Below, piece after piece: positions 1 through 64,000 of a stretch of 64,000 nucleotides of DNA (position 1 is the first letter of the stretch; each line of letters starts with the position of its first letter). A model generated the notes under the pieces. The model had not been told where the DNA came from. It saw only the letters and a program-made list of their open reading frames with translations, and ran no database searches. Source of the DNA: Blattabacterium cuenoti (GTDB lineage Bacteria; Bacteroidota; Bacteroidia; Flavobacteriales; Blattabacteriaceae). The DNA is taken from contig NZ_CP059210.1 of assembly GCF_014252095.1 (NCBI RefSeq), positions 410,392 through 474,391 on the forward strand, in the 5' to 3' direction. The translations under genes were made by a program, and so were the position numbers.

Positions 1-523
1 CTTCATGCATTTTTTTTCCTAAACCATGTCCAACGAGATCTTTTACAACGCTAAATCCATAATTTTCGATACAAGTTTGTATAGAATAACCTATATCTCC
101 AATAAAATTTCCCTGTTTACATTTAGATATACCTATATACAAAGATTCTTTGGAACATTCAAGGAATTTTCTGACAGTATTTGAGACTTCTCCTACTTCA
201 AATGTATAAGCGTGTTCTCCATAAAAACCATTCATATAAACCCCGCAATCTATAGATAATATATCTCCATCACATAAAGGTTTTTTATTTGGAACTCCAT
301 GTACAACTTGAGAATTAGGAGAAACACATAAAGTATTTGGATAATTATATAGACCTAAAAAAGCCGGAATTCCACCATGATCACGAATAAAACTTTCTGC
401 AAGATGATCTAAATAAAGTGTACTGATACCAGGTTTCACTTTTTTAGCCAACATTCCCAATGTTTTAGATGCTAATAATGCGCTTTTTTTGATAAGAATT
501 ATTTCCTCAATGGTTTTTATCAT
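1..523 (-). CDS. map: Methionine aminopeptidase type I, C-terminus cut by window edge
   Basis: Removes the initiator methionine from nascent proteins in the cytosol using a two-metal centre. About 174 N-terminal residues are visible; the family is about 250-265 residues, so the last third lies outside the window. Seen: the substrate-side His in 'VVHG', the first metal Asp in 'SIDCG', and 'GHGLG' with the third metal ligand His followed by 'KKMHE'. Odd: the second metal ligand, normally Asp in a 'GD' motif 11 residues after the first, reads Glu here ('YGEHAYTF'). The ATG overlaps the gpmI stop as ATGA, so the two are probably translationally coupled. Family assignment is firm; whether the Asp-to-Glu change matters is unknown. 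Confidence 0.95.
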   Translation of the reverse strand, partial: MIKTIEEIILIKKSALLASKTLGMLAKKVKPGISTLYLDHLAESFIRDHGGIPAFLGLYNYPNTLCVSPNSQVVHGVPNKKPLCDGDILSIDCGVYMNGFYGEHAYTFEVGEVSNTVRKFLECSKESLYIGISKCKQGNFIGDIGYSIQTCIENYGFSVVKDLVGHGLGKKMHE

Positions 524-2070
524 AATACTTTTATTATAGATTCTCCACTCATGATACAAGGTTTAGGTAATCCCATTAATTGAAGGATAGTCGGAGAAAC
601 ATCAGCTAAAACAGCTTCTCTTCTTAATACGTTTTTCATTATAAATTTTGGATCTAAAAGAATGAAAGGAACTAATGAATTTGTATGAGTGGTATTAGGA
701 CTTCCATCTAGATTAATCATGCAATCAGCATTTCCATGATCTCCAACTATAACTACTGTATACGAATTTTTTATGGCTTCTTCAGAACAAACTTTCGTAC
801 AATGATCAACAAATTCACAGGCTTTGATAGTTTCAAGCATTTTTCCAGTGTGACCTACCATATCTGGATTAGCAAAATTTAAACAGATAAAATCTGTTTC
901 TTTTTTCCTTAATTCAGGAAGAATTTTATTCACTATTTCTTTTGCACTCATTTCTGGTTTTAAATCATAAGTAGAAATTTTAGGAGATTCGCATAAAATA
1001 CGAGTTTCTCCATTAAAAGGTTTTTCACGGCCTCCTGAAAAGAAAAAAGTTACATGGGGGTATTTTTCTGTTTCAGCAATACGAATTTGTTTTTTTCCAT
1101 TTTTTTCTAAGATTTCCCCCAAAGTATTTGACAAATTTTTTCTTTCAAAAAGGACATGTATATTCTTATATACAGGATTATAACATGTCATTGTTACATA
1201 GTATAAATTCATCTTATTCATATGGAAAGAAGAACTAATGCTGCTACTGCTATGATGATTGGTTGTTAACAATTCAGTAATCTGTCTTGAACGATCTGAA
1301 CGAAAATTAAAGCAAAGAACAATATCACCTTTTTCTATTCTGGAAAAAGAATTTCCACATTGATCTCCAACTATTATAGGAGTTATAAATTCATCAGTTA
1401 TTCCTTTATTATAAAAAGAGTCCACACAATCTAAAATGTTATTAGTATAAAAACCCTTAGAATGAACAAGAGCATCATAGGCTATTTTAGTCCTTTCCCA
1501 TCTTTTATCTCTATCCATAGAATAATATCTTCCAATAACAGATGATAACTTTCCTACGGAATTTTTTGTCTTTTCTAACAGTTTTTTTATATATCTTATT
1601 CCACTTTTAGGAGAAGAATCGCGTCCATCCGTAAATGCATGTATAAATACATTTTTAATGTTTTTTTTATAGGCGGCGTCCAATAAAGCAAAAAGATGAT
1701 TTATATGTGAGTGAACTCCTCCATCAGATAATAGTCCAATAAAATGAATCTTTCTACCAGAAGAAATTACATAATCCAATACAGGATTAACTTTTTCCAT
1801 AAAAATCTTATTTTTAATAGATTTATCTATTTCTTTCAAACTTTGAATAATTTTTCTCCCAGATCCTAAATTTATATGACCTACTTCCGAATTTCCCATT
1901 TGTCCATCAGGTAATCCAACAGAAATTCCAGAAGCATGTAATTGGCTAAAAGGATATTTTTGGTAACAAGAATCTAGAAACGGAGTCTTTGCTTGATAAA
2001 TAGCAGAATACAAAGAATTTTGATTGGATAATCCCCACCCATCTAATATGATCAATATTAATTTCTTCAT
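520..2070 (-). CDS. gpmI: 2,3-bisphosphoglycerate-independent phosphoglycerate mutase
   Basis: Interconverts 3- and 2-phosphoglycerate in glycolysis/gluconeogenesis; manganese-dependent, alkaline-phosphatase-like fold. 516 residues, matching the family (about 510). Seen: 'ILDGWG' with the metal Asp at residue 10, the nucleophile Ser61 in 'GNSEVGH', 'TDGRDSSP', 'NFRSDR' and the C-terminal metal motif 'GDHGNADCM'. It starts at ATG 8 bp downstream of tsf in the same direction and its stop overlaps the map start by 4 bp, so it looks like a member of the ribosomal-protein operon rplM-rpsI-rpsB-tsf-gpmI-map. Confidence 0.97.
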   Translation of the reverse strand: MKKLILIILDGWGLSNQNSLYSAIYQAKTPFLDSCYQKYPFSQLHASGISVGLPDGQMGNSEVGHINLGSGRKIIQSLKEIDKSIKNKIFMEKVNPVLDYVISSGRKIHFIGLLSDGGVHSHINHLFALLDAAYKKNIKNVFIHAFTDGRDSSPKSGIRYIKKLLEKTKNSVGKLSSVIGRYYSMDRDKRWERTKIAYDALVHSKGFYTNNILDCVDSFYNKGITDEFITPIIVGDQCGNSFSRIEKGDIVLCFNFRSDRSRQITELLTTNHHSSSSISSSFHMNKMNLYYVTMTCYNPVYKNIHVLFERKNLSNTLGEILEKNGKKQIRIAETEKYPHVTFFFSGGREKPFNGETRILCESPKISTYDLKPEMSAKEIVNKILPELRKKETDFICLNFANPDMVGHTGKMLETIKACEFVDHCTKVCSEEAIKNSYTVVIVGDHGNADCMINLDGSPNTTHTNSLVPFILLDPKFIMKNVLRREAVLADVSPTILQLMGLPKPCIMSGESIIKVL

Positions 2071-2077
2071 TCTTTCG

Positions 2078-2902
2078 TTACGGAAAAGTAATCCTTTTAT
2101 AAATCTGTACCTTCAAATTTTTATTAAATTTATTCATATATTCTCGAATAGTAATTTTGTTATCTTTTATAAATTTTTGATTGAGAAGAGTATTTTCCAA
2201 TATAAATTTTCTAACCTTCCCTAAGATAATTTTTTTCTTTATGTCACTTGGTTTATTTTCTTTTTCTACCTGATATGAAATAATTTCTTTTTCTTTTTCT
2301 ACAATAGAATCAGGAATTTCTTTCTCATCTATAGCGATAGGATTCATAGCGGTGATATGCATAGAAATATCTCTAGCCATAGTTTTATTAATCCCTTTAG
2401 TATGGTTAGAAAACCCTACTAAAGTAGCTATTTTTCGATTATTATGAATATAACCTGTGACAAATGGAGATTCTATTCTTTCAAATATTTTCAATTCCAT
2501 TTTTTCGCCTACTACTCCCATTTTTTCTATAATCAAGTCTTGAATAGTTCTCCCACGATAAAGACTAGATAAAAACTTTTTTTTAGTATGATATAATAAA
2601 GAAATCTTCGATAAGGTCGATAAAAAATCCAAAAAATTTTTGTTCTTAGAAAGAAAATCAGTCTCACAACTTAATCCAATAATAACTCCAAAAGTTTGAT
2701 CATCATTAATAGAAGAATGCAAAGCACCTTCTTTTACTTCTAAAAAAGAACGTTTCGTCGCAATATTTTCTCCTTTTTTTCTTAAAAAATTAATGGCTTT
2801 ATCAAGATTTCCATTAGAATTTATCAGAGCTTCTTTGCAATCCATGATTCCAATTCCAGTTAATTTTCTAAGTTTTTTTATTTGAATGGCTGGAATTTTC
2901 AT
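2078..2902 (-). CDS. tsf: Elongation factor Ts
   Basis: Guanine-nucleotide exchange factor that regenerates EF-Tu-GTP during elongation. 274 residues, normal for Flavobacteriales. Seen: an N-terminal UBA-like domain with 'LRKLTGIGIMDCKEAL' (classic 'LR..TGAGMMDCK'), then the core 'GVIIGLSCETDFLSKN', which carries the conserved 'TDF' contact with EF-Tu. The ATG overlaps the rpsB stop by 4 bp (ATGA); rpsB-tsf is the near-universal bacterial pairing. The tuf gene it serves is about 58 kb away in this window. Confidence 0.97.
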   Translation of the reverse strand: MKIPAIQIKKLRKLTGIGIMDCKEALINSNGNLDKAINFLRKKGENIATKRSFLEVKEGALHSSINDDQTFGVIIGLSCETDFLSKNKNFLDFLSTLSKISLLYHTKKKFLSSLYRGRTIQDLIIEKMGVVGEKMELKIFERIESPFVTGYIHNNRKIATLVGFSNHTKGINKTMARDISMHITAMNPIAIDEKEIPDSIVEKEKEIISYQVEKENKPSDIKKKIILGKVRKFILENTLLNQKFIKDNKITIREYMNKFNKNLKVQIYKRITFP

Positions 2903-3639
2903 GATTTTTCAGACATTTTTCTATTTTTTAATTCATTCCTATCTTTTTTCTCCACAGAAGACAAACCTTCTTGAATAGCTTTTGTTATAAATTTTAAAAT
3001 AATGTCAATAGATTTAGAAGAATCATCGTTAGATGGAATAGGAAATTGAATTTCATTTGGATTTGTATTGGTATCTACCATAGCAAAAACAGGTATATTT
3101 AATTTTATAGCTTCCGATAAAGCTATTTTTTCTTTATATGGATCTACTAAAAAAATTCCACCAGGTAAATGGTTCATTGAAGATATACTTCCTAAATTTT
3201 TGTACAATTTTGCATATAATCTACTTATTAATAATCGTTCTTTTTTAGATAAAGTATCAAGTATTCCATTTTTTTTCATTTTTTCTATATTGTTCATTTT
3301 TTTCACAGATCTACGAATAGTTGAAAAATTTGTTAAAAAACCTCCTAACCATCTTTCTGTTACACAAGGCATATTGACATTTTTAGCATAGAAAAAAACT
3401 TTTTCTTTTGCCTGTGCTTTTGTTCCTACTAATAAAATTTTTTTCCCCATAGACACTATCTTTTTTAAACCTATACAGGCTTCTTCCAACTTTTGGATAG
3501 TTTTTGATAAATCGATAATATGAATTCCTCCTTTTTTCATAAAAATAAAAGGACGCATATTCGGATTCCATTTACGTGCAATATGTCCAAAATGAACTCC
3601 AGCTTTCAATAAATCTTGAGTATTAATTTTTTTTTCCAT
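2899..3639 (-). CDS. rpsB: 30S ribosomal protein S2
   Basis: Small-subunit protein assembled late near the neck of the 30S. 246 residues, normal length. Seen: 'LLKAGVHFGH' near the N-terminus, 'RKWNPNMRPFIF', 'ILLVGTKAQAKE', 'CVTERWLGGFLTNFSTI' and 'PVFAMVDTNTNP', all S2 signatures. Starts at ATG 15 bp after rpsI and overlaps tsf by 4 bp at its end. The C-terminal tail is lysine/serine-rich. Confidence 0.98.
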   Translation of the reverse strand: MEKKINTQDLLKAGVHFGHIARKWNPNMRPFIFMKKGGIHIIDLSKTIQKLEEACIGLKKIVSMGKKILLVGTKAQAKEKVFFYAKNVNMPCVTERWLGGFLTNFSTIRRSVKKMNNIEKMKKNGILDTLSKKERLLISRLYAKLYKNLGSISSMNHLPGGIFLVDPYKEKIALSEAIKLNIPVFAMVDTNTNPNEIQFPIPSNDDSSKSIDIILKFITKAIQEGLSSVEKKDRNELKNRKMSEKS

Positions 3640-3654
3640 TATTATTATAATTTT

Positions 3655-4032
3655 CTAACGTTTTGAAAACTGAAATTTTTTCCTTGCTTTTTTTTTACCA
3701 AATTTTTTCCTTTCAACTTCTCTAGAATCACGAGTTAACAGTCCATCGGATTTTAATACACTTCTGTTAGCTGAATCTAACTTGCAAAGAGCACGAGATA
3801 TAGCTAAACGAATAGCTTCAGCTTGACCGTTAAAACCTCCTCCATTCACTTTAATTTTTATGTAAAATTTTTGATTATTTATTTTTTTTAATGGATATAA
3901 AATTTTTCCGTGAACACTTTTTGGAAAAAAATTTTCATAGTTTTGAGAATTTATTAAAATAGATAGTTTTTCTCCTGATTCTAAATATACTCTAGCAAGA
4001 GACCTTTTCCTTCTTCCTATAGAATGTATCAT
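3655..4032 (-). CDS. rpsI: 30S ribosomal protein S9
   Basis: Small-subunit protein whose C-terminal tail reaches the P-site tRNA. 125 residues. Seen: 'IGRRKRSLARVYL' at the start, 'VNGGGFNGQAEAIRLAISRAL' in the middle (quoted motif spans about residues 66-85), 'LTRDSREVERKKFGKKKARK' at the end and the conserved terminal Lys-Arg. The ATG overlaps the rplM stop by 4 bp, the usual rplM-rpsI coupling. Confidence 0.98.
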   Translation of the reverse strand: MIHSIGRRKRSLARVYLESGEKLSILINSQNYENFFPKSVHGKILYPLKKINNQKFYIKIKVNGGGFNGQAEAIRLAISRALCKLDSANRSVLKSDGLLTRDSREVERKKFGKKKARKKFQFSKR

Positions 4033-4478
4033 TCTGTTTTGATTAAAATAGGTTTTTGTGCCTGATGTTTATGCTTTGATCCCTGATAAATATGAAGATT
4101 TTGAATCATTTGATGTCTTAAACGATTTTTTGGAAGCATTCCCTTAACCGCTTTGTAGATTAATAATCTTGAATCTTTATTAAACACTTCTTTTACAGAA
4201 GAAATTTTCTGTCCTCCGGGATAACCAGTATAACGAATATATTTTTTGTAATTCCATTTTTTTCCAGTTAGTTTAATTTTCTCAGAATTAATCACAATAA
4301 CATGGTCACCGCAATCCACATTTGGAGAAAAACTAGGTTTATGTTTTCCTCGTATCCTTGATGCCACTTTTGAAGAAAAACGTCCAAGACATTGATGAGA
4401 GGCATCCATTATAACCCATATTTTTTCCTTAACAGAACTTTTTATTCCATAAATAGTTTTAAAACTTAACGAATCCAT
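4029..4478 (-). CDS. rplM: 50S ribosomal protein L13
   Basis: Early-assembling large-subunit protein. I choose the ATG at 4478 ('MDSLSFKTIYG'), which gives 149 residues and matches how flavobacterial L13 proteins begin ('MDTLSYKT'); an in-frame TTG 12 codons upstream would add an unmatched lysine-rich leader. Seen: 'DASHQCLGRFSSKVA', 'LRGKHKPSF' style 'IRGKHKPSFSPNVDCGD', 'YTGYPGG' and 'KGMLPKNRL'. First gene of the minus-strand run rplM-rpsI-rpsB-tsf-gpmI-map and divergent from dnaK. Confidence 0.96.
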   Translation of the reverse strand: MDSLSFKTIYGIKSSVKEKIWVIMDASHQCLGRFSSKVASRIRGKHKPSFSPNVDCGDHVIVINSEKIKLTGKKWNYKKYIRYTGYPGGQKISSVKEVFNKDSRLLIYKAVKGMLPKNRLRHQMIQNLHIYQGSKHKHQAQKPILIKTE

Positions 4479-4604
4479 TTTTATAATTTTAACCGTAATA
4501 TAAGATTTTTTCAAAGAAAAATTTAATATAGTGACTTTTTGTCATATAAGAACTCAATTTCTTTGTTAATGCAAAAGCTTATTCTTGTCATAGATTCTAG
4601 AACT

Positions 4605-4621
4605 TCATTATGGCATAATGA
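4605..4621. promoter_or_regulatory. Inverted repeat upstream of dnaK (candidate operator)
   Basis: TCATTATGGCATAATGA is a perfect 8-1-8 inverted repeat in the rplM/dnaK intergenic region, 45 bp before the dnaK ATG. The same CATTATGRCATAATG core occurs ahead of miaB (24226-24240) and a related one ahead of groES (27705-27719). I saw no other intergenic copy in the window. It does not match CIRCE (TTAGCACTC-N9-GAGTGCTAA). Function is inferred from position and recurrence only. Confidence 0.6.
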
Positions 4622-4626
4622 TTGGA
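4611..4626 (+). promoter_or_regulatory. Possible sigma-54-type promoter of dnaK
   Basis: TGGCATAATGATTGGA fits the sigma-54 pattern TGGCAY-N5-TTGCW at every fixed position except one: the -12 GC reads GG. The GG-to-GG spacing is correct and the element ends 40 bp before the ATG. I found no TAnnTTTG box in this gap on the plus strand. It overlaps the inverted repeat at 4605-4621, so part of the match may be a by-product of that repeat. Confidence 0.35.
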
Positions 4627-4665
4627 GTGTGTAAAGATTATATATGAAAAAATGTAAAAATAAAA

Positions 4666-6561
4666 ATGAGTAAAATTATAGGAATAGATTTAGGGACAAC
4701 AAATTCTTGTATTGCCGTCATGGAAATAAATGATCCTATTGTCATCCCTAATTCAGAAGGAAAAAGAACCACTCCATCTATAGTAGCTTTTGTAGAAGGT
4801 GGAGAAAGAAAAATAGGAGATCCGGCAAAAAGACAAGCAGTTACTAATCCACAAAAAACTGTTTTCTCGATTAAACGTTTCATGGGAAGAATGTATTCTG
4901 AAATAACGGAAGAATTAAAACATGTTCCTTACAAAGTAGAAAAAGGAGGAAATAACACACCTCGTGTTAAGATAGAAAATCGGTTATATGCTCCTCAAGA
5001 AATATCTGCTATGATTCTTCAAAAAATGAAAAAAACCGCTGAGGATTACTTAGGAAAAGAAGTAAAAAAAGCAGTGATTACTGTTCCGGCATATTTTAAT
5101 GATGCTCAAAGGCAGGCTACTAAAGAGGCGGGAGAAATAGCGGGATTACAAGTAGAAAGAATTATTAATGAACCTACTGCGGCTGCATTAGCATATGGAT
5201 TAGATAAAAGCAATCAAAATAAAAAAATAGCAGTATATGATCTAGGAGGAGGAACTTTTGATGTTTCTATATTGGAACTAGGAGATGGAGTTTTTGAAGT
5301 TCTTTCTACTAATGGAGATACTCATTTAGGAGGAGATGATTTTGATCAAGTTATTATAGATTACCTCGCAAATGAATTTAAATCTAAAGAAGGAATAGAT
5401 TTAAGAAAAGATCCTATGGCGTTACAACGTTTAAAAGAAGCTTCTGAAAAAGCAAAAATTGAATTATCTTCTTCAATTCAGACGGAGATTAATTTACCAT
5501 ATATTACAGCTACAGAATCAGGTCCAAAACATTTAGTTCTTACATTAACTCGTGCTAAATTTGAACAATTGTCTGAAAATTTAATACGTAGATCTATTAA
5601 TCCTTGCACTAAAGCATTAAAAGATGCTGGACTATCTACTAAAGATATTGATGAGATTATTTTAGTAGGAGGATCTACACGGATTCCTAAGGTACAGGAA
5701 AGAGTTGAAAATTTTTTTCAAAGAAAACCATCCAAAGGAGTTAATCCAGACGAAGTGGTTGCTATTGGGGCCGCTATTCAAGGAGGAGTTTTAACTGGAG
5801 ATGTTCAAAATGTTTTGTTACTTGATGTAACTCCTTTATCTTTAGGGATTGAAACTTTAGGTGGTGTTTTTACAAAACTGATTGAATCCAATACTACTAT
5901 TCCTACTAAAAAATCAGAGATTTTTTCTACAGCAGCAGATAATCAATCTGCAGTAACTATAAGAGTAGGACAAGGGGAAAGACCTATGTTTAATGACAAT
6001 AAGGAAATAGGACGATTTGATTTAGTAGATATTCCTCCTGCTCCTAGAGGAATCCCTCAAATAGAAGTAAGTTTTGATATTGATGCAAATGGAATACTTC
6101 ATGTTTCTGCAAAAGATAAAGGAACTGGAAAAGAACAATCTATACGTATTGAAACCTCATCTGGATTAAGTCAAGATGAAATAGAAAAAATGAAAAAAGA
6201 AGCAGAAGAAAATGCTCAAAAAGATGAAAAAATTAAAGGAGAAATAGATCAATTAAATGCCGCAGATAATCAAATTTTTCAATCAGAAAAACAACTAAAA
6301 GATTATGAAAATAAATTATCTAATAATAATAAAAAAAATATAGAAAATTCTTTGGAAGAATTAAAACAAGCATATTCTAAAAAAGACTTTTCGAAAATTG
6401 AAATTTGTATGAAAAAATTAAACGAAGCTTGGACAAATGCTTCCCAAGAAATCTACGCTGCTTCAAAAACAAAGAGCCATACAGATAATTCTGAAAATAA
6501 AGAAAAAAATAATAAAGGAAATGAAAACGTACAGGATGTGGATTATGAAGAAGTAAAATGA
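4666..6561 (+). CDS. dnaK: Chaperone protein DnaK (Hsp70)
   Basis: ATP-driven chaperone for nascent and unfolded proteins in the cytosol. 631 residues, full length. Seen: phosphate-1 loop '[10 protein letters not shown]' at residues 5-14, '[12 protein letters not shown]', phosphate-2 '[12 protein letters not shown]', the adenosine motif '[13 protein letters not shown]', then the linker and substrate domain '[14 protein letters not shown]', a charged helical lid and the acidic end 'DVDYEEVK'. Transcribed alone, divergent from rplM. No dnaJ or grpE lies beside it. Upstream sits the inverted repeat shared with miaB and groESL. Confidence 0.99.
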
Positions 6562-6571
6562 AATATCTTTT

Positions 6572-6586
6572 TAGATCTATGATCTA
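6572..6586. terminator. Weak hairpin between dnaK and psd
   Basis: TAGATC-TAT-GATCTA is a 6-bp stem with a 3-nt loop in the 53-bp gap between the convergent genes dnaK and psd. It is placed where a bidirectional terminator would be, but only a mixed A/T stretch follows, not a clean T-run. Confidence 0.35.
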
Positions 6587-6614
6587 TTATATTTAGAAAA
6601 AGGAGAAGAATTTA

Positions 6615-7280
6615 TTATTGTGGAATAACAGAAATAACAGTTTTTCCACCAATTACTTTCTCTCCTTTCTTTATCAGAATGATAGTATTTAATGGTAAAT
6701 AAATATCTACTCTGGATCCGAACTTAATAAATCCAAATTCTTCTCCCTTTTTTGCTAAAGAATTTTTTTTTGCATAAAAAACTATACGACGGGCTAAAAA
6801 TCCTGCTATTTGTCGAAATAGGATTTCTTTTTTTGTTTTCGTTTTTACTACAGTAGTGGTCCGTTCATTATTTAATGAAGCTTTTTTATCCCATGCTAAC
6901 CAGTATTTTCCTGGATGATATTTTGCATAAATTATTTTTCCAGATACTGGAAATCTATTTATATGAACATCTAAAGGAGACATAAAAATAGATATGCATA
7001 TACATTTTTTCTTTAGAAATTCGTTTTCCAAAGTTTTTTGTATTCCTATGACTTTTCCATCAGCAGGAGAAAGCACTTTTTTTTCATCTTTATAATGACT
7101 TATAGATATTATTCTTCTAGGATTTCTGAAAAAAAAAATAAGAAAACAATACAACACAATAGAAAATAAAAAAATAAATAAATTGAGAAGTTTAGAAAAT
7201 AAAATTGCGGAAATAGAAATCCCTATTAATATTAAAATTAATACATAAATTAAAAAAGGAAAACCTTCCTTATGAATCAT
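6615..7280 (-). CDS. psd: Phosphatidylserine decarboxylase proenzyme
   Basis: Makes phosphatidylethanolamine from phosphatidylserine at the inner membrane. 221 residues, the short bacterial form. Two N-terminal hydrophobic segments (about residues 8-29 and 32-52), then 'SPADGKV' (71-77), 'MSPLDVHINRFPVSG' and the self-cleavage site in 'KFGSRVDIYLP', where Gly188-Ser189 splits to make the pyruvoyl group. Last gene of rsfS-ftsH-cdsA-psd, with the CDP-diglyceride synthase needed two steps earlier just upstream. Confidence 0.95.
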   Translation of the reverse strand: MIHKEGFPFLIYVLILILIGISISAILFSKLLNLFIFLFSIVLYCFLIFFFRNPRRIISISHYKDEKKVLSPADGKVIGIQKTLENEFLKKKCICISIFMSPLDVHINRFPVSGKIIYAKYHPGKYWLAWDKKASLNNERTTTVVKTKTKKEILFRQIAGFLARRIVFYAKKNSLAKKGEEFGFIKFGSRVDIYLPLNTIILIKKGEKVIGGKTVISVIPQ

Positions 7281-7297
7281 AAAAATCCTTGATACAA

Positions 7298-8116
7298 CTA
7301 ATAAACAAAATGAGTCACACCAGCAGCTATTGTAGCTATAATAGGCATGACAAATATAAAACTATCTAATCTATCTAAAAATCCTCCATGTCCAGGAAAC
7401 CAGATTCCTGAATTCTTGACACTACAAGATCTTTTAATCGTGGATTCAACTAAATCTCCAATAGTTGCAAAAATAGGAATAGCAATAGCTAATATGAACC
7501 AATATTTTTCTTTCCATATCTCATATAATAAGAAACCAAAAATCAAACAAAAGAATAAACCTCCTATAAATCCTTCCACAGATTTCTTAGGAGATATAGA
7601 TACAGCTATTTTTCTCTTTCCCCACTTTCTTCCTATTAAATAGGATAAAGTGTCATTAGTCCATATTAAAATAAAAGTTCCCAGAATTAACTCTTTTCCT
7701 CCATATATAGTGTATATATAGGAAGCTAACAAAAAAGGTATAATTATATATACTAAACCAAAAATTAAATGACTGATTTGTGTGATTTTTTCTTTATGAG
7801 AAGAAGTTTTAGAAAATAATTGAATGGTAAAAAATATTATAGAATATGGAATAAAACATATAATATATAAAATTAAACCTTCCTTTCTTAAAAAATCTAA
7901 ACATATCGAAAAAAGTAGAAAAAATGAAGCTATTTTAATCAAAAAAGTATTCGTTTTTAAAATAACTAAAAACTCAAATAAACAAAAAAATGATAATATC
8001 ATCATTACAATTCTGAAAATTTTTTCTCCTTCTTTTATAGAAAAAATAATTAAAAAAATATAAATCAATCCGGTGAGAAATCTTATTAGGAAGTCTAATT
8101 TCTTTTTTTTCTTCAT
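7298..8116 (-). CDS. cdsA: Phosphatidate cytidylyltransferase (CDP-diglyceride synthase)
   Basis: Activates phosphatidic acid with CTP to CDP-diacylglycerol, the branch point for all phospholipids; integral inner-membrane enzyme. 272 residues from the ATG at 8116 ('MKKKKKLDFLIRF'); an upstream in-frame start at 8149 would overlap ftsH by 20 bp and is less likely. Many membrane helices, then the C-terminal signature with 'KSVEGFIGG', 'GDLVESTIKRSCSVKNSG', 'PGHGGFLDRLDS'. It sits 13 bp after ftsH and 17 bp before psd. Confidence 0.95.
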   Translation of the reverse strand: MKKKKKLDFLIRFLTGLIYIFLIIFSIKEGEKIFRIVMMILSFFCLFEFLVILKTNTFLIKIASFFLLFSICLDFLRKEGLILYIICFIPYSIIFFTIQLFSKTSSHKEKITQISHLIFGLVYIIIPFLLASYIYTIYGGKELILGTFILIWTNDTLSYLIGRKWGKRKIAVSISPKKSVEGFIGGLFFCLIFGFLLYEIWKEKYWFILAIAIPIFATIGDLVESTIKRSCSVKNSGIWFPGHGGFLDRLDSFIFVMPIIATIAAGVTHFVY

Positions 8117-8129
8117 TAACAATATTCTT

Positions 8130-10091
8130 TTAAGAAGAAGGAAGATCACTGACTGTAGTCAAAATATCTCCTAAATCCTCTGAAAAAGGTCTTTCCCCAA
8201 AAATTTTTTTCAAATCTTCTCTGAAGATTACTTCTTTTTCTAGAAGTTCGTTAGCTAACATGGATAATTTTTTTTCATGACTTATTAATAGATTTTTGGC
8301 TCTTTGATATTGTTCAGAAATAATTTTAGAGATTTCTTCATCTATGATTTGTGCAGTTTTTTCACTATAAGGTTTAGAAAAAGAAAATTCACTTTGCCCC
8401 GTAGAATCATAATAAGAAATATTTCCAATTCTTTCATTTAATCCGAAAATAGCTACCATAGATTGTGCTTGTCTTGTAACTCTTTCCAAATCATTCAACG
8501 CACCTGTTGAAATATTTCTGAAAATCACTTCTTCTGCAGATCTTCCTCCTAATAAAGCACAAATTTCGTCCTTCATTTGTTCTGGAGTAGTAAGTTGTCT
8601 TTCTTCTGGAAGATACCAAGCGGATCCCAAAGATTTTCCTCTGGGAACTATAGTTACTTTGACCAAAGGAGCCGCGTGTTCCAACAACCAACTGACAGTG
8701 GCATGTCCCGCTTCATGATAAGCTATTCTTTTTTTCTCATTTGGTTTTATTATTTTATTTTTTTTCTCCAGTCCTCCTATAATACGATCTATAGCGTCTA
8801 AAAAATCTTGATTTTCTATCTTAGATCTATTTTTTCTCGCTGCGATAAGAGCTGATTCATTACAAATATTTGCTATATCTGCTCCACTAAATCCTGGGGT
8901 TTGTTTAGCTAAAAAATCTATATCTACCTTACTAGATAATACAAGTCTTTGTAAATGAACACGAAATATTTCTTTTCTTTCATTCAATTCTGGTGGATCT
9001 ACTAATATAGTGCGATCAAATCTACCTGGACGAAGCAAGGCTTTATCTAATATATCGGATCTATTTGTAGCAGCTAGTACAATAACATTTGTGTGAGTTC
9101 CAAATCCATCCATTTCTGTAAGTAATTGATTTAAAGTATTTTCTCTTTCATCATTAGATCCTGCTATACTACTTTTTCCTCTAGCTCTTCCTATGGCGTC
9201 TATTTCATCAATAAATATGATACAGGGTGATTTATCTTTTGCTTTTTCGAATAAATCTCTTACTCTAGAAGCTCCAACTCCTACAAACATTTCTACAAAA
9301 TCAGAACCAGATAAGGAAAAAAAAGGGACTTTCGCCTCTCCAGCTACAGCTTTTGCTAATAAAGTTTTTCCAGTTCCAGGAGGACCTATTAACAGGGCAC
9401 CTTTCGGAATTTTTCCTCCTAACTTAGTATACTTTTGAGGACTTTTCAAAAATTCTACAATTTCTTGTACTTCTTCTTTAGCTCCATCCAAACCAGCTAC
9501 ATCTTTAAATGTTATTTTCACATTATTATTTTCATCAAATAACTTAGCTCGAGATTTTCCGATATTAAATATTTGTCCTCCAGGTCCTCCTCCAGTAGCT
9601 CCAATTCTACGAAAAATAAAAACCCAGAAAATAATCAACAAAATAAAGAATATTCCATAATCAAAAAAAAATTTTGTAATAGTATAATCTTGCTGATTTT
9701 TAAAATCAATCAGAGTATCTAGATTATATTTTTTTTTATATTCTTCAAATTTTTTCTGAAAAAATTGCAAATCTCCTATTTCAAATTCATATTGTAAAGA
9801 ATGCGAAATAAACTTCTTTCTGCGATCACTTTTGATTATATCATGTGGATTAATAAAAATATCATGAGATGGTAAAAATTCTTTTTTTAAATAAACATGT
9901 ACAATTTCCCTATGTTTGACTATAATTTTCTGTACTTCTCCTTTCATAAGAATATCAAAAAAAGTATCTTGATCAATTTTTCTCGGATTAGAAAAAGAAG
10001 ATTTAAAGAAAAATATCCCTAAAAATATGGCCAATATAATTGCATATATCCAAAAAAAGTTGTTTTTACTTTTTACTTTTTTATCTATCAT
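8130..10091 (-). CDS. ftsH: ATP-dependent zinc metalloprotease FtsH
   Basis: Membrane-anchored AAA+ protease that degrades unassembled membrane proteins and selected soluble ones. 653 residues. Membrane segments at about 13-30 and 143-162 flank a periplasmic domain; a Gly-rich linker follows. Walker A 'GPPGTGKT' at 236-243, Walker B 'IIFIDEIDA' near 291-299, the second region of homology '[20 protein letters not shown]', and the zinc site 'HEAGH' at 459-463. Preceded by rsfS with a 38-bp gap and followed by cdsA at 13 bp. Confidence 0.98.
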
Positions 10092-10129
10092 AGGTTTTCT
10101 TCATTTATTTAAATATAAATCAAGCATGG

Positions 10130-10444
10130 CTATAAATTTTTTTTCCAAATGTTTTCTATGTTATAATATAATCTGACTTTTTTTTGAAAAACATGTACAA
10201 CAATAGAAACATAATCTATCAATATCCATTCTCTATTTTTTAAACCTTCTATATGCCAAGGTTTTTCTTTTAACTCTTTCATTGTAATCTTTTCTATAGA
10301 TCTATATATGGCATAAACTTGATTTTGAGATTCTCCATTACAAACAACAAAATAATCACAAACAAAATTATTTCTAAAGTTTAAAACAGAAATATCTTCA
10401 CCTTTTACCATTTGAATTCCTTCTATAATTTTTTTTAATAGCAA
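10130..10444 (-). CDS. rsfS: Ribosomal silencing factor RsfS (Iojap family)
   Basis: Binds L14 and blocks joining of ribosomal subunits when nutrients are scarce. 104 residues. Seen: 'VKGEDISVLNFR', 'CDYFVVCNGESQNQV', 'KPWHIEGLKNREWILIDY' and 'VVHVFQKKVR', all typical of the family. The start is a TTG at 10444; an in-frame stop lies six codons upstream and no ATG is available, so the protein is slightly shorter at the N-terminus than relatives. Divergent from birA, as in free-living flavobacteria. Confidence 0.93.
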   Translation of the reverse strand: MLLKKIIEGIQMVKGEDISVLNFRNNFVCDYFVVCNGESQNQVYAIYRSIEKITMKELKEKPWHIEGLKNREWILIDYVSIVVHVFQKKVRLYYNIENIWKKNL

Positions 10445-10517
10445 AACGGATTTTTTTTAGTAGAAATATTCTAGTAATTTACTTTTTCAGTGTTTTTTTT
10501 ACTAACTAACTCAAAAA

Positions 10518-10525
10518 CAAAAATA
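10518..10525 (-). promoter_or_regulatory. Predicted -7 box for rsfS-ftsH-cdsA-psd
   Basis: On the minus strand the sequence reads TATTTTTG, a full match to the Bacteroidota TAnnTTTG -7 box, 74 bp upstream of the rsfS start in the divergent birA/rsfS gap. I saw no good -33 element at the expected distance. Confidence 0.45.
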
Positions 10526-10569
10526 AGGTTTTCACTTTAAAGAAGTTAAATTTTTCAACATAAAATATT

Positions 10570-11337
10570 TTGAAAAGATTTATTTGGCCAATATATTTAA
10601 TTTTTCTAAAAAAAGTTGATTCTACTAATCAATACATAAAAAGGAACATTTCAAAATGGATGAATAACTGGACTGTTATTTGGTCCATGCATCAAACAAA
10701 TGGAAGAGGAGTCGGTAAAAACTTATGGAAAACAGAAAAAGGAAAAAATTTAACTTTTAGCATTTTTTTTAAATCGATTACCTTATCTATTGATAAAGGA
10801 TATATCATGAATATGATTATAAGTAACGCTATTCATAAAACTTTATTTAGTTATAGCAAATTTATTTGGATTAAATGGCCTAATGACATTATTTTAATGA
10901 ACAAAAAAATAGGAGGAATATTAATTGAGAATAAAGTCTTTCATAAGAAAATACATACAACAATTGCTGGAATAGGATTAAATGTGAATCAACTAAAATT
11001 TGATTATAAATTTCAAGCTACTTCTTTAAAAAAAATTCTTAACAAGGATTTTGAATTAGACAAATTATTTTATAATATAATTTATTCCATACAAAAAGAA
11101 TATTTTCTTTTTACAATTCAAGGAGAATCAAATATAAGAGATTATTACGTAAGTCATCTTTATATGAAAGATAAAATCTCTTTTTTCTATATAAAAAAAA
11201 ATGTTCATTGTGAAATAAATGGATTATATAAAGGAATTATTCGAAATATAACAAAAAGAGGAAATTTAGTGATTGAATTTAATAAGAAAAAAAAATTTTT
11301 TTTCTTTTCTCAAAAAGAAGTACAATTGATTTTTTAA
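10570..11337 (+). CDS. birA: Biotin--[acetyl-CoA-carboxylase] ligase, catalytic domain only
   Basis: Attaches biotin to the carrier subunit of biotin-dependent carboxylases via biotinyl-AMP. 255 residues with no N-terminal winged-helix domain, so it cannot be the classical bio repressor. Seen: 'VDSTNQYIK' near the start, the nucleotide loop 'NGRGVGKNLW', 'KWPNDII' with the active-site Lys, 'IGGILIENK' and 'GIGLNVN', then a small C-terminal beta domain. The start is TTG at 10570; no ATG lies upstream in frame. It ends 3 bp from the yidC stop (convergent). Confidence 0.93.
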   Translation: MKRFIWPIYLIFLKKVDSTNQYIKRNISKWMNNWTVIWSMHQTNGRGVGKNLWKTEKGKNLTFSIFFKSITLSIDKGYIMNMIISNAIHKTLFSYSKFIWIKWPNDIILMNKKIGGILIENKVFHKKIHTTIAGIGLNVNQLKFDYKFQATSLKKILNKDFELDKLFYNIIYSIQKEYFLFTIQGESNIRDYYVSHLYMKDKISFFYIKKNVHCEINGLYKGIIRNITKRGNLVIEFNKKKKFFFFSQKEVQLIF

Positions 11338-11340
11338 AAA

Positions 11341-13143
11341 TCAGAAATCTTTTTTCTTTTTCATGATTTCTTTTATTCTATATTTCCAATAATGACGTTT
11401 TGTTGGTTTTTTTTTATTTTCTTGAATTTTTTGACGGATTTTATTTTCATCTAATAGGAATTTTTTAATAAAAAAAATTAAACCAATATTAATAATATTA
11501 GATATAAAATAATAAAGAGAAAGTCCAGATGCGTAACTATTTATAAATAGAAGCATTATGATAGGCATTAAATATAATATAAAAGGCATATCTGATGCAT
11601 TTTTTTGATTGATTAGAGGATCGTTACTACTTACATTATTACTTATTTTTGTATAAATTAAAAGAGCAAGTGAATACAATAATGTAAGTAAACTCACATG
11701 ATTTCCATAAAAAGGAATAGAAAATGGTAATTCTAAAATAGAGTCATATGATGTAAGATCATCTACCCAAAAAAAAGATTTTCCTCTGAGATTAATCAAA
11801 GTTGGAAAAAATTTAAATAAAGAGTAAAAAATAGGAATTTGAAATAGTGCAGAAAAACATCCAGACATTGGGTTTATCCCGGCTTTTTGATATAGTTCCA
11901 TCATGGCTCTTTGTTTTTTTAGTGGATCAGAATTTCTAAATTTCTTATTAATCTCGTCGATTTCTGGACGAATCAACTTCATCATAGCACTTAACTTATA
12001 TTGTTTATAAGTTATTGGTGATAATATTAATTTTACTACAATTGTCATTAAAATAATAATGACTCCATAATTCAAATTTGTTTTTTCTAAAAATTGAAAA
12101 ATGACTAAAAAGAAATATTTATTAATCCATTTTAAAAAACCCCAACCGAATGGAATAATATTTTCTATTTTTTGATCAAGCTTTTTTAATAAAGAAAAAT
12201 CTAAAGGTCCAAAATATAATTGAAAAGGGATATTTATCTCTTCATGTTCTTTTATCTTTAATAAGATATTGGATTGAATTTTCTTTAAAAAAATTCCTGA
12301 AGGAAAATTTTCAGAACGTATAAAAAAATTTTTTAAAGGTTTTTTTGGGATAAAAATTGTTGCAAAAAATTGTTGTTTATGAGCTATCCAATTCAAATTA
12401 TATATATTCCTTTCTTCTGATTTTTTTTCGGATAAGGATTGAACCTTTGAATGAGAATTTTTATTATGAGAATAATAAATTTGTGTGTAAGAATTTTCCC
12501 AATTTCTATCCTTTTCTAGAGAAAAAACTTTTTGTTCTAAATTAATGGAAATAGTTTTCTTTCCTATGGAAGGAAATAAATTCACTGTTCGTACATGAAA
12601 ATCTACATGGTATTGAGAACCTTCATTTAAAGTGTATATATGATCGATGAAACCTACGCCATAAGGATTACGAGCCCTCATAATTAAAATCATAAGTTTT
12701 CCTCTTTTCTGAAAAAAAAAAGGATGAAAATATAAAGTATCTGTAGAGATTAGATTTTTTTTAAAATGTTTCTTATTAGAATTAACCCAAAAAATCATTT
12801 TATATAAAAAACTAGAATCTTTGATTAAGTAAAGATTTTTATTATGTGATACATGAATAAGATCATAGGCTTTGTATTTTTTTAAAAAAACTTCATTGAT
12901 CATTCCTCCTAAACTAGAGATCCTTAGTCTTAAAACTTCATTTTCTAATACACAATCATTTTTTGATTTTTTTTTTGAAACAAAAGATAATTTATCAAAT
13001 GAGGAAATTCTTTTTTCTTCTGCGAATCTATTTGATAGAAATTCTTTATCATTATATGTGTTAAAATATGTAAAAACAGTTAAAATTAACAATATAAGAA
13101 ATAAACCAATTATCGAATTATAATCCAAATTTTTTTCCTTCAT
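11341..13143 (-). CDS. yidC: Membrane protein insertase YidC
   Basis: Inserts proteins into the inner membrane, alone or with SecYEG. 600 residues, the Gram-negative form. An N-terminal anchor (about residues 10-26), a large periplasmic beta domain, then the conserved membrane core with 'NYGVIIILMTIVVKLILSP', 'KYKLSAMMKLIRPEI'-like 'YKQYKLSAMMKLIRPEIDE', 'MELYQKAGINPMSGC' and 'QIPIFYSLF'. A basic tail ends the protein. Its ATG overlaps the pyrG stop (ATGA), the usual flavobacterial pyrG-yidC pair. Confidence 0.96.
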   Translation of the reverse strand: MKEKNLDYNSIIGLFLILLILTVFTYFNTYNDKEFLSNRFAEEKRISSFDKLSFVSKKKSKNDCVLENEVLRLRISSLGGMINEVFLKKYKAYDLIHVSHNKNLYLIKDSSFLYKMIFWVNSNKKHFKKNLISTDTLYFHPFFFQKRGKLMILIMRARNPYGVGFIDHIYTLNEGSQYHVDFHVRTVNLFPSIGKKTISINLEQKVFSLEKDRNWENSYTQIYYSHNKNSHSKVQSLSEKKSEERNIYNLNWIAHKQQFFATIFIPKKPLKNFFIRSENFPSGIFLKKIQSNILLKIKEHEEINIPFQLYFGPLDFSLLKKLDQKIENIIPFGWGFLKWINKYFFLVIFQFLEKTNLNYGVIIILMTIVVKLILSPITYKQYKLSAMMKLIRPEIDEINKKFRNSDPLKKQRAMMELYQKAGINPMSGCFSALFQIPIFYSLFKFFPTLINLRGKSFFWVDDLTSYDSILELPFSIPFYGNHVSLLTLLYSLALLIYTKISNNVSSNDPLINQKNASDMPFILYLMPIIMLLFINSYASGLSLYYFISNIINIGLIFFIKKFLLDENKIRQKIQENKKKPTKRHYWKYRIKEIMKKKKDF

Positions 13144-14774
13144 ACATAATGATAATTCTGAGAATCAAATGATTTATAATTTTTAGAAATTTGTACAAAA
13201 TAAGTAAACAAAGGATGAGGATGTGTCACAGTGCTATTATACTCAGGATGATACTGAACTCCTAAGAAAAAAACATGATTATCTAATTCGATGGCTTCTA
13301 CCAAACCTGTTTCTGGATTTATTCCTACGACCTTCATACCGGCATTAGAAAAACTTTCTAAATAGGCGTTATTAAATTCATATCTATGACGATGTCTTTC
13401 AAAAATGTCTTTCTTTCCATAAATAGAAAAAATTTTAGATGTCTCTATTAAAGAGCATTTCCAATCTCCTAGTCTCATTGTTCCACCCTTTTGCATGATA
13501 TTTTTTTGTTCTTTCATTAAACTAATAACTGGATGAGAAGTTTTTGGATTAGTTTCAGAACTTTCTGCTTCTTGTATTTTCAATACATTTCTAGCAAACT
13601 CTATTACGGCTATTTGCATTCCTAAACATATGCCTAAAAAAGGAATTTTATTTTCTCTAGCATATTTGGCAGCTAATATTTTTCCTTCTATCCCTCTATT
13701 TCCAAATCCAGGAGCAATTAAAATTCCAGAAATTCCCTCAAAATATTCTTTTATATTTTTTTCTTTGATCATTCCGGAATAAATCCATTTTATATTTACA
13801 TAAGTTTCATTGACTGTTCCAGCGTGAATTAATGCTTCTGTAATAGATTTATACGAATCATGCAAAGAAACATATTTTCCAACTAGAGCAATTCTTATTT
13901 CACATTTAGGATTTTTATACTTTTTCAAAAAAATTTTCCATTTTTTCAAATTCGGAGTAATCAAAGTGGACAAATTTAAATGATTTAAAACTACTCTATC
14001 AAAATTTTGTACATGTAACAAACATGGAATATCATAAATAATTTTAGTATTGATAGATTCAATTACATTTTCTGGTTTGACATTACAAAATAAAGCCAAT
14101 TTATTACGAATGCCTTTAGATATATGTTTTTCTGTTCTACAAACTAAAATATCTGCTTGAATTCCATTTTCCATTAAATTTCTAACAGAATGTTGTGTAG
14201 GTTTTGTTTTTATTTCTCCAGTTACTGATATATAAGGTAATAAAGTTAGATGAACAACCAATCCATTGGATTCTCCTAATTCCCATTTTAATTGACGAAC
14301 AGTCTCGATATAAGGAAGAATTTCTATATCTCCTACTGTACCTCCTATTTCAGTAATAATAATGTCATAATCATTAGTTTTTCCAAGCTCTTTAATACGT
14401 TTTTTAATTTCATTAGTTATATGAGGGATGACTTGTACTGTTTCTCCTAAATAAATTCCTCTTCTCTCATTATCAATAACGGTTTTATATATCATCCCAG
14501 ATGTAACATTATTATTTTTTGTTGTTGGTTGATCTAAAAAACGTTCATAATGTCCTAAATCTAAATCTGTTTCCGCTCCATCTCTAGTTACAAAACACTC
14601 TCCATGTTCATAAGGATTTATGGTCCCTGGATCTATATTGAAATAAGGATCCATTTTTTGAATAGTGACTTTATAACCTCTACGCTTTAATAACATACCT
14701 AAAGAAGCAGATACAATTCCCTTTCCTAAGGAAGAAGTTACTCCTCCTGTAACAAAAACATATTTTGTTTCCAT
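13140..14774 (-). CDS. pyrG: CTP synthase
   Basis: Converts UTP to CTP with glutamine as nitrogen donor. I start at the ATG at 14774 ('METKYVFVTGGV'), giving 544 residues as in the family; an open upstream stretch of 34 codons is poor coding sequence. Synthase domain: 'GGVTSSLGKGI' P-loop, 'MDPYFNIDPGTINPYEHGE', 'DLDLGHYERF', 'EIGGTVGDIE'. Glutaminase domain: 'GKYVSLHDSYKS', the Cys nucleophile in 'PFLGICLGMQ' and the 'QYHPEYNS' His-Glu pair. Divergent from the SRP RNA. Confidence 0.97.
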   Translation of the reverse strand: METKYVFVTGGVTSSLGKGIVSASLGMLLKRRGYKVTIQKMDPYFNIDPGTINPYEHGECFVTRDGAETDLDLGHYERFLDQPTTKNNNVTSGMIYKTVIDNERRGIYLGETVQVIPHITNEIKKRIKELGKTNDYDIIITEIGGTVGDIEILPYIETVRQLKWELGESNGLVVHLTLLPYISVTGEIKTKPTQHSVRNLMENGIQADILVCRTEKHISKGIRNKLALFCNVKPENVIESINTKIIYDIPCLLHVQNFDRVVLNHLNLSTLITPNLKKWKIFLKKYKNPKCEIRIALVGKYVSLHDSYKSITEALIHAGTVNETYVNIKWIYSGMIKEKNIKEYFEGISGILIAPGFGNRGIEGKILAAKYARENKIPFLGICLGMQIAVIEFARNVLKIQEAESSETNPKTSHPVISLMKEQKNIMQKGGTMRLGDWKCSLIETSKIFSIYGKKDIFERHRHRYEFNNAYLESFSNAGMKVVGINPETGLVEAIELDNHVFFLGVQYHPEYNSTVTHPHPLFTYFVQISKNYKSFDSQNYHYV

Positions 14775-14864
14775 AAAAAATTTTGTGAAAAAACTTTTCC
14801 GTATTTTATACTGGATTTCATTTCGAATTGAAAATTGGAAAAGGAAGAATTTATAATTTTTTTT

Positions 14865-14872
14865 TATATTTG
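14865..14872 (+). promoter_or_regulatory. Predicted -7 box of the SRP RNA gene
   Basis: TATATTTG matches TAnnTTTG exactly and ends 8 bp before the first paired base of the SRP RNA at 14881, so the predicted transcription start agrees with the RNA 5' end. No clear -33 box. Confidence 0.65.
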
Positions 14873-14880
14873 CCAAACTT

Positions 14881-14981
14881 GGAGCAAGTTCTACACAATC
14901 AGCTCCCTATACAATCCTCTAGGGTGGGAACACAGCAAAGGTAATTAGGTTGTAGCGATGTGATGTAGATTCGCTTGCTCC
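14881..14981 (+). ncRNA. ffs: Signal recognition particle RNA (4.5S-type, small)
   Basis: RNA core of the SRP; with Ffh it targets membrane proteins co-translationally. About 101 nt. The ends are perfectly complementary: GGAGCAAG at 14881-14888 against CTTGCTCC at 14974-14981. The apex is the diagnostic Ffh-binding domain: stem GTG, GGAA tetraloop, stem CAC, then AGCA as the 3' side of the internal loop (around 14923-14937). It lies in the gap between divergent pyrG and clpX with its own -7 box. Identified from structure motifs by eye; a covariance-model search would settle the exact ends. Confidence 0.9.
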
Positions 14982-15015
14982 TTTCTATTCTATTAGAAAG
15001 AATCTTGAAAAATTT

Positions 15016-16233
15016 ATGGAAGATTCATTAAAATGCAATTTTTGTGGAAGAAAAAAAAATGAAATTACCTTTCTCATATCAGGTATGAGTGGCCATATTT
15101 GCAATTTTTGTATAGAAAAAACATACTCCATAATTCACAGACAATTTTCTACGGAAAAAAAAAATGTGGAAGAAAAAAAAACAATAGAAATAAAGAAGCC
15201 AAAAGAAATAAAAAAATTTCTAGATAAATATGTGATAGGACAAAATGAAGCGAAAAAGATTATATCTGTGGCTGTATATAATCATTACAAACGTCTAATC
15301 CATTTTCTTAATAAAAAAGAAGGAAATAATGATGTAGAAATAGAAAAATCTAATATTTTATTAATAGGAAATACAGGAACGGGAAAAACATTACTTGCCA
15401 AAAGTATTTCTAAACTTTTAAAAATTCCTTTTACCATAGCAGATGCTACAGCATTAACTGAAGCAGGATATGTAGGAGAAGATGTAGAATCTATTTTAAC
15501 TAGATTATTGCAATCAGCCAATTACGATGTAAGTTCCGCGGAAAAAGGAATTGTATTTATAGACGAAATAGATAAAATTTCTAGAAAAAAAAATAATCCA
15601 TCTCTCACTAGAGATGTATCTGGAGAAGGAGTTCAGCAAGCTTTGCTAAAAATCCTAGAAGGATCAATTATTAACGTTCCTCCACAAGGAGGACGGAAAC
15701 ATCCAGATCAAAAAATGATACCAATTAATACGGAGAACATCTTATTTATTGCTGGGGGAACATTCGACGGAATAGAAAACATTATATCTGACAGAATTCA
15801 TCAATTTTCTATAGGATTTATTAATCCTAATAAAAAAAATAAAAATGAAAAAAATTTTTTGAAAAATATTACTGCTAACGACTTAAGAAAATTTGGATTG
15901 ATCCCCGAACTTATAGGAAGGTTCCCTATTATTACTTATCTAAATTCATTAGATAAAATTATGTTAAAAAAAATATTGATAGAACCAAAAAATTCTTTAA
16001 TTAAACAATATAAAAAACTATTTGATTTGGATCAAATCTCTATTGAAGTGACAGATGAAGTTTTAGATATGATAATAAATAAAACCCTTGAATTGGGTTT
16101 AGGTGCAAGGGGATTACGTTCTTTCTGTGAAAGAATATTTGTAGACTACATGTTTAATATAGAAGAGATAAATAAAAATCAAATATTAAACATAGATAAA
16201 GAAATGGTTATAGAAAAATTTAACGGATTGTAG
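15016..16233 (+). CDS. clpX: ATP-dependent Clp protease ATP-binding subunit ClpX
   Basis: AAA+ unfoldase that feeds substrates to ClpP. 405 residues. N-terminal C4 zinc domain with Cys7, Cys10, Cys29 and Cys32 ('CNFC', 'CNFC'). Walker A 'GNTGTGKT' at 118-125, where most relatives have Pro as the second residue. 'VGEDVESILTRLLQ', Walker B 'GIVFIDEIDKI', sensor region 'GRFPIITYL' (close to the RFGxxPE-type pore/sensor segment) and 'GLGARGLRS' sensor 2. clpP is not beside it in this window. Confidence 0.97.
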   Translation: MEDSLKCNFCGRKKNEITFLISGMSGHICNFCIEKTYSIIHRQFSTEKKNVEEKKTIEIKKPKEIKKFLDKYVIGQNEAKKIISVAVYNHYKRLIHFLNKKEGNNDVEIEKSNILLIGNTGTGKTLLAKSISKLLKIPFTIADATALTEAGYVGEDVESILTRLLQSANYDVSSAEKGIVFIDEIDKISRKKNNPSLTRDVSGEGVQQALLKILEGSIINVPPQGGRKHPDQKMIPINTENILFIAGGTFDGIENIISDRIHQFSIGFINPNKKNKNEKNFLKNITANDLRKFGLIPELIGRFPIITYLNSLDKIMLKKILIEPKNSLIKQYKKLFDLDQISIEVTDEVLDMIINKTLELGLGARGLRSFCERIFVDYMFNIEEINKNQILNIDKEMVIEKFNGL

Positions 16234-16236
16234 TCC

Positions 16237-17238
16237 TTATTTTTTTTTTTCATTCTCCCTAACCGAATTCCATAATTCCTTTTTTAGCTGAAGGATTCCG
16301 TCTCCTGTAAAAGAAGAAATAAAAATAACACTTTCTTTTAGAAGGAAAAAATTTTTTTTTATTTTATTTTTCATTCTCTTATCAATCAAATCTGATTTAG
16401 AAATAGCTAATAAACGTTTTTTACTTAATAATTTTGGATTAAAATTTTTTAATTCATTTAATAAAGTTAAATATTCCATTTTCTGATTTTCTGTATTTGC
16501 AGAAATTAAAAATAGTAAAATAAAATTACGTTCTACATGTCTTAAAAAATTGTATCCTAACCCTTTTCCTTCAGAAGCTTTTTCTATAATTCCTGGAATA
16601 TCAGCTACTGTAAATGAATCATAATTCATCTTAACTATTCCAAAATTTGGAATTGTAGTAGTAAAACAAAAATTTCCTATTTTTGGTCTTGCTCTTGTAA
16701 TTTTGGATAGTAAAGTGGATTTTCCTGTGTTAGGAAATCCAATAATTCCAACGTCTGCTAGTATTTTCAATTCCAAAATTATCCAACTTCCCTTAGTCTT
16801 TATTCCAGATTGTGCATAACGAGGAGACCTTCTTTTTGAACTCTTAAAAAAAGCATTCCCTTTTCCACCTATTCCTCCTTGGAATAAAACTTTTTCTTGA
16901 AAATTTCTAGTAAATTCTGCTAATATGTTTTGATTACTATCTTTAACAATAGTTCCTATAGGAACTTCTATGAATAAATCTTTTCCATTAGCTCCGGTTA
17001 AATTTTTTTTCTTTCCTGGAGAACCAGAATATGCGATCCAATGTCTCTTGTATTTTAAATGAAAAAATGTATGAATATTAGAATTCCCTCGCATAATAAT
17101 ATCTCCTCCTTTTCCTCCATTTCCACCATCAGATACTCCTCTACTTATAGATTTTCCTCTATGAAAGTGAATGGCTCCTTTTCCTCCATCTCCACTTTTA
17201 CAATAAATCTTGATAAGATCTATGAAATTATCTTTCAT
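16237..17238 (-). CDS. obgE: GTPase Obg (ribosome assembly)
   Basis: Slow GTPase acting in 50S maturation and stress control. 333 residues: Gly-rich Obg domain ('KSGDGGKGAIHFHRGK', 'GGNGGKGGDI', repeated G-x-x-G turns) followed by the G domain with G1 'GFPNTGKST', G3 'DIPGIIE' and G4 'ISKSDL' (KSD replaces the common NKxD). No C-terminal extension. The ATG overlaps the adk stop by 4 bp; adk-obg is a flavobacterial pair. It converges with clpX with a 3-bp gap. Confidence 0.96.
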   Translation of the reverse strand: MKDNFIDLIKIYCKSGDGGKGAIHFHRGKSISRGVSDGGNGGKGGDIIMRGNSNIHTFFHLKYKRHWIAYSGSPGKKKNLTGANGKDLFIEVPIGTIVKDSNQNILAEFTRNFQEKVLFQGGIGGKGNAFFKSSKRRSPRYAQSGIKTKGSWIILELKILADVGIIGFPNTGKSTLLSKITRARPKIGNFCFTTTIPNFGIVKMNYDSFTVADIPGIIEKASEGKGLGYNFLRHVERNFILLFLISANTENQKMEYLTLLNELKNFNPKLLSKKRLLAISKSDLIDKRMKNKIKKNFFLLKESVIFISSFTGDGILQLKKELWNSVRENEKKK

Positions 17239-17816
17239 TCAAAAAAATTCATGATTTTTTTTTCAATAAAAAGAGATACATCTTCTATAGAAAAAGAAGC
17301 TTTAACTTTTACAATAATATTTTTCCATTTTTCTTCATTCCAAATACATGCAGTTTCTTTCTCATATTCTTCTATTCTTTTTTTAACTGTTATAATATCC
17401 GTATCATCATCACGATAACTTATTTTTCCTCTATTCAATAATCTATTAATTAACAAGTTTTTTTCAATAGAAAAATCAAAAATTATATCTATTTTTCCTA
17501 TAGATTTCTCTTTTAATATTTCCTCTAAAGAAAAAACTTGATTTTTTGTTCTTGGATATCCATCATAAATAATCCCCCTAGATGAAATAGATTTTTTTAT
17601 TTCTACATTCAACATATTTGTAGTAATCCGATCAGGAACTAACAATCCTTTTTTAAGATAATAACGAACCAGTTTTCCTAAACTTGTTTGACACTTTATA
17701 TGATGTCTAAACATGACGCCAGTAGATAAATGAATCAATCCAAATTTTTTTTTTAAAATTCTTGCTTGAGTCCCTTTTCCACATCCTGGTGGACCAAATA
17801 ATACTATATGTATCAT
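17235..17816 (-). CDS. adk: Adenylate kinase
   Basis: Interconverts ATP + AMP and 2 ADP. 193 residues, the short-lid form usual in this phylum. Seen: P-loop 'GPPGCGKGT' at 8-16, 'LSTGVMFRHHI' AMP site, 'YDGYPRTKNQ', and a compact lid 'LLNRGKISYRDDDTDIITVKKRI' region with 'GRxxxRxDD'-like residues and no zinc cysteines. Starts 3 bp after the lpdA stop. Confidence 0.96.
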   Translation of the reverse strand: MIHIVLFGPPGCGKGTQARILKKKFGLIHLSTGVMFRHHIKCQTSLGKLVRYYLKKGLLVPDRITTNMLNVEIKKSISSRGIIYDGYPRTKNQVFSLEEILKEKSIGKIDIIFDFSIEKNLLINRLLNRGKISYRDDDTDIITVKKRIEEYEKETACIWNEEKWKNIIVKVKASFSIEDVSLFIEKKIMNFFE

Positions 17817-17819
17817 AAA

Positions 17820-19211
17820 TCACAAATGAATAGCTTTTCCATAAGCATGAGCAATAGCCTCTAAAATAGATTCACTTAATGAAGGATGTGGGTGAATACA
17901 TGTTATTATTTCATGATTTGTAGCTTCTAACTTTCTAGCAACCACAACTTCGGAAATTATATCTGTTACATGATTTCCAATCATATGACAGCCTAACCAT
18001 TCATCATACTGATCATCAAAAATAACTTTAACAAATCCTTCTGTATTTCCATCACAAACAGATTTTCCGAGAGCACTAAAAGGAAATTTTCCTATTTTAA
18101 TTTGATATCCTTTTTCTCTAGCTTCTCTTTCTGTATAACCTACTGAAGCAATTTCAGGTAAACAATAAACACATTTAGGAATATTATTATAATCGATTTT
18201 TTGAGGATTTAATCCTTTGATATTTTCTATACATACAATTGCTTCATGTGATGCTACATGAGCTAAAGAAGGTCCTTCTATAACATCTCCAATTGCATAA
18301 TATCCTTCTACATTAGTTCTATAATTTTCATCTACAACAATAAAACCTTTTTTAGTATAAACACCTACTTCTTCTAATCCTAGGAATTCAATATTGGATA
18401 CTGTTCCAATAGCAGAGATCACTATATCTGCTTCTAAAGAAAAATCTCTATCAAGAGTATGAATATCAACTAAAATCTCTTTATTATTACAATTAATTCC
18501 TCTTACAAAAGAAGAAACATAACATTGAATTCCTCTTTTATCAAAAGAAGATTTTAATTGATCAGATATCTCCTCATCTCCATTTGGAAAAAGCTTAGAA
18601 CATTGTTCTATAATGGTGACTTTTGATCCCATAGAATGATAAAAATAAGAAAACTCTAATCCAACAGAACCAGATCCAATAATAATTATTCTTTTAGGCA
18701 AAAAAGTAAGAGAAAGTGCTTCTTTATATCCTATTATTTTTTTTCCATCTTGGGGAATTGTTTTATTATCTATTTTAGATCTAGATCCCGTAGCTATGAC
18801 AATATGTGAAGCGCAACATTCTTCAAATTTTTCTCCATTTTTAAAAATTTCAATTTTTTTTCCATTTTTTAACTTAGCATTTCCATAAATAACATGAATT
18901 CCATTTTTTTTCATTAAAAATGATAGACCATTTTTCATGGTATCCACCACTTGTCTACTTTTAGATATGATTTTAGAAAAATTAATTTCTAATGGATTTT
19001 TGATCCCAAATAAATCCTTATTTTCTCTTATTTTTTGTAAATTTTTAGCAGTATTTAAAAGAGATTTAGTGGGAATGCATCCACAATTCAAGCAGACTCC
19101 TCCTAAAGATTCTCTCTCAATTAAAGCAGTTTTCATTCCTAACTGCGCTGCACGTATAGAGGCTACATAACCTCCAGGTCCACTTCCCAAGACAATCACA
19201 TCAAAATACAT
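17820..19211 (-). CDS. lpdA: Dihydrolipoyl dehydrogenase (E3)
   Basis: FAD enzyme that reoxidises dihydrolipoamide in the 2-oxoacid dehydrogenase and glycine cleavage complexes. 463 residues. FAD site 'VLGSGPGGYVASIRAAQ' at the N-terminus, redox pair Cys40 and Cys45 in 'GGVCLNCGCIPTK' (an additional Cys43 lies between them), NAD site 'IIGSGSVGLEF', and the C-terminal His-Glu in 'CIHPHPSLSE'. No lipoyl domain. It could serve the GcvT system encoded at 39.5 kb as well as pyruvate dehydrogenase. Confidence 0.97.
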   Translation of the reverse strand: MYFDVIVLGSGPGGYVASIRAAQLGMKTALIERESLGGVCLNCGCIPTKSLLNTAKNLQKIRENKDLFGIKNPLEINFSKIISKSRQVVDTMKNGLSFLMKKNGIHVIYGNAKLKNGKKIEIFKNGEKFEECCASHIVIATGSRSKIDNKTIPQDGKKIIGYKEALSLTFLPKRIIIIGSGSVGLEFSYFYHSMGSKVTIIEQCSKLFPNGDEEISDQLKSSFDKRGIQCYVSSFVRGINCNNKEILVDIHTLDRDFSLEADIVISAIGTVSNIEFLGLEEVGVYTKKGFIVVDENYRTNVEGYYAIGDVIEGPSLAHVASHEAIVCIENIKGLNPQKIDYNNIPKCVYCLPEIASVGYTEREAREKGYQIKIGKFPFSALGKSVCDGNTEGFVKVIFDDQYDEWLGCHMIGNHVTDIISEVVVARKLEATNHEIITCIHPHPSLSESILEAIAHAYGKAIHL

Positions 19212-19317
19212 AATATTTATGTGTCATTCAATAAAATATAAATTTACAGATTTTTATTTATCATTTTTTGAAAATGAAGAAAAAAACCGATTCAAAGAAA
19301 ATCTAATTTTTTTTTCA

Positions 19318-19325
19318 TAAATTTG
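19318..19325 (+). promoter_or_regulatory. Predicted -7 box of the transaldolase gene
   Basis: TAAATTTG matches TAnnTTTG; a start about 6 bp downstream would leave a leader of roughly 19 nt before the ATG at 19350. It supports that ATG over an in-frame TTG at 19323, which lies inside the box. Confidence 0.55.
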
Positions 19326-19349
19326 TTCTTCAGAATGTGTTTTCCAGTT

Positions 19350-20006
19350 ATGAAGTTTTTTATAGATACAGCTAATTTAGAAGAAATTAAAAAAGCTAAA
19401 GCATTAGGAATATTAGATGGCGTTACAACTAATCCTTCTTTAATATCTAAAGAATCTATTGATAAAAAATCGATAATGAATCATTATATATCCATTTGTA
19501 ATCTTTTAGAAAATGAAGAAGACGTGAGTGCAGAAATAATTAGTACGAATTATATAGATATGATTCAAGAAAGTGAAGAACTTACACTTTTACACCCAAA
19601 AATTGTAGTAAAAATTCCCATGTGTGAAGATGGGGTTAAAGCTATAAAATTTTTATCAAAAAAAAATATTAAAACTAATTGTACTCTTGTTTTCTCCATA
19701 GGACAAGCTATTCTTGCGGCAAAATCTGGTTCCTATTATGTATCTCCATTTTTAGGAAGACTAGATGATATATCATATAATGGACTTAATTTGATAAAAG
19801 ACATAAAGAATGTTTATGAAAATTATCATTTTGAAACAAATATTTTAGCGGCTTCAATACGTCATCCTTTACATATCATAGAATGTGCCAAGATAGGAAT
19901 TTATGCAGTTACTTCTCCTTTAAAAGTTCTATGTGAACTTGTAAAACACCCACTTACGAATACGGGACTAAATAAATTTTTAGACGATTATAAAAGAAAA
20001 TTTTAA
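19350..20006 (+). CDS. tal: Transaldolase (small, FSA/TalC type)
   Basis: Class I aldolase of the pentose phosphate pathway, moving a dihydroxyacetone unit between sugar phosphates; cytosolic. 218 residues from the ATG at 19350 ('MKFFIDTANLEEIKKAK'). Seen: 'GVTTNPSLISKE', 'SAEII', the Schiff-base Lys in 'IVVKIPM', 'NCTLVFS', 'YVSPFLGRLDD' and 'ILAASIRHP'. Short FSA-like enzymes can act as transaldolase or fructose-6-phosphate aldolase; sequence alone does not separate these safely. Its end overlaps the convergent rpoZ by 4 bp. Confidence 0.93.
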   Translation: MKFFIDTANLEEIKKAKALGILDGVTTNPSLISKESIDKKSIMNHYISICNLLENEEDVSAEIISTNYIDMIQESEELTLLHPKIVVKIPMCEDGVKAIKFLSKKNIKTNCTLVFSIGQAILAAKSGSYYVSPFLGRLDDISYNGLNLIKDIKNVYENYHFETNILAASIRHPLHIIECAKIGIYAVTSPLKVLCELVKHPLTNTGLNKFLDDYKRKF

Positions 20007-20314
20007 TTAATTTTTATTTTGTTATCTAACAAATATTGAATAGAAATGGAAGTAGATTTTGGAAGTTTTTCATAAAAAATGGAAAGATTTATTTGTTCTT
20101 TATTCTCAAAAATCTCTTCTAGATTATTCTTATTCAGAAGATTAAATTCTTCTAATTTTTTATCTAAATCTTCCTTAATCTCACAATTAATTTTCTCACT
20201 AACTTTCTCTAGAATACAAATAGTTTCATATATATTTTTCCCAGATTTTTTTTCCAATTCTATACGATCTATAGTGATAGTATCTATTGGAGCTTTAATT
20301 TCTGTAAAATTCAT
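20003..20314 (-). CDS. rpoZ: DNA-directed RNA polymerase omega-like subunit (Bacteroidota type)
   Basis: Small RNA polymerase subunit of the Rpb6/omega superfamily. 103 residues. It follows the flavobacterial form closely: 'APIDTITIDRIELEKKSGKNIYE' region (residues 8-30), then 'INCEIKEDLDKKLEEF', 'NNLEEIFENKEQINLS' and 'FYEKLPKSTS'. Divergent from the proteobacterial omega, so it is often left as a hypothetical protein. Overlaps bamD by 4 bp; in free-living relatives coaBC usually follows, but here tal faces it instead. Confidence 0.85.
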   Translation of the reverse strand: MNFTEIKAPIDTITIDRIELEKKSGKNIYETICILEKVSEKINCEIKEDLDKKLEEFNLLNKNNLEEIFENKEQINLSIFYEKLPKSTSISIQYLLDNKIKIN

Positions 20315-20997
20315 AATTTCAATAATTTTTTATAAAAAATATTCAACTTCCTTATTTTAAAAGAAGAATCAGGATATAATTTTATATATCTTTGATAGGC
20401 ATCAAAAAAATCTGATGCTTTTTCTCTATTATCTGCCATTTTATATGTAATAATACAAATTTTGTATAAAGCATTTTCTTTATAAATACTTTTTGGATAT
20501 TTTTTGATAAAGTCCTTAAAATAAATTAAAGAAGCTTTATATTTATGCATAAAAAAATAAGTATTAGCTATATAATAATCCCTTTTTTCAAGTCTTTTTA
20601 TCAGTTTAACTAAAATATTTCTAATTTCTTGTATTTTTTGACTGTTTGGATACTTTGTAATAAATTCATTTAAAGTATCAACAGCTGCACGAGTTTTCGT
20701 CTGATCCAGATCAAAATTTAATGAATTGATAAATTCATTAAATCCATGTTTAAACAAACGATTTTCTTCCGAATTATAACCATTAGAATTAGAAAGATCT
20801 TTTTTTGAAAAAAAATTCCAATTCTTGAAAATATTTTTCAATATTGAAATTTCATTTTTAGAAAAAAAAGGATTGGAAGGATTTCTATGGAAAAAAGAAG
20901 GAAAAATATGATTATCAAAATTTTTTGATACATGTTGATCTTTGTAACAAGAAAAAATTATCATAAATAATGATAAAAAGATTACTTTATTATTCAT
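20311..20997 (-). CDS. bamD: Outer membrane assembly lipoprotein BamD (YfiO-like)
   Basis: TPR lipoprotein of the BAM complex that folds beta-barrels into the outer membrane. 228 residues. Lipoprotein signal with Cys17 in 'LFMIIFSC', then alpha-helical TPR-type repeats, including 'LNEFITKYPNSQKIQEIRN' and 'YFKDFIKKYPKSIYKENAL'-type units ('AL/F..YP.S' spacing). Dense overlap: the ATG overlaps the ferritin stop and its stop overlaps the rpoZ start. Assignment rests on lipobox, TPR pattern and the conserved bamD-rpoZ order. Confidence 0.85.
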   Translation of the reverse strand: MNNKVIFLSLFMIIFSCYKDQHVSKNFDNHIFPSFFHRNPSNPFFSKNEISILKNIFKNWNFFSKKDLSNSNGYNSEENRLFKHGFNEFINSLNFDLDQTKTRAAVDTLNEFITKYPNSQKIQEIRNILVKLIKRLEKRDYYIANTYFFMHKYKASLIYFKDFIKKYPKSIYKENALYKICIITYKMADNREKASDFFDAYQRYIKLYPDSSFKIRKLNIFYKKLLKL

Positions 20998-21521
20998 GAT
21001 TTACATGATGATTTCATTTTTTGATGAAAATTTTTTATATCTCGATCAAATAAATATAATCCAGCCTTATCTTTTTCAACTAAAATGATCTTATCTAAGA
21101 TCATTTTAGTCAAAGCTTCTTCTTCTATTTGTTCTTCAATATACCATTGCAAAAAATTATAAGTAAAATAATCTCTTTCTTGTAAAGATAATTCTACCAA
21201 AGAATTAATTTCTTTAGAAATTATTTTTTCGTGTTCAAACAATTTTTGAAATAATTCTTTTAAAGAATTATACGAAACTTCTTCAAGAAAAGTGCTTTTC
21301 ATGAAAATATCTGAAGACCCTCCTCTTTTGTTAATATATCTTATTAATCTTAACATATGTTTTCTTTCTTCATCTGAATGATCATATAAAAAATTAGAGA
21401 TCCCTTCCAAACTTCCATGTTGACATTCCATCCAAGATGCCATAGATAAATATAGTTGAGAAGATTCTAATTCTCTATTTAATTGTTTTTTTAAACCTAT
21501 CTGTATTTTTTCATTGAACAT
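20994..21521 (-). CDS. ftn: Ferritin (non-haem)
   Basis: 24-subunit iron store with ferroxidase activity, cytosolic. 175 residues. Ferroxidase residues are visible: Glu in 'ELESSQLYLSMASWM', the Glu-x-x-His of 'SDEERKHM', Glu in 'LFEHEKIISKE' and the Gln/Glu of 'WYIEEQIEEEA'. It sits between dapA and bamD in the same direction, overlapping bamD by 4 bp, so it is probably co-transcribed with them. Confidence 0.95.
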   Translation of the reverse strand: MFNEKIQIGLKKQLNRELESSQLYLSMASWMECQHGSLEGISNFLYDHSDEERKHMLRLIRYINKRGGSSDIFMKSTFLEEVSYNSLKELFQKLFEHEKIISKEINSLVELSLQERDYFTYNFLQWYIEEQIEEEALTKMILDKIILVEKDKAGLYLFDRDIKNFHQKMKSSCKS

Positions 21522-21541
21522 GATTCATAATTATTTAATTT

Positions 21542-22426
21542 TTATACTAATTTATAGGTGTTTAATTTATTTTCTATTTTTTTCTCTAAAAAAAAAGTTC
21601 CCTTTATCAATGGTAATCGGACATAAGAGTTACAGATTTTTAAAATCTTTAATAAAGTTTTAATTCCTGTAGGATTTCCTTCTTCATAAATAAGTTCAAT
21701 CATATTGATTATTTTATAAAAAATGGAAAACGCCTCTTGAACCTTATCTTTTTTTGCTAAAGACACCATTTCAGAAATTTCCTTTGGAAATCCTTGTGCA
21801 ATTACTGAAATTACTCCATCTCCTCCTCCTAATATTACAGGTAAAGTGATAAAATCATCTCCTGATATTAAACCAAAACTTTTTGGTTTTTTTTCGATAA
21901 TTTTATAAGACTGTAAGATGTTTCCAGAAGCTTCTTTTATTCCTATTATATTCTCAAAATCATTAGCTAATCTAATAACTGTGTCTGGAAGAATATTAGA
22001 TCCAGTTCTCTTAGGAACATTATAAATGATTATTCTAGCATCCGTGTTATTAACAATAGATTTAAAATGTTGATATATTCCCTCTTGAGAGGGTCTATTA
22101 TAATATGGAGAAACAGAAAGAATTGCAGAAAAATCGTCCAAATTTATATTCTTTATTTTTTCTATAATGTCTTTTGTATTATTTCCTCCTATACCTAATA
22201 TTAAGGGAAGTTTTGTCTGATTAATATTTTTAACGCATTCAATTATATTTTTTTTTTCTTCTTTTTTTAAAGTAGCTGTTTCAGCTGTAGTACCTAATAG
22301 AACCAAATAATCTACTTTATTTTTTGCTACACGTTTTACAATTTTTTCAAGTCCTTCGAAATCAATTTTTCCATCTTTTTTAAAAGGAGTAACCAACGCT
22401 ACACCTGTTCCATGTAATTTTTTCAT
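21542..22426 (-). CDS. dapA: 4-hydroxy-tetrahydrodipicolinate synthase
   Basis: Condenses pyruvate with aspartate semialdehyde, first committed step to meso-DAP and lysine. 294 residues. Seen: 'GTGVALVTPFKKDGKIDF', 'LGTTAETATL', Tyr135 in 'IIYNVPKRTG' and the Schiff-base Lys164 in 'GIKEASGN', with 'GDDFITLP'. In an endosymbiont this supplies both peptidoglycan DAP and lysine for the host. First gene of dapA-ftn-bamD-rpoZ on the minus strand. Confidence 0.97.
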   Translation of the reverse strand: MKKLHGTGVALVTPFKKDGKIDFEGLEKIVKRVAKNKVDYLVLLGTTAETATLKKEEKKNIIECVKNINQTKLPLILGIGGNNTKDIIEKIKNINLDDFSAILSVSPYYNRPSQEGIYQHFKSIVNNTDARIIIYNVPKRTGSNILPDTVIRLANDFENIIGIKEASGNILQSYKIIEKKPKSFGLISGDDFITLPVILGGGDGVISVIAQGFPKEISEMVSLAKKDKVQEAFSIFYKIINMIELIYEEGNPTGIKTLLKILKICNSYVRLPLIKGTFFLEKKIENKLNTYKLV

Positions 22427-22542
22427 ATATTAGTTTACTACGATTTTTGTATAATAAATATCGTTGTTATTTCATGATTGAAAAATCATTTCCTCTTTAT
22501 TCAAAATAAAAAACAGATGTAGACGTGTAGATAAATAGGAAT

Positions 22543-22815
22543 TTAATAGTCTTTTCTCGCTCTTGGTCTCGCCGCAGAAACAATAATATTTCTTCCCATA
22601 AATTCTGTTCCATTTAGTTTTTCTATAGCTTGTTTCGCGTTCTCTTCATTAGACATTTCTATAAATCCAAAACCCTTGCTTCTTTTATTAGATGTAGATT
22701 CATCAAAAATAATTTTTGCATGAGTTACTTCTCCTATAGATTCAAAATATTTTTTTAATTCTTGTTCTGTCATCTCATAAGATAAATTTCCAACGTATAA
22801 TTTCGTATTGTCCAT
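22543..22815 (-). CDS. RNA-binding protein with one RRM domain
   Basis: 90 residues from the ATG at 22815 ('MDNTKLYVGNLSYEM'); an upstream in-frame TTG adds nine unmatched residues. A single RRM: RNP2 'KLYVGNLS' and RNP1 'SKGFGFIEM', then a short basic tail ending 'RPRARKDY'. Proteins of this kind are common in Bacteroidota and cyanobacteria and bind RNA; target unknown. Stands alone, convergent with nothing, upstream of dapA on the same strand with a 116-bp gap. Confidence 0.93.
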   Translation of the reverse strand: MDNTKLYVGNLSYEMTEQELKKYFESIGEVTHAKIIFDESTSNKRSKGFGFIEMSNEENAKQAIEKLNGTEFMGRNIIVSAARPRARKDY

Positions 22816-22839
22816 ATTAAAAATAAATTGTTTTAAAAG

Positions 22840-22847
22840 CAAATTTA
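22840..22847 (-). promoter_or_regulatory. Predicted -7 box of the RRM protein gene
   Basis: Minus strand reads TAAATTTG (TAnnTTTG match), ending about 25 bp before the ATG at 22815. No confident -33 element. Confidence 0.5.
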
Positions 22848-23012
22848 GAGAAATATTTTTTCTAAATAAAGAAAAATATTCTACTTGAATAAGTTTTTTA
22901 ATTCTATAAAAAAAGTACTATGTCAGATTAAATTTTAATGAATTTAATGAATAATAATTTATTGAAACTATCAAATATTTTATCTTGAAAAATTTTTAAG
23001 AATTCCAATAGA

Positions 23013-24206
23013 ATGCATTTAATGAAAATGAATGAATTCCCTATTATAGGGTCTTTATTAGACAATGATTTTTACAAATTTACCATGCAAAATGCCATAA
23101 TAAAATTGTTTCCCTCTGCACAAGCAAAATATGAATTGATCAATCGTGGAAAACACTCTTTTCCAAAGAATTTTTCCAAAATATTAAAAGATCATCTAAA
23201 AAGAATGTCCAACTTAAAACTATCAAATAAAGAAAGAATTTTTTTAGAAAAAAATTGTCCTTATTTAGACTCTTCTTACTTAGATTCTTTAGAAGAATAT
23301 CAATACAATCCAAAAGAAGTTCATATATTCCAGAATGGAAAAAATATACAAATCTATATAGAAGGATTGTGGAGTAGAACTATTTTATGGGAAGTTCCTT
23401 TAATGGCGATAATATCTGAATTGTATTATCATTTAACAGGAGCAAAACGTATTTCTGATCAAAAGATTATCTTTCTAACAAGAAAAAAATTAGCTGAATA
23501 CAAAAAGTTAAATGTTGAAATCGGAGAGTATGGAACTAGAAGAAGATATTCTTATGAAGTTCAAAAATTAGTTTTAAAAATTCTCAAAGAGGAAGGAAAT
23601 TCTTTTTTTATGGGAAGCAGCAACGTTCACTTCTCTCAGATTTTTTCAAAAAAACCTCTTGGAACTCATGGACATGAATGGGTAATGTTTCATGCAGCTA
23701 AATATGGTTTCAATATAGCTGATCGAATAGCTATGGAAAACTGGTCCCATATATATGGAAGAAATTTAGGAATAGCTTTATCCGATACATATACCTCTTC
23801 TATATTCTTCCAAAATTTCAATAAAAAACTAGCAAATATCTTCGAAGGAATTAGACATGACAGTGGAAATCCATTTTCATTTATTGATGAAACTATAAAA
23901 CATTATAATGAATTGAAAATAAATCCTCTGAAAAAAAAAATTATATTTTCTGATAATCTAGATCCATATAGAGTAGCTAAGATTTCCTCTTTTTGCAAAA
24001 AAAAAATAAATCCATTTTTTGGAATAGGTACTAATTTTACTAATGATGTAGGACCTCCTTCTATGAACATAGTCATAAAAATGGTAAAAGCTCTACCGGA
24101 AAAAAAATGGATTTCTGTTGTGAAACTCTCTAATGTGAAGGAAAAATCCACAGGAAATAAAAACATGATTCTTTTGGCTAAAAAAATTCTTCATCTTCCA
24201 TCCTAA
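23013..24206 (+). CDS. pncB: Nicotinate phosphoribosyltransferase
   Basis: Makes nicotinate mononucleotide from nicotinate and PRPP in NAD salvage. 397 residues. Seen: 'SLLDNDFYKFTMQNAI' at the N-terminus, 'RGKHSFP', 'EYGTRRRYSYEVQ', 'GTHGHEWVMFHAAK', the phosphoribosyl loop 'GIRHDSGNPFSFID' and 'FGIGTNFTND'. Several ATGs lie within the first six codons (23013, 23022, 23028), so the exact start is uncertain by a few residues. Confidence 0.96.
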   Translation: MHLMKMNEFPIIGSLLDNDFYKFTMQNAIIKLFPSAQAKYELINRGKHSFPKNFSKILKDHLKRMSNLKLSNKERIFLEKNCPYLDSSYLDSLEEYQYNPKEVHIFQNGKNIQIYIEGLWSRTILWEVPLMAIISELYYHLTGAKRISDQKIIFLTRKKLAEYKKLNVEIGEYGTRRRYSYEVQKLVLKILKEEGNSFFMGSSNVHFSQIFSKKPLGTHGHEWVMFHAAKYGFNIADRIAMENWSHIYGRNLGIALSDTYTSSIFFQNFNKKLANIFEGIRHDSGNPFSFIDETIKHYNELKINPLKKKIIFSDNLDPYRVAKISSFCKKKINPFFGIGTNFTNDVGPPSMNIVIKMVKALPEKKWISVVKLSNVKEKSTGNKNMILLAKKILHLPS

Positions 24207-24225
24207 AATTGCAAGGATAATTTTC

Positions 24226-24240
24226 CATTATGACATAATG
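24226..24240. promoter_or_regulatory. Inverted repeat upstream of miaB (candidate operator)
   Basis: CATTATG-A-CATAATG, a perfect 7-1-7 inverted repeat in the pncB/miaB gap. It differs from the dnaK repeat only at the central base over 15 positions. Its right arm ends 26 bp before the predicted miaB -7 box, so it would lie at or just upstream of the -33 region. Confidence 0.6.
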
Positions 24241-24266
24241 ACATTTTATTTTTTTACCTTTATTTA

Positions 24267-24274
24267 TAATTTTG
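24267..24274 (+). promoter_or_regulatory. Predicted -7 box upstream of miaB
   Basis: TAATTTTG matches TAnnTTTG and ends 8 bp before the ATG at 24283, which would make the miaB message nearly leaderless. No clear -33 box. Confidence 0.4.
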
Positions 24275-24282
24275 TGAATAAA

Positions 24283-25668
24283 ATGAAAAAAAATTTTTTG
24301 ACCACCTTAAAAATTCCATTATTCTATTACATAGAAAGTTATGGTTGTCAGATGAATATTTCTGATACTGAAATAATCATTTCAATCCTATCAAAAAATG
24401 GATTTTTATTAACAAATAATTTAAAAAAAGCTCATATTATCCTACTCAATACATGTGCCATACGTAAAAAAGCAGAAATATCTATTAAAAATAGATTAGA
24501 TCACCTAAGATATTTAAAATCAAAAAATCAAAAAATTCCATTATTTGGTATTCTTGGATGTTTATCAACATCAATTGAATATTCAAACTTGATAGATTTT
24601 TCTATAGGTCCAAATTCTTACAGAAAAATACCTGATATCATTCGATTAGTTATGATGAATGATGAAAAAAAAATAAATCACATTCTATTATCTGAAAATA
24701 AAAATGAAACATATGAAAATATTAGTCCTTCTCCATATAAAAAAAAAATAACTACTTTTTTAAGTATAACAAGAGGATGTGATAATATGTGTACGTTTTG
24801 CATAGTTCCTTTTACAAGAGGAAGAGAAAGAAGCAGTAATCCATACTCAATAATTAAAGAATGTGAAAATTTATACGAAAAGGGATATAAAGAAGTAACT
24901 CTATTAGGTCAAAATGTAGATTCTTATCTTTGGTTTGGAGGTGGTTTTAAAAAACAGATAAAAATAAATAAGAATAATGAAAAAATAATTGATTTTTCAA
25001 AGCTATTGGATTTAATAGCTTCAAAGCTACCCTTTATGCGAATTAGGTTTTCAACATCTAATCCTCATGATATGTCTGATAGAGTAATAGAAGTTATTTC
25101 AAAACATTCTAACATATGTAAACACATTCATTTACCAGTTCAATCAGGAAGTAATAAAATATTAAAATTAATGAATAGAAAATATACTCGAGAAAAATAT
25201 ATTTCTCTAATACAGAAAATTAGATCTATAATTCCTGAATGTTCTATTTCACATGATATGATAACAGGTTTTTGTCATGAGGAAGAAGAGGACCATTTAG
25301 AAACTATTAGCTTAATGAATGAAGTAAAATATGATTATGGTTACATGTTTTCTTATTCTCCTAGGCCTAGAACCTATGCCTATAAAAAATTAAAAGATAA
25401 TGTTCCAGAACATGTGAAAAAAAGGAGATTAAAAGAAATTATTGATTTGCAAAGAATTCATTCTATTTTTCGAATAAAAAAATATTTGGGAACAATACAA
25501 GAAGTTTTAATAGAAGGAGAATCTAAAAAAAACAATCAAGATTGGTATGGACGAAATACACAAAATTTTGTGGTAGTTTTTCCAAAAAAACTCTCTAAAA
25601 TAGGAGAATCCGTTTTTGTAAGAATCATTGATTATACATCCGCTACATTAATAGGAAAATTAGAATGA
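24283..25668 (+). CDS. miaB: tRNA-2-methylthio-N6-dimethylallyladenosine synthase MiaB
   Basis: Radical-SAM enzyme adding the 2-methylthio group to i6A37 of tRNAs, after MiaA has prenylated the base. 461 residues from the ATG at 24283; an in-frame ATG at 24238 falls inside the upstream inverted repeat. Seen: 'YIESYGCQMNISDTE' with the first cluster Cys22, 'LNTCAIRKKAE', radical-SAM 'RGCDNMCTFCIVPFTRGRE', 'LLGQNVDSY', 'HLPVQSGSN' and a C-terminal TRAM domain. MiaA, which must act first, is frameshifted in this window. Heads the operon miaB-regulator-lptE-secG-groESL. Confidence 0.96.
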   Translation: MKKNFLTTLKIPLFYYIESYGCQMNISDTEIIISILSKNGFLLTNNLKKAHIILLNTCAIRKKAEISIKNRLDHLRYLKSKNQKIPLFGILGCLSTSIEYSNLIDFSIGPNSYRKIPDIIRLVMMNDEKKINHILLSENKNETYENISPSPYKKKITTFLSITRGCDNMCTFCIVPFTRGRERSSNPYSIIKECENLYEKGYKEVTLLGQNVDSYLWFGGGFKKQIKINKNNEKIIDFSKLLDLIASKLPFMRIRFSTSNPHDMSDRVIEVISKHSNICKHIHLPVQSGSNKILKLMNRKYTREKYISLIQKIRSIIPECSISHDMITGFCHEEEEDHLETISLMNEVKYDYGYMFSYSPRPRTYAYKKLKDNVPEHVKKRRLKEIIDLQRIHSIFRIKKYLGTIQEVLIEGESKKNNQDWYGRNTQNFVVVFPKKLSKIGESVFVRIIDYTSATLIGKLE

Positions 25669-25695
25669 AAATCAATAATAAAATCTATTCCATAC

Positions 25696-26988
25696 ATGGA
25701 ATCCATTCACAATATAAAACAAAAATTTAGTATTGTTGGAAATGATTACGCTCTGCATAGAGCATTGGAAAAGGCGGTTCAAGTGGCACCTACAGATATT
25801 TCTGTATTGGTCCTTGGAGAAAGTGGAGTAGGAAAAGAATTTATTCCAAAAATTATTCATCAATTTTCTTATAGAAAACATCATTCTTATATTGCTGTAA
25901 ATTGTGGAGCTATTCCAGAAGGAACAATTGATAGCGAATTATTTGGCCATGAAAAAGGATCTTTTACGGGGGCTACAAGTATGCGTAAGGGATATTTTGA
26001 AGGGGCAGATGGAGGGACTATTTTTTTAGATGAAGTAGGAGAGCTACCTTTAACTACACAAATTCGTCTTCTTAGAGTTTTAGAATCAGGTGAATTTATT
26101 AAAGTAGGGTCTTCTCAAATACAAAAAACTAATATCCGCATTGTGGCTGCTACTAATTTGAATATGATAGAATCTATTCAAAAAGGAAAATTTAGAGAAG
26201 ATTTATATTATCGTCTAAATACTGTACAAATTAGTGTACCTCCTTTACGGTTTCGTAAGAACGATATTAGATTATTGTTTAAAAAATTTTCTAATGATTT
26301 TGCTGAAAAATATCATATGCCTCCAATAAAACTTACTGAAGAAGCTTTCAAGTATTTAGAAAATTATTCTTGGCCTGGAAATATTAGACAGTTAAAAAAC
26401 TTCATAGAACAAGTATCTGTACTTGAAAAAAAACGTGAAATTTCTATAGAAAAATTAAAAGAATATATTCCAGAAAATATTCCTTCTTTATCTATTTCTA
26501 ATTCAAATAACGAAAAATTTTTTCATAATTTTTCAAATGAAAGAGATTTTCTTTATAAAATTTTATTTGATATGAGAAAAAATTTGAATAATTTGAAAAA
26601 ATTAACCTATCAATTGATAAAAAGTCAAAACGATACTAAAAAAAATTTCTTAGAAAAGAATCAACAACTTATGGAAAAAGTTTTTGGAAATATGATTAAT
26701 AGTTCTAATTACTCTGTAAAATCTATAGTCGAAGACTCCATATTTAGATTAGAACATGCTTCTAATTTATCGAAAAATCCGTTAAAAAATGAGAATTTTG
26801 ATTATGAAGAAATAGAAGAAGATTCTATCAATACAAACGAACTAAATACTTTTTCCTTGCAAAAAAAAGAAATAGAATTTATTCAAAAAGCTCTAAAAAA
26901 AAATAATGGAAAAAGAAGAAAAACAGCTAAAGAATTAGGAATTTCAGAAAGAACATTATATAGAAAAATCAAACAATATGGTCTATAG
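25696..26988 (+). CDS. Sigma-54-dependent transcriptional regulator (NtrC family, no receiver domain)
   Basis: AAA+ enhancer-binding protein that remodels sigma-54 RNA polymerase. 430 residues beginning directly with the AAA+ domain: Walker A 'GESGVGKE' at 41-48, the sigma-54 contact loop 'GSFTGA' at 88-93, Walker B 'GGTIFLDEVGEL' near 106-117, 'FREDLYYRLN' and 'WPGNIRQLKN'. A middle helical, Lys/Asn-rich linker follows; the C-terminus is a Fis-type helix-turn-helix ('RKTAKELGISERTLYRKIKQ'). No sensory domain, so activity may be constitutive or set by level. rpoN is not in this window. Same position in free-living flavobacteria. Confidence 0.95.
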   Translation: MESIHNIKQKFSIVGNDYALHRALEKAVQVAPTDISVLVLGESGVGKEFIPKIIHQFSYRKHHSYIAVNCGAIPEGTIDSELFGHEKGSFTGATSMRKGYFEGADGGTIFLDEVGELPLTTQIRLLRVLESGEFIKVGSSQIQKTNIRIVAATNLNMIESIQKGKFREDLYYRLNTVQISVPPLRFRKNDIRLLFKKFSNDFAEKYHMPPIKLTEEAFKYLENYSWPGNIRQLKNFIEQVSVLEKKREISIEKLKEYIPENIPSLSISNSNNEKFFHNFSNERDFLYKILFDMRKNLNNLKKLTYQLIKSQNDTKKNFLEKNQQLMEKVFGNMINSSNYSVKSIVEDSIFRLEHASNLSKNPLKNENFDYEEIEEDSINTNELNTFSLQKKEIEFIQKALKKNNGKRRKTAKELGISERTLYRKIKQYGL

Positions 26989-27451
26989 AAAAATTTTGAT
27001 TTTTTTTATTACTGGTTTAACTGTATTTTATAATCATATTTATTCCTTCAATAGAAAAAAAACAATAGAACTTGGAAATTTTTCGGAAGAAATAAATATT
27101 CCAGGAATATCTATTTCTTTTGAAATAAAAAAAAAATTAGAAGATTATATCCTTTTACATAATCCTTCAAGTTTAGTTTTAAACAATGGAGATCTTCTTT
27201 TAGAAGGAATATTTACTAATTATAAAATATTTTCAATGAAAAATTATCCATTGAAAATAATTGAAATAAAAGCAAAAATTTTTTTTAAAGACAATTCTAA
27301 TCCAGAGAAAAATTGGACTCAAAATTTTGAAATTTTAGAAAAAATTTCTCGTGATGAACTTTTTTTTATGGATAATTCTTCTATAATAGATAGAATTACA
27401 AAAAATTTTGTCATCAAATTATATAACAGAATATTTAATAATAATTGGTAA
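26978..27451 (+). CDS. lptE: LptE-like LPS-assembly protein
   Basis: In relatives the protein at this site is the LptE-type lipoprotein that partners LptD in exporting LPS to the outer leaflet. 157 residues: one N-terminal hydrophobic segment (about residues 5-22) followed by 'IYSFNRKKTIELGNFSEEIN', close to the 'GCGIYSF' start of flavobacterial LptE, and then a mixed alpha/beta domain with 'LLLEGIFTNYKI'. Odd: there is no Cys in the signal, so the lipobox has been lost. Overlaps the regulator by 11 bp. Assignment rests on position and weak motif similarity. Confidence 0.7.
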   Translation: MVYRKILIFFITGLTVFYNHIYSFNRKKTIELGNFSEEINIPGISISFEIKKKLEDYILLHNPSSLVLNNGDLLLEGIFTNYKIFSMKNYPLKIIEIKAKIFFKDNSNPEKNWTQNFEILEKISRDELFFMDNSSIIDRITKNFVIKLYNRIFNNNW

Positions 27452-27462
27452 AAAAAAAGCTA

Positions 27463-27702
27463 ATGTATTCAACCATACTTCTTGGATTTTTTATTATTTT
27501 AACATGTTTGTTTCTTATTGGAATCATTTTAATCCAAAACCCTAAAAAAGGATTTATTTCTCAATCTTTCATGGAAAAAAATTTTAGATTTTTTGGAATA
27601 AAAAGAACTAATATTTTTTTGGAAAAAATAACTTGGATCTTATCTATTATTGTCTTTTTTTTAACTTTATTTTTCAATTTTTTGTTAAACTGTAAACAGT
27701 AA
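27463..27702 (+). CDS. secG: Preprotein translocase subunit SecG
   Basis: Small accessory subunit of the SecYEG channel. 79 residues from the ATG at 27463; a TTG at 27445 in frame overlaps lptE and adds only a basic leader. Two membrane helices (about residues 3-23 and 52-73) separated by 'ILIQNPKKGFISQSF', the conserved loop. It is the last gene before the groESL regulatory gap. Confidence 0.9.
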   Translation: MYSTILLGFFIILTCLFLIGIILIQNPKKGFISQSFMEKNFRFFGIKRTNIFLEKITWILSIIVFFLTLFFNFLLNCKQ

Positions 27703-27704
27703 AT

Positions 27705-27719
27705 ATGCCATTATGGCAT
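27705..27719. promoter_or_regulatory. Inverted repeat between secG and groES (candidate operator)
   Basis: ATGCCAT-T-ATGGCAT is a perfect 7-1-7 inverted repeat starting 3 bp after secG and 99 bp before the groES ATG. It shares the 11-mer CATTATGGCAT with the dnaK repeat. It could be a binding site for the nearby regulator, or a secG terminator stem, although no T-run follows. Confidence 0.5.
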
Positions 27720-27760
27720 TAAATTTTATATAGACGTAAAAAATTCAAATTTTTTTTATT

Positions 27761-27776
27761 TGGCATGTTTTTGGCT
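27761..27776 (+). promoter_or_regulatory. Possible sigma-54-type promoter of groESL
   Basis: TGGCATGTTTTTGGCT has the invariant sigma-54 GG-N10-GC arrangement and TGGCAT at the -24 element; the only departure from TGGCAY-N5-TTGCW is G for T in the -12 element. The GC lies 43-44 bp before the groES ATG, close to the spacing of the similar element before dnaK. No TAnnTTTG box is visible in this gap. Confidence 0.45.
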
Positions 27777-27780
27777 CTGT

Positions 27781-27796
27781 AACGATAAGTATCGTT
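27781..27796. promoter_or_regulatory. Inverted repeat in the groES leader
   Basis: AACGATA-AG-TATCGTT, a 7-2-7 inverted repeat directly after the sigma-54-like element and 22 bp before the ATG. It could be an operator overlapping the start of transcription or a 5' hairpin in the mRNA. Confidence 0.45.
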
Positions 27797-27818
27797 AACC
27801 TTAAAAATTATTTTAAAT

Positions 27819-28097
27819 ATGGTTGAAGTAAAGATTAAACCTTTAGCAGATCGCGTTTTAGTGAAACCTGATCCTGCTGAAACAAAAACATCTTCAGGTA
27901 TTATCATTCCTGATACCGCAAAAGAAAAACCACAAAAAGGTACTATAATAGCAGTTGGAAATGGAAAAAAAAATGAACCTATGATCTTAAAAAAAGGAGA
28001 TAGAGTTTTATATGGAAAATATTCAGGAACTGAACTAAAATGGGATGAGGAAGAATATCTTGTTATGAGAGAGTCTGATGTTATAGCTATTATATAA
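27819..28097 (+). CDS. groES: Co-chaperonin GroES (Hsp10)
   Basis: Lid of the GroEL folding chamber. 92 residues. Seen: '[17 protein letters not shown]', the mobile loop '[11 protein letters not shown]', '[11 protein letters not shown]', '[13 protein letters not shown]' and the ending '[13 protein letters not shown]'. Followed by groEL after 53 bp. Preceded by a 116-bp non-coding stretch with two inverted repeats and a sigma-54-like element, which suggests a separate promoter inside the miaB operon. Confidence 0.98.
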
Positions 28098-28108
28098 TTT
28101 TAGGATAA

Positions 28109-29791
<1,683 letters not shown>

Positions 29792-29800
29792 GAGTACATA

Positions 29801-29841
29801 AAAAAAAATAGTGTCTTCTTTTTAGGACACTATTTTTTTTT
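29801..29841. terminator. Rho-independent terminator after groEL (bidirectional)
   Basis: An A-run plus ATAGTGTC pairs with GACACTAT plus a T-run around a 10-nt loop. Symmetric A/T flanks let it work on both strands; the kdsC stop codon on the other strand overlaps its last bases. It is the clearest terminator in the window. Confidence 0.85.
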
Positions 29842-30340
29842 AAAACCAGTTTTTTTGAACTTTTAAAGTTTGTTCAATTACATCTCTTACACAACCTTTT
29901 CCGCCTTTTTTTGGAGAAATGTATTTAGATATCTCTTTAACTTCTTGAACAGCATCTATCGGAGAACAAGGTAATGCAACAGATTTCATGATTTCTATAT
30001 CCGGAATATCATCTCCCATGTACAGAATACTATTTTTGGTAATATTGAAAGTATGACAATATTCATCTAAATATTTCTTTTTATTGTTAACTCCTTGGTA
30101 AATATGACGAATATTCAAACCTCTCAAACGTCTAAAAACCATTAAATCAGATCCTCTTGTTATAATGCATATGTTATATCCTTTTTTTTTTGCTAATTGC
30201 ATAGCATATCCATCTTTAGCAAACATTTGACGAACCATATTCCCATCAGGGAATAAATTTAAAGTACAATTTGTTAACACCCCATCAACATCAAATATAA
30301 AAGTATTAACATTATTCATTATATTCCGATAATTAACCAT
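29840..30340 (-). CDS. kdsC: 3-deoxy-D-manno-octulosonate 8-phosphate phosphatase (KdsC-type HAD)
   Basis: HAD-family phosphatase that makes KDO for LPS inner core. 166 residues, the single-domain KdsC length. Seen: motif I 'FIFDVDGVLT', 'FAKDGYAMQLAKKKGY', motif II 'ICIITRGSD', motif III/IV 'SILYMGDDIPDIEIMK' and the C-terminal 'PKKGGKGCVRDVIE' with the Gly-Gly-x-Gly loop. Its presence, with an LptE-like protein nearby, suggests LPS is still made. The ATG nearest the HAD domain could also be the second one, eight codons in. Confidence 0.88.
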   Translation of the reverse strand: MVNYRNIMNNVNTFIFDVDGVLTNCTLNLFPDGNMVRQMFAKDGYAMQLAKKKGYNICIITRGSDLMVFRRLRGLNIRHIYQGVNNKKKYLDEYCHTFNITKNSILYMGDDIPDIEIMKSVALPCSPIDAVQEVKEISKYISPKKGGKGCVRDVIEQTLKVQKNWF

Positions 30341-30361
30341 AAATCCTCAATCACTAAAAAT

Positions 30362-30383
30362 TAAAAAAACCACTATTCTAGTG
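30362..30383 (-). terminator. Terminator after the DUF3276 gene
   Basis: On the minus strand, CACTA-GAA-TAGTG is followed by a run of seven T. It lies about 40 bp past the DUF3276 stop, between that gene and kdsC. Confidence 0.6.
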
Positions 30384-30421
30384 ATTAAATAAATATGACT
30401 TTTTCTATTTTACCATTATTG

Positions 30422-30811
30422 TTATATATCTTCGAAATCAATATTTGTAAAATTTTTAGCTTCTGATGTTTTTCTTTGTGATTCTTTAATTTCTTGATTA
30501 AAAGCATGATTTTTAAAATCTTTTTGATGACGTTCTGAGATAACTTCTCTTCCTTTCTCATTAATAATAAATCGAATCATATCATCTAGTATACTCTGAA
30601 ATTTAGAAAAATCTTCTTTATACAAATAGATTTTATGTTTTTTATAAGTGACTTCACCAGTTTCAGAAAAGTTTTTCTTACTCTCAGTTATAGTTAAATA
30701 ATAATCTCCTGCTCTAGTTTCTCTTGCATCAAAAAAATACGTACGACTACCAGTTTTTAGAGTACGTGAACAAATTTCATTTCTTTCTTTAATATTTTCT
30801 TTTTCGTCCAT
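30422..30811 (-). CDS. PUR-family (DUF3276) DNA/RNA-binding protein
   Basis: 129 residues from the ATG at 30811; a TTG three codons earlier is possible. Closely follows the flavobacterial DUF3276 family: 'GSRTYFFDARETRAGDYYLTITESKK' region (about residues 20-46), 'YKKHKIYLYKEDFSKFQ', 'INEKGREVISERHQKDFK'. This family folds like PUR repeats and binds nucleic acid; the target and role are not established. It precedes the ABC exporter and nusB block, as in free-living relatives. Confidence 0.88.
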   Translation of the reverse strand: MDEKENIKERNEICSRTLKTGSRTYFFDARETRAGDYYLTITESKKNFSETGEVTYKKHKIYLYKEDFSKFQSILDDMIRFIINEKGREVISERHQKDFKNHAFNQEIKESQRKTSEAKNFTNIDFEDI

Positions 30812-30888
30812 TTCAAACAATATTATATTCCTAATTGAGCAAATCTAAATAAAAAAAACGGTCTATACTACGTTTTTCTGAAATTATT

Positions 30889-32634
30889 CTAAATAATTTT
30901 TTTTTCAAAAAAAATATTAGGATTTCCTATTTTAGATATTTTTCCATTTTTTAAAACAATAATAAGATCAAAATCAGATATATAAGAAAGATCATGCGTG
31001 ATAATGATAATAGTACTATTTTTCATATCCTCTTTTATATAACGAATGATTGATCTCCTAGTTTTTTGATCTATAGCAGAAAAACTATCATCAAATATAA
31101 GAATACTTGGATTTCTTATAATAGCTCTGGCTATACATATTCTTTGCTTCTGACCACCAGATAAGGTAATTCCTCTTTCTCCTATAACAGTTTTGTAGCC
31201 GTCTTTAAAATTAAGAATGTCATCTTCTATCATAGCCTTTTTCGCAGCATCATAAACTTTACAAGGCTTCGCTTTTTCTACACTACCTAAGGCAATATTA
31301 TTATAAATAGAATCCGAAAAAAGAAAGGATTCTTGAGGAACGTAACCTATTTTACTTCGAAAATTATAAAGATCATGATTCTTCAAAGATAAATTATCAA
31401 TAAGAATTTCCCCTTTATAAGGATCATATAAACGAGATATTAATCTTCCTATAGTTGTTTTTCCAGATCCTGTTTCTCCAGTCAATATTAAAGTTTTTCC
31501 CTTTTGGATAGTAAAAGATACTTTACTTATAGTTTGAGTAGGTTGTTCTTTTCTATTATAATAAATAAAGCTAACATTTTTAAATTGAACTTTTCCAAAA
31601 ATTTTAGTTTTTATTAAATTATTATCATGAAATATTTCAGGCGTTTCTTTTAAAAATTCATTAATACGTATTTGTGATACTTTCGCTCTTTCCACAATAG
31701 AAACCACCCATCCTAGAATAATAAAAGGAAAAATTAAAACATTTATATACGTAAAAAATTCTGCAATAGTTCCTATTTCTTTTATTTCTCCTTGAAAATA
31801 TTTTTTACCTCCAAAAAAAAGAATTAATAAATGACTTGTTCCAATAAGAAAAATGATAACAGAAGATAGAATGGTATCAATTTTTGCCAATTCTATATTT
31901 TTCTTTTGATATTCCAATATCACTTTTCTATGTTTTTCTTGAAAAAATTTTTCAGATACAAATGATTTAATTATTTGAATCCCGGAAAAAGTTTCTTGCA
32001 TAAAAGAACAAATAATAGATTGATAATTTTGTACCTCTTCACTTTTTTTAGTTATGTAAATACTTATATAGTAAATAGAAACAAAAAGAATAGGTATAGG
32101 TAATATTACGTAAAAAGTTAATGTTCTATCTATACGAAACATTTGTATGAGAACCATTAAAAATAAAACTACAAGATTGACAAAATACATAATTCCTGGG
32201 CCCATATACTGTCGGATAAAAGAGACATCTTCCGTAAGACGATTCATTAAATCTCCTGTTGAATTTTTTCTATAAAAAGATAAATTAAGTTTTTGATAAT
32301 GCGAAAATATTTCATTTTTTATATCAAATTCAATCATCCTAGATGTAGTAATAATACATTGCCTCATGTGATATTTTACAAATCCACCTATGATTGGAAT
32401 TATTAGTATTATACCTGTGTAAATACAAATCTCCATTTCTAAATTTGAATAAATCCTTGTATCATGTTTTGAAAAACTTATGAAAATATTTTTAATGGTA
32501 TTAATAGATTTTCCTATATATGGAATAGGTAATAAAGTTAAAAAATTAGATACTAAAATTAGTATAAACCCCATGCATAAACGTGATCTATATTTACGAA
32601 AATATTTCTTACTAAAAGATAGTAAACCCCCCAT
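30889..32634 (-). CDS. ABC exporter, fused permease/ATPase (MsbA-like)
   Basis: Homodimeric type IV exporter half-transporter. 581 residues from the ATG at 32634; an in-frame TTG at 32643 lies within the predicted promoter. Six membrane helices in the first 300 residues, then the ATPase: Walker A 'GETGSGKT', 'VPQESFLFSDSIYNNIALG', signature 'LSGGQKQRICIARA', Walker B 'ILIFDDSFSAID' and 'IITHDLS'. In an organism with LPS genes, lipid A-core flipping (MsbA) is the simplest role, but sequence alone cannot exclude drug or lipid export. Confidence 0.9.
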   Translation of the reverse strand: MGGLLSFSKKYFRKYRSRLCMGFILILVSNFLTLLPIPYIGKSINTIKNIFISFSKHDTRIYSNLEMEICIYTGIILIIPIIGGFVKYHMRQCIITTSRMIEFDIKNEIFSHYQKLNLSFYRKNSTGDLMNRLTEDVSFIRQYMGPGIMYFVNLVVLFLMVLIQMFRIDRTLTFYVILPIPILFVSIYYISIYITKKSEEVQNYQSIICSFMQETFSGIQIIKSFVSEKFFQEKHRKVILEYQKKNIELAKIDTILSSVIIFLIGTSHLLILFFGGKKYFQGEIKEIGTIAEFFTYINVLIFPFIILGWVVSIVERAKVSQIRINEFLKETPEIFHDNNLIKTKIFGKVQFKNVSFIYYNRKEQPTQTISKVSFTIQKGKTLILTGETGSGKTTIGRLISRLYDPYKGEILIDNLSLKNHDLYNFRSKIGYVPQESFLFSDSIYNNIALGSVEKAKPCKVYDAAKKAMIEDDILNFKDGYKTVIGERGITLSGGQKQRICIARAIIRNPSILIFDDSFSAIDQKTRRSIIRYIKEDMKNSTIIIITHDLSYISDFDLIIVLKNGKISKIGNPNIFFEKKII

Positions 32635-32642
32635 ACAAAACA

Positions 32643-32650
32643 CAAAATTA
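32643..32650 (-). promoter_or_regulatory. Predicted -7 box of the ABC exporter gene
   Basis: Minus strand reads TAATTTTG (TAnnTTTG match), ending 8 bp before the ATG at 32634, so the message would be nearly leaderless. Confidence 0.4.
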
Positions 32651-32683
32651 CAAACTTTTTAAGTTTCACTTTTTATTTATATA

Positions 32684-32700
32684 ATTGCAAGAATTGCAAT
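32684..32700. repeat. Inverted repeat between the ABC exporter and nusB
   Basis: ATTGCAA-GAA-TTGCAAT, a perfect 7-3-7 inverted repeat in the 92-bp divergent gap, 27 bp before the nusB ATG. It could be an operator serving either gene. Confidence 0.45.
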
Positions 32701-32726
32701 ACTTACGTTTTTTATAAAAAAAATCT

Positions 32727-33668
32727 ATGCCATTTAAAAAAATATTAATTAGGCGATATTTCAGAATAAGAAGTTTGCAATTTTTATATGCTCAGCATTT
32801 ATCTAAAATGGATTCAAGTAAAGTAGAAGAAAATATGCTTCGAAGCATTGATGAATTACATGATTTATATATATCTCTTCTTCATTTGATATTAAAAATT
32901 AGAGATAAAGCATTAAAAATAAATCAATTTTTACCTAAAGATCAAATTAGTCCGGTGCAAAAAATTGCATATAATTCTGTAATAAAAATATTATCTAATA
33001 ACAAACATCTATTGGAATATGATTACAAAAAAAAAAATTCTTCAAAAATTTTATGGGAAAAACAAGATCATTATGTTCTTTGTTTATTAAAGGAGATTCA
33101 AGAATCAAATTTTTCGGAGATTCAAGAATCAAATTCTTCTTTTGAAAAAGATAAAAATTTTCTTATTAAATATTACAAAAATATTGTAATTCCTAATAAA
33201 AAACTGATAGAATATATAGAAGATCTGTATATAAATGGATCCAATGACTTATATATAGCACATATAATGGTATGTAAAACTTTGCAAGTTATTCAATTAT
33301 CTACTCCAAAAAATTTTAAATTGTATAATATTTATAAAAACGATGAGAATAAAAAATTTCTTGTGAATTTATATAGAAATACAATTTTTCATAAAAAAAA
33401 ATTTAATGAATTAATTAACCATATTTCTAATAATTGGAATATAGAACGGATAGCTATAATTGATTTAATTATATTACAAATGGCTATTTGTGAATTTTTA
33501 TACTTTCCAAGTATTCCTCCAAAAGCCACTATGAATGAATACATAGAAATTGCAAAAATTTTCTGCATGGATAAAAGCAAAACTTTTATTAATGGAATTC
33601 TAGATCAAGTATTTAAATTGTTACATAAAAACAATAAAATTTTTAAAGTAGGAAAAGGATTAAAGTAA
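32727..33668 (+). CDS. nusB: Transcription antitermination protein NusB, long Bacteroidota form
   Basis: Antitermination and rRNA-processing factor that works with NusE (S10) and boxA RNA. 313 residues; classical NusB is about 140, and the long N-terminal region is typical of this phylum. The C-terminal third carries the NusB fold: 'WNIERIAIIDLIILQMAICEF', quoted only in part, then 'PSIPPKATMNEYIEIAK' and 'FINGILDQV'. A 24-bp tandem duplication near residue 125 gives 'EIQESNFS' followed by 'EIQESNSS'. Heads nusB-yajC-coaE. Confidence 0.92.
   Translation: MPFKKILIRRYFRIRSLQFLYAQHLSKMDSSKVEENMLRSIDELHDLYISLLHLILKIRDKALKINQFLPKDQISPVQKIAYNSVIKILSNNKHLLEYDYKKKNSSKILWEKQDHYVLCLLKEIQESNFSEIQESNSSFEKDKNFLIKYYKNIVIPNKKLIEYIEDLYINGSNDLYIAHIMVCKTLQVIQLSTPKNFKLYNIYKNDENKKFLVNLYRNTIFHKKKFNELINHISNNWNIERIAIIDLIILQMAICEFLYFPSIPPKATMNEYIEIAKIFCMDKSKTFINGILDQVFKLLHKNNKIFKVGKGLK
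33092..33139 (+). repeat. 24-bp tandem duplication inside nusB
   Basis: Two adjacent 24-bp units (33092-33115 and 33116-33139) differ at one base and add eight codons in frame. They lie in the hydrophilic linker before the NusB core. Confidence 0.9.
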
Positions 33669-33731
33669 TTAATTCAATTCTTATGTTTATTCATTTTATT
33701 TATTATTATTTATAGAATTAATTTTTAATTT

Positions 33732-34061
33732 ATGTTTTCCATACTACAACAAAATCCTCTAACAAATACTCTTTGGATGTTTGCTTTAATATTTATTGTA
33801 TTTTATTTTTTCATGATACGTCCCCAAATACGAAAACAAAAAATAGAAAAGAAATTCCAAGAAAATATAAAAAAAGGAAATCATATAGTTACGAGTTCAG
33901 GAATACATGGAAAAATTATAGAAGTCACAAATCACTTCTATATATTAGAAACCATTGTAGGAAAAATAAAACTTGAAAAAAATACTATATCTAAAGAATT
34001 AACTCAATTACGTTATGGAGATACTTTTAGTCCAATAACCTCTAAAATAGAAAAAAAATGA
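33732..34061 (+). CDS. yajC: Sec translocase accessory subunit YajC
   Basis: Small membrane partner of SecDF-YidC. 109 residues: one membrane helix (about 18-36) with 'FYFFMIRPQIRKQK', then the cytoplasmic domain 'IKKGNHIVTSSGIHGKIIEV'. The helix-then-'RPQ..RQK' pattern is diagnostic. Its stop overlaps the coaE ATG by 4 bp. Confidence 0.95.
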   Translation: MFSILQQNPLTNTLWMFALIFIVFYFFMIRPQIRKQKIEKKFQENIKKGNHIVTSSGIHGKIIEVTNHFYILETIVGKIKLEKNTISKELTQLRYGDTFSPITSKIEKK

Positions 34062-34675
34062 AATATTTTTTAATAGGAATTACTGGAAAAATGGGCTCTG
34101 GAAAAAGTTTATTTTCCTCTTTTTTTGAAAAAAGAGGAATTCCTGTTTATTCACCTGATAAAAAAGGAAAAATATTAATGAACAACATCGAGAATATAAG
34201 AAAAAATATTATAAAGTTCTTTGGAAAAAAATCTTATGAAAAAAATAGAATCAATACAAATTTTTTATCTGAAAAAGTATTTAGAGATCCTATAGCGTTA
34301 AAGTTTTTATGTTCCATTATTCACCCTTGGGTTTTTTTAGATTTCAAAAATTGGATCTTATCTCAAAAAAAAACTTTATATTTCATCAAAGAATCTGCTA
34401 TTTTATTTGAAAGTGGCGCCTATAAAAACTGTAATTTAATTATAACTTTAACTTCTCCCGTAGAAACAATGATTGAAAGAGTTATGAAAAGAGATAATTT
34501 AAAAGAAGATCAAATTTTGAATCGTCTTAATATTCAAATTTCTAACAAAAAGAAAATAAAAAATTCTAATATAATCATTGAAAATATTCAAGATATTTCT
34601 TGTTTAGAAAAGACAGCAAAAAAAATACATAAAGAAATTATTTCAAAAATTTATAAAGATGGGAAAAGGAGATAA
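34058..34675 (+). CDS. coaE: Dephospho-CoA kinase
   Basis: Last step of CoA synthesis, ATP-dependent phosphorylation of the ribose 3'-OH. 205 residues. P-loop 'GKMGSGKS' at 10-17, 'GIPVYSPDKKGK' (substrate Asp), 'IIHPWVF', 'FIKESAILFESG', 'RDNLKEDQILNRL'. The last 17 bp overlap the start of the small ribosomal protein gene in another frame. Confidence 0.95.
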   Translation: MKYFLIGITGKMGSGKSLFSSFFEKRGIPVYSPDKKGKILMNNIENIRKNIIKFFGKKSYEKNRINTNFLSEKVFRDPIALKFLCSIIHPWVFLDFKNWILSQKKTLYFIKESAILFESGAYKNCNLIITLTSPVETMIERVMKRDNLKEDQILNRLNIQISNKKKIKNSNIIIENIQDISCLEKTAKKIHKEIISKIYKDGKRR

Positions 34676-34766
34676 AAAAACTAGAAGAGGAAAAATAAGA
34701 AATAAAACATATGGAAATCTTCGTCCAAATCCGAGAAATGCAAGGAATAAAAAAAAGAGTAACTAA
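34659..34766 (+). CDS. 30S ribosomal protein THX (S31-type)
   Basis: A 35-residue, strongly basic peptide: 'MGKGDKKTRRGKIRNKTYG' followed by 'NLRPNPRNARNKKKSN'. The 'MGKGDKKTxRGKI' start matches the THX family, a small protein seated at the top of the 30S head, found in Thermus and Bacteroidota. It starts inside the coaE C-terminus, 17 bp before that stop, and stops 3 bp before the convergent metallopeptidase gene. Easily missed because of its size. Confidence 0.9.
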   Translation: MGKGDKKTRRGKIRNKTYGNLRPNPRNARNKKKSN

Positions 34767-34769
34767 TCA

Positions 34770-35462
34770 CTAGTCATCTTTTTTATCACTAAAAATAGAC
34801 ATAAAATATATCAATTGAGCTAAACTTCCCAATGCTGAAATTACATAAGTCATAGATGCCCATTTCAGAGAATCTTTTGCAGTATCATACTCTTGATAGG
34901 AAACTATATTTTTAGTTTTTAACCAATTTAAAGCCCTTCTACTTGCATCAAACTCTATTGGAAGAGTAATAAAGGAAAAAATCACAGCTAAGGAAAACAA
35001 GCCAATTCCTAATTGAAGAAGAAAAGCATTCTTTCCTCCTGAACCATAGAAAATCGCAAGTCCAGACATGAGCACTAAATTCGTAAATTTTGAACTCAAA
35101 TTTAAGATGGGAACCAACTGATTTCGTAATTTTAACATATTATAACCTAACTTATGTTGCAAAACGTGACCACATTCATGAGCTGCTACTGCAGCTGCAG
35201 CTGCAGTTTTTTCATGATAAACCCTTTCACTTAAATTAACTGTTCCATTCATAGGATTATAATGATCTGTTAATTCCCCCTCAACAGATATAACACTTAC
35301 ATCATAAATTCCATTATCAGTTAACATTTTCTCTGCTATTTCTTTTCCACTCATGTGATTGTTCAAATACAATTCAGAATAAATTCTAAATTTATTTTTT
35401 AATATTTTACTAAAAATAACACTAACAAAAAATGTTACCCCTACAATCCAATAATAAGTCAT
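34770..35462 (-). CDS. Zinc metallopeptidase, YugP family, membrane-bound
   Basis: 230 residues. N-terminal membrane helix, then the zinc site 'HECGH' at 95-99 with the upstream 'LSERVYHEKTAAAAAVAAHE' segment (quoted motif spans 77-96), further membrane helices around 115-170, and 'ITLPIEFDASRRAL', the family's third-ligand region. Substrate unknown; the family is called putative neutral zinc metallopeptidase. Overall length is normal. Confidence 0.9.
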   Translation of the reverse strand: MTYYWIVGVTFFVSVIFSKILKNKFRIYSELYLNNHMSGKEIAEKMLTDNGIYDVSVISVEGELTDHYNPMNGTVNLSERVYHEKTAAAAAVAAHECGHVLQHKLGYNMLKLRNQLVPILNLSSKFTNLVLMSGLAIFYGSGGKNAFLLQLGIGLFSLAVIFSFITLPIEFDASRRALNWLKTKNIVSYQEYDTAKDSLKWASMTYVISALGSLAQLIYFMSIFSDKKDD

Positions 35463-35490
35463 AAAAAATACAGATCTATTTTTTTATTAA

Positions 35491-35498
35491 CAAAATTA
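35491..35498 (-). promoter_or_regulatory. Predicted -7 box of the metallopeptidase gene
   Basis: Minus strand reads TAATTTTG (TAnnTTTG match), ending 28 bp before the ATG at 35462. The region is nearly pure A/T, so a chance match is possible. Confidence 0.35.
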
Positions 35499-35569
35499 TT
35501 AATTTATTAATTAAAATGAAAATATAATTTTTATAAATTTATAAATTCATAAACGTCAAACATACAACC

Positions 35570-36859
35570 ATGAATATCCCAACAGTCAATAATCTAAAAA
35601 GAGTCGTTATTATTGGTGCAGGATTTGCTGGTTTACAAGTTGCAAAAAAATTGAAAAGGGATAAGTTTCAAGTGGTACTTATAGATAAAAATAATTACCA
35701 CACTTTTCAGCCTTTATTATATCAGGTAGCTACAGCAGGATTAGAACCAGATTCTATTGCGCATTCTATTAGAACGATTATCAAAAAAACGAAAAATTTC
35801 TTTTTTAGATTAGCTCATGTTCATTATATCAATACAGAAAAACAAAAAATATATACAAATGTTGGATGCTTATTTTATGATTATTTAATTATGGCTACTG
35901 GTTCAGTTACCAATTATTTTGGAAACAAAAATATTGAACATTTTGCTTTACCTATGAAATCTATACCAGAAGCTTTAAATTTAAGAAGTCTTATCTTACA
36001 AGACTTTGAATCTGCTTTACTTACTAAAGATTATAAAGAAAGAGAAAGACTTATGACTTTTGTGATTGTTGGTGGCGGTCCTACTGGAGTAGAATTAGCA
36101 GGCGCACTAGCAGAGATGAAAAAATACGTATTACCAAATGATTATCCAGATTTGGATATAAAACGTATGAATATTCATTTATTGCAGGCGACTTCAAGAT
36201 TATTAGATGGAATGTCTGAAACTTCTGCAAAACAAGCTTTTAAAAATTTAAAAGAATTAGGAGTTAATATTTGGTTAGATTGCTTAGTTAAAGATTATAA
36301 CGGAAAAATTGTTTTTATAGATAAAAATAAAAACATAGAATCTGCTAACGTTATATGGGCAGCAGGAGTAAAAGGTGCTATGATAAAAGGATTTCTAAAA
36401 GAAGACATGGAAGGAAAAAGAATTTTGGTGGATAATTATTTGAAAACTTTAAGATATAAAAATATTTTTGCTATTGGCGATATCGCTTATATGATTAAAA
36501 ATAAATCTTATCCAAATGGACATCCTATGATGGCTCAACCAGCTATTCAACAAGGAAATTATTTAGCGGATAATTTTAATTTTTTTCTAGAAAAAAAACA
36601 AATTAAACCTTTCCGATACAAAAATTTAGGAACTATGGCCACTATTGGAAGAAATAAAGCAGTATGTGATTTTCCATGCTTTAAATTAAAAGGATTTTTA
36701 GCTTGGATTGTTTGGATGTTTGTCCATTTAGTTAGTTTAGTGGGGTTTAGAAATAGAGTTATCGCTTTAATGAATTGGGTTATTCAATATTTTCATTATA
36801 ATAAAAGTGTAAGACTTATTATAAGACCATTTCACAGAAAAAAAATTAATCAAAAATAA
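35570..36859 (+). CDS. ndh: Type II NADH:quinone oxidoreductase
   Basis: Single-subunit, non-proton-pumping FAD enzyme that passes electrons from NADH to menaquinone at the inner membrane. 429 residues. FAD site 'VVIIGAGFAGLQVAKKL', 'HTFQPLLYQVATAGLEP', NADH site 'FVIVGGGPTGVELAGALAE', 'VIWAAGVKG', 'IFAIGDIAYM', 'AQPAIQQGNY', and a C-terminal amphipathic/hydrophobic membrane-binding region around 'FLAWIVWMFVHLVSLVGF'. Its 3' end overlaps menF, convergent, by 14 bp. Confidence 0.95.
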   Translation: MNIPTVNNLKRVVIIGAGFAGLQVAKKLKRDKFQVVLIDKNNYHTFQPLLYQVATAGLEPDSIAHSIRTIIKKTKNFFFRLAHVHYINTEKQKIYTNVGCLFYDYLIMATGSVTNYFGNKNIEHFALPMKSIPEALNLRSLILQDFESALLTKDYKERERLMTFVIVGGGPTGVELAGALAEMKKYVLPNDYPDLDIKRMNIHLLQATSRLLDGMSETSAKQAFKNLKELGVNIWLDCLVKDYNGKIVFIDKNKNIESANVIWAAGVKGAMIKGFLKEDMEGKRILVDNYLKTLRYKNIFAIGDIAYMIKNKSYPNGHPMMAQPAIQQGNYLADNFNFFLEKKQIKPFRYKNLGTMATIGRNKAVCDFPCFKLKGFLAWIVWMFVHLVSLVGFRNRVIALMNWVIQYFHYNKSVRLIIRPFHRKKINQK

Positions 36860-37904
36860 ATTGAGAAAGAATGTTTTTGAATTTATTTTCTGTTTCTGTA
36901 TATTCTTTATTCGTTTCACTATCCTTTGTAATTCCGCTTCCTGCATATAAAATAATTTCTTTTTTTTCCATTTTTATTTTTCCACATCTCAAATTAAGAT
37001 ATAATTCTATTTTACTTCCTCCATCATAAACAGGACCAAGATAACCTGCATAAAAATTTCTTTGATATCCTTCATATTTTTGTAAATATTCTAAAGAATT
37101 ATTCTTAGGAAATCCACATATAGAAGGTGTAGGCGACATATCGCTTAATATTTTAAAATAATTCTTTTTCTCCAAAAAAGAAAAACTAATAGGAGTTTCT
37201 AAATGGTGTAGATGCCCTATATTCAAAATTCTAGTTTTTTCAATACAAAGATTTCCAGAAAATTTCTTAAAAAAATTAAGAAAATATTTTATTACTATAT
37301 GATGTTCTTCGATTTCTTTTTTAGTCCATTTATGGTTTCCCCAAATAGTCCCAGCTAATGCTACAGTTTTTAACTTTTTATCATGACATTTAACTAGTAA
37401 CTCCGGAGAAGCTCCAATCCAAAAACCATGATTCAAGTCATACCATAAAGTTATAAATGCATTCGGATATGAATAAATAAGTTTTTGAAAGGTTTTTTTC
37501 AAGTAAAAATTTTGAAATGGAATTTTAATACACCTAGATACAACTATTTTTTCTAAATTTCTATTCTTTTTTATAGTTTCAATAGATTTTTCAATCAAAT
37601 TCTTATATTTTTTCGAATAAATTAATAAAGAAGTTTCCCTATTTTTCAATGGAAAAATGAAATTATTCATTTTTTTTTGATTTTCTATATTTATAAAAAA
37701 AATTTTTTTTGTATAAATTTTTATAATACAGTTTTGATCAAAACTGACAATGAGGAAAAAGTTATTTTCTTTTTTAGATTTCTCTTCTTGAGAAAAAAAA
37801 TATATTTTTTTTTCATAGGGTTTTTTAAACAGTACAAAACTTCTATTGTTCCAATAATTTTCAATTATTTTTTTATATAAGTTGATCACATTTATTTCTA
37901 CCAT
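36846..37904 (-). CDS. menF: Isochorismate synthase (chorismate-binding)
   Basis: Converts chorismate to isochorismate for menaquinone. 352 residues, at the short end for the family. C-terminal chorismate-binding domain: 'RCIKIPFQNF', 'GASPELLVKCHDKKLKTVALAGT', quoted in part, 'EHHIVIKYF', 'HLETPISFSFLE', 'LSDMSPTPSICGFPKN', 'FYAGYLGPVYDGG', 'LYAGSGIT'. Related anthranilate or aminodeoxychorismate synthases share the fold; the adjacent hotdog thioesterase, a common menaquinone neighbour, favours MenF. Supplies the quinone used by ndh next door. Confidence 0.88.
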   Translation of the reverse strand: MVEINVINLYKKIIENYWNNRSFVLFKKPYEKKIYFFSQEEKSKKENNFFLIVSFDQNCIIKIYTKKIFFINIENQKKMNNFIFPLKNRETSLLIYSKKYKNLIEKSIETIKKNRNLEKIVVSRCIKIPFQNFYLKKTFQKLIYSYPNAFITLWYDLNHGFWIGASPELLVKCHDKKLKTVALAGTIWGNHKWTKKEIEEHHIVIKYFLNFFKKFSGNLCIEKTRILNIGHLHHLETPISFSFLEKKNYFKILSDMSPTPSICGFPKNNSLEYLQKYEGYQRNFYAGYLGPVYDGGSKIELYLNLRCGKIKMEKKEIILYAGSGITKDSETNKEYTETENKFKNILSQFIFD

Positions 37905-37911
37905 TTTATAG

Positions 37912-38340
37912 TTATTGTTTTTTTTTTGGAATTATTATATTAGTCATTTTGCAATAACTAATCTTTTCCTTTTTTTCATTGTAAATACTAATTTGAATGA
38001 AATGAATAGTTTTTCCTTTATGAATTATCTTTGCTTTCGCAAAGACTATACCTTTCATAACTTTTTGTATGTGATTTGCTGAAATTTCAATATTAAACAC
38101 ATTAAAAATGTTTTTATTTACATTTATGATAGACAGAGAACTTCCAACACTTTCAGCTAAAGCTATTGTAGCACCACCATGAAGAAAACCTATAGGTTGT
38201 AGTTTTTTTTTGTTGACGGGCATTTTTGCCACTAAAAAATTTAATCCTAAATAGATATATTTTATTTGAAGAGTATTCATCAATGTATTTTTTCTTAAAC
38301 TATTTAACTCTTCTAATATTTTTTTATTTTTTTTTTCCAT
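37912..38340 (-). CDS. Hotdog-fold thioesterase (PaaI/YbdB family), probable DHNA-CoA hydrolase
   Basis: 142 residues with the family signature 'GFLHGGATIALAESVGSSLS' (about residues 61-80), which holds the catalytic acid (Glu in 'LAES'), and 'NIEISANHIQKV'. Hydrolyses acyl-CoA. Its place upstream of menF in the same direction, 7 bp apart, suggests 1,4-dihydroxy-2-naphthoyl-CoA hydrolysis (MenI role); that is inference from context. Confidence 0.82.
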   Translation of the reverse strand: MEKKNKKILEELNSLRKNTLMNTLQIKYIYLGLNFLVAKMPVNKKKLQPIGFLHGGATIALAESVGSSLSIINVNKNIFNVFNIEISANHIQKVMKGIVFAKAKIIHKGKTIHFIQISIYNEKKEKISYCKMTNIIIPKKKQ

Positions 38341-38422
38341 TTTTTTAATAAAATCCCAACGTCATTACTTAATAATACGTCTCCATAATAAAATTTTGTT
38401 TTTTTTTTCATTTTCAACGAAT

Positions 38423-38430
38423 CAAATGTA
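38423..38430 (-). promoter_or_regulatory. Predicted -7 box of the thioesterase-menF pair
   Basis: Minus strand reads TACATTTG, a TAnnTTTG match identical to the idi box on the other strand, 83 bp upstream of the thioesterase ATG. Confidence 0.45.
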
Positions 38431-38461
38431 TATAAAAAAATAAAAGATGAATTTCTATTTA

Positions 38462-38487
38462 ATAGTAATAAAAGATTTTATTACTAT
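38462..38487. repeat. 12-2-12 perfect inverted repeat in a divergent promoter region
   Basis: Arms ATAGTAATAAAA and TTTTATTACTAT around GA. It lies between the two divergent -7 boxes of the thioesterase/menF and idi units. Because both genes point away from it, it is unlikely to be a terminator; a regulator binding site or extruded hairpin is more likely. Confidence 0.65.
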
Positions 38488-38553
38488 ATATAAATGATGT
38501 ATAAAAAGAACTTCAATGAAGGTTTTCAAAAAATATATTCCCATACTAATACG

Positions 38554-38561
38554 TACATTTG
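38554..38561 (+). promoter_or_regulatory. Predicted -7 box of idi
   Basis: TACATTTG matches TAnnTTTG; a start about 6 bp downstream leaves a leader of around 12 nt before the ATG at 38580. It supports that ATG over an in-frame TTG at 38559 inside the box. Confidence 0.5.
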
Positions 38562-38579
38562 CCCGTTAAAAAATTAACC

Positions 38580-39122
38580 ATGGAAAAAAAAAAAGAGGAT
38601 TTTATTCCTTTATTAGGAATAAATAATAAGATTATCGGTTTTGAAAAAAAAGAAAAAATTCATAAAAAAGGCTTGTTACACAGTGCGGTGTCTGTTTTTA
38701 TTTTTAACGAAAAATCTAAAAAAGATGAAAATAAGTTGTTAATGTTGCAAAAAAGATCTTCAGAAAAATATCACTCTTCACTTTTATGGGCAAATACCTG
38801 TTGTAGTCATCCTAAAAAACACGAATCTGTTTTGACAGCTGCACATCGTTGTTTAATAGAAGAAATGGGATTTGATTGTTTTTTAGAAAAAAAATTTTGT
38901 TTTACCTATTATGAATTATTAAATAATGGATTAATAGAAAATGAATTAGATCACGTATTTGTAGGATATTACGCTTATTCTCCTGTTATTAATTCTAAAG
39001 AAGTAAATAATTGGAAATGGATTACTCTAAAAAAATTAAGAAAAGATATTCAACTTGATCCGAATTCTTACACTATTTGGTTAAAAATTATTATTAATAA
39101 TTATCTAAAAAAATTAATTTAG
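38580..39122 (+). CDS. idi: Isopentenyl-diphosphate delta-isomerase, type I
   Basis: Interconverts IPP and DMAPP for isoprenoids (menaquinone tail, undecaprenyl phosphate, tRNA i6A). 180 residues from the ATG at 38580. Nudix-like fold: 'LLHSAVSVFIFNE', the active-site Cys in 'LLWANTCCSHP', 'RCLIEEMGFDC' and the Glu in 'NELDHVFVGYY'. The second codon begins an A11 tract that is in frame here. Confidence 0.95.
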   Translation: MEKKKEDFIPLLGINNKIIGFEKKEKIHKKGLLHSAVSVFIFNEKSKKDENKLLMLQKRSSEKYHSSLLWANTCCSHPKKHESVLTAAHRCLIEEMGFDCFLEKKFCFTYYELLNNGLIENELDHVFVGYYAYSPVINSKEVNNWKWITLKKLRKDIQLDPNSYTIWLKIIINNYLKKLI

Positions 39123-39141
39123 ATTTATAAAAAAAAATTAG

Positions 39142-39552
39142 ATGAAAGTAACTATAAGTAGAAAAGGATATTTCAGTGCAGCACATAAATTATACAATTC
39201 TAAATGGGATTATCATAAGAATATTGAAGTGTTTGGAAAATGTGCTTATTTAAATTATCATGGACATAATTATGAATATATAGTAAGTCTTACAGGAAAA
39301 ATAAATTCGGAAACTGGATTTGTTTTCAGTTTACAAAAATTAAAAAATCTTCTTTGTGAAGAAATAGAAGAACTTTTTGATCACAAAAATATTAATCTCG
39401 ATATTAAAGAGTTTTCTATAACTAATCCTACTGCAGAAAATATTGTCATTTTCTTGTGGAATCGAATAAAAAAAAAAATATCGTCTAACTTACATTTAAA
39501 AATAACTTTGTATGAAACTAAAAATAATTTTGTAGAATATGATGGATCATAA
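39142..39552 (+). CDS. 6-pyruvoyl-tetrahydropterin synthase / QueD family protein
   Basis: 136 residues of the T-fold PTPS family. Zinc histidines: His in 'FSAAHKL' and the pair in 'YHGHNY'. The catalytic Cys lies in 'FGKCAYLNYHGHNY', with five residues between Cys and HGH, as in animal-type PTPS ('GKC...GHGHNY'); E. coli QueD has three. 'LFDHKNIN' and 'NPTAENI' follow. Could be 6-carboxytetrahydropterin synthase for queuosine or a PTPS-like enzyme for pterin/folate. Overlaps gcvT by 14 bp. Confidence 0.88.
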   Translation: MKVTISRKGYFSAAHKLYNSKWDYHKNIEVFGKCAYLNYHGHNYEYIVSLTGKINSETGFVFSLQKLKNLLCEEIEELFDHKNINLDIKEFSITNPTAENIVIFLWNRIKKKISSNLHLKITLYETKNNFVEYDGS

Positions 39553-40648
39553 TGTAAAAAAAACAGTTCTTTATAAGAATCACATAAAATTAGGAGCAAA
39601 AATGATTTCTTATTCGGGTTTTTATATGCCGCTTCAATATGTGTCTTCATTAATAGAACATATGACGGTAAGAACAAATGTTGGAATTTTTGACGTAAGT
39701 CATATGGGAAAATTCATTTTAAAAGGAAAAAATTCTCATAAGTTTCTACAATATTTCACCACTAACGATCTGTCTAATATAAAGACCGGACAAGCTCAAT
39801 ACTCTTGTTTCATTAATCAATTAGGGGGAATTATAGATGATTTAGTTATTTACAAAATTTCAGAAGAAAAATTTTTACTTATAGTTAATGCGGCTAATAT
39901 TGATAAAAATAAAAAATGGATAAATGATCATTTAAATCACCAAGATTTAACATTTATAGATTTATCTCAAGAATATTCTCTTTTAGCTATTCAAGGACCA
40001 AAATCTTTATCTTCTATTCAAAAATTAACGAATATTTCTTTATCTAAAATTCCTTTTTATTATTTTGAAATAGGAAAGTTTTCAGAAATAGATGATGTTT
40101 TGATATCTCGTACAGGATATACTGGATCTAAAGGAGTGGAAATTTTTATCCGTAATAAACATGCAGAAAATATTTGGAATGAAATTTTGAAAATAGGAGA
40201 ATCTTTTCAAATAAGACCTTGTGGTATAGCCAGTAGAAATTCTTTAAGATTGGAAATGGGATATCGTTTATATGGTCAAGAATTATCTGAAAAAATAACC
40301 CCTATAGAAGCTGGATTATCTTGGATTACAAAGTTTAATAAAAAATTTATAGGAAGAGAAATATTGTGGAAACAAAAAAAAGAAGGAAACTATAACAAGT
40401 TTATATCTTTTCTTGTAGAAAAAAAAGGAAAAATACCTAGATCAGGATATGTATTAAAAAATGCAAAAAATTCCACAATTGGAATAGTAACTTCTGGAGT
40501 ATATTCTCCAGTATTAAAAAAAGGAATAGGATTAGGATATCTAACAAAAAATAATTGTGATTTAGATAAAAATTTTATTTTTGTTTCAATCAGAAACAAA
40601 AATATTCCTATTCAAATAGTAAAACTCCCCTTCCTAAAAAAAATATAG
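39539..40648 (+). CDS. gcvT: Aminomethyltransferase (glycine cleavage T protein)
   Basis: Transfers the methylene unit of the lipoyl-bound aminomethyl group to tetrahydrofolate. 369 residues. Seen: 'GAKMISYSGFYMPLQY', 'NVGIFDVSHMGKF', 'GQAQYSCFINQLGGIIDDL' (key Asp at its end), 'RTGYTGSKGVEIF', 'SLRLEMGYRLYGQEL', 'TPIEAGLSW'. The ATG pair at 39539/39542 lies inside the end of the preceding gene. Works with the E3 encoded by lpdA; gcvP and gcvH are not in the window. Confidence 0.96.
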   Translation: MMDHNVKKTVLYKNHIKLGAKMISYSGFYMPLQYVSSLIEHMTVRTNVGIFDVSHMGKFILKGKNSHKFLQYFTTNDLSNIKTGQAQYSCFINQLGGIIDDLVIYKISEEKFLLIVNAANIDKNKKWINDHLNHQDLTFIDLSQEYSLLAIQGPKSLSSIQKLTNISLSKIPFYYFEIGKFSEIDDVLISRTGYTGSKGVEIFIRNKHAENIWNEILKIGESFQIRPCGIASRNSLRLEMGYRLYGQELSEKITPIEAGLSWITKFNKKFIGREILWKQKKEGNYNKFISFLVEKKGKIPRSGYVLKNAKNSTIGIVTSGVYSPVLKKGIGLGYLTKNNCDLDKNFIFVSIRNKNIPIQIVKLPFLKKI

Positions 40649-40693
40649 AAATATCTTTTGTATTTCCTTACCTCAACCATAATAATATAGAAA

Positions 40694-42037
40694 ATAACAT
40701 ATTTACAACATATTAAAAAAAATTTTTTATTAGTTATTCCTATTTCTTTTACTCAATTAGGAGTCATATTTGTTGGTTTTTCTGATAATGTAATGGTAGG
40801 TTTTTTAGGAAAAAAAGCTTTGGCCTCAGTTTCTTTAGCTAATGCCGTTTTTTTTATTATTATCATATTTGGACTTGGAATTTCCACCTCTATTTCTTCT
40901 TTGATAGCATCTTTGGATGCTAAAAAAGAATATAAAAAAGGAGCCATGGTTTTTTATCATGGTTTAATTCTTAATTTCTTTTTGTCAATTCTTATGTATG
41001 TGTTTATACATATTTTTTTCTATGTTATTCCATATTTAGGACAACCTAAAGAAATTTTAAGTGATACCATATCTTTTTTAAGAATTATAGCTTTATCTTT
41101 TATTCCATGGATGGTCTTCGAAGTTTTTAGAAAGTTCTCAGAAGGATTATCTTTAGTTTTTCCTAGCCTAATTATTACTTGGATTTCTGCTTTTATCAAT
41201 ATAATATTAAATTATTTGTTTATCAACGGATTTTATGGTTTTCCAAATTTAGGAGTAAAGGGAATAGCTTATGCTACTCTTATTTCTCGTATAACTATGC
41301 TCATAGGTCTTTATCTTCTATTATATAAGTATAAAAAAGTCCGTATTTACTACAACTATTTTCATTTTCTTTTTAAGAAAGAATATTTTGAAAAAATCTT
41401 GAAAATAGGAATTCCTTCTGGACTACACATGTTATTTGAAATGAGTACTTTTTCTATATCTTCTTTTATCACTGGAAAATGTGGAATTAAAGAATTAGCT
41501 GCACATCAAATAGTAATTAGCCTTGTTTCTTCTACTTTTCTTTTAAATACAGGATTTTCTGTAACAGCAACAGTAAGAATAGGAAATCAATTAGCATTAA
41601 AAAATTATTCTGAATTAAGAAAAATAGGATGGTCTGTTATATTTATGGGAATGATATTTATGTTCATATGTAGTTTTTTCTTTATTTTATTTAGAAATCA
41701 CATTCCATATGTATATGTAAAAAACGACCATGAAGTTTTTCGTATAGCAAAAAAAATGATTATCATTGCTAGCGTTTTTCAATTATTTGATGGATTACAA
41801 GGAATACTTCTCGGTGCATTGAGAGGAATACAAGATGTCAAAATTCCTATGTGGATAAGTTTTTTTTCTTATTGGATTATTGCATTACCCATAGCATGGA
41901 TTCTTTCTATATATTTTAAAATGGGTGGTGGCGGAGTTTGGATTGGATTAGGAACAGGACTCACTATTTCTGCTATACTACTGATGATAAGATATGAAAT
42001 TATAACTAATAGACTCATAAAAATGAATAATAATTGA
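40694..42037 (+). CDS. MATE-family efflux transporter, apparent non-canonical (AUA) start
   Basis: Multidrug/cation antiporter of 12 helices in the inner membrane. The first ATG in frame (40793) falls inside the first helix signature ('SDNVMVGFLG'). Open sequence continues upstream to a stop at 40688 and encodes 'TYLQHIKKNFLLVIPISFTQ' and 'LGVIFVGFSDN', the usual MATE N-terminus, but contains no ATG, GTG or TTG. An ATA at 40694 sits where relatives start, giving 447 residues, the normal family length. Rest intact: 'GISTSISSLIA', 'AAHQIVISLVS'-type motif in helix 7-8. Substrate unknown; a decaying start is the alternative. Confidence 0.85.
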   Translation: MTYLQHIKKNFLLVIPISFTQLGVIFVGFSDNVMVGFLGKKALASVSLANAVFFIIIIFGLGISTSISSLIASLDAKKEYKKGAMVFYHGLILNFFLSILMYVFIHIFFYVIPYLGQPKEILSDTISFLRIIALSFIPWMVFEVFRKFSEGLSLVFPSLIITWISAFINIILNYLFINGFYGFPNLGVKGIAYATLISRITMLIGLYLLLYKYKKVRIYYNYFHFLFKKEYFEKILKIGIPSGLHMLFEMSTFSISSFITGKCGIKELAAHQIVISLVSSTFLLNTGFSVTATVRIGNQLALKNYSELRKIGWSVIFMGMIFMFICSFFFILFRNHIPYVYVKNDHEVFRIAKKMIIIASVFQLFDGLQGILLGALRGIQDVKIPMWISFFSYWIIALPIAWILSIYFKMGGGGVWIGLGTGLTISAILLMIRYEIITNRLIKMNNN

Positions 42038-42060
42038 ATCTTCATTAAAGATTAAATATC

Positions 42061-42068
42061 TATATTTG
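42061..42068 (+). promoter_or_regulatory. Predicted -7 box of deaD
   Basis: TATATTTG matches TAnnTTTG in the MATE/deaD gap, leaving a leader of about 65 nt before the ATG. No good -33 box. Confidence 0.5.
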
Positions 42069-42103
42069 TCAGAGTATGTATAATTATGTATTAATGTTGA
42101 AAT

Positions 42104-42127
42104 CTTAATTAAGTGTTCTTAATTAAT
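42104..42127 (+). promoter_or_regulatory. Hairpin in the deaD 5' leader
   Basis: Two TTAATTAA palindromes (42105-42112 and 42119-42126) flank GTGTTC and can pair as an 8-bp A/T stem ending 12 bp before the start codon. An all-A/T stem would melt with temperature and could affect initiation; role inferred. Confidence 0.45.
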
Positions 42128-42138
42128 TTCATTTTTTT

Positions 42139-43776
42139 ATGAAAACATTCAAAGAATATAATTTTTTAAATGATAAAATTATTCGAGCTTTAGAAGATCT
42201 AGGAATAAAAACTCCTACACCTATACAAAAAAAAGTTATTCCCTATTTATTAAAATCAGAAAAAGATCTAATAGCATTGGCGCAAACTGGAACTGGAAAA
42301 ACAGCTGCTTTTGGTTTGCCTATCATACAAAAAATAAATTTAGAATTCCGTTTCCCTCAAGCATTAATTTTATGTCCTACAAGAGAACTTTGTATACAAA
42401 TCACACGTGATCTTTTCCGTTTTTCTAAATATGTTTCATTAATCAAAATTATCCCTTTGTATGGAGGCGTTAGTATTGAGAATCAAATATTATCTTTACA
42501 AAAAAAAACTCACATTATTATCGGAACTCCAGGTAGAATTATTGATTTAATTGAAAGAAAAAAACTACATTTATCCGATATAAAATATTTAGTCCTTGAC
42601 GAAGCGGACGAAATGTTAAATATGGGTTTTAAAGAAGAATTAGATTCTATTATAAAAAAACTACCGAAAAAAAGACAAAGTCTACTATTTTCTGCTACGA
42701 TGTCTAAATATATGAATGGAATCGCACATGATTATTTAATAGATCCTATAGAAATTATTACAGGAAAACGAAATTTCGCATCTGACGATGTGAGGCATAT
42801 CTATTACATAGTGAGTAATCAAAACAAATATCTTGCTTTAAAACGTATTGTAGATATCAATCCAGATATTTATGGAATTATATTTTGCAAAACTAGAAAA
42901 GAAACTAGAGAAATAGCTGAATCTTTAATAAAAGATGGTTATAATGCTGATGCACTTTATGGAGATCTCTCACAATCACAACGGGAATCCGTCATGAACA
43001 GGTTTAGAAATCGAATTTTACAATTTCTTGTGGCAACAGATATAGCATCTCGTGGGATAGATGTAAATGATGTGACTCATGTCATTAACTACAATATTCC
43101 AGATGAAAGTGAAATCTATGTACATAGAAGTGGTCGGACAGGAAGGGCAGGAAATACTGGAGTTTCTGTTTGCATTATTCATTCTAGAGAAACTAAAAAT
43201 CTACGAGAATTTGAAAAAAAAATAGGAAAAAGTTTTGAGAGAATCATGATTCCTTCTGGAGAAGAAGTCTGTGAAAAAAAACTCTTTCATTTTATAGAAA
43301 AAATAAAAAAAGTAGTAGTAGATGAACAATCTATGAAAACATTTCTTCCAGAAATCCAAAAAAGATTGGAATTATTTGATCGAAAAGAATTAATCAAACG
43401 TTTCTCTTGGATAGAATTTAATCGTTTTTTTTCCTATTACAAAAACTCTAAAAATCTAAACAATTCTATTTCTTCGTACAAAAAAAATTATTCTTCAAAA
43501 AAAAAATTCCTTTTCAAAAGCTTAAAAAAAGTAAAAAAAGAATCTTTTTCAAAACTTTTTCTCAATATAGGATATAAAGATAATCTAACAAAATTAGGCC
43601 TGATTCATTTAATCAATCAATCCGTTCGTAATTCACGTGTTAATATTGGAAATATAGAAATATTATCCAACTTTTCTTTATTTGAAGTAGAAAAACGTTA
43701 TCAAAAAAAAATATTAATAGGTATGAGTAAAATCCATCACTTTGGAAGACCTCTTTCTATAGAAATAAAAAATTAA
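42139..43776 (+). CDS. deaD: DEAD-box RNA helicase (DeaD/CsdA type)
   Basis: ATP-dependent RNA unwinding, typically in ribosome assembly and mRNA turnover. 545 residues. Q motif 'PTPIQKKVI', motif I 'AQTGTGKT' at 48-55, 'PTRELCIQI', motif II 'LDEADEML', motif III 'SATMS', '[10 protein letters not shown]', '[11 protein letters not shown]', motif VI '[10 protein letters not shown]'. A C-terminal DbpA-like RNA-binding domain is retained ('[18 protein letters not shown]', '[17 protein letters not shown]'). Lys-rich linkers with long A-runs stay in frame. Starts the unit deaD-aroC-miaA. Confidence 0.95.
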
Positions 43777-43781
43777 AATTT

Positions 43782-44861
43782 ATGGCTGGTAATATTTTTG
43801 GGAATTTATTTAGAGTGACTACTTTCGGAGAAAGCCATGGAAATGCTTTAGGAGGTATTATTGATGGATGTCCCGCTGGAATCGAATTGAATTTTGAAGA
43901 AATTCAAAATGAATTAAATAGAAGAAAACCAGGTCAATCCTCTATTGTTACTCAAAGAAATGAACCGGATAAAGTAAATTTTCTTTCTGGAATTTTGGAT
44001 AATAAAACTACAGGAACTCCTATTGGATTTATTATCTTCAATAAGGATCATCAATCAGAAGATTATAGACATATTCAAAATATATATCGTCCTTCTCATT
44101 CAGATTTCACCTATGAAAAAAAATATGGAATAAGAGATTATAGAGGAGGCGGGCGTTCTTCTGCACGTGAAACAATATGTAGAGTAGTAGCTGGTTCCAT
44201 TGCTAAACAATTAATAAAAGACATAAAAATTACATCTTATGTTTCTTCCGTGGGAAACATATCTATAAAAAAACCTTATCAAGATTTGGACTTATCAAAA
44301 ATAGAAGAAAACTCTATCAGGTGTCCTGATCCATATGCTGCAGAAAAAATGATATCTCTAATCCGTAAAATTCAGAAAAAAGGAGATACCATAGGTGGGA
44401 CTATAACCTGTGTTATAAACAATGTTCCAGTAGGAATTGGAGAACCTGTTTTTAATAAATTACATGCTGAATTGGCAAAAGCTATGCTTTCTATTAATGC
44501 TGTCAAAGGCTTTGAATATGGTAGTGGATTTTTTGGATCTGAATTGACTGGATCTAAACATAATGATTTATTTAATAGTGATGGAAGCACTAAAACAAAT
44601 TTTTCAGGAGGTATTTTAGGCGGGATATCAAATGGAATGGATATTTACTTTAGGATAGCATTTAAACCTGTAGCTACAATAATGCAAAAACAAAAAACTA
44701 TAGATAAAAAAGGAAATTTGGTTCTTATGGAAGGAAAGGGAAGACATGATCCTTGTGTACTTCCTCGTGCTATTCCTATTGTAGAATCTATGACGGCATT
44801 AGTTTTAGCTGATTATTGGATGTATAGAAAATTATCTAAATATTCTTCAATAAGGAATTGA
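43782..44861 (+). CDS. aroC: Chorismate synthase
   Basis: Last shikimate step, EPSP to chorismate, needs reduced FMN. 359 residues. Seen: '[20 protein letters not shown]', quoted to 20, '[15 protein letters not shown]', '[14 protein letters not shown]', '[14 protein letters not shown]', '[15 protein letters not shown]', '[13 protein letters not shown]', '[16 protein letters not shown]'. Feeds aromatic amino acids, folate and menF. Its stop overlaps the TTG start of miaA. Confidence 0.97.
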
Positions 44862-45798
44862 AACCTTATTTTCTAATTTTTATTTTAGGTCCAACTGGTG
44901 TTGGAAAAACGTCTATGTCCCTTTTTTTAGCAAAGAGATTAAAAACTGAAATTTTATCTTGTGATTCTAGACAATTTTATAAAGAATTAAAAATAGGATC
45001 TTATAGGCCTACTATAAAAGAACTCCAATCTGTCCCACATCATTTTATAGGACATTTAACTATTCATCAATCTTATAATGCTAAACGTTTTGAGAAAGAT
45101 TCATTAAAAAAAATGAAACAATTATTTAAAAAATATTCTATTTTAATTATGGTAGGAGGGTCTGGATTATATGAAAAATCGATCACAGAAGGTTTATCGG
45201 ATATTCCAAATATTGATTTGAATATTAGAAATAATCTAATCTATCATTTTAAAAAAGAAGGAATTTTTTTTCTTCAAAAAGAAATTCAAAAATTATCCCC
45301 AATTCCTACCAATATAGATATGAATAATCCAAGACGTTTGATAAGATATCTAGAAATAGTTAGATCTACAGGAAAAAATCCTTCTTTCTTTTTTCAGAAA
45401 AAAAATTTAAGATTTTTTTCCACTTTAAAAATTGGATTAACTTTACCAAGAGAAGAAATTTATATCCGAATAAATAATAGAGTAGAAAAAATGATTCAAA
45501 TGGGTTTATTAGAAGAAGCTAGTAGACATTATTCTTACAGATATTTAAATAGCTTAGATACCATAGGGTATAAAGAAATTTATGATTTTTTATCTAAAAA
45601 AAAAAATCTCTCCATGAAACAATAGAAGAAATAAAAAAAAATACCAGAAAATATGCAAAAAAACAATTGACTTGGTATCGAAAAGATCCTTCTATTACAT
45701 GGTTTCATCCAAAAGATGAAGAAAAAATATTGTATTTTATTTTGAACAAAGTAAAAATGGGCAATACTGGATTTGAACCAGTGCCCCCCTGCTTGTAA
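44858..45798 (+). CDS. miaA: tRNA dimethylallyltransferase MiaA, split by a frameshift in an A11 tract
   Basis: Prenylates A37 of UNN-reading tRNAs, the substrate of MiaB. TTG start overlapping the aroC stop. Seen: P-loop 'GPTGVGKTS', '[11 protein letters not shown]', 'VPHHFIGHL', '[11 protein letters not shown]', '[12 protein letters not shown]', then '[14 protein letters not shown]'. The continuous frame stops at 45625 after eleven A (45596-45606). With one more A, or two fewer, the frame continues from 45607 as '[20 protein letters not shown]', then '[13 protein letters not shown]', the normal MiaA C-terminus, to a stop at 45798 (about 313 residues). The end lies antisense to tRNA-Val. Function depends on slippage, or on the shift being a sequencing error. 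Confidence 0.85.
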
Positions 45799-45833
45799 AA
45801 CAGGTGCTCTAAACCATGCTGAGCTAATTGCCC
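45759..45833 (-). tRNA. tRNA-Val (TAC)
   Basis: 75-nt cloverleaf: acceptor GGGCAAT/ATTGCCC, D arm with GCTCAGC...GAGC, anticodon arm CCTGT-TTTACAA-GCAGG with anticodon TAC, T arm with GGTTCAAATCC. CCA is not encoded. The restored end of miaA on the other strand overlaps its 3' half. Confidence 0.95.
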
Positions 45834-45862
45834 TAAAAAGATCTTCAAATGTAAAGAAAAAT

Positions 45863-47110
45863 TTATAAACTTAATAAAACTTCAGATACAGTAAAAGTAC
45901 TCCCACTTATTAAAATTAGATCTTTTTTTTTAGCTTGAAATTTTGCTGATAAAAAAGCTTTCTTTACAGAAGGGTAAAAAAACATTTTTCTATTATTTTT
46001 AAACATTTTTTTGACCAAAATTTTTAAATTTTCTATTGAAAATTTTCTTTCTATATTAGGTTGACAAAAGTAATAAAATGCTTCAATAGGAAAATATTTT
46101 AATAATTTTTCTACTTTTTTTTCCCTTACAAAACCTAATACTAAATGTAAATTTTCATATGATTCTTTTTTCAATTGTTGATTGATCATTAGAATCCCTT
46201 CTTCATTATGAGCTATATCACAAATGATTTTTGGATTATCTCGTTTTAAGATATGCCAACGTCCTTTCAAATTAGTATTTTCAATAACTTTTTTTAATCC
46301 GCTTTTTATAGATTCATTAGAAACTAATATATTTTTTCTTTTTTGTAAAATGTCTATAGTTTTTAAAACTATGATTCTATTCAAATTTTGATAATCTGCT
46401 TCAAAAGGAATTTGATATTTGGAATAATCTTTTACATAATTTGAGAAATATATTGGAGCATTTTTTTTTAAAGCTTCTTTAAAAAAAACAAATTTGATTT
46501 CTTGAGAAATCCCGCTTCCAATTATGACCGATGTGTTTCTCTTTATAATTCCTGCTTTTTCCAAAGCTATTTTGGATCTATCATTTCCTAATAATTCTGT
46601 ATGATCTTCACTAATATTAGTAATAATGGAAATTTCAGGATTTATAATATTAGTGGAATCTAAACGTCCTCCCAATCCTACTTCAATAATAGCTAGATGA
46701 ACTTTCTTTTTCTTAAAATATTGAAATGCTAAAGCTGTATTCATTTCAAAAAATGACATTTTTTCTTTTTCAATAATTTTCTTATTTTCTTCAATAAAAT
46801 TAATAATAAAATCTTTTTCTATTAAAAGACCATTACAACTGATTCTCTCTCTAAAGTCTATTAAATGAGGAGAAGTGAATAAACCTATGTTATATCTTTC
46901 TTCTTGTAATATAGAAGATAACATATGTACTGTTGATCCCTTTCCGTTAGTCCCTCCAACATGAATGCTTTTAAAAAAATTTTGTGGATTTCCTAAATAA
47001 GAACAAAAAAATTTCATTCTTTTCAAACCAGGTTTATAGGATTTTAATCCTGTTTTTTGATAAATGGGAAGACGATTAAAAATCCATTGAATAGTTTCAG
47101 AGTAATTCAC
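45863..47110 (-). CDS. folC: Folylpolyglutamate synthase / dihydrofolate synthase
   Basis: Adds glutamate to folates (and possibly to dihydropteroate), Mur-ligase fold. 415 residues. Seen: 'GGTNGKGSTVHMLSSI' P-loop, 'LFTSPHLIDFRERI', 'AIIEVGLGGRLDSTNII', 'SIITNISEDHTELLG', 'EKAGIIKRNT', 'GRWHILK' and 'IICDIAHNEEGI'. Supports the one-carbon pool used by GcvT. Divergent from glnS. Confidence 0.95.
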   Translation of the reverse strand: MNYSETIQWIFNRLPIYQKTGLKSYKPGLKRMKFFCSYLGNPQNFFKSIHVGGTNGKGSTVHMLSSILQEERYNIGLFTSPHLIDFRERISCNGLLIEKDFIINFIEENKKIIEKEKMSFFEMNTALAFQYFKKKKVHLAIIEVGLGGRLDSTNIINPEISIITNISEDHTELLGNDRSKIALEKAGIIKRNTSVIIGSGISQEIKFVFFKEALKKNAPIYFSNYVKDYSKYQIPFEADYQNLNRIIVLKTIDILQKRKNILVSNESIKSGLKKVIENTNLKGRWHILKRDNPKIICDIAHNEEGILMINQQLKKESYENLHLVLGFVREKKVEKLLKYFPIEAFYYFCQPNIERKFSIENLKILVKKMFKNNRKMFFYPSVKKAFLSAKFQAKKKDLILISGSTFTVSEVLLSL

Positions 47111-47197
47111 TAAATATAGAAATTTAATAATATGACAAAATTAGATTTTTTTTAAAAAATTCATTAAATTTATCGAGGATCATTATTACACTCTGAA

Positions 47198-48880
47198 ATA
47201 ATAAAAACATATTTACACTTTATCGAAAAAATTATAGAAGGAGATTTAAAAAGAGGTTTCCCTATTGAAAAAATTAGATTTCGATTTCCTCCAGAACCAA
47301 ATGGCTTTCTTCATATTGGACATGTTAAAGCTATATATTTGAATTTTGAATTAGGAAAAAAGTATAAAGCTCCTGTCAATTTAAGATTTGATGATACAAA
47401 TCCTATTGGAGAAGAAAAAAAATTCATAGAATCTATCAAAAAAGATATCAAATTTTTGGGATTTGAATGGGATCAAGAATGCTATGCTTCGGATTATTTT
47501 CAAAAACTTTATGAATGGGCTGTAGAGCTTATTAAAAAGAATAAAGCTTATGTAGATGATCAACCTAAAGAAATCATAAAAAATCAAAGAAAAACTCCTT
47601 TTGAAGAAGGAATAAACAGTTTCTATCGTAATAGATCTGTAAATGAAAATTTATATTTATTCGAAAAAATGAAAAATGGAATTTTTGAAGAAGAATCATG
47701 TGTCCTCAGAGCTAAGATCAATATGAAATCATCCAATATGAACATGAGAGACCCAATCATGTATAGAATTTTGAAAAAAAAACATCCTCGTACTAAAAAT
47801 GAATGGTGTATTTATCCTACTTATGATTGGACCCATGGTCAATGTGATTATATTGAACAAATATCTCATTCTTTATGTTCTTTAGAATTTGAAAATAGAC
47901 GTCCATTATATAATTGGTATCTAGATCAAATTTTTGAAAAAAATAATAATAAAATCAGGCCAAAACAAATAGAATTTTCAAGGCTAAATTTAAGTCATAC
48001 CATAACTAGTAAAAGAAAAATACAATACTTGATTGAAAAAAATGTGATTTCCTCATGGGATGATCCACGTATTTTAACAATATCTGGATTGCGTCGTAGA
48101 GGATACACATCTTTAGCTATAAAAAATTTTATTCAAAAAATAGGAATCACAAAAAGAAAAAATCTTATTGATACCTCTCTTTTAGAATTTAGAATTAGAG
48201 AGCATTTGAATAAAATTTCACCTAGAGTTATGGTGGTATTAAAACCAATAAAATTAGTCATTGATAATTATTCTATAAATTCTACTGAATGGCTAGAAGC
48301 AGATAATAATCCAGAAAATCAAAAATATGGATGTAGAAAAATCCCTTTTTCAAAATTTTTATATATTGAGGAAAATGATTTTCTAGAAAAAAAAGTAAAA
48401 AAGTTTTTTAGACTTTCAATTGGAGATGAAGTAAGACTTAAAAATGCTTATATCATTAAAGCAAATTTTGTAGTCAAAAATTCTAATGGAAAAATAAAAG
48501 AAATACATTGTACTTATGATCCAAAAAGTCAATCTAGAAAAAGAAACAAAAATGAAAATAAAAAAAGAGTAAAAACTACTATACACTGGGTTTCTATAAA
48601 ACATTCTATTCCTATAAAAATATATCTATATCACCAACTTTTTTCAATCAAAAATCCAGAAAAAGAAAATTTTAAAGAACACATAAATTTAAAATCTATG
48701 GAAAAGATTGTTGCCTATGCAGAACCGTCCTTACAAAAAGCTAAAAAAGGAGATCGCTTTCAATTCCAAAGAATTGGGTATTTCTATGCAGATGTCGATC
48801 TAAATAATAATAAAGAAGAAGTCATTTTCCATAAAACAGCTTTTCTTAAAGATCAATGGAAAAAAATAAATAACAAGTAA
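47198..48880 (+). CDS. glnS: Glutaminyl-tRNA synthetase, apparent non-canonical (AUA) start
   Basis: Class I synthetase charging tRNA-Gln. The first ATG/GTG/TTG in frame (TTG 47339) comes after the essential 'FPPEPNGFLHIGHVK' motif, so it cannot be the start. Open sequence reaches back to a stop at 47165 and encodes 'KTYLHFIEKIIEGDLKRG', matching homologues ('EKSLNFIEQIIEEDL'). ATA codons at 47198 and 47201 sit where the N-terminus is expected, giving 559-560 residues; ATT at 47168 is also possible. Other motifs: 'FDDTNP', 'YDWTHG', 'SKRKIQ' (KMSKS equivalent) and an intact beta-barrel anticodon domain. Stop abuts the rpoC stop, convergent. Confidence 0.92.
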   Translation: MIKTYLHFIEKIIEGDLKRGFPIEKIRFRFPPEPNGFLHIGHVKAIYLNFELGKKYKAPVNLRFDDTNPIGEEKKFIESIKKDIKFLGFEWDQECYASDYFQKLYEWAVELIKKNKAYVDDQPKEIIKNQRKTPFEEGINSFYRNRSVNENLYLFEKMKNGIFEEESCVLRAKINMKSSNMNMRDPIMYRILKKKHPRTKNEWCIYPTYDWTHGQCDYIEQISHSLCSLEFENRRPLYNWYLDQIFEKNNNKIRPKQIEFSRLNLSHTITSKRKIQYLIEKNVISSWDDPRILTISGLRRRGYTSLAIKNFIQKIGITKRKNLIDTSLLEFRIREHLNKISPRVMVVLKPIKLVIDNYSINSTEWLEADNNPENQKYGCRKIPFSKFLYIEENDFLEKKVKKFFRLSIGDEVRLKNAYIIKANFVVKNSNGKIKEIHCTYDPKSQSRKRNKNENKKRVKTTIHWVSIKHSIPIKIYLYHQLFSIKNPEKENFKEHINLKSMEKIVAYAEPSLQKAKKGDRFQFQRIGYFYADVDLNNNKEEVIFHKTAFLKDQWKKINNK

Positions 48881-51800
48881 TTAAAAAATTTCTACATCCG
48901 TATTTTCATATTCTCTTAATCCAGTTCCTGCAGGTATTTTATGTCCTACAATTACATTTTCCTTTAATCCATACAAATGATCAGTTTTACTGCTTATAGC
49001 TGCTTCACTTAGAACTTTAGTAGTTTCTTGAAAAGACGCTGCAGATATGAAAGATTTAGTCTGCAAAGCGGCTTTGGTTATCCCTTGTAATATAGGTCTT
49101 GCAGTAGCTGGTATAGCATTTCTAGTTTTCATCAATTTCTTATTTTTATATTTTAAAACAGCATTTTCATTCCTCAAATCTCTATAACTAATCAAATCTC
49201 CAGATTTAAAATTTTGAGAATCTCCAGGAGATTCAACTATTTTCAGTTGAAATATTCTATCATTTTCTTCTATGAAATCATCCTTATATTCAATATTTCC
49301 TTCTAAAAATTTGGTATCTCCTACTTCAATCACTTCCACTTTACGCATCATTTGCAAAACAATCACTTCAAAGTGTTTATCGTTAATTTTAACACCTTGT
49401 AAACGATATACTTCTTGTATTTCTTTTACCAAATATTCTTGAACAGCTCTTGGACCCCTTATATTTAAAATATCATTCGGAGTAACTGCTCCATCGGATA
49501 AAGGCATTCCTGCTTTTACATAATCATTCTCTTGAACTAGAATTTGATTAGAAAGTTTTACTAAATATTTTCTAATTTCTCCCGTTTTAGATTCTACTAT
49601 AATTTCTCTATTTCCTCTTTTTATTTTTCCATGACTGACTATTCCATCCATTTCTGATACTACAGCTGGATTAGAAGGATTACGAGCCTCAAATAATTCA
49701 GATAAACGAGGTAATCCTCCTGTAATATCTCCAGAAGACTTAGCGGATCTCCTGGGAACTTTAACTAAAATTTTTCCTACTTTTATTTTTTCTTGATCTT
49801 CTACCATTAAATGAGCACCTACTGGTAAATTATAAACCTTCAATTCTTTATCATTTTCATCCAAAATTTTTAATGTAGGTATTAAATTTTTATTTCTTAT
49901 TTCTGTAATAACCTTTTCTTGAAATCCAGTTTGTTCATCTATTTCTACTTGAAAAGTCATCCCCTGTTCTAAATGTTGATAAGAGATTTTTCCAGCATAC
50001 TCTGCAACAATAACTGCATTATAAAGATCCCACTGGCAAATTTTATCTCCTTCTTTTAACTCATCCTGATGTTTAACATATAAAGTAGCTCCATAAGGAA
50101 TATTATTAATCATTAAAATGGATGACTTGTTCTTATTAAATAGTTTCATTTCTGTAGAACGAGAAACCACAACTCCAACTTTTTCTCCAAAATCATTTTC
50201 AGTTTGAACAATTTTTAAATCCTCAAATTCTATAATTCCATCAGATTTTGCTCGTATCTGTGAAGATTCTGTTATATTTCCAGCTGTTCCCCCAACATGA
50301 AAAGTACGTAAAGTTAATTGGGTTCCTGGTTCTCCAATGGATTGCGCTGCGATAACTCCTACTGCTTCCCCCTTTTGAACTATTTTTCCTGTAGATAGAT
50401 TACGCCCATAACATTTAGAACAAATCCCCATTTTAGCTTCACAAGTCAGAGGAGATCGGACTTCAACAAACTCTATTCCAGATTTTTCAATTAATCCTGC
50501 AATTCGTTCATCAATTATTTCTCCAGAACAAACTATTAATTCATTGTCTTTTGGATGAAAAAGATCGTTTAAAGATACACGGCCCAAAATTCTATCAAAT
50601 AAAGTTTCAACTACTTCTTCGTTTTTTTTCAATGCTGATATTTCTAAACCACGTAACGTATTACAATCTTTCATTTTTATAATTACATCTTGAGCTGCAT
50701 CTACTAAACGTCTTGTCAAATATCCTGCATCTGCCGTTTTCAATGCCGTATCAGCTAATCCCTTGCGAGCTCCATGAGTAGATATAAAATATTCCAAAAT
50801 AGAAAGTCCTTCTCTAAAATTAGATAAAATAGGATTCTCAATGATTTCTCCACCAGAAGATCCTGCTTTTTGAGGTTTAGCCATTAATCCCCGCATTCCA
50901 GAAAGCTGGCGAATCTGTTCCTTGGATCCTCTTGCTCCAGAGTCTAACATCATATATACGGGATTAAAACCATGTCTATCTTCACGCATATGCTTCATTA
51001 CTTTTTCTGTTAACATAGCATTTGTATTTGTCCATATATCAATAACTTGATTATAACGTTCATTATTTGTTATTAACCCCATATTATAATTCATTTTTAC
51101 ATTGTCTACTTGTTTTATAGCATAATTTACCATGTTTTTTTTATCACTTGGAATAATTATATCTCCTAACCCAAAAGAAAGACCTCCTTTGAAAGCATTA
51201 TAAAACCCTAATTCTTTAATGTCATCTAAGAATTTTGCCGTGGTAGGAACATCTGTTAAGTGCAAAATTTTTCCAATAATTTCCCTTAAAGATTTTTTTG
51301 TAAGGGATTCATTAATAAATCCTACTTGTTTAGGAACAACTTGGTTAAATAAAACTCTTCCTACAGTAGTTTCTATCAATTTATCCAACAAAGTTTCTTT
51401 CTTTCGAACACTCACTTTCACTTTGATTAAAGCATGTAATTCCACCACATTTTGATTATATGCTATTTCTACCTCTTCCGGAGAATAAAAAATAAGTCCT
51501 TCTCCTTTTACTTTTTTGGAAACTAAAGGTTTTGTCATGTAATATAAACCTAATACCATATCTTGAGATGGAACGGTGATAGGAGAACCATTAGCAGGAT
51601 TTAAAATGTTCTGAGAAGCCAACATAAGAAGTTGAGCTTCTAAAATAGCTCCAGAAGATAAAGGAAGATGAACGGCCATTTGATCCCCATCAAAATCTGC
51701 ATTAAAAGCAGCACAAACTAAAGGATGTAATTGAATTGCTTTTCCCTCTATTAATTTAGGCTGAAAAGCTTGAATCCCTAATCTATGTAAAGTTGGTGCT

Positions 51801-53110
51801 CTGTTCAACAAAACAGGATGTCCTTTTAATACATTCTCCAAAATATCCCAAATCATGGGATCTCTTTTGTCTATAATTCTTTTAGCAGATTTTACAGTTT
51901 TTACAATACCTCTTTCAATTAACTTTCTTATAACAAATGGTTTATAAAGTTCAGCGGCCATATCTTTAGGAAGTCCACACTCCTGTAACTTTAAATGAGG
52001 TCCTACTACAATAACTGAACGAGCAGAATAATCGACTCTCTTTCCAAGAAGATTTTGTCTAAAACGACCTTGTTTTCCTTTTAAAGAATCCGATAAGGAT
52101 TTTAAAGGACGATTAGCTTCAGATTTTACTGCAGATAGTTTTCTGGAATTGTCAAAAAGAGAATCTACAGCTTCTTGAAGCATCCTTTTCTCATTTCGTA
52201 AAATAACTTCAGGAGCTTTAATTTCTATAAGCCTTTTTAAACGATTATTTCTAATAAGAACACGACGATATAAATCCGTCATATCAGAAGCCGCATAACG
52301 ACCTCCGTCTAGAGGAACAAGAGGACGTAATTCAGGAGGAATAACAGCTAAAATATGAATAATCATCCAAGAAACATTTCCTCCATTTTTTTTCCCCTCT
52401 CTAAAAGATTCTACTACTTGTAAACGTTTTAAAGCTTCTATACGTCTTTGTTTAGAGGTTTCATTATGAGCTTGATTTCTCAAATCAAAAGATAATCTAT
52501 CTAAATCTAAACGATTCAAAAGATCTTCTATACACTCAGCCCCCATCTTAGCTATAAATTTTTTAGGATCCGTATCTTCTAAATAAAAATTTTCTTTTGG
52601 GAGTTTATTTAAAATATATAAATATTCCTCCTCTGTAAGAAAATCTCCTTTTTGAAACAAGGTTCCATCTGAACGAGTAGCCACACCTCCCTGAATGATC
52701 ACATATCTTTCATAATAAATAATCATATCAAGTTTTTTAGATGGCCATCCTAACAAGTATCCTATTTTATTAGGTGAAGAACGAAAACACCAAATATGAA
52801 CCACGGGAACTACCAAATTAATATGCCCCAGACGTTCTCTTCGTACCTTTTTCTCGGTTACTTCTACTCCACATCTATCACAAACAATTCCTTTATAACG
52901 GATTCGTTTATATTTTCCACAAGCACACTCATAATCCTTGACTGGACCAAAAATTCTCTCACAAAAAAGACCATCTCTTTCTGGTTTATGAGTTCTATAA
53001 TTGATTGTTTCCGGTTTTAAAACCTCTCCATGAGATTCTTTCAATATAGCTTCTGGAGAAGCTAATCGAATAATAATCTTATTAAATTTGTTATTTTTTT
53101 TTCTACTCAT
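48881..53110 (-). CDS. rpoC: RNA polymerase subunit beta'
   Basis: Catalytic large subunit. 1409 residues, full length. N-terminal zinc site '[20 protein letters not shown]', the catalytic '[12 protein letters not shown]', '[13 protein letters not shown]', bridge-helix region '[20 protein letters not shown]', second zinc site ('[16 protein letters not shown]'), trigger-loop neighbourhood '[19 protein letters not shown]'. No inserted intein or truncation. Last gene of the block that starts with tRNA-Thr at 61.5 kb; 31 bp after rpoB. Confidence 0.99.
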
Positions 53111-53141
53111 TCTTTCATAAAATATATGAAACTGAAAATTT

Positions 53142-56100
53142 TTATTCTTCTAAATTAATATCCAGTCCAAGTCCTTTTAACTCATAACATAATACATTAA
53201 AAGATTCTGGATTATTGGGTTCTGGCATCGGATCTCCTTTTACTATGGCTTCATAAGTTTTAGCTCTTCCTGCTACATCATCAGATTTAACAGTTAATAT
53301 TTCACGCAAAATATTAGAAGCTCCAAAAGCTTCTAAAGCCCAAACTTCCATTTCTCCAAAACGCTGGCCTCCAAATTGAGCCTTTCCTCCTAAAGGTTGT
53401 TGAGTGATAAGAGAATACGGACCTATAGAACGAGCATGCATTTTATCATCTACCATATGACCTAGTTTTAACATGTATATTACCCCTACTGTTGCTGGTT
53501 GATCAAATCTCTCTCCTGTCCCTCCATCAAATAAATAAGTAGTTCCAAAACGAGGAATATTAGCTTTATCTGTAAATTCAGATATTTTCTCTATAGTAGC
53601 TCCATCAAATATAGGAGTTGAAAATTTAACATTTAACTTATAACCTGCCCAACCTAACACTGTCTCGTAGATTTGCCCAATATTCATTCTAGAGGGAACT
53701 CCTAATGGATTTAAAACTATGTCTACCGGATTTCCGTCTTCTAAAAACGGCATATCTTCTTCGCGAAGAATCCGGGCAACAACTCCTTTATTTCCATGTC
53801 TACCAGCCATTTTATCTCCAATTTTCAATTTTCTTTTTTTTGCAATATAAACTTTAGCCATTTTAATAATTCCAGAAGGCAATTCATCTCCAACAGTAAT
53901 GGAAAACTTTTTGTGTTTTAACATACTATTTAAATCATTCAAAGAAATTTGATAATTATGTAGTATTTCCGATAGAAGATTATTAGTTTCTACATCAGTA
54001 GTCCAATTTTCCGGAATAATTCCTATATAATCATATATTTTATGAAGTAATTTTTCCGTGAATTTAGTTCCTTCTTCTATAATTTTCTGTGTCTTTTCAT
54101 TAAGAATAATTTTTTTAGAAACTTTTCCATGTAAAACGGTATGCAATTTTTGAAAAAAATGATTTTTTAAATCAGAAAATTTTTTATCATATTCTTTTTC
54201 TAGGCGTTCTAACTGTATTTTATCCTGAACTCTAGATTTTTTATCTTTTATACTACGAGTGAATAATTTCGTGTCTATCACCACTCCAAATAAAGAAGGT
54301 CCTGCTCTTAAAGAAGCGTCTTTTACATTTCCGGCTTTATCTCCAAAAATAGCTCTCAATAATTTTTCTTCTGGAGTAGGATCAGATTCTCCTTTAGGAG
54401 TGATTTTTCCAATCAAAATATCACCAGGTTTTACTTCTGCACCTACTCGTATAATTCCATTTTCATCTAAATCTTTAGTAGCTTCTTCACTAACATTTGG
54501 AATGTCATTTGTCAATTCTTCCATTCCTAATTTTGTATCACGTACATCTAAAGAATACTCCTCTATATGGATAGAAGTAAACCAATCTTCGCTTACTACT
54601 TTTTCTGAAATTAAAACGGCATCTTCAAAATTATATCCATTACATGGAATAAAAGCTGCTCTTAAATTTCTTCCTAAAGCTAACTCTCCATTTTCAGTAG
54701 CATATCCTTCACATAAAATCTGTCCTTTTACTACTTTCATTCCCTTTTTAACAATAGGTTTCAAAGTAATACATGTATTCTGATTAGTTTTTCTAAATTT
54801 AATCAAATCATAAGTTTTCACTTTAGGTTCAAAACTGACCAAAGCTTCTTTTTCCGTTTTTTCATAACGTATAATTATTCTTCTTGCGTCAAGATATTCC
54901 ACTAATCCATCACTTTCTGCATTAATTAAAATCCGAGAATCTCTAGCTACTTGTTTTTCTAATCCAGTTCCTACAATTGGAGCTTCAGGTTTTAATAAGG
55001 GAACAGCTTGACGCATCATATTAGAACCCATAAGTGCTCTATTTGCATCATCATGTTCCAAAAAAGGAATTAAAGAAGCAGATATAGAAGCGATTTGATT
55101 AGGAGCTACGTCAATATAATCCACTCTTTTTGGAATGACTATAGGAAAATCTCCATCTTCACGAACTATGATTCTATCAGAATGAAAATTTCCATATTGA
55201 TCTATAGCATTAGCTTGTGCAATAATTTTCCCTTCTTCTTCTTCTGCACTTAAATATTTAACCTTAGATTTTAAATCTGCTTTTCCATTATAAATAGATC
55301 GATAAGGAGTTTCTAAAAATCCCATATTATTAATTTTTGCAAAAACAGAAAGAGAAGAAATCAACCCAATATTTGGACCTTCTGGAGTTTCAATAGGACA
55401 GAGTCTTCCATAATGAGAATAATTTACGTCTCTAACCTCAAATCCTGCTCTTTCTCTTGATAATCCTCCAGGACCTAAAGCTGATAATCTTCTTTTATGA
55501 GTAAGTTCAGATAATGGATTAGTCTGATCCATAAATTGAGATAATTGATTAGTTCCAAAAAAAGTATTTATAACGGAAGATAAAGTTTTTGCATTAATAA
55601 GATCTACCGGCATAAAAACTTCATTATCCCGAACATTCATCCGTTCTTTTATTGTTCTAGACATTCTAGCCAAACCAATACTAAATTGTGCATAAAGTTG
55701 TTCACCTACAGTTCTCACACGTCTATTAGATAAATGATCTATATCATCCACTTCTCTTTTAGAATTGAATAAAGCATTTAAATGTTCAACTATAGCAATA
55801 ATATCTTCTTTAGTTAAAACTAAAGAATCAGGATCAATGTTTAATCCCAGACGTTTATTCAAACGATACCTGCCCACAGGCCCTAAACTATATCTAGTAT
55901 CAGAAAAAAAAAGCTTATCTATGACGCCTCTAGCCGTTTCTTCATCTGGAGGTTCTGTATTTCTAAGCTGTCTATATATATACTCTACAGCTTCTTTTTC
56001 AGAATTAGTAGGATCTTTTTGCAGAGTGTTATAAATAATAGAATAATCTTTCTTCTTTCCTTCCTTTTTATGCAATAAAATTGTTTTTATCTCATGTTGA

Positions 56101-56963
56101 ATCATTAAATCCAGATGCTCTTGTGTAATGGTGACGTCTCTATCTATCAAGACTTCATTTTTTTCTACAGAAATTACCTCTCCTGTATCTTCATCTACAA
56201 AATCTTCATGCCAAATATTCAATATTCTAGCTGCCAACGATCTTGATAAAAGAGATTTTTTATCTTCTATTTCTGTTATTTTTACTTCTTCTGCTAAATT
56301 AAATATTTCTAATATATCTTTATCTCTTTCATATCCAATAGCACGAAGTAAAGTGGTCATGGGTAATTTTTTCTTCCTATCTATATACGCATACATAACA
56401 TTATTGATATCCGTAGCAAATTCAATCCAAGAACCTTTAAAAGGAATTATTCTTGCGGAATATAATTTCGTTCCATTAGCATGATAAGATTGTCCAAAAA
56501 ATACGCCAGGAGAACGATGCAATTGAGAAACTATCACCCGTTCTGCTCCATTGAATATAAAAGAACCAGAAGGAGTCATGTACGGATAAGTTCCTAAATA
56601 GACATCTTGATATACAGTTTCAAAATCCTCATGTTCTGGATCTGTACAATATAATTTTAATTTTGCTTTTAAAGGAACACTATAAGTTAATCCTCTTTCA
56701 ATACATTCTTCTATAGAATATCTAGGAGTATCGATAGAATATCCTTTAAATTCTAAAACAAAGGAATTCCTTGCGTCAGAAATAGGAAAATTTTCTGTAA
56801 AAGCTTTAAAAAGACCTTCATTTTTTCTATTTTCTGGTTTTGTATCTAATTGAAAAAATTCTTTAAATGATTTTATTTGAATATCCAAAAAATCAGGATA
56901 CTCTACTTGTTTTGCCACTGAGGCAAAAGTTATCCTTTCTGAGACGTTTTCTGTGTTCACCAA
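53142..56963 (-). CDS. rpoB: RNA polymerase subunit beta
   Basis: Second large catalytic subunit. 1273 residues. Seen: '[19 protein letters not shown]', '[20 protein letters not shown]', the rifampicin region '[20 protein letters not shown]' then '[20 protein letters not shown]', '[15 protein letters not shown]', '[14 protein letters not shown]' and '[20 protein letters not shown]'. The rif cluster keeps its usual drug-sensitive residues (Asp516, His526, Ser531 equivalents). The start is TTG at 56963 or the next codon, GTG; no ATG is near. Confidence 0.99.
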
Positions 56964-57009
56964 ATCTAACAGTAATTTTAACTTACAAAAAAAAATAAAT
57001 CTTTATTTA

Positions 57010-57378
57010 TCATTTCAATTCCACATCAGCTCCTATTTCTTCAAGTTTATTTTTCAATTCTTCTGCTTCTTTTTTATCAATAGATTCTTTAATAACGTTT
57101 GGAACATTATCTACTAATTCTTTAGATTCTTTAAGCCCTTTTCCAGTAATTTCCTTAACTAATTTTACCACAGATAATTTAGAATTTCCTGATGATTTTA
57201 AGATTAAGTTAAAAATATGTTTTTCTTCTTTTTCTGAAGATTCTTTCTTCTTTTTTGAAGAATCAACAATCAAAGTATCAGATGGTTCAATTCCATACTC
57301 ATTTTTTAAGAGATTAGATAATTCATTAACTTGTTGAACAGTTAAATTAACCAATTGTTCTGCTAGTTTTTTTATCAT
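57010..57378 (-). CDS. rplL: 50S ribosomal protein L7/L12
   Basis: Flexible stalk protein that recruits translation factors. 122 residues: N-terminal dimer domain 'LAEQLVNLTVQQVNELSNLL', a Ser/Lys/Glu hinge, then the C-terminal factor-binding domain 'KLSVVKLVKEITGKGLKESK' and 'LVDNVPNVIKE'. 31 bp after rplJ and 47 bp before rpoB. Confidence 0.97.
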   Translation of the reverse strand: MIKKLAEQLVNLTVQQVNELSNLLKNEYGIEPSDTLIVDSSKKKKESSEKEEKHIFNLILKSSGNSKLSVVKLVKEITGKGLKESKELVDNVPNVIKESIDKKEAEELKNKLEEIGADVELK

Positions 57379-57408
57379 TTTATTATTTTTTTTTGTTAGA
57401 AAACACGT

Positions 57409-57945
57409 TTATTTTTTAGATATAGATAACGTTTTTAGAATTCTAAAAATCTGATTTTCTCCATTTTTTATGGATAAAATAACCTGTTCAATAGGGGATT
57501 GAAGCAATTTTAAAATATCTCTCATGAGATCCTTTTTAGATTTAATATTAATTAATATATCTAAATCTTTATTTCCAAAATAAAAAAACTCTTCTACATA
57601 TGCTCCTTTTAAATAAGGTTTTTCTGTTTTTTCTGAAACATGAAAATTTTTTATAATTTTTGATGGAATATTCCCTAAATCTGAATTACAAGCTAAAATA
57701 GAAGTATTCCCATTTAAAATAGAAAAAAAAGAATCTAATTTTTTATTTTTAATATTTTCTAAAGCTTTTTTCAATAAAGTATTTTTGATTACTTTCATTT
57801 GAATATTATATTCATAAAAATTCTTTCTAAGAATAAAAATTTGATTAGAATTTAAATCGGATATATCAATTAAATATATTGTATCATTATCCGATAATAT
57901 AGAAATTAATTTTGATAATTCTTTTCTTTTTTTTTCTTTCCTCAT
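57409..57945 (-). CDS. rplJ: 50S ribosomal protein L10
   Basis: Base of the L7/L12 stalk. 178 residues with 'VIKNTLLKKALENIK' near the middle (classic 'V.KNTL...A'), 'KPYLKGAYVEEFFYFG' and a C-terminal helix that would bind L7/L12 dimers. The ATG overlaps the rplA stop by 4 bp, leaving no space for a classical L10 leader at this junction. Confidence 0.95.
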   Translation of the reverse strand: MRKEKKRKELSKLISILSDNDTIYLIDISDLNSNQIFILRKNFYEYNIQMKVIKNTLLKKALENIKNKKLDSFFSILNGNTSILACNSDLGNIPSKIIKNFHVSEKTEKPYLKGAYVEEFFYFGNKDLDILINIKSKKDLMRDILKLLQSPIEQVILSIKNGENQIFRILKTLSISKK

Positions 57946-58640
57946 TTTTTTATAAAACTTTTAGAATCTACTAAAACACTAACACTCATAGAAGTCGATA
58001 AATAAATACTTTTTATATAAGATCCTTTAGAAGAAGAAGGTTTGCTACGAATAACTTTATTTATAAACGCCTTTACGTTATTTGATATTAATTGAGAATT
58101 AAAAGACACCCTCCCTATAGAAGCATGAATAATTCCATAACGATCCGTTTTAAAAGAAATCTTTCCAGATTTAATTTCCTTAATAGAGTTTCCTGGATTC
58201 ATAGAAACTGTATCCATTTGAGGATTTGGCATTAATCCCCTTGGTCCTAAGATTTTTCCTACAGGAATTAATTGATCCATAACAGACGGCATAGTTACAA
58301 TAACGTCAATATCCCGCCATCCAGATTTTATTTTTTCTAAATAATCCAATCCTACATAATCGGCCCCGGCTTCTTTAGCTTCCAATTCTTTATGTTTGGT
58401 AACTAGAGCTAAAACACGAACATTTCTTCCTGTTCCATGTGGTAATCGAACTGTACCCCGTACTATTTGATTTGGAAGACGTGTATCTATATTCAGATGA
58501 ACAGAAATATCCACTGAAGCGTTAAATCGAACAAAAGATATTTCTTTAAGAAGAATTGATGCTTCCTCTAGAGAATATTTCTTATTCTTATCAATTTTTT
58601 CCAGAATTTTTTTTCTATTTTTAGTTAACTTCTTTGACAT
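57942..58640 (-). CDS. rplA: 50S ribosomal protein L1
   Basis: L1 stalk protein that helps release E-site tRNA; in many bacteria also an autoregulator of rplK-rplA. 232 residues. Seen: 'VRGTVRLPHGTGRNVRVLAL', 'KEAGADYVG', 'TMPSVMDQLIPVGKILGPRG', 'LMPNPQMDTVS' and 'SIYLSTSMSVSV'. Starts 6 bp after rplK. Confidence 0.97.
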   Translation of the reverse strand: MSKKLTKNRKKILEKIDKNKKYSLEEASILLKEISFVRFNASVDISVHLNIDTRLPNQIVRGTVRLPHGTGRNVRVLALVTKHKELEAKEAGADYVGLDYLEKIKSGWRDIDVIVTMPSVMDQLIPVGKILGPRGLMPNPQMDTVSMNPGNSIKEIKSGKISFKTDRYGIIHASIGRVSFNSQLISNNVKAFINKVIRSKPSSSKGSYIKSIYLSTSMSVSVLVDSKSFIKK

Positions 58641-58646
58641 GAATAT

Positions 58647-59081
58647 TTATTTATCGACTTCTATTCCCATAGAACGTGCAGTTCCGGAGATCATAGATAT
58701 AGCAGAATCTATGGAAAAACAATTCATATCTTCCATTTTATTTTTTGCAATCATTCTAATTTGATCCAAACTAATTTTTCCAATTTTAGAACGATTTGGT
58801 TCTCTGGATCCTTTTTCTGCTTTTATCAGATTGATTAACTGAATAGATACAGGAGGTTGTTTAATTAGAAAAGAAAAAGATTTATCCTCATATACAGTAA
58901 TAATCACTGGACATATCTTCCCCTTCCATTTTTGAGTTCTAGAATTATATTGTTTACAAAATTCCATGATATTCACTCCTGAACTCCCTAAAATAGGACC
59001 AATAGGAGGTGCTGGATTAGCATTTCCTCCATTAATCTTTTGTATTTTTATTTTTTTTACTATTTTTTTTTGACTAACCAT
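58647..59081 (-). CDS. rplK: 50S ribosomal protein L11
   Basis: Part of the GTPase-associated centre. 144 residues: 'KIQKINGGNANPAPPIGPIL' (Pro-rich factor site), 'GSSGVNIMEFCKQYN', 'SFLIKQPPVS', 'KGSREPNRSKIGKISLDQIR' and 'GTARSMGIEV'. Ten bp after nusG. Full length. Confidence 0.98.
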   Translation of the reverse strand: MVSQKKIVKKIKIQKINGGNANPAPPIGPILGSSGVNIMEFCKQYNSRTQKWKGKICPVIITVYEDKSFSFLIKQPPVSIQLINLIKAEKGSREPNRSKIGKISLDQIRMIAKNKMEDMNCFSIDSAISMISGTARSMGIEVDK

Positions 59082-59090
59082 TATTCTATT

Positions 59091-59633
59091 CTAAATTTTC
59101 TCTACTTGTGTAAAATTCAATTCTAAGGGGGTTTTTCTTCCAAAAATCAAAACTGCTAATTCCAGTTTTCTTTTTTCTTCATGAATTTTCTCAATGGTTC
59201 CATTAAAACCATTAAAAGGACCGTCTATTACTTTTATCGTTTCTCCAACTACAAAAGGGATACTAAAATTTTCTTCTGATAATTGATCTATCTTTCCCAA
59301 CATTTTATTAACCTCTTCTTTTCTCATAGGAATAGCAGAACCCCCTTTTCCTTCACTTAAAAAATTTATCACACCAGGAACATTTTTGATAGCATGGACC
59401 GCTTCTCCCTCAAGAGAGACTTCTATCATAACATATCCTGGATAGTGCACTTTTTCCCTATGAATTTTTTTCCCTTTTCTCATTTGAATAACTTTTTCAA
59501 TGGGAACTAAAACCTTCCCAATATATTCTTGAAATCCATTATCTCTAATTTCATTCTCAATATAGGACTTTACCTTATTTTCTTGACCACTAATGGTTTT
59601 TAATACATACCATTTTCTTTCCAAATCACTCAT
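59091..59633 (-). CDS. nusG: Transcription termination/antitermination protein NusG
   Basis: Binds RNA polymerase, suppresses pausing and links it to ribosome or Rho. 180 residues from the ATG at 59633 (a TTG sits one codon earlier). NGN domain: 'KWYVLKTISGQENKVKSYIE', 'KVHYPGYVMIEV'; C-terminal KOW domain: 'FVVGETIKVIDGPFNGFNGT', then 'IFGRKTPLELNFTQVEKI'. secE-nusG-rplK is the standard order. Confidence 0.97.
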   Translation of the reverse strand: MSDLERKWYVLKTISGQENKVKSYIENEIRDNGFQEYIGKVLVPIEKVIQMRKGKKIHREKVHYPGYVMIEVSLEGEAVHAIKNVPGVINFLSEGKGGSAIPMRKEEVNKMLGKIDQLSEENFSIPFVVGETIKVIDGPFNGFNGTIEKIHEEKRKLELAVLIFGRKTPLELNFTQVEKI

Positions 59634-59641
59634 CAATATTT

Positions 59642-59830
59642 TTATTTTAAGGAAAATAATTTTTTAATAAAAAAAATAAAAAAACTATCCACTCCATATA
59701 AAAATAAGGATAAAAATATAGAAAAAAACGATACTATTATCGTAGTCATTTGTAAATCTACCCACCTAGGCCAAGTGATACAATAAACAAATTCATTGTA
59801 AATTTCCAAAAAAAAATTTTTTTTTTTCAT
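59642..59830 (-). CDS. secE: Preprotein translocase subunit SecE
   Basis: Small essential Sec channel subunit. 62 residues, the single-helix form: amphipathic 'FFLEIYNEFVYCITWPRWVD' with the conserved Trp-Pro, then one membrane helix 'MTTIIVSFFSIFLSLFLYGV' ending in a short hydrophobic tail. Lies between nusG and tRNA-Trp. Confidence 0.95.
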   Translation of the reverse strand: MKKKNFFLEIYNEFVYCITWPRWVDLQMTTIIVSFFSIFLSLFLYGVDSFFIFFIKKLFSLK

Positions 59831-59850
59831 TCTTTACCTACGATTTATCG

Positions 59851-59923
59851 CACGGATGGTAAGAATCGAACTTACGACATTCGGTTTTGGAGACCGAGGC
59901 TCTACCAACTGAGCTACATCCGT
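59851..59923 (-). tRNA. tRNA-Trp (CCA)
   Basis: 73-nt cloverleaf: acceptor ACGGATG/CATCCGT, D arm GCTC...GAGC, anticodon arm TCGGT-CTCCAAA-ACCGA with anticodon CCA, T arm GTAAG-TTCGATT-CTTAC. No encoded CCA end. Sits between tuf and secE, as in most Bacteroidota. Confidence 0.96.
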
Positions 59924-59934
59924 ATTATTATATA

Positions 59935-61122
59935 TTAATCCATAATCTTAGTAACTTGTCCTGCACCAACAGTCTTTCCTCCTTCACGAATAGCAAAACG
60001 CAAATTTTCACTTAAAGCTACCGGTTGATGTAAATATACTTCCATAGAAATATTATCTCCAGGCATCACCATTTCTATTCCATCGGACAGATGAATTTCT
60101 CCCGTAACATCTGTCGTTCTCAAATAAAATTGTGGACGATATTTATCATGAAAAGGTGTATGTCGACCCCCTTCTTCTTTTGTAAGAATATAAACTTCCG
60201 CTTTAAATTTCTTATGAGGTTTTATAGATCCTGGTTTTCCAATAACCATTCCACGTCGGATATCTTTTTTTTCTATTCCACGCAATAAAAGTCCTACATT
60301 ATCTCCAGCTTGACCTTTATCCAAAATTTTACGAAACATTTCTACTCCTGTTACTGTAGATGAGAGTTTTTCTTCTCCCATTCCAATAATATCAACTAAA
60401 TCCCCTGTATGAATGATTCCACTTTCAATACGACCAGTAGCTACTGTTCCTCTTCCTGTAATGGTAAATACATCTTCTACTGGCATTAAAAATTCTTTAT
60501 CCAGTTCTCGAACTGGTTCTGGAATATATTCATCTAATACATTCATCAATTCTTGTATTTTTTCTACCCATTTTTTTTCTCCATTTAAAGCCCCTAAGGC
60601 AGATCCTTTAATCATAGGAATATTATCTCCATCATATTCATATTTAGAAAGCAACTCTCGAATTTCCATTTCTACTAATTCCAATAATTCTGGATCATCT
60701 ACTTGATCTACTTTATTCATAAAAACAACTATTTTAGGAACTCCCACTTGACGGGCTAATAAAATATGTTCTCTAGTTTGAGGCATCGGTCCGTCTGTAG
60801 CTGCAACCACTAAAATAGCTCCATCCATTTGAGCGGCTCCCGTAATCATATTTTTAATATAATCTGCATGTCCTGGACAGTCTACATGGGCATAATGTCT
60901 CTTCATGGTTTCATATTCTACATGAGAAGTATTAATAGTTATTCCTCTAGCTTTTTCCTCTGGAGCATTATCAATTGCATCAAAGCTTTTCTCCTCTGCT
61001 AATCCTATTTCTGATAATACTTTTGTAATAGCAGCTGTTAAAGTTGTTTTTCCATGATCTACGTGACCAGTTGTACCTATATTTAAATGTGGCTTGTCAC
61101 GTTTAAATTTTTCTTTTGCCAT
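59935..61122 (-). CDS. tuf: Elongation factor Tu
   Basis: GTPase delivering aminoacyl-tRNA to the ribosome. 395 residues. G1 'GHVDHGKT', the switch region '[18 protein letters not shown]', G3 'DCPGHADY', G4 'NKVD', '[13 protein letters not shown]', and domain 3 '[19 protein letters not shown]'. Only tuf copy in this window. Flanked by four tRNAs upstream and tRNA-Trp downstream. Confidence 0.99.
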
Positions 61123-61162
61123 GATAGTTTCTAAAATTTTTAATAATTCTTTTTCAAGAAAA

Positions 61163-61234
<72 letters not shown>

Positions 61235-61256
61235 CTTCATTCATAATAATAAGTAG

Positions 61257-61329
61257 AGCGGAAGACGGGATTCGAACCCGCGACATTCAACTTGGAAGGC
61301 TGATGCTCTACCAACTGAGCTACTTCCGC
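61257..61329 (-). tRNA. tRNA-Gly (TCC)
   Basis: 73-nt cloverleaf: acceptor GCGGAAG/CTTCCGC, anticodon arm TCAGC-CTTCCAA-GTTGA with anticodon TCC, T arm with GGGTTCGAATCCC. Confidence 0.96.
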
Positions 61330-61335
61330 CTAATA

Positions 61336-61419
61336 TGGGGAGAACAGGATTCGAACCTGTGAAGGCAAAGCCAACAGATTTACAGTCTGTCCTCGTTAAC
61401 CAAACTTGAGTATCTCCCC
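61336..61419 (-). tRNA. tRNA-Tyr (GTA)
   Basis: 84-nt class II tRNA with a long variable arm: acceptor GGGGAGA/TCTCCCC, anticodon arm ACAGA-CTGTAAA-TCTGT with anticodon GTA, T arm ACAGG-TTCGAAT-CCTGT. Only 11 bp separate it from the next tRNA upstream. Confidence 0.96.
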
Positions 61420-61430
61420 CTCCAAAAAAA

Positions 61431-61504
61431 AGCCGGTGGAGGGATTCGAACCCACGACCCCGAGATTACAAATCACGTGCTCTTGCCACCTGAGCTACAC
61501 CGGC
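61431..61504 (-). tRNA. tRNA-Thr (TGT), with two stem mismatches
   Basis: 74-nt cloverleaf, first in the cluster: acceptor GCCGGTG/CACCGGC, anticodon loop TTTGTAA with anticodon TGT. The anticodon stem CGTGA/TCTCG has a T-T mismatch at the middle pair (29:41), and the T stem GTGGG/CCCTC has a T-T mismatch at its second pair (50:64). Otherwise canonical, including TTCGAAT. Confidence 0.93.
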
Positions 61505-61565
61505 TATTTTTATTTTATCATACGAATTAAATAGTTATTCCCTAACTATGGAAATCAGGTAGGTA

Positions 61566-61596
61566 CAAATCTATAGAGATTTTTATAATTCTCAAA
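61566..61596 (-). promoter_or_regulatory. Promoter of the tRNA-tuf-secE-nusG-rpl-rpoBC block
   Basis: Minus strand carries TTTG at 61596-61593, a 19-bp spacer, then TAGATTTG at 61573-61566: both the -33 and -7 elements of the Bacteroidota housekeeping consensus at the right spacing. It lies about 60 bp before the first tRNA and just beyond the lspA stop. It is the best two-element promoter match I found in the window. Confidence 0.7.
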
Positions 61597-61609
61597 AAAA
61601 TAATGACTC

Positions 61610-62257
61610 TCAAAAAATTTTTACATGTTTGATTTTATTTTTAAAAATAAACAATAAAACAACTCCGAGAAATATCACAAGATCAGATAAATTGAAAACG
61701 GGCTTAAAGAAATGAAAATGCTCACCCCCCCAAAATGGAATCCAATCCGGGATGTAAGTATCTATTATCGGAAAATAAAACATGTCTACTACGCATCCTT
61801 CCATGAAATTTGCATATCCCTTATTGGATAGAAGATGAAAATTTATTTTAGACACCCCTGCATAAGAAATCCATTTATGAGATCCTTTATCATAAATAGT
61901 TCCTGTATCAAATAACAATCCATATAAGACACTATCCAAAAAATTTCCCATAGCTCCCGATAAGATAAAAGTGGTAGGAATTATTAAATAATTAGAAGAT
62001 TTTATTTTGATTTTTTTGTAAAGAAAAATAGAGAGAAAAACAACTAGTATAATACGAAAAATACTTAAAAGAATTTTTCCTAAATATCCAGGAGCTAGAT
62101 AAATCCCATAGGCCATTCCAGGATTTTCTACAAAAAAAATCCAAAAAAATGGAAAAATAGATACTCCACTTTCCAATTCAAAATGAGTTTTTACATAAAT
62201 TTTTAAAATTTGATCTGTTAATAAAATAGAGAAAATACTTAGAAAAATTTTTTTCAA
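61610..62257 (-). CDS. lspA: Lipoprotein signal peptidase (signal peptidase II)
   Basis: Aspartic protease of the inner membrane that cuts prolipoproteins before the lipidated Cys. 215 residues, longer than the E. coli enzyme through a Bacteroidota-type insert. Four hydrophobic helices; catalytic Asps in 'SGAMGNFLDSVLYG' and 'FNLSDLVIFLG'; also 'VVDMFYFP'. Starts at TTG overlapping the preceding stop (TTGA). Substrates in this window include BamD. Confidence 0.93.
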   Translation of the reverse strand: MKKIFLSIFSILLTDQILKIYVKTHFELESGVSIFPFFWIFFVENPGMAYGIYLAPGYLGKILLSIFRIILVVFLSIFLYKKIKIKSSNYLIIPTTFILSGAMGNFLDSVLYGLLFDTGTIYDKGSHKWISYAGVSKINFHLLSNKGYANFMEGCVVDMFYFPIIDTYIPDWIPFWGGEHFHFFKPVFNLSDLVIFLGVVLLFIFKNKIKHVKIF

Positions 62258-62442
62258 AAAATTAGAAATTTACTTTTTTTTTCAACTCTCCTTTTTCCTT
62301 CAATACTGAAAATAGTATGCGGAACTGCCATTAAACGTGATTTTTGATCCTTAATAAAGGATTCTATAAGGATTAACAAATCTTGTTTAGCTTTTTCTAG
62401 TTTTTCAAGTATCAGTTTCCGAAACTCATTCCTCTCTTCCAT
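62254..62442 (-). CDS. DksA/TraR-family protein, internally deleted
   Basis: 62 residues. The start 'FRKLILEKLEKAKQDLLILI' matches the N-terminal coiled coil, and the end 'KDQKSRLMAVPHTIFSIEGK' matches the C-terminus ('IPKERLRLVPHATLSIEAK') of flavobacterial DksA/TraR proteins of about 126 residues. The middle, including the zinc-finger cysteines, is missing without loss of frame. It lies between ileS and lspA, the conserved place of that gene. Intact frame, ATG start and A/T use like its neighbours; function without the zinc finger is doubtful. Confidence 0.75.
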   Translation of the reverse strand: MEERNEFRKLILEKLEKAKQDLLILIESFIKDQKSRLMAVPHTIFSIEGKRRVEKKSKFLIF

Positions 62443-62469
62443 CGAAGATCTTTGTTTTTATTTTCATTT

Positions 62470-64000
62470 TTATATGTTTTCGATTTTCCGAATCAATATA
62501 CATATGGAATTTTCTTCATAATTAACCATTATTCCTTTTTTTTCTATGTTTTCTTCTAACGAAATATCTACAGATAGAGTTTCTTGACAAATATATTTTT
62601 TGTGTTTCTGTATAAGAGATTTTATATTTTGAATGGCATTTATATGGATTAATATTTTTTCTACAACCTTATAGTTACACTTTTTTCTCAGTTTTTGTAT
62701 CTCCCTAACCAATTCTCTTATAAACCCTTCTTCCCAAAGAGAATTATTAATGCGAAGATCTAGAGCGATTGTCAATTCCTTATCAAATAAAATAGACCAA
62801 TTTTTAATAATTTCAGTGGTTATTTTAACATCTTTTAAAAAAAGTACAACCTTTTCTCCTTGAAGAAAAAAAACATATTTCTTTTTAATTTCTATTTCCT
62901 GGATCTCTTTCTGAGTGAATCTTTTGATGATATCAGAAATTTTTTGAGTTTTATTTCCAAATCTAGGACCTAGAGATCTATAATTTGGTTGAATACGCTT
63001 TTTTAATTCTAAAGATTTAGGAGAATCCGGATATTCGATTTCCTTTACATTAATTTCTTGTTTAAGAATTTCAGATATTTTTTGTAATTCTAAACGTATT
63101 TTAGGATCATGAACTAAAACAAGTAATTTTTGTAAAGGTTGACGAATTTTTATCCTATTCTTTTTTCTAACAGAAAAAACCATCGTAGTAATTTTCTGAA
63201 CAATAACCATTTTTTTTTCCAATTCTTTATTGACAAAATTGGAATTATAAATTGGAAAATCAGCTAAATGAATACTTTCAAAATTTTCTTTTTTTGTAAC
63301 AGAGTTTAAATCCATATATAATTTCTCTGAAAAAAATGGAGTAATAGGAGAAATTAATTTAGCAATTGTAATCAAACATTTATAAAGAATCTGATACGCA
63401 GATATTTTACTTTTCGCATATTCTTCTTTCCAAAATCTTCTTCTACATAACCTGACATACCAATTACTTAACTTATCTAATACAAAAGAAAAAATAAAAC
63501 GAGCAGCTTTAGTAGGATTATAATTTGAATAATGTTCATCTACTATCTTAATCATTGTATTCAATTCAGAAAGAATCCAAAAATCTAATTCTGTGTTATG
63601 TTCTGAATAACAATCTTCTTCTTTATAGAAAAATCCGTCTATATTAGCATATAAAACAAAAAAAGAATAAATATTGTAAAGAGTTCCAAAAAATTTCTTG
63701 ACCCCTGTATGAATTTCTTTTATGTTAAATTTTAAATTATCCCAAGGTTCAGAATTAAATATAATATACCAACGGATAGCATCCGGTCCATAATCTTCTA
63801 TTAAATTGAATGGATTTATAGTATTTCCTTTGCTTTTAGACATTTTATGTCCTTTTTCATCCAAAACTAAACCAGTAGATATAACATTTTTATATGCTTT
63901 AGAATTAAATAAAATAGAACTAATAACATGTAATGTAAAAAACCATCCTCTTGTTTGATCTATCCCTTCTGCAATAAAATCTGCGGGAAAAACTAAATTT
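62470..64000 (-). CDS. ileS: Isoleucyl-tRNA synthetase, C-terminal half (N-terminus beyond window)
   Basis: About 509 C-terminal residues are visible; the Bacteroidota enzyme is around 1,100. At the right edge the frame reads 'NLVFPADFIAEGIDQTRGWF', then 'STGLVLDEKGHKMSKSKGNT' with the KMSKS loop, 'YGPDAIRWYI', 'NWYVRLCRRRFW' at the start of the anticodon-binding domain, and 'SPITPFFSEKLY'. No C-terminal zinc-binding cysteines, as in the type 2 (eukaryote-like) form. Cut by the window, not by mutation. Followed by the small DksA-like gene and lspA. Confidence 0.95.
   Translation of the reverse strand, partial: NLVFPADFIAEGIDQTRGWFFTLHVISSILFNSKAYKNVISTGLVLDEKGHKMSKSKGNTINPFNLIEDYGPDAIRWYIIFNSEPWDNLKFNIKEIHTGVKKFFGTLYNIYSFFVLYANIDGFFYKEEDCYSEHNTELDFWILSELNTMIKIVDEHYSNYNPTKAARFIFSFVLDKLSNWYVRLCRRRFWKEEYAKSKISAYQILYKCLITIAKLISPITPFFSEKLYMDLNSVTKKENFESIHLADFPIYNSNFVNKELEKKMVIVQKITTMVFSVRKKNRIKIRQPLQKLLVLVHDPKIRLELQKISEILKQEINVKEIEYPDSPKSLELKKRIQPNYRSLGPRFGNKTQKISDIIKRFTQKEIQEIEIKKKYVFFLQGEKVVLFLKDVKITTEIIKNWSILFDKELTIALDLRINNSLWEEGFIRELVREIQKLRKKCNYKVVEKILIHINAIQNIKSLIQKHKKYICQETLSVDISLEENIEKKGIMVNYEENSICILIRKIENI

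Follow-up and report, generated by a model that had tools for sequence, protein, structure and literature searches.

A conserved sigma-54-type promoter before groES-groEL in Blattabacterium cuenoti and its probable control by a neighbouring activator

Control of chaperone genes by sigma-54 is already known and has been mapped in a free-living flavobacterium: in Flavobacterium psychrophilum, mapped transcription starts with a sigma-54 motif lie before groES-groEL, lon, dnaK, grpE-dnaJ, htpG and clpB, and mutation at another operon belonging to the same regulon confirmed the motif (PMC9723704). This regulon (SM4) also takes in gliding and other genes, and three PF00158 proteins are predicted in that organism (PMC9723704). 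A 2025 in silico survey gives groES, groEL, dnaK, dnaJ and grpE as enriched sigma-54 targets, most of them in Flavobacteriia (PMC12316311); these are class-level statistics on the same chaperone targets as those described below, and the available part neither names an activator nor deals with reduced symbionts. The initial annotation of the present locus had called sigma-54 control of groESL unusual, but such control, mapped in F. psychrophilum and predicted to be enriched in the phylum, is the rule in Bacteroidota. Bradyrhizobium japonicum reportedly has a NifA/sigma-54-controlled groESL operon as well, groESL3; that operon is one of several groESL copies and is tied to nitrogen fixation, whereas groES is present as a single copy in the genome described here.

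The window, that is, the whole stretch of 64,000 nucleotides analysed here, comprises bases 410392-474391 of the single-contig genome of B. cuenoti (630,985 bp). The groES region was compared across 49 species, with one genome per species (the congeners, 48 in number, being of approximately 600 kb each), and the statistics on column identity, the palindrome and the inverted repeat were obtained from the 47 species that could be anchored. The regions upstream of grpE-dnaJ and dnaK were read in 10 species and that of htpG in nine. Relatives in the family were represented by six genomes with rpoN from five other genera (G064, G215, G218, G230, G231 and G232) and by 13 genomes without rpoN from three genera, and the wider Bacteroidota by 80 loci retrieved with the activator, groES being present in 58 of them. 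The features of the groES region, in window coordinates, are as follows.

25696-26988, forward strand: sigma-54 activator with an AAA+ domain, a Fis-type HTH and a GSFTGA loop, without a sensory domain (Pfam, architecture)
26978-27451, forward strand: small protein at the lptE position (reading frame; named from gene order only, with no match in Pfam or NCBIfam models)
27445-27702, forward strand: secG (PF03840, TIGR00810)
27706-27718, no strand: palindrome TGCCATTATGGCA, candidate enhancer (activator binding site)
27760-27776, forward strand: predicted -24/-12 sigma-54 promoter of groES-groEL, TTGGCATGTTTTTGGCT
27781-27796, no strand: inverted repeat AACGATA-AG-TATCGTT at the predicted start
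27819-28097, forward strand: groES (PF00166)
28151-29791, forward strand: groEL (reading frame, 546 aa, GroEL sequence)

The activator gene does lie three genes upstream of groES on the same strand, as had been claimed, with the lptE-like gene and secG between them, all on the forward strand, and it is intact in 49/49 species. No other protein of the genome matches PF00158 strongly; three weaker matches (E values from 1e-9 to 2e-5) appear, by score and size, to be other AAA+ proteins. Like the PspF-type activators, the activator joins an AAA+ domain to a Fis-type HTH and lacks a regulatory domain at its N terminus, and its AAA+ domain is similar to PspF chains; unlike PspF, it falls under the cut-off of the NCBIfam PspF equivalog (279 bits against 443.55), has a longer linker and would have other targets. 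The GSFTGA form of the sigma-contacting loop was considered as a possible defect and this was rejected, because 20 of the 79 readable Bacteroidota orthologues share it, the other 59 having GAFTGA. The rpoN gene, the presence of which the initial annotation had left to be checked, is present and intact in the genome, where RpoN has its activator-interacting, core-binding and DNA-binding domains (Pfam), and it is intact in all 49 species.

The GG-N10-GC element placed by the annotation approximately 43 bp before the groES ATG was confirmed: in TTGGCATGTTTTTGGCT the GG lies at 27762-27763 and the GC at 27774-27775, and the ATG, at 27819, is 43 bases downstream. A pattern search found one exact match to TGGCAYNNNNNTKGCW in the 631 kb genome, close to the number that we estimate from base composition (about 0.6), and the rarity of the motif was therefore dropped as evidence; scans of the window allowing one and two mismatches gave matches mostly within genes. 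It is the conservation of the motif, and not its sequence alone, that far exceeds chance. GG-N10-GC is kept, in the form TGGYA-N8-GC, in 48/49 species, TGGCATGTTTTTGGC is identical in 45 and an 18-mer in 43. The motif columns are 96-100% identical in the 47 anchored species, compared with mostly 35-80% in the flanks (the upstream A/T tracts excepted), and the groES gap varies in both sequence and length among the 49 species while the motif stays. The GG and GC positions do not vary freely among relatives and, with rpoN intact, the proposal of a sigma-54 promoter for groESL beside its own activator gene is supported.

We consider it very probable that RpoN reads 27760-27776 as the -24/-12 promoter of groES-groEL, with the neighbouring activator as its switch, and that this control is shared with other chaperone genes. 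RNA polymerase carrying RpoN would read the promoter, a hexamer of the activator would bind the TGTCA/TGACA-type palindrome at 27706-27718 through its Fis-type HTH, and the GSFTGA loop would contact RpoN, with ATP hydrolysis opening the promoter and transcription of groES starting near 27787. Besides groES-groEL, the same activator would serve dnaK, grpE-dnaJ and possibly htpG. RpoN would thus govern a small set of chaperone genes, a legacy of free-living flavobacteria, and the inducer of this set may be protein-folding stress.

Were the housekeeping sigma factor, or read-through from the activator-lptE-secG operon, the main source of groESL transcripts, the motif would be only a minor or relict promoter. 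We regard this as improbable, even though three species in which the motif is lost or weakened retain groESL and groES is still present in the genera without rpoN; a near-perfect motif in all but one of 49 AT-rich, drifting genomes is unlike a relict, and the gap itself lacks a TAnnTTTG box, as the annotation had observed (none was found from 25030 to 28116, both strands searched), with no sigma-70-type match on the forward strand of the secG-groES interval. In the three species concerned, the motif is gone (G009, L050) or weakened (G015, L030; G019, L037), and each has kept rpoN, the activator and the dnaK site intact, so that groESL can evidently be expressed without the motif. A loss of rpoN or of the activator, expected where the groES motif had decayed, was thus not borne out in these species. 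The chaperone regulon that we attribute to RpoN seems to erode piece by piece.

The initial annotation overlooked the palindrome at 27706-27718, which is the conserved second element. It precedes the -24 element by 42 bp, and most sisters read TGTCATWATGACA at this position. The strict form is found in 38/47 species, against 0.06 expected from shuffles, and the remaining nine have related half-sites with their order or spacing changed. TGCCATTATGGCA is probably the enhancer of the activator; that the encoded activator binds it we infer by elimination, because this is the sole activator present and the same site stands before other chaperone genes. The palindrome might instead be a remnant of the secG terminator. 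In favour of this, the copy in the window can fold into a hairpin of six pairs with a weak T-rich tail behind it, and in free-living relatives (L095-L161) the interval from secG to the groES promoter holds a hairpin resembling a terminator, AATGCCAGC...GCTGGCATTTTTT, whose loop contains TGACA. We think such an origin unlikely: the same palindrome occurs before grpE, far from secG, in Blattabacterium and in many Flavobacteriales, and the TGTCATWATGACA of most sisters differs from the TGCCAGC stem of the terminator. In the free-living relatives, terminator and enhancer half-site may overlap, and the palindrome in the window could serve in both roles; it may also be partly descended from a terminator but, as it recurs before grpE, such descent is not the whole account.

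The inverted repeat AACGATA-AG-TATCGTT was correctly reported at 27781-27796 but does not generally belong to the element, as it is perfect in only 6/47 species (about one expected) and otherwise at chance level; it was ruled out as a general operator for this reason, and is probably incidental. Because the predicted start lies inside the repeat, no leader hairpin could form if that start is right, and a search of Rfam gave no credible family nearby. The overlap with the predicted start would suit a repressor of the HrcA/CIRCE type acting on groESL at this repeat, yet the repeat is not generally conserved, HrcA is missing from 68/68 family genomes in a search that detected its controls, and no CIRCE was found within the window, all of which makes such a repressor extremely improbable.

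Sites of the same kind as those assigned here to RpoN and the activator occur before other chaperone genes. In the window, the region upstream of dnaK contains the following.

4531-4545, no strand: palindrome GTGACTTTTTGTCAT, candidate dnaK enhancer (sequence reading)
4585-4593: further half-site TTGTCATAG upstream of dnaK, listed with palindrome GTGACTTTTTGTCAT
4611-4625, forward strand: -24/-12-like element before dnaK, TGGCATAATGATTGG

The dnaK arrangement, a TGACTTTTTGTCA palindrome with TGGCATAATGATTG, is conserved in 10/10 species read, its -12 element being without the C. The grpE-dnaJ genes are preceded by TGTCATAATGACA and TGGCAAATCTTTTGCT in seven of the 10 species read, and htpG by a weak TGGTAYRATNTTTG site in four of nine; no convincing site was seen upstream of lon, clpB or rpoN. 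A relaxed scan of the whole genome with TGGYAW-N5-TTG gave 23 matches, against 11 with a reversed control pattern, and those before grpE, htpG and dnaK were the only ones lying outside long reading frames and facing a gene. As this pattern misses other forms of the -12 element, that of groES itself among them, more targets are possible. Sites before groES-groEL, dnaK and grpE-dnaJ, as in the flavobacterial sigma-54 chaperone regulon, are all found here.

Conservation extends beyond the genus. In the six relatives with rpoN, which also keep the activator, a site is found before dnaK in all six, before groES in four and before grpE in three; at groES, G231 has the -24 half only and G232 has none, and the grpE site of G064 has a changed -24. 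In G231 (L205) the activator ends directly 5' of the groES gap, lptE and secG being gone from between them. The 13 genomes of the three other genera have neither rpoN nor the activator, and no site was found in those of their upstream regions that were read (groES in 11, dnaK in three, grpE in five). The DnaK tree is compatible with one to three losses of rpoN in the family, and the co-loss of proteins and sites may therefore rest on few events. In one of the rpoN-less genomes (G217:C3:181526-182084), htpG is present only as fragments with many stops, as if decaying.

In the Bacteroidota at large, groES lies mostly about 2 kb downstream of the activator in the 58 (of 80) loci that hold it, and by reading all 58 have TGGCA and the G at -12, the C of the GC often being replaced. 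The stricter pattern TGGCAY-N6-[TG]G was found before groES in 42 loci, compared with 0.36 in shuffles, and a grpE site in 27/29 loci, compared with 1.0 expected. Throughout Flavobacteriales, the gene order activator-lptE-secG-groES is kept, as is GG-N10-G.

The regulon proposed here is therefore like SM4 of F. psychrophilum in having sigma-54 promoters before groES-groEL, dnaK, grpE-dnaJ and perhaps htpG (PMC9723704); it differs in having one activator, in the lack of a visible site at lon and clpB, and in that an enhancer and its activator are proposed. Our literature search found no sigma-54 chaperone study of Blattabacterium and, as far as that search goes, three things are new: the enhancer, the activator, proposed because gene order is conserved and losses coincide, and the connection with the keeping of rpoN in reduced symbionts. 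That Blattabacterium and two scale-insect symbionts retain RpoN has been described as unusual among insect endosymbionts, with a tentative tie to nitrogen use suggested for one of them (PMC3971599); the present comparison points instead to chaperone control as the reason for retaining rpoN in shrunken symbionts. With the activator and its binding site named, this explanation can be tested, and the family, which is without HrcA, gains a candidate chaperone stress regulator. More tentatively, and as a conjecture that we find plausible rather than probable, RpoN may be kept solely for the chaperone regulon in symbionts of ~260-640 kb, with one sensor-less activator standing in for RpoH or HrcA as a general regulator of protein stress in the Bacteroidota and sensing stress through a partner, perhaps the chaperones.

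A further enhancer-like repeat, TTCCATTATGACATAATGACA, lies at window positions 24223-24243, just 5' of miaB, which heads the gene run containing the activator. Sites resembling it occur in about half of 11 readable sister genomes, without a -24/-12 element, and autoregulation of the activator is possible.
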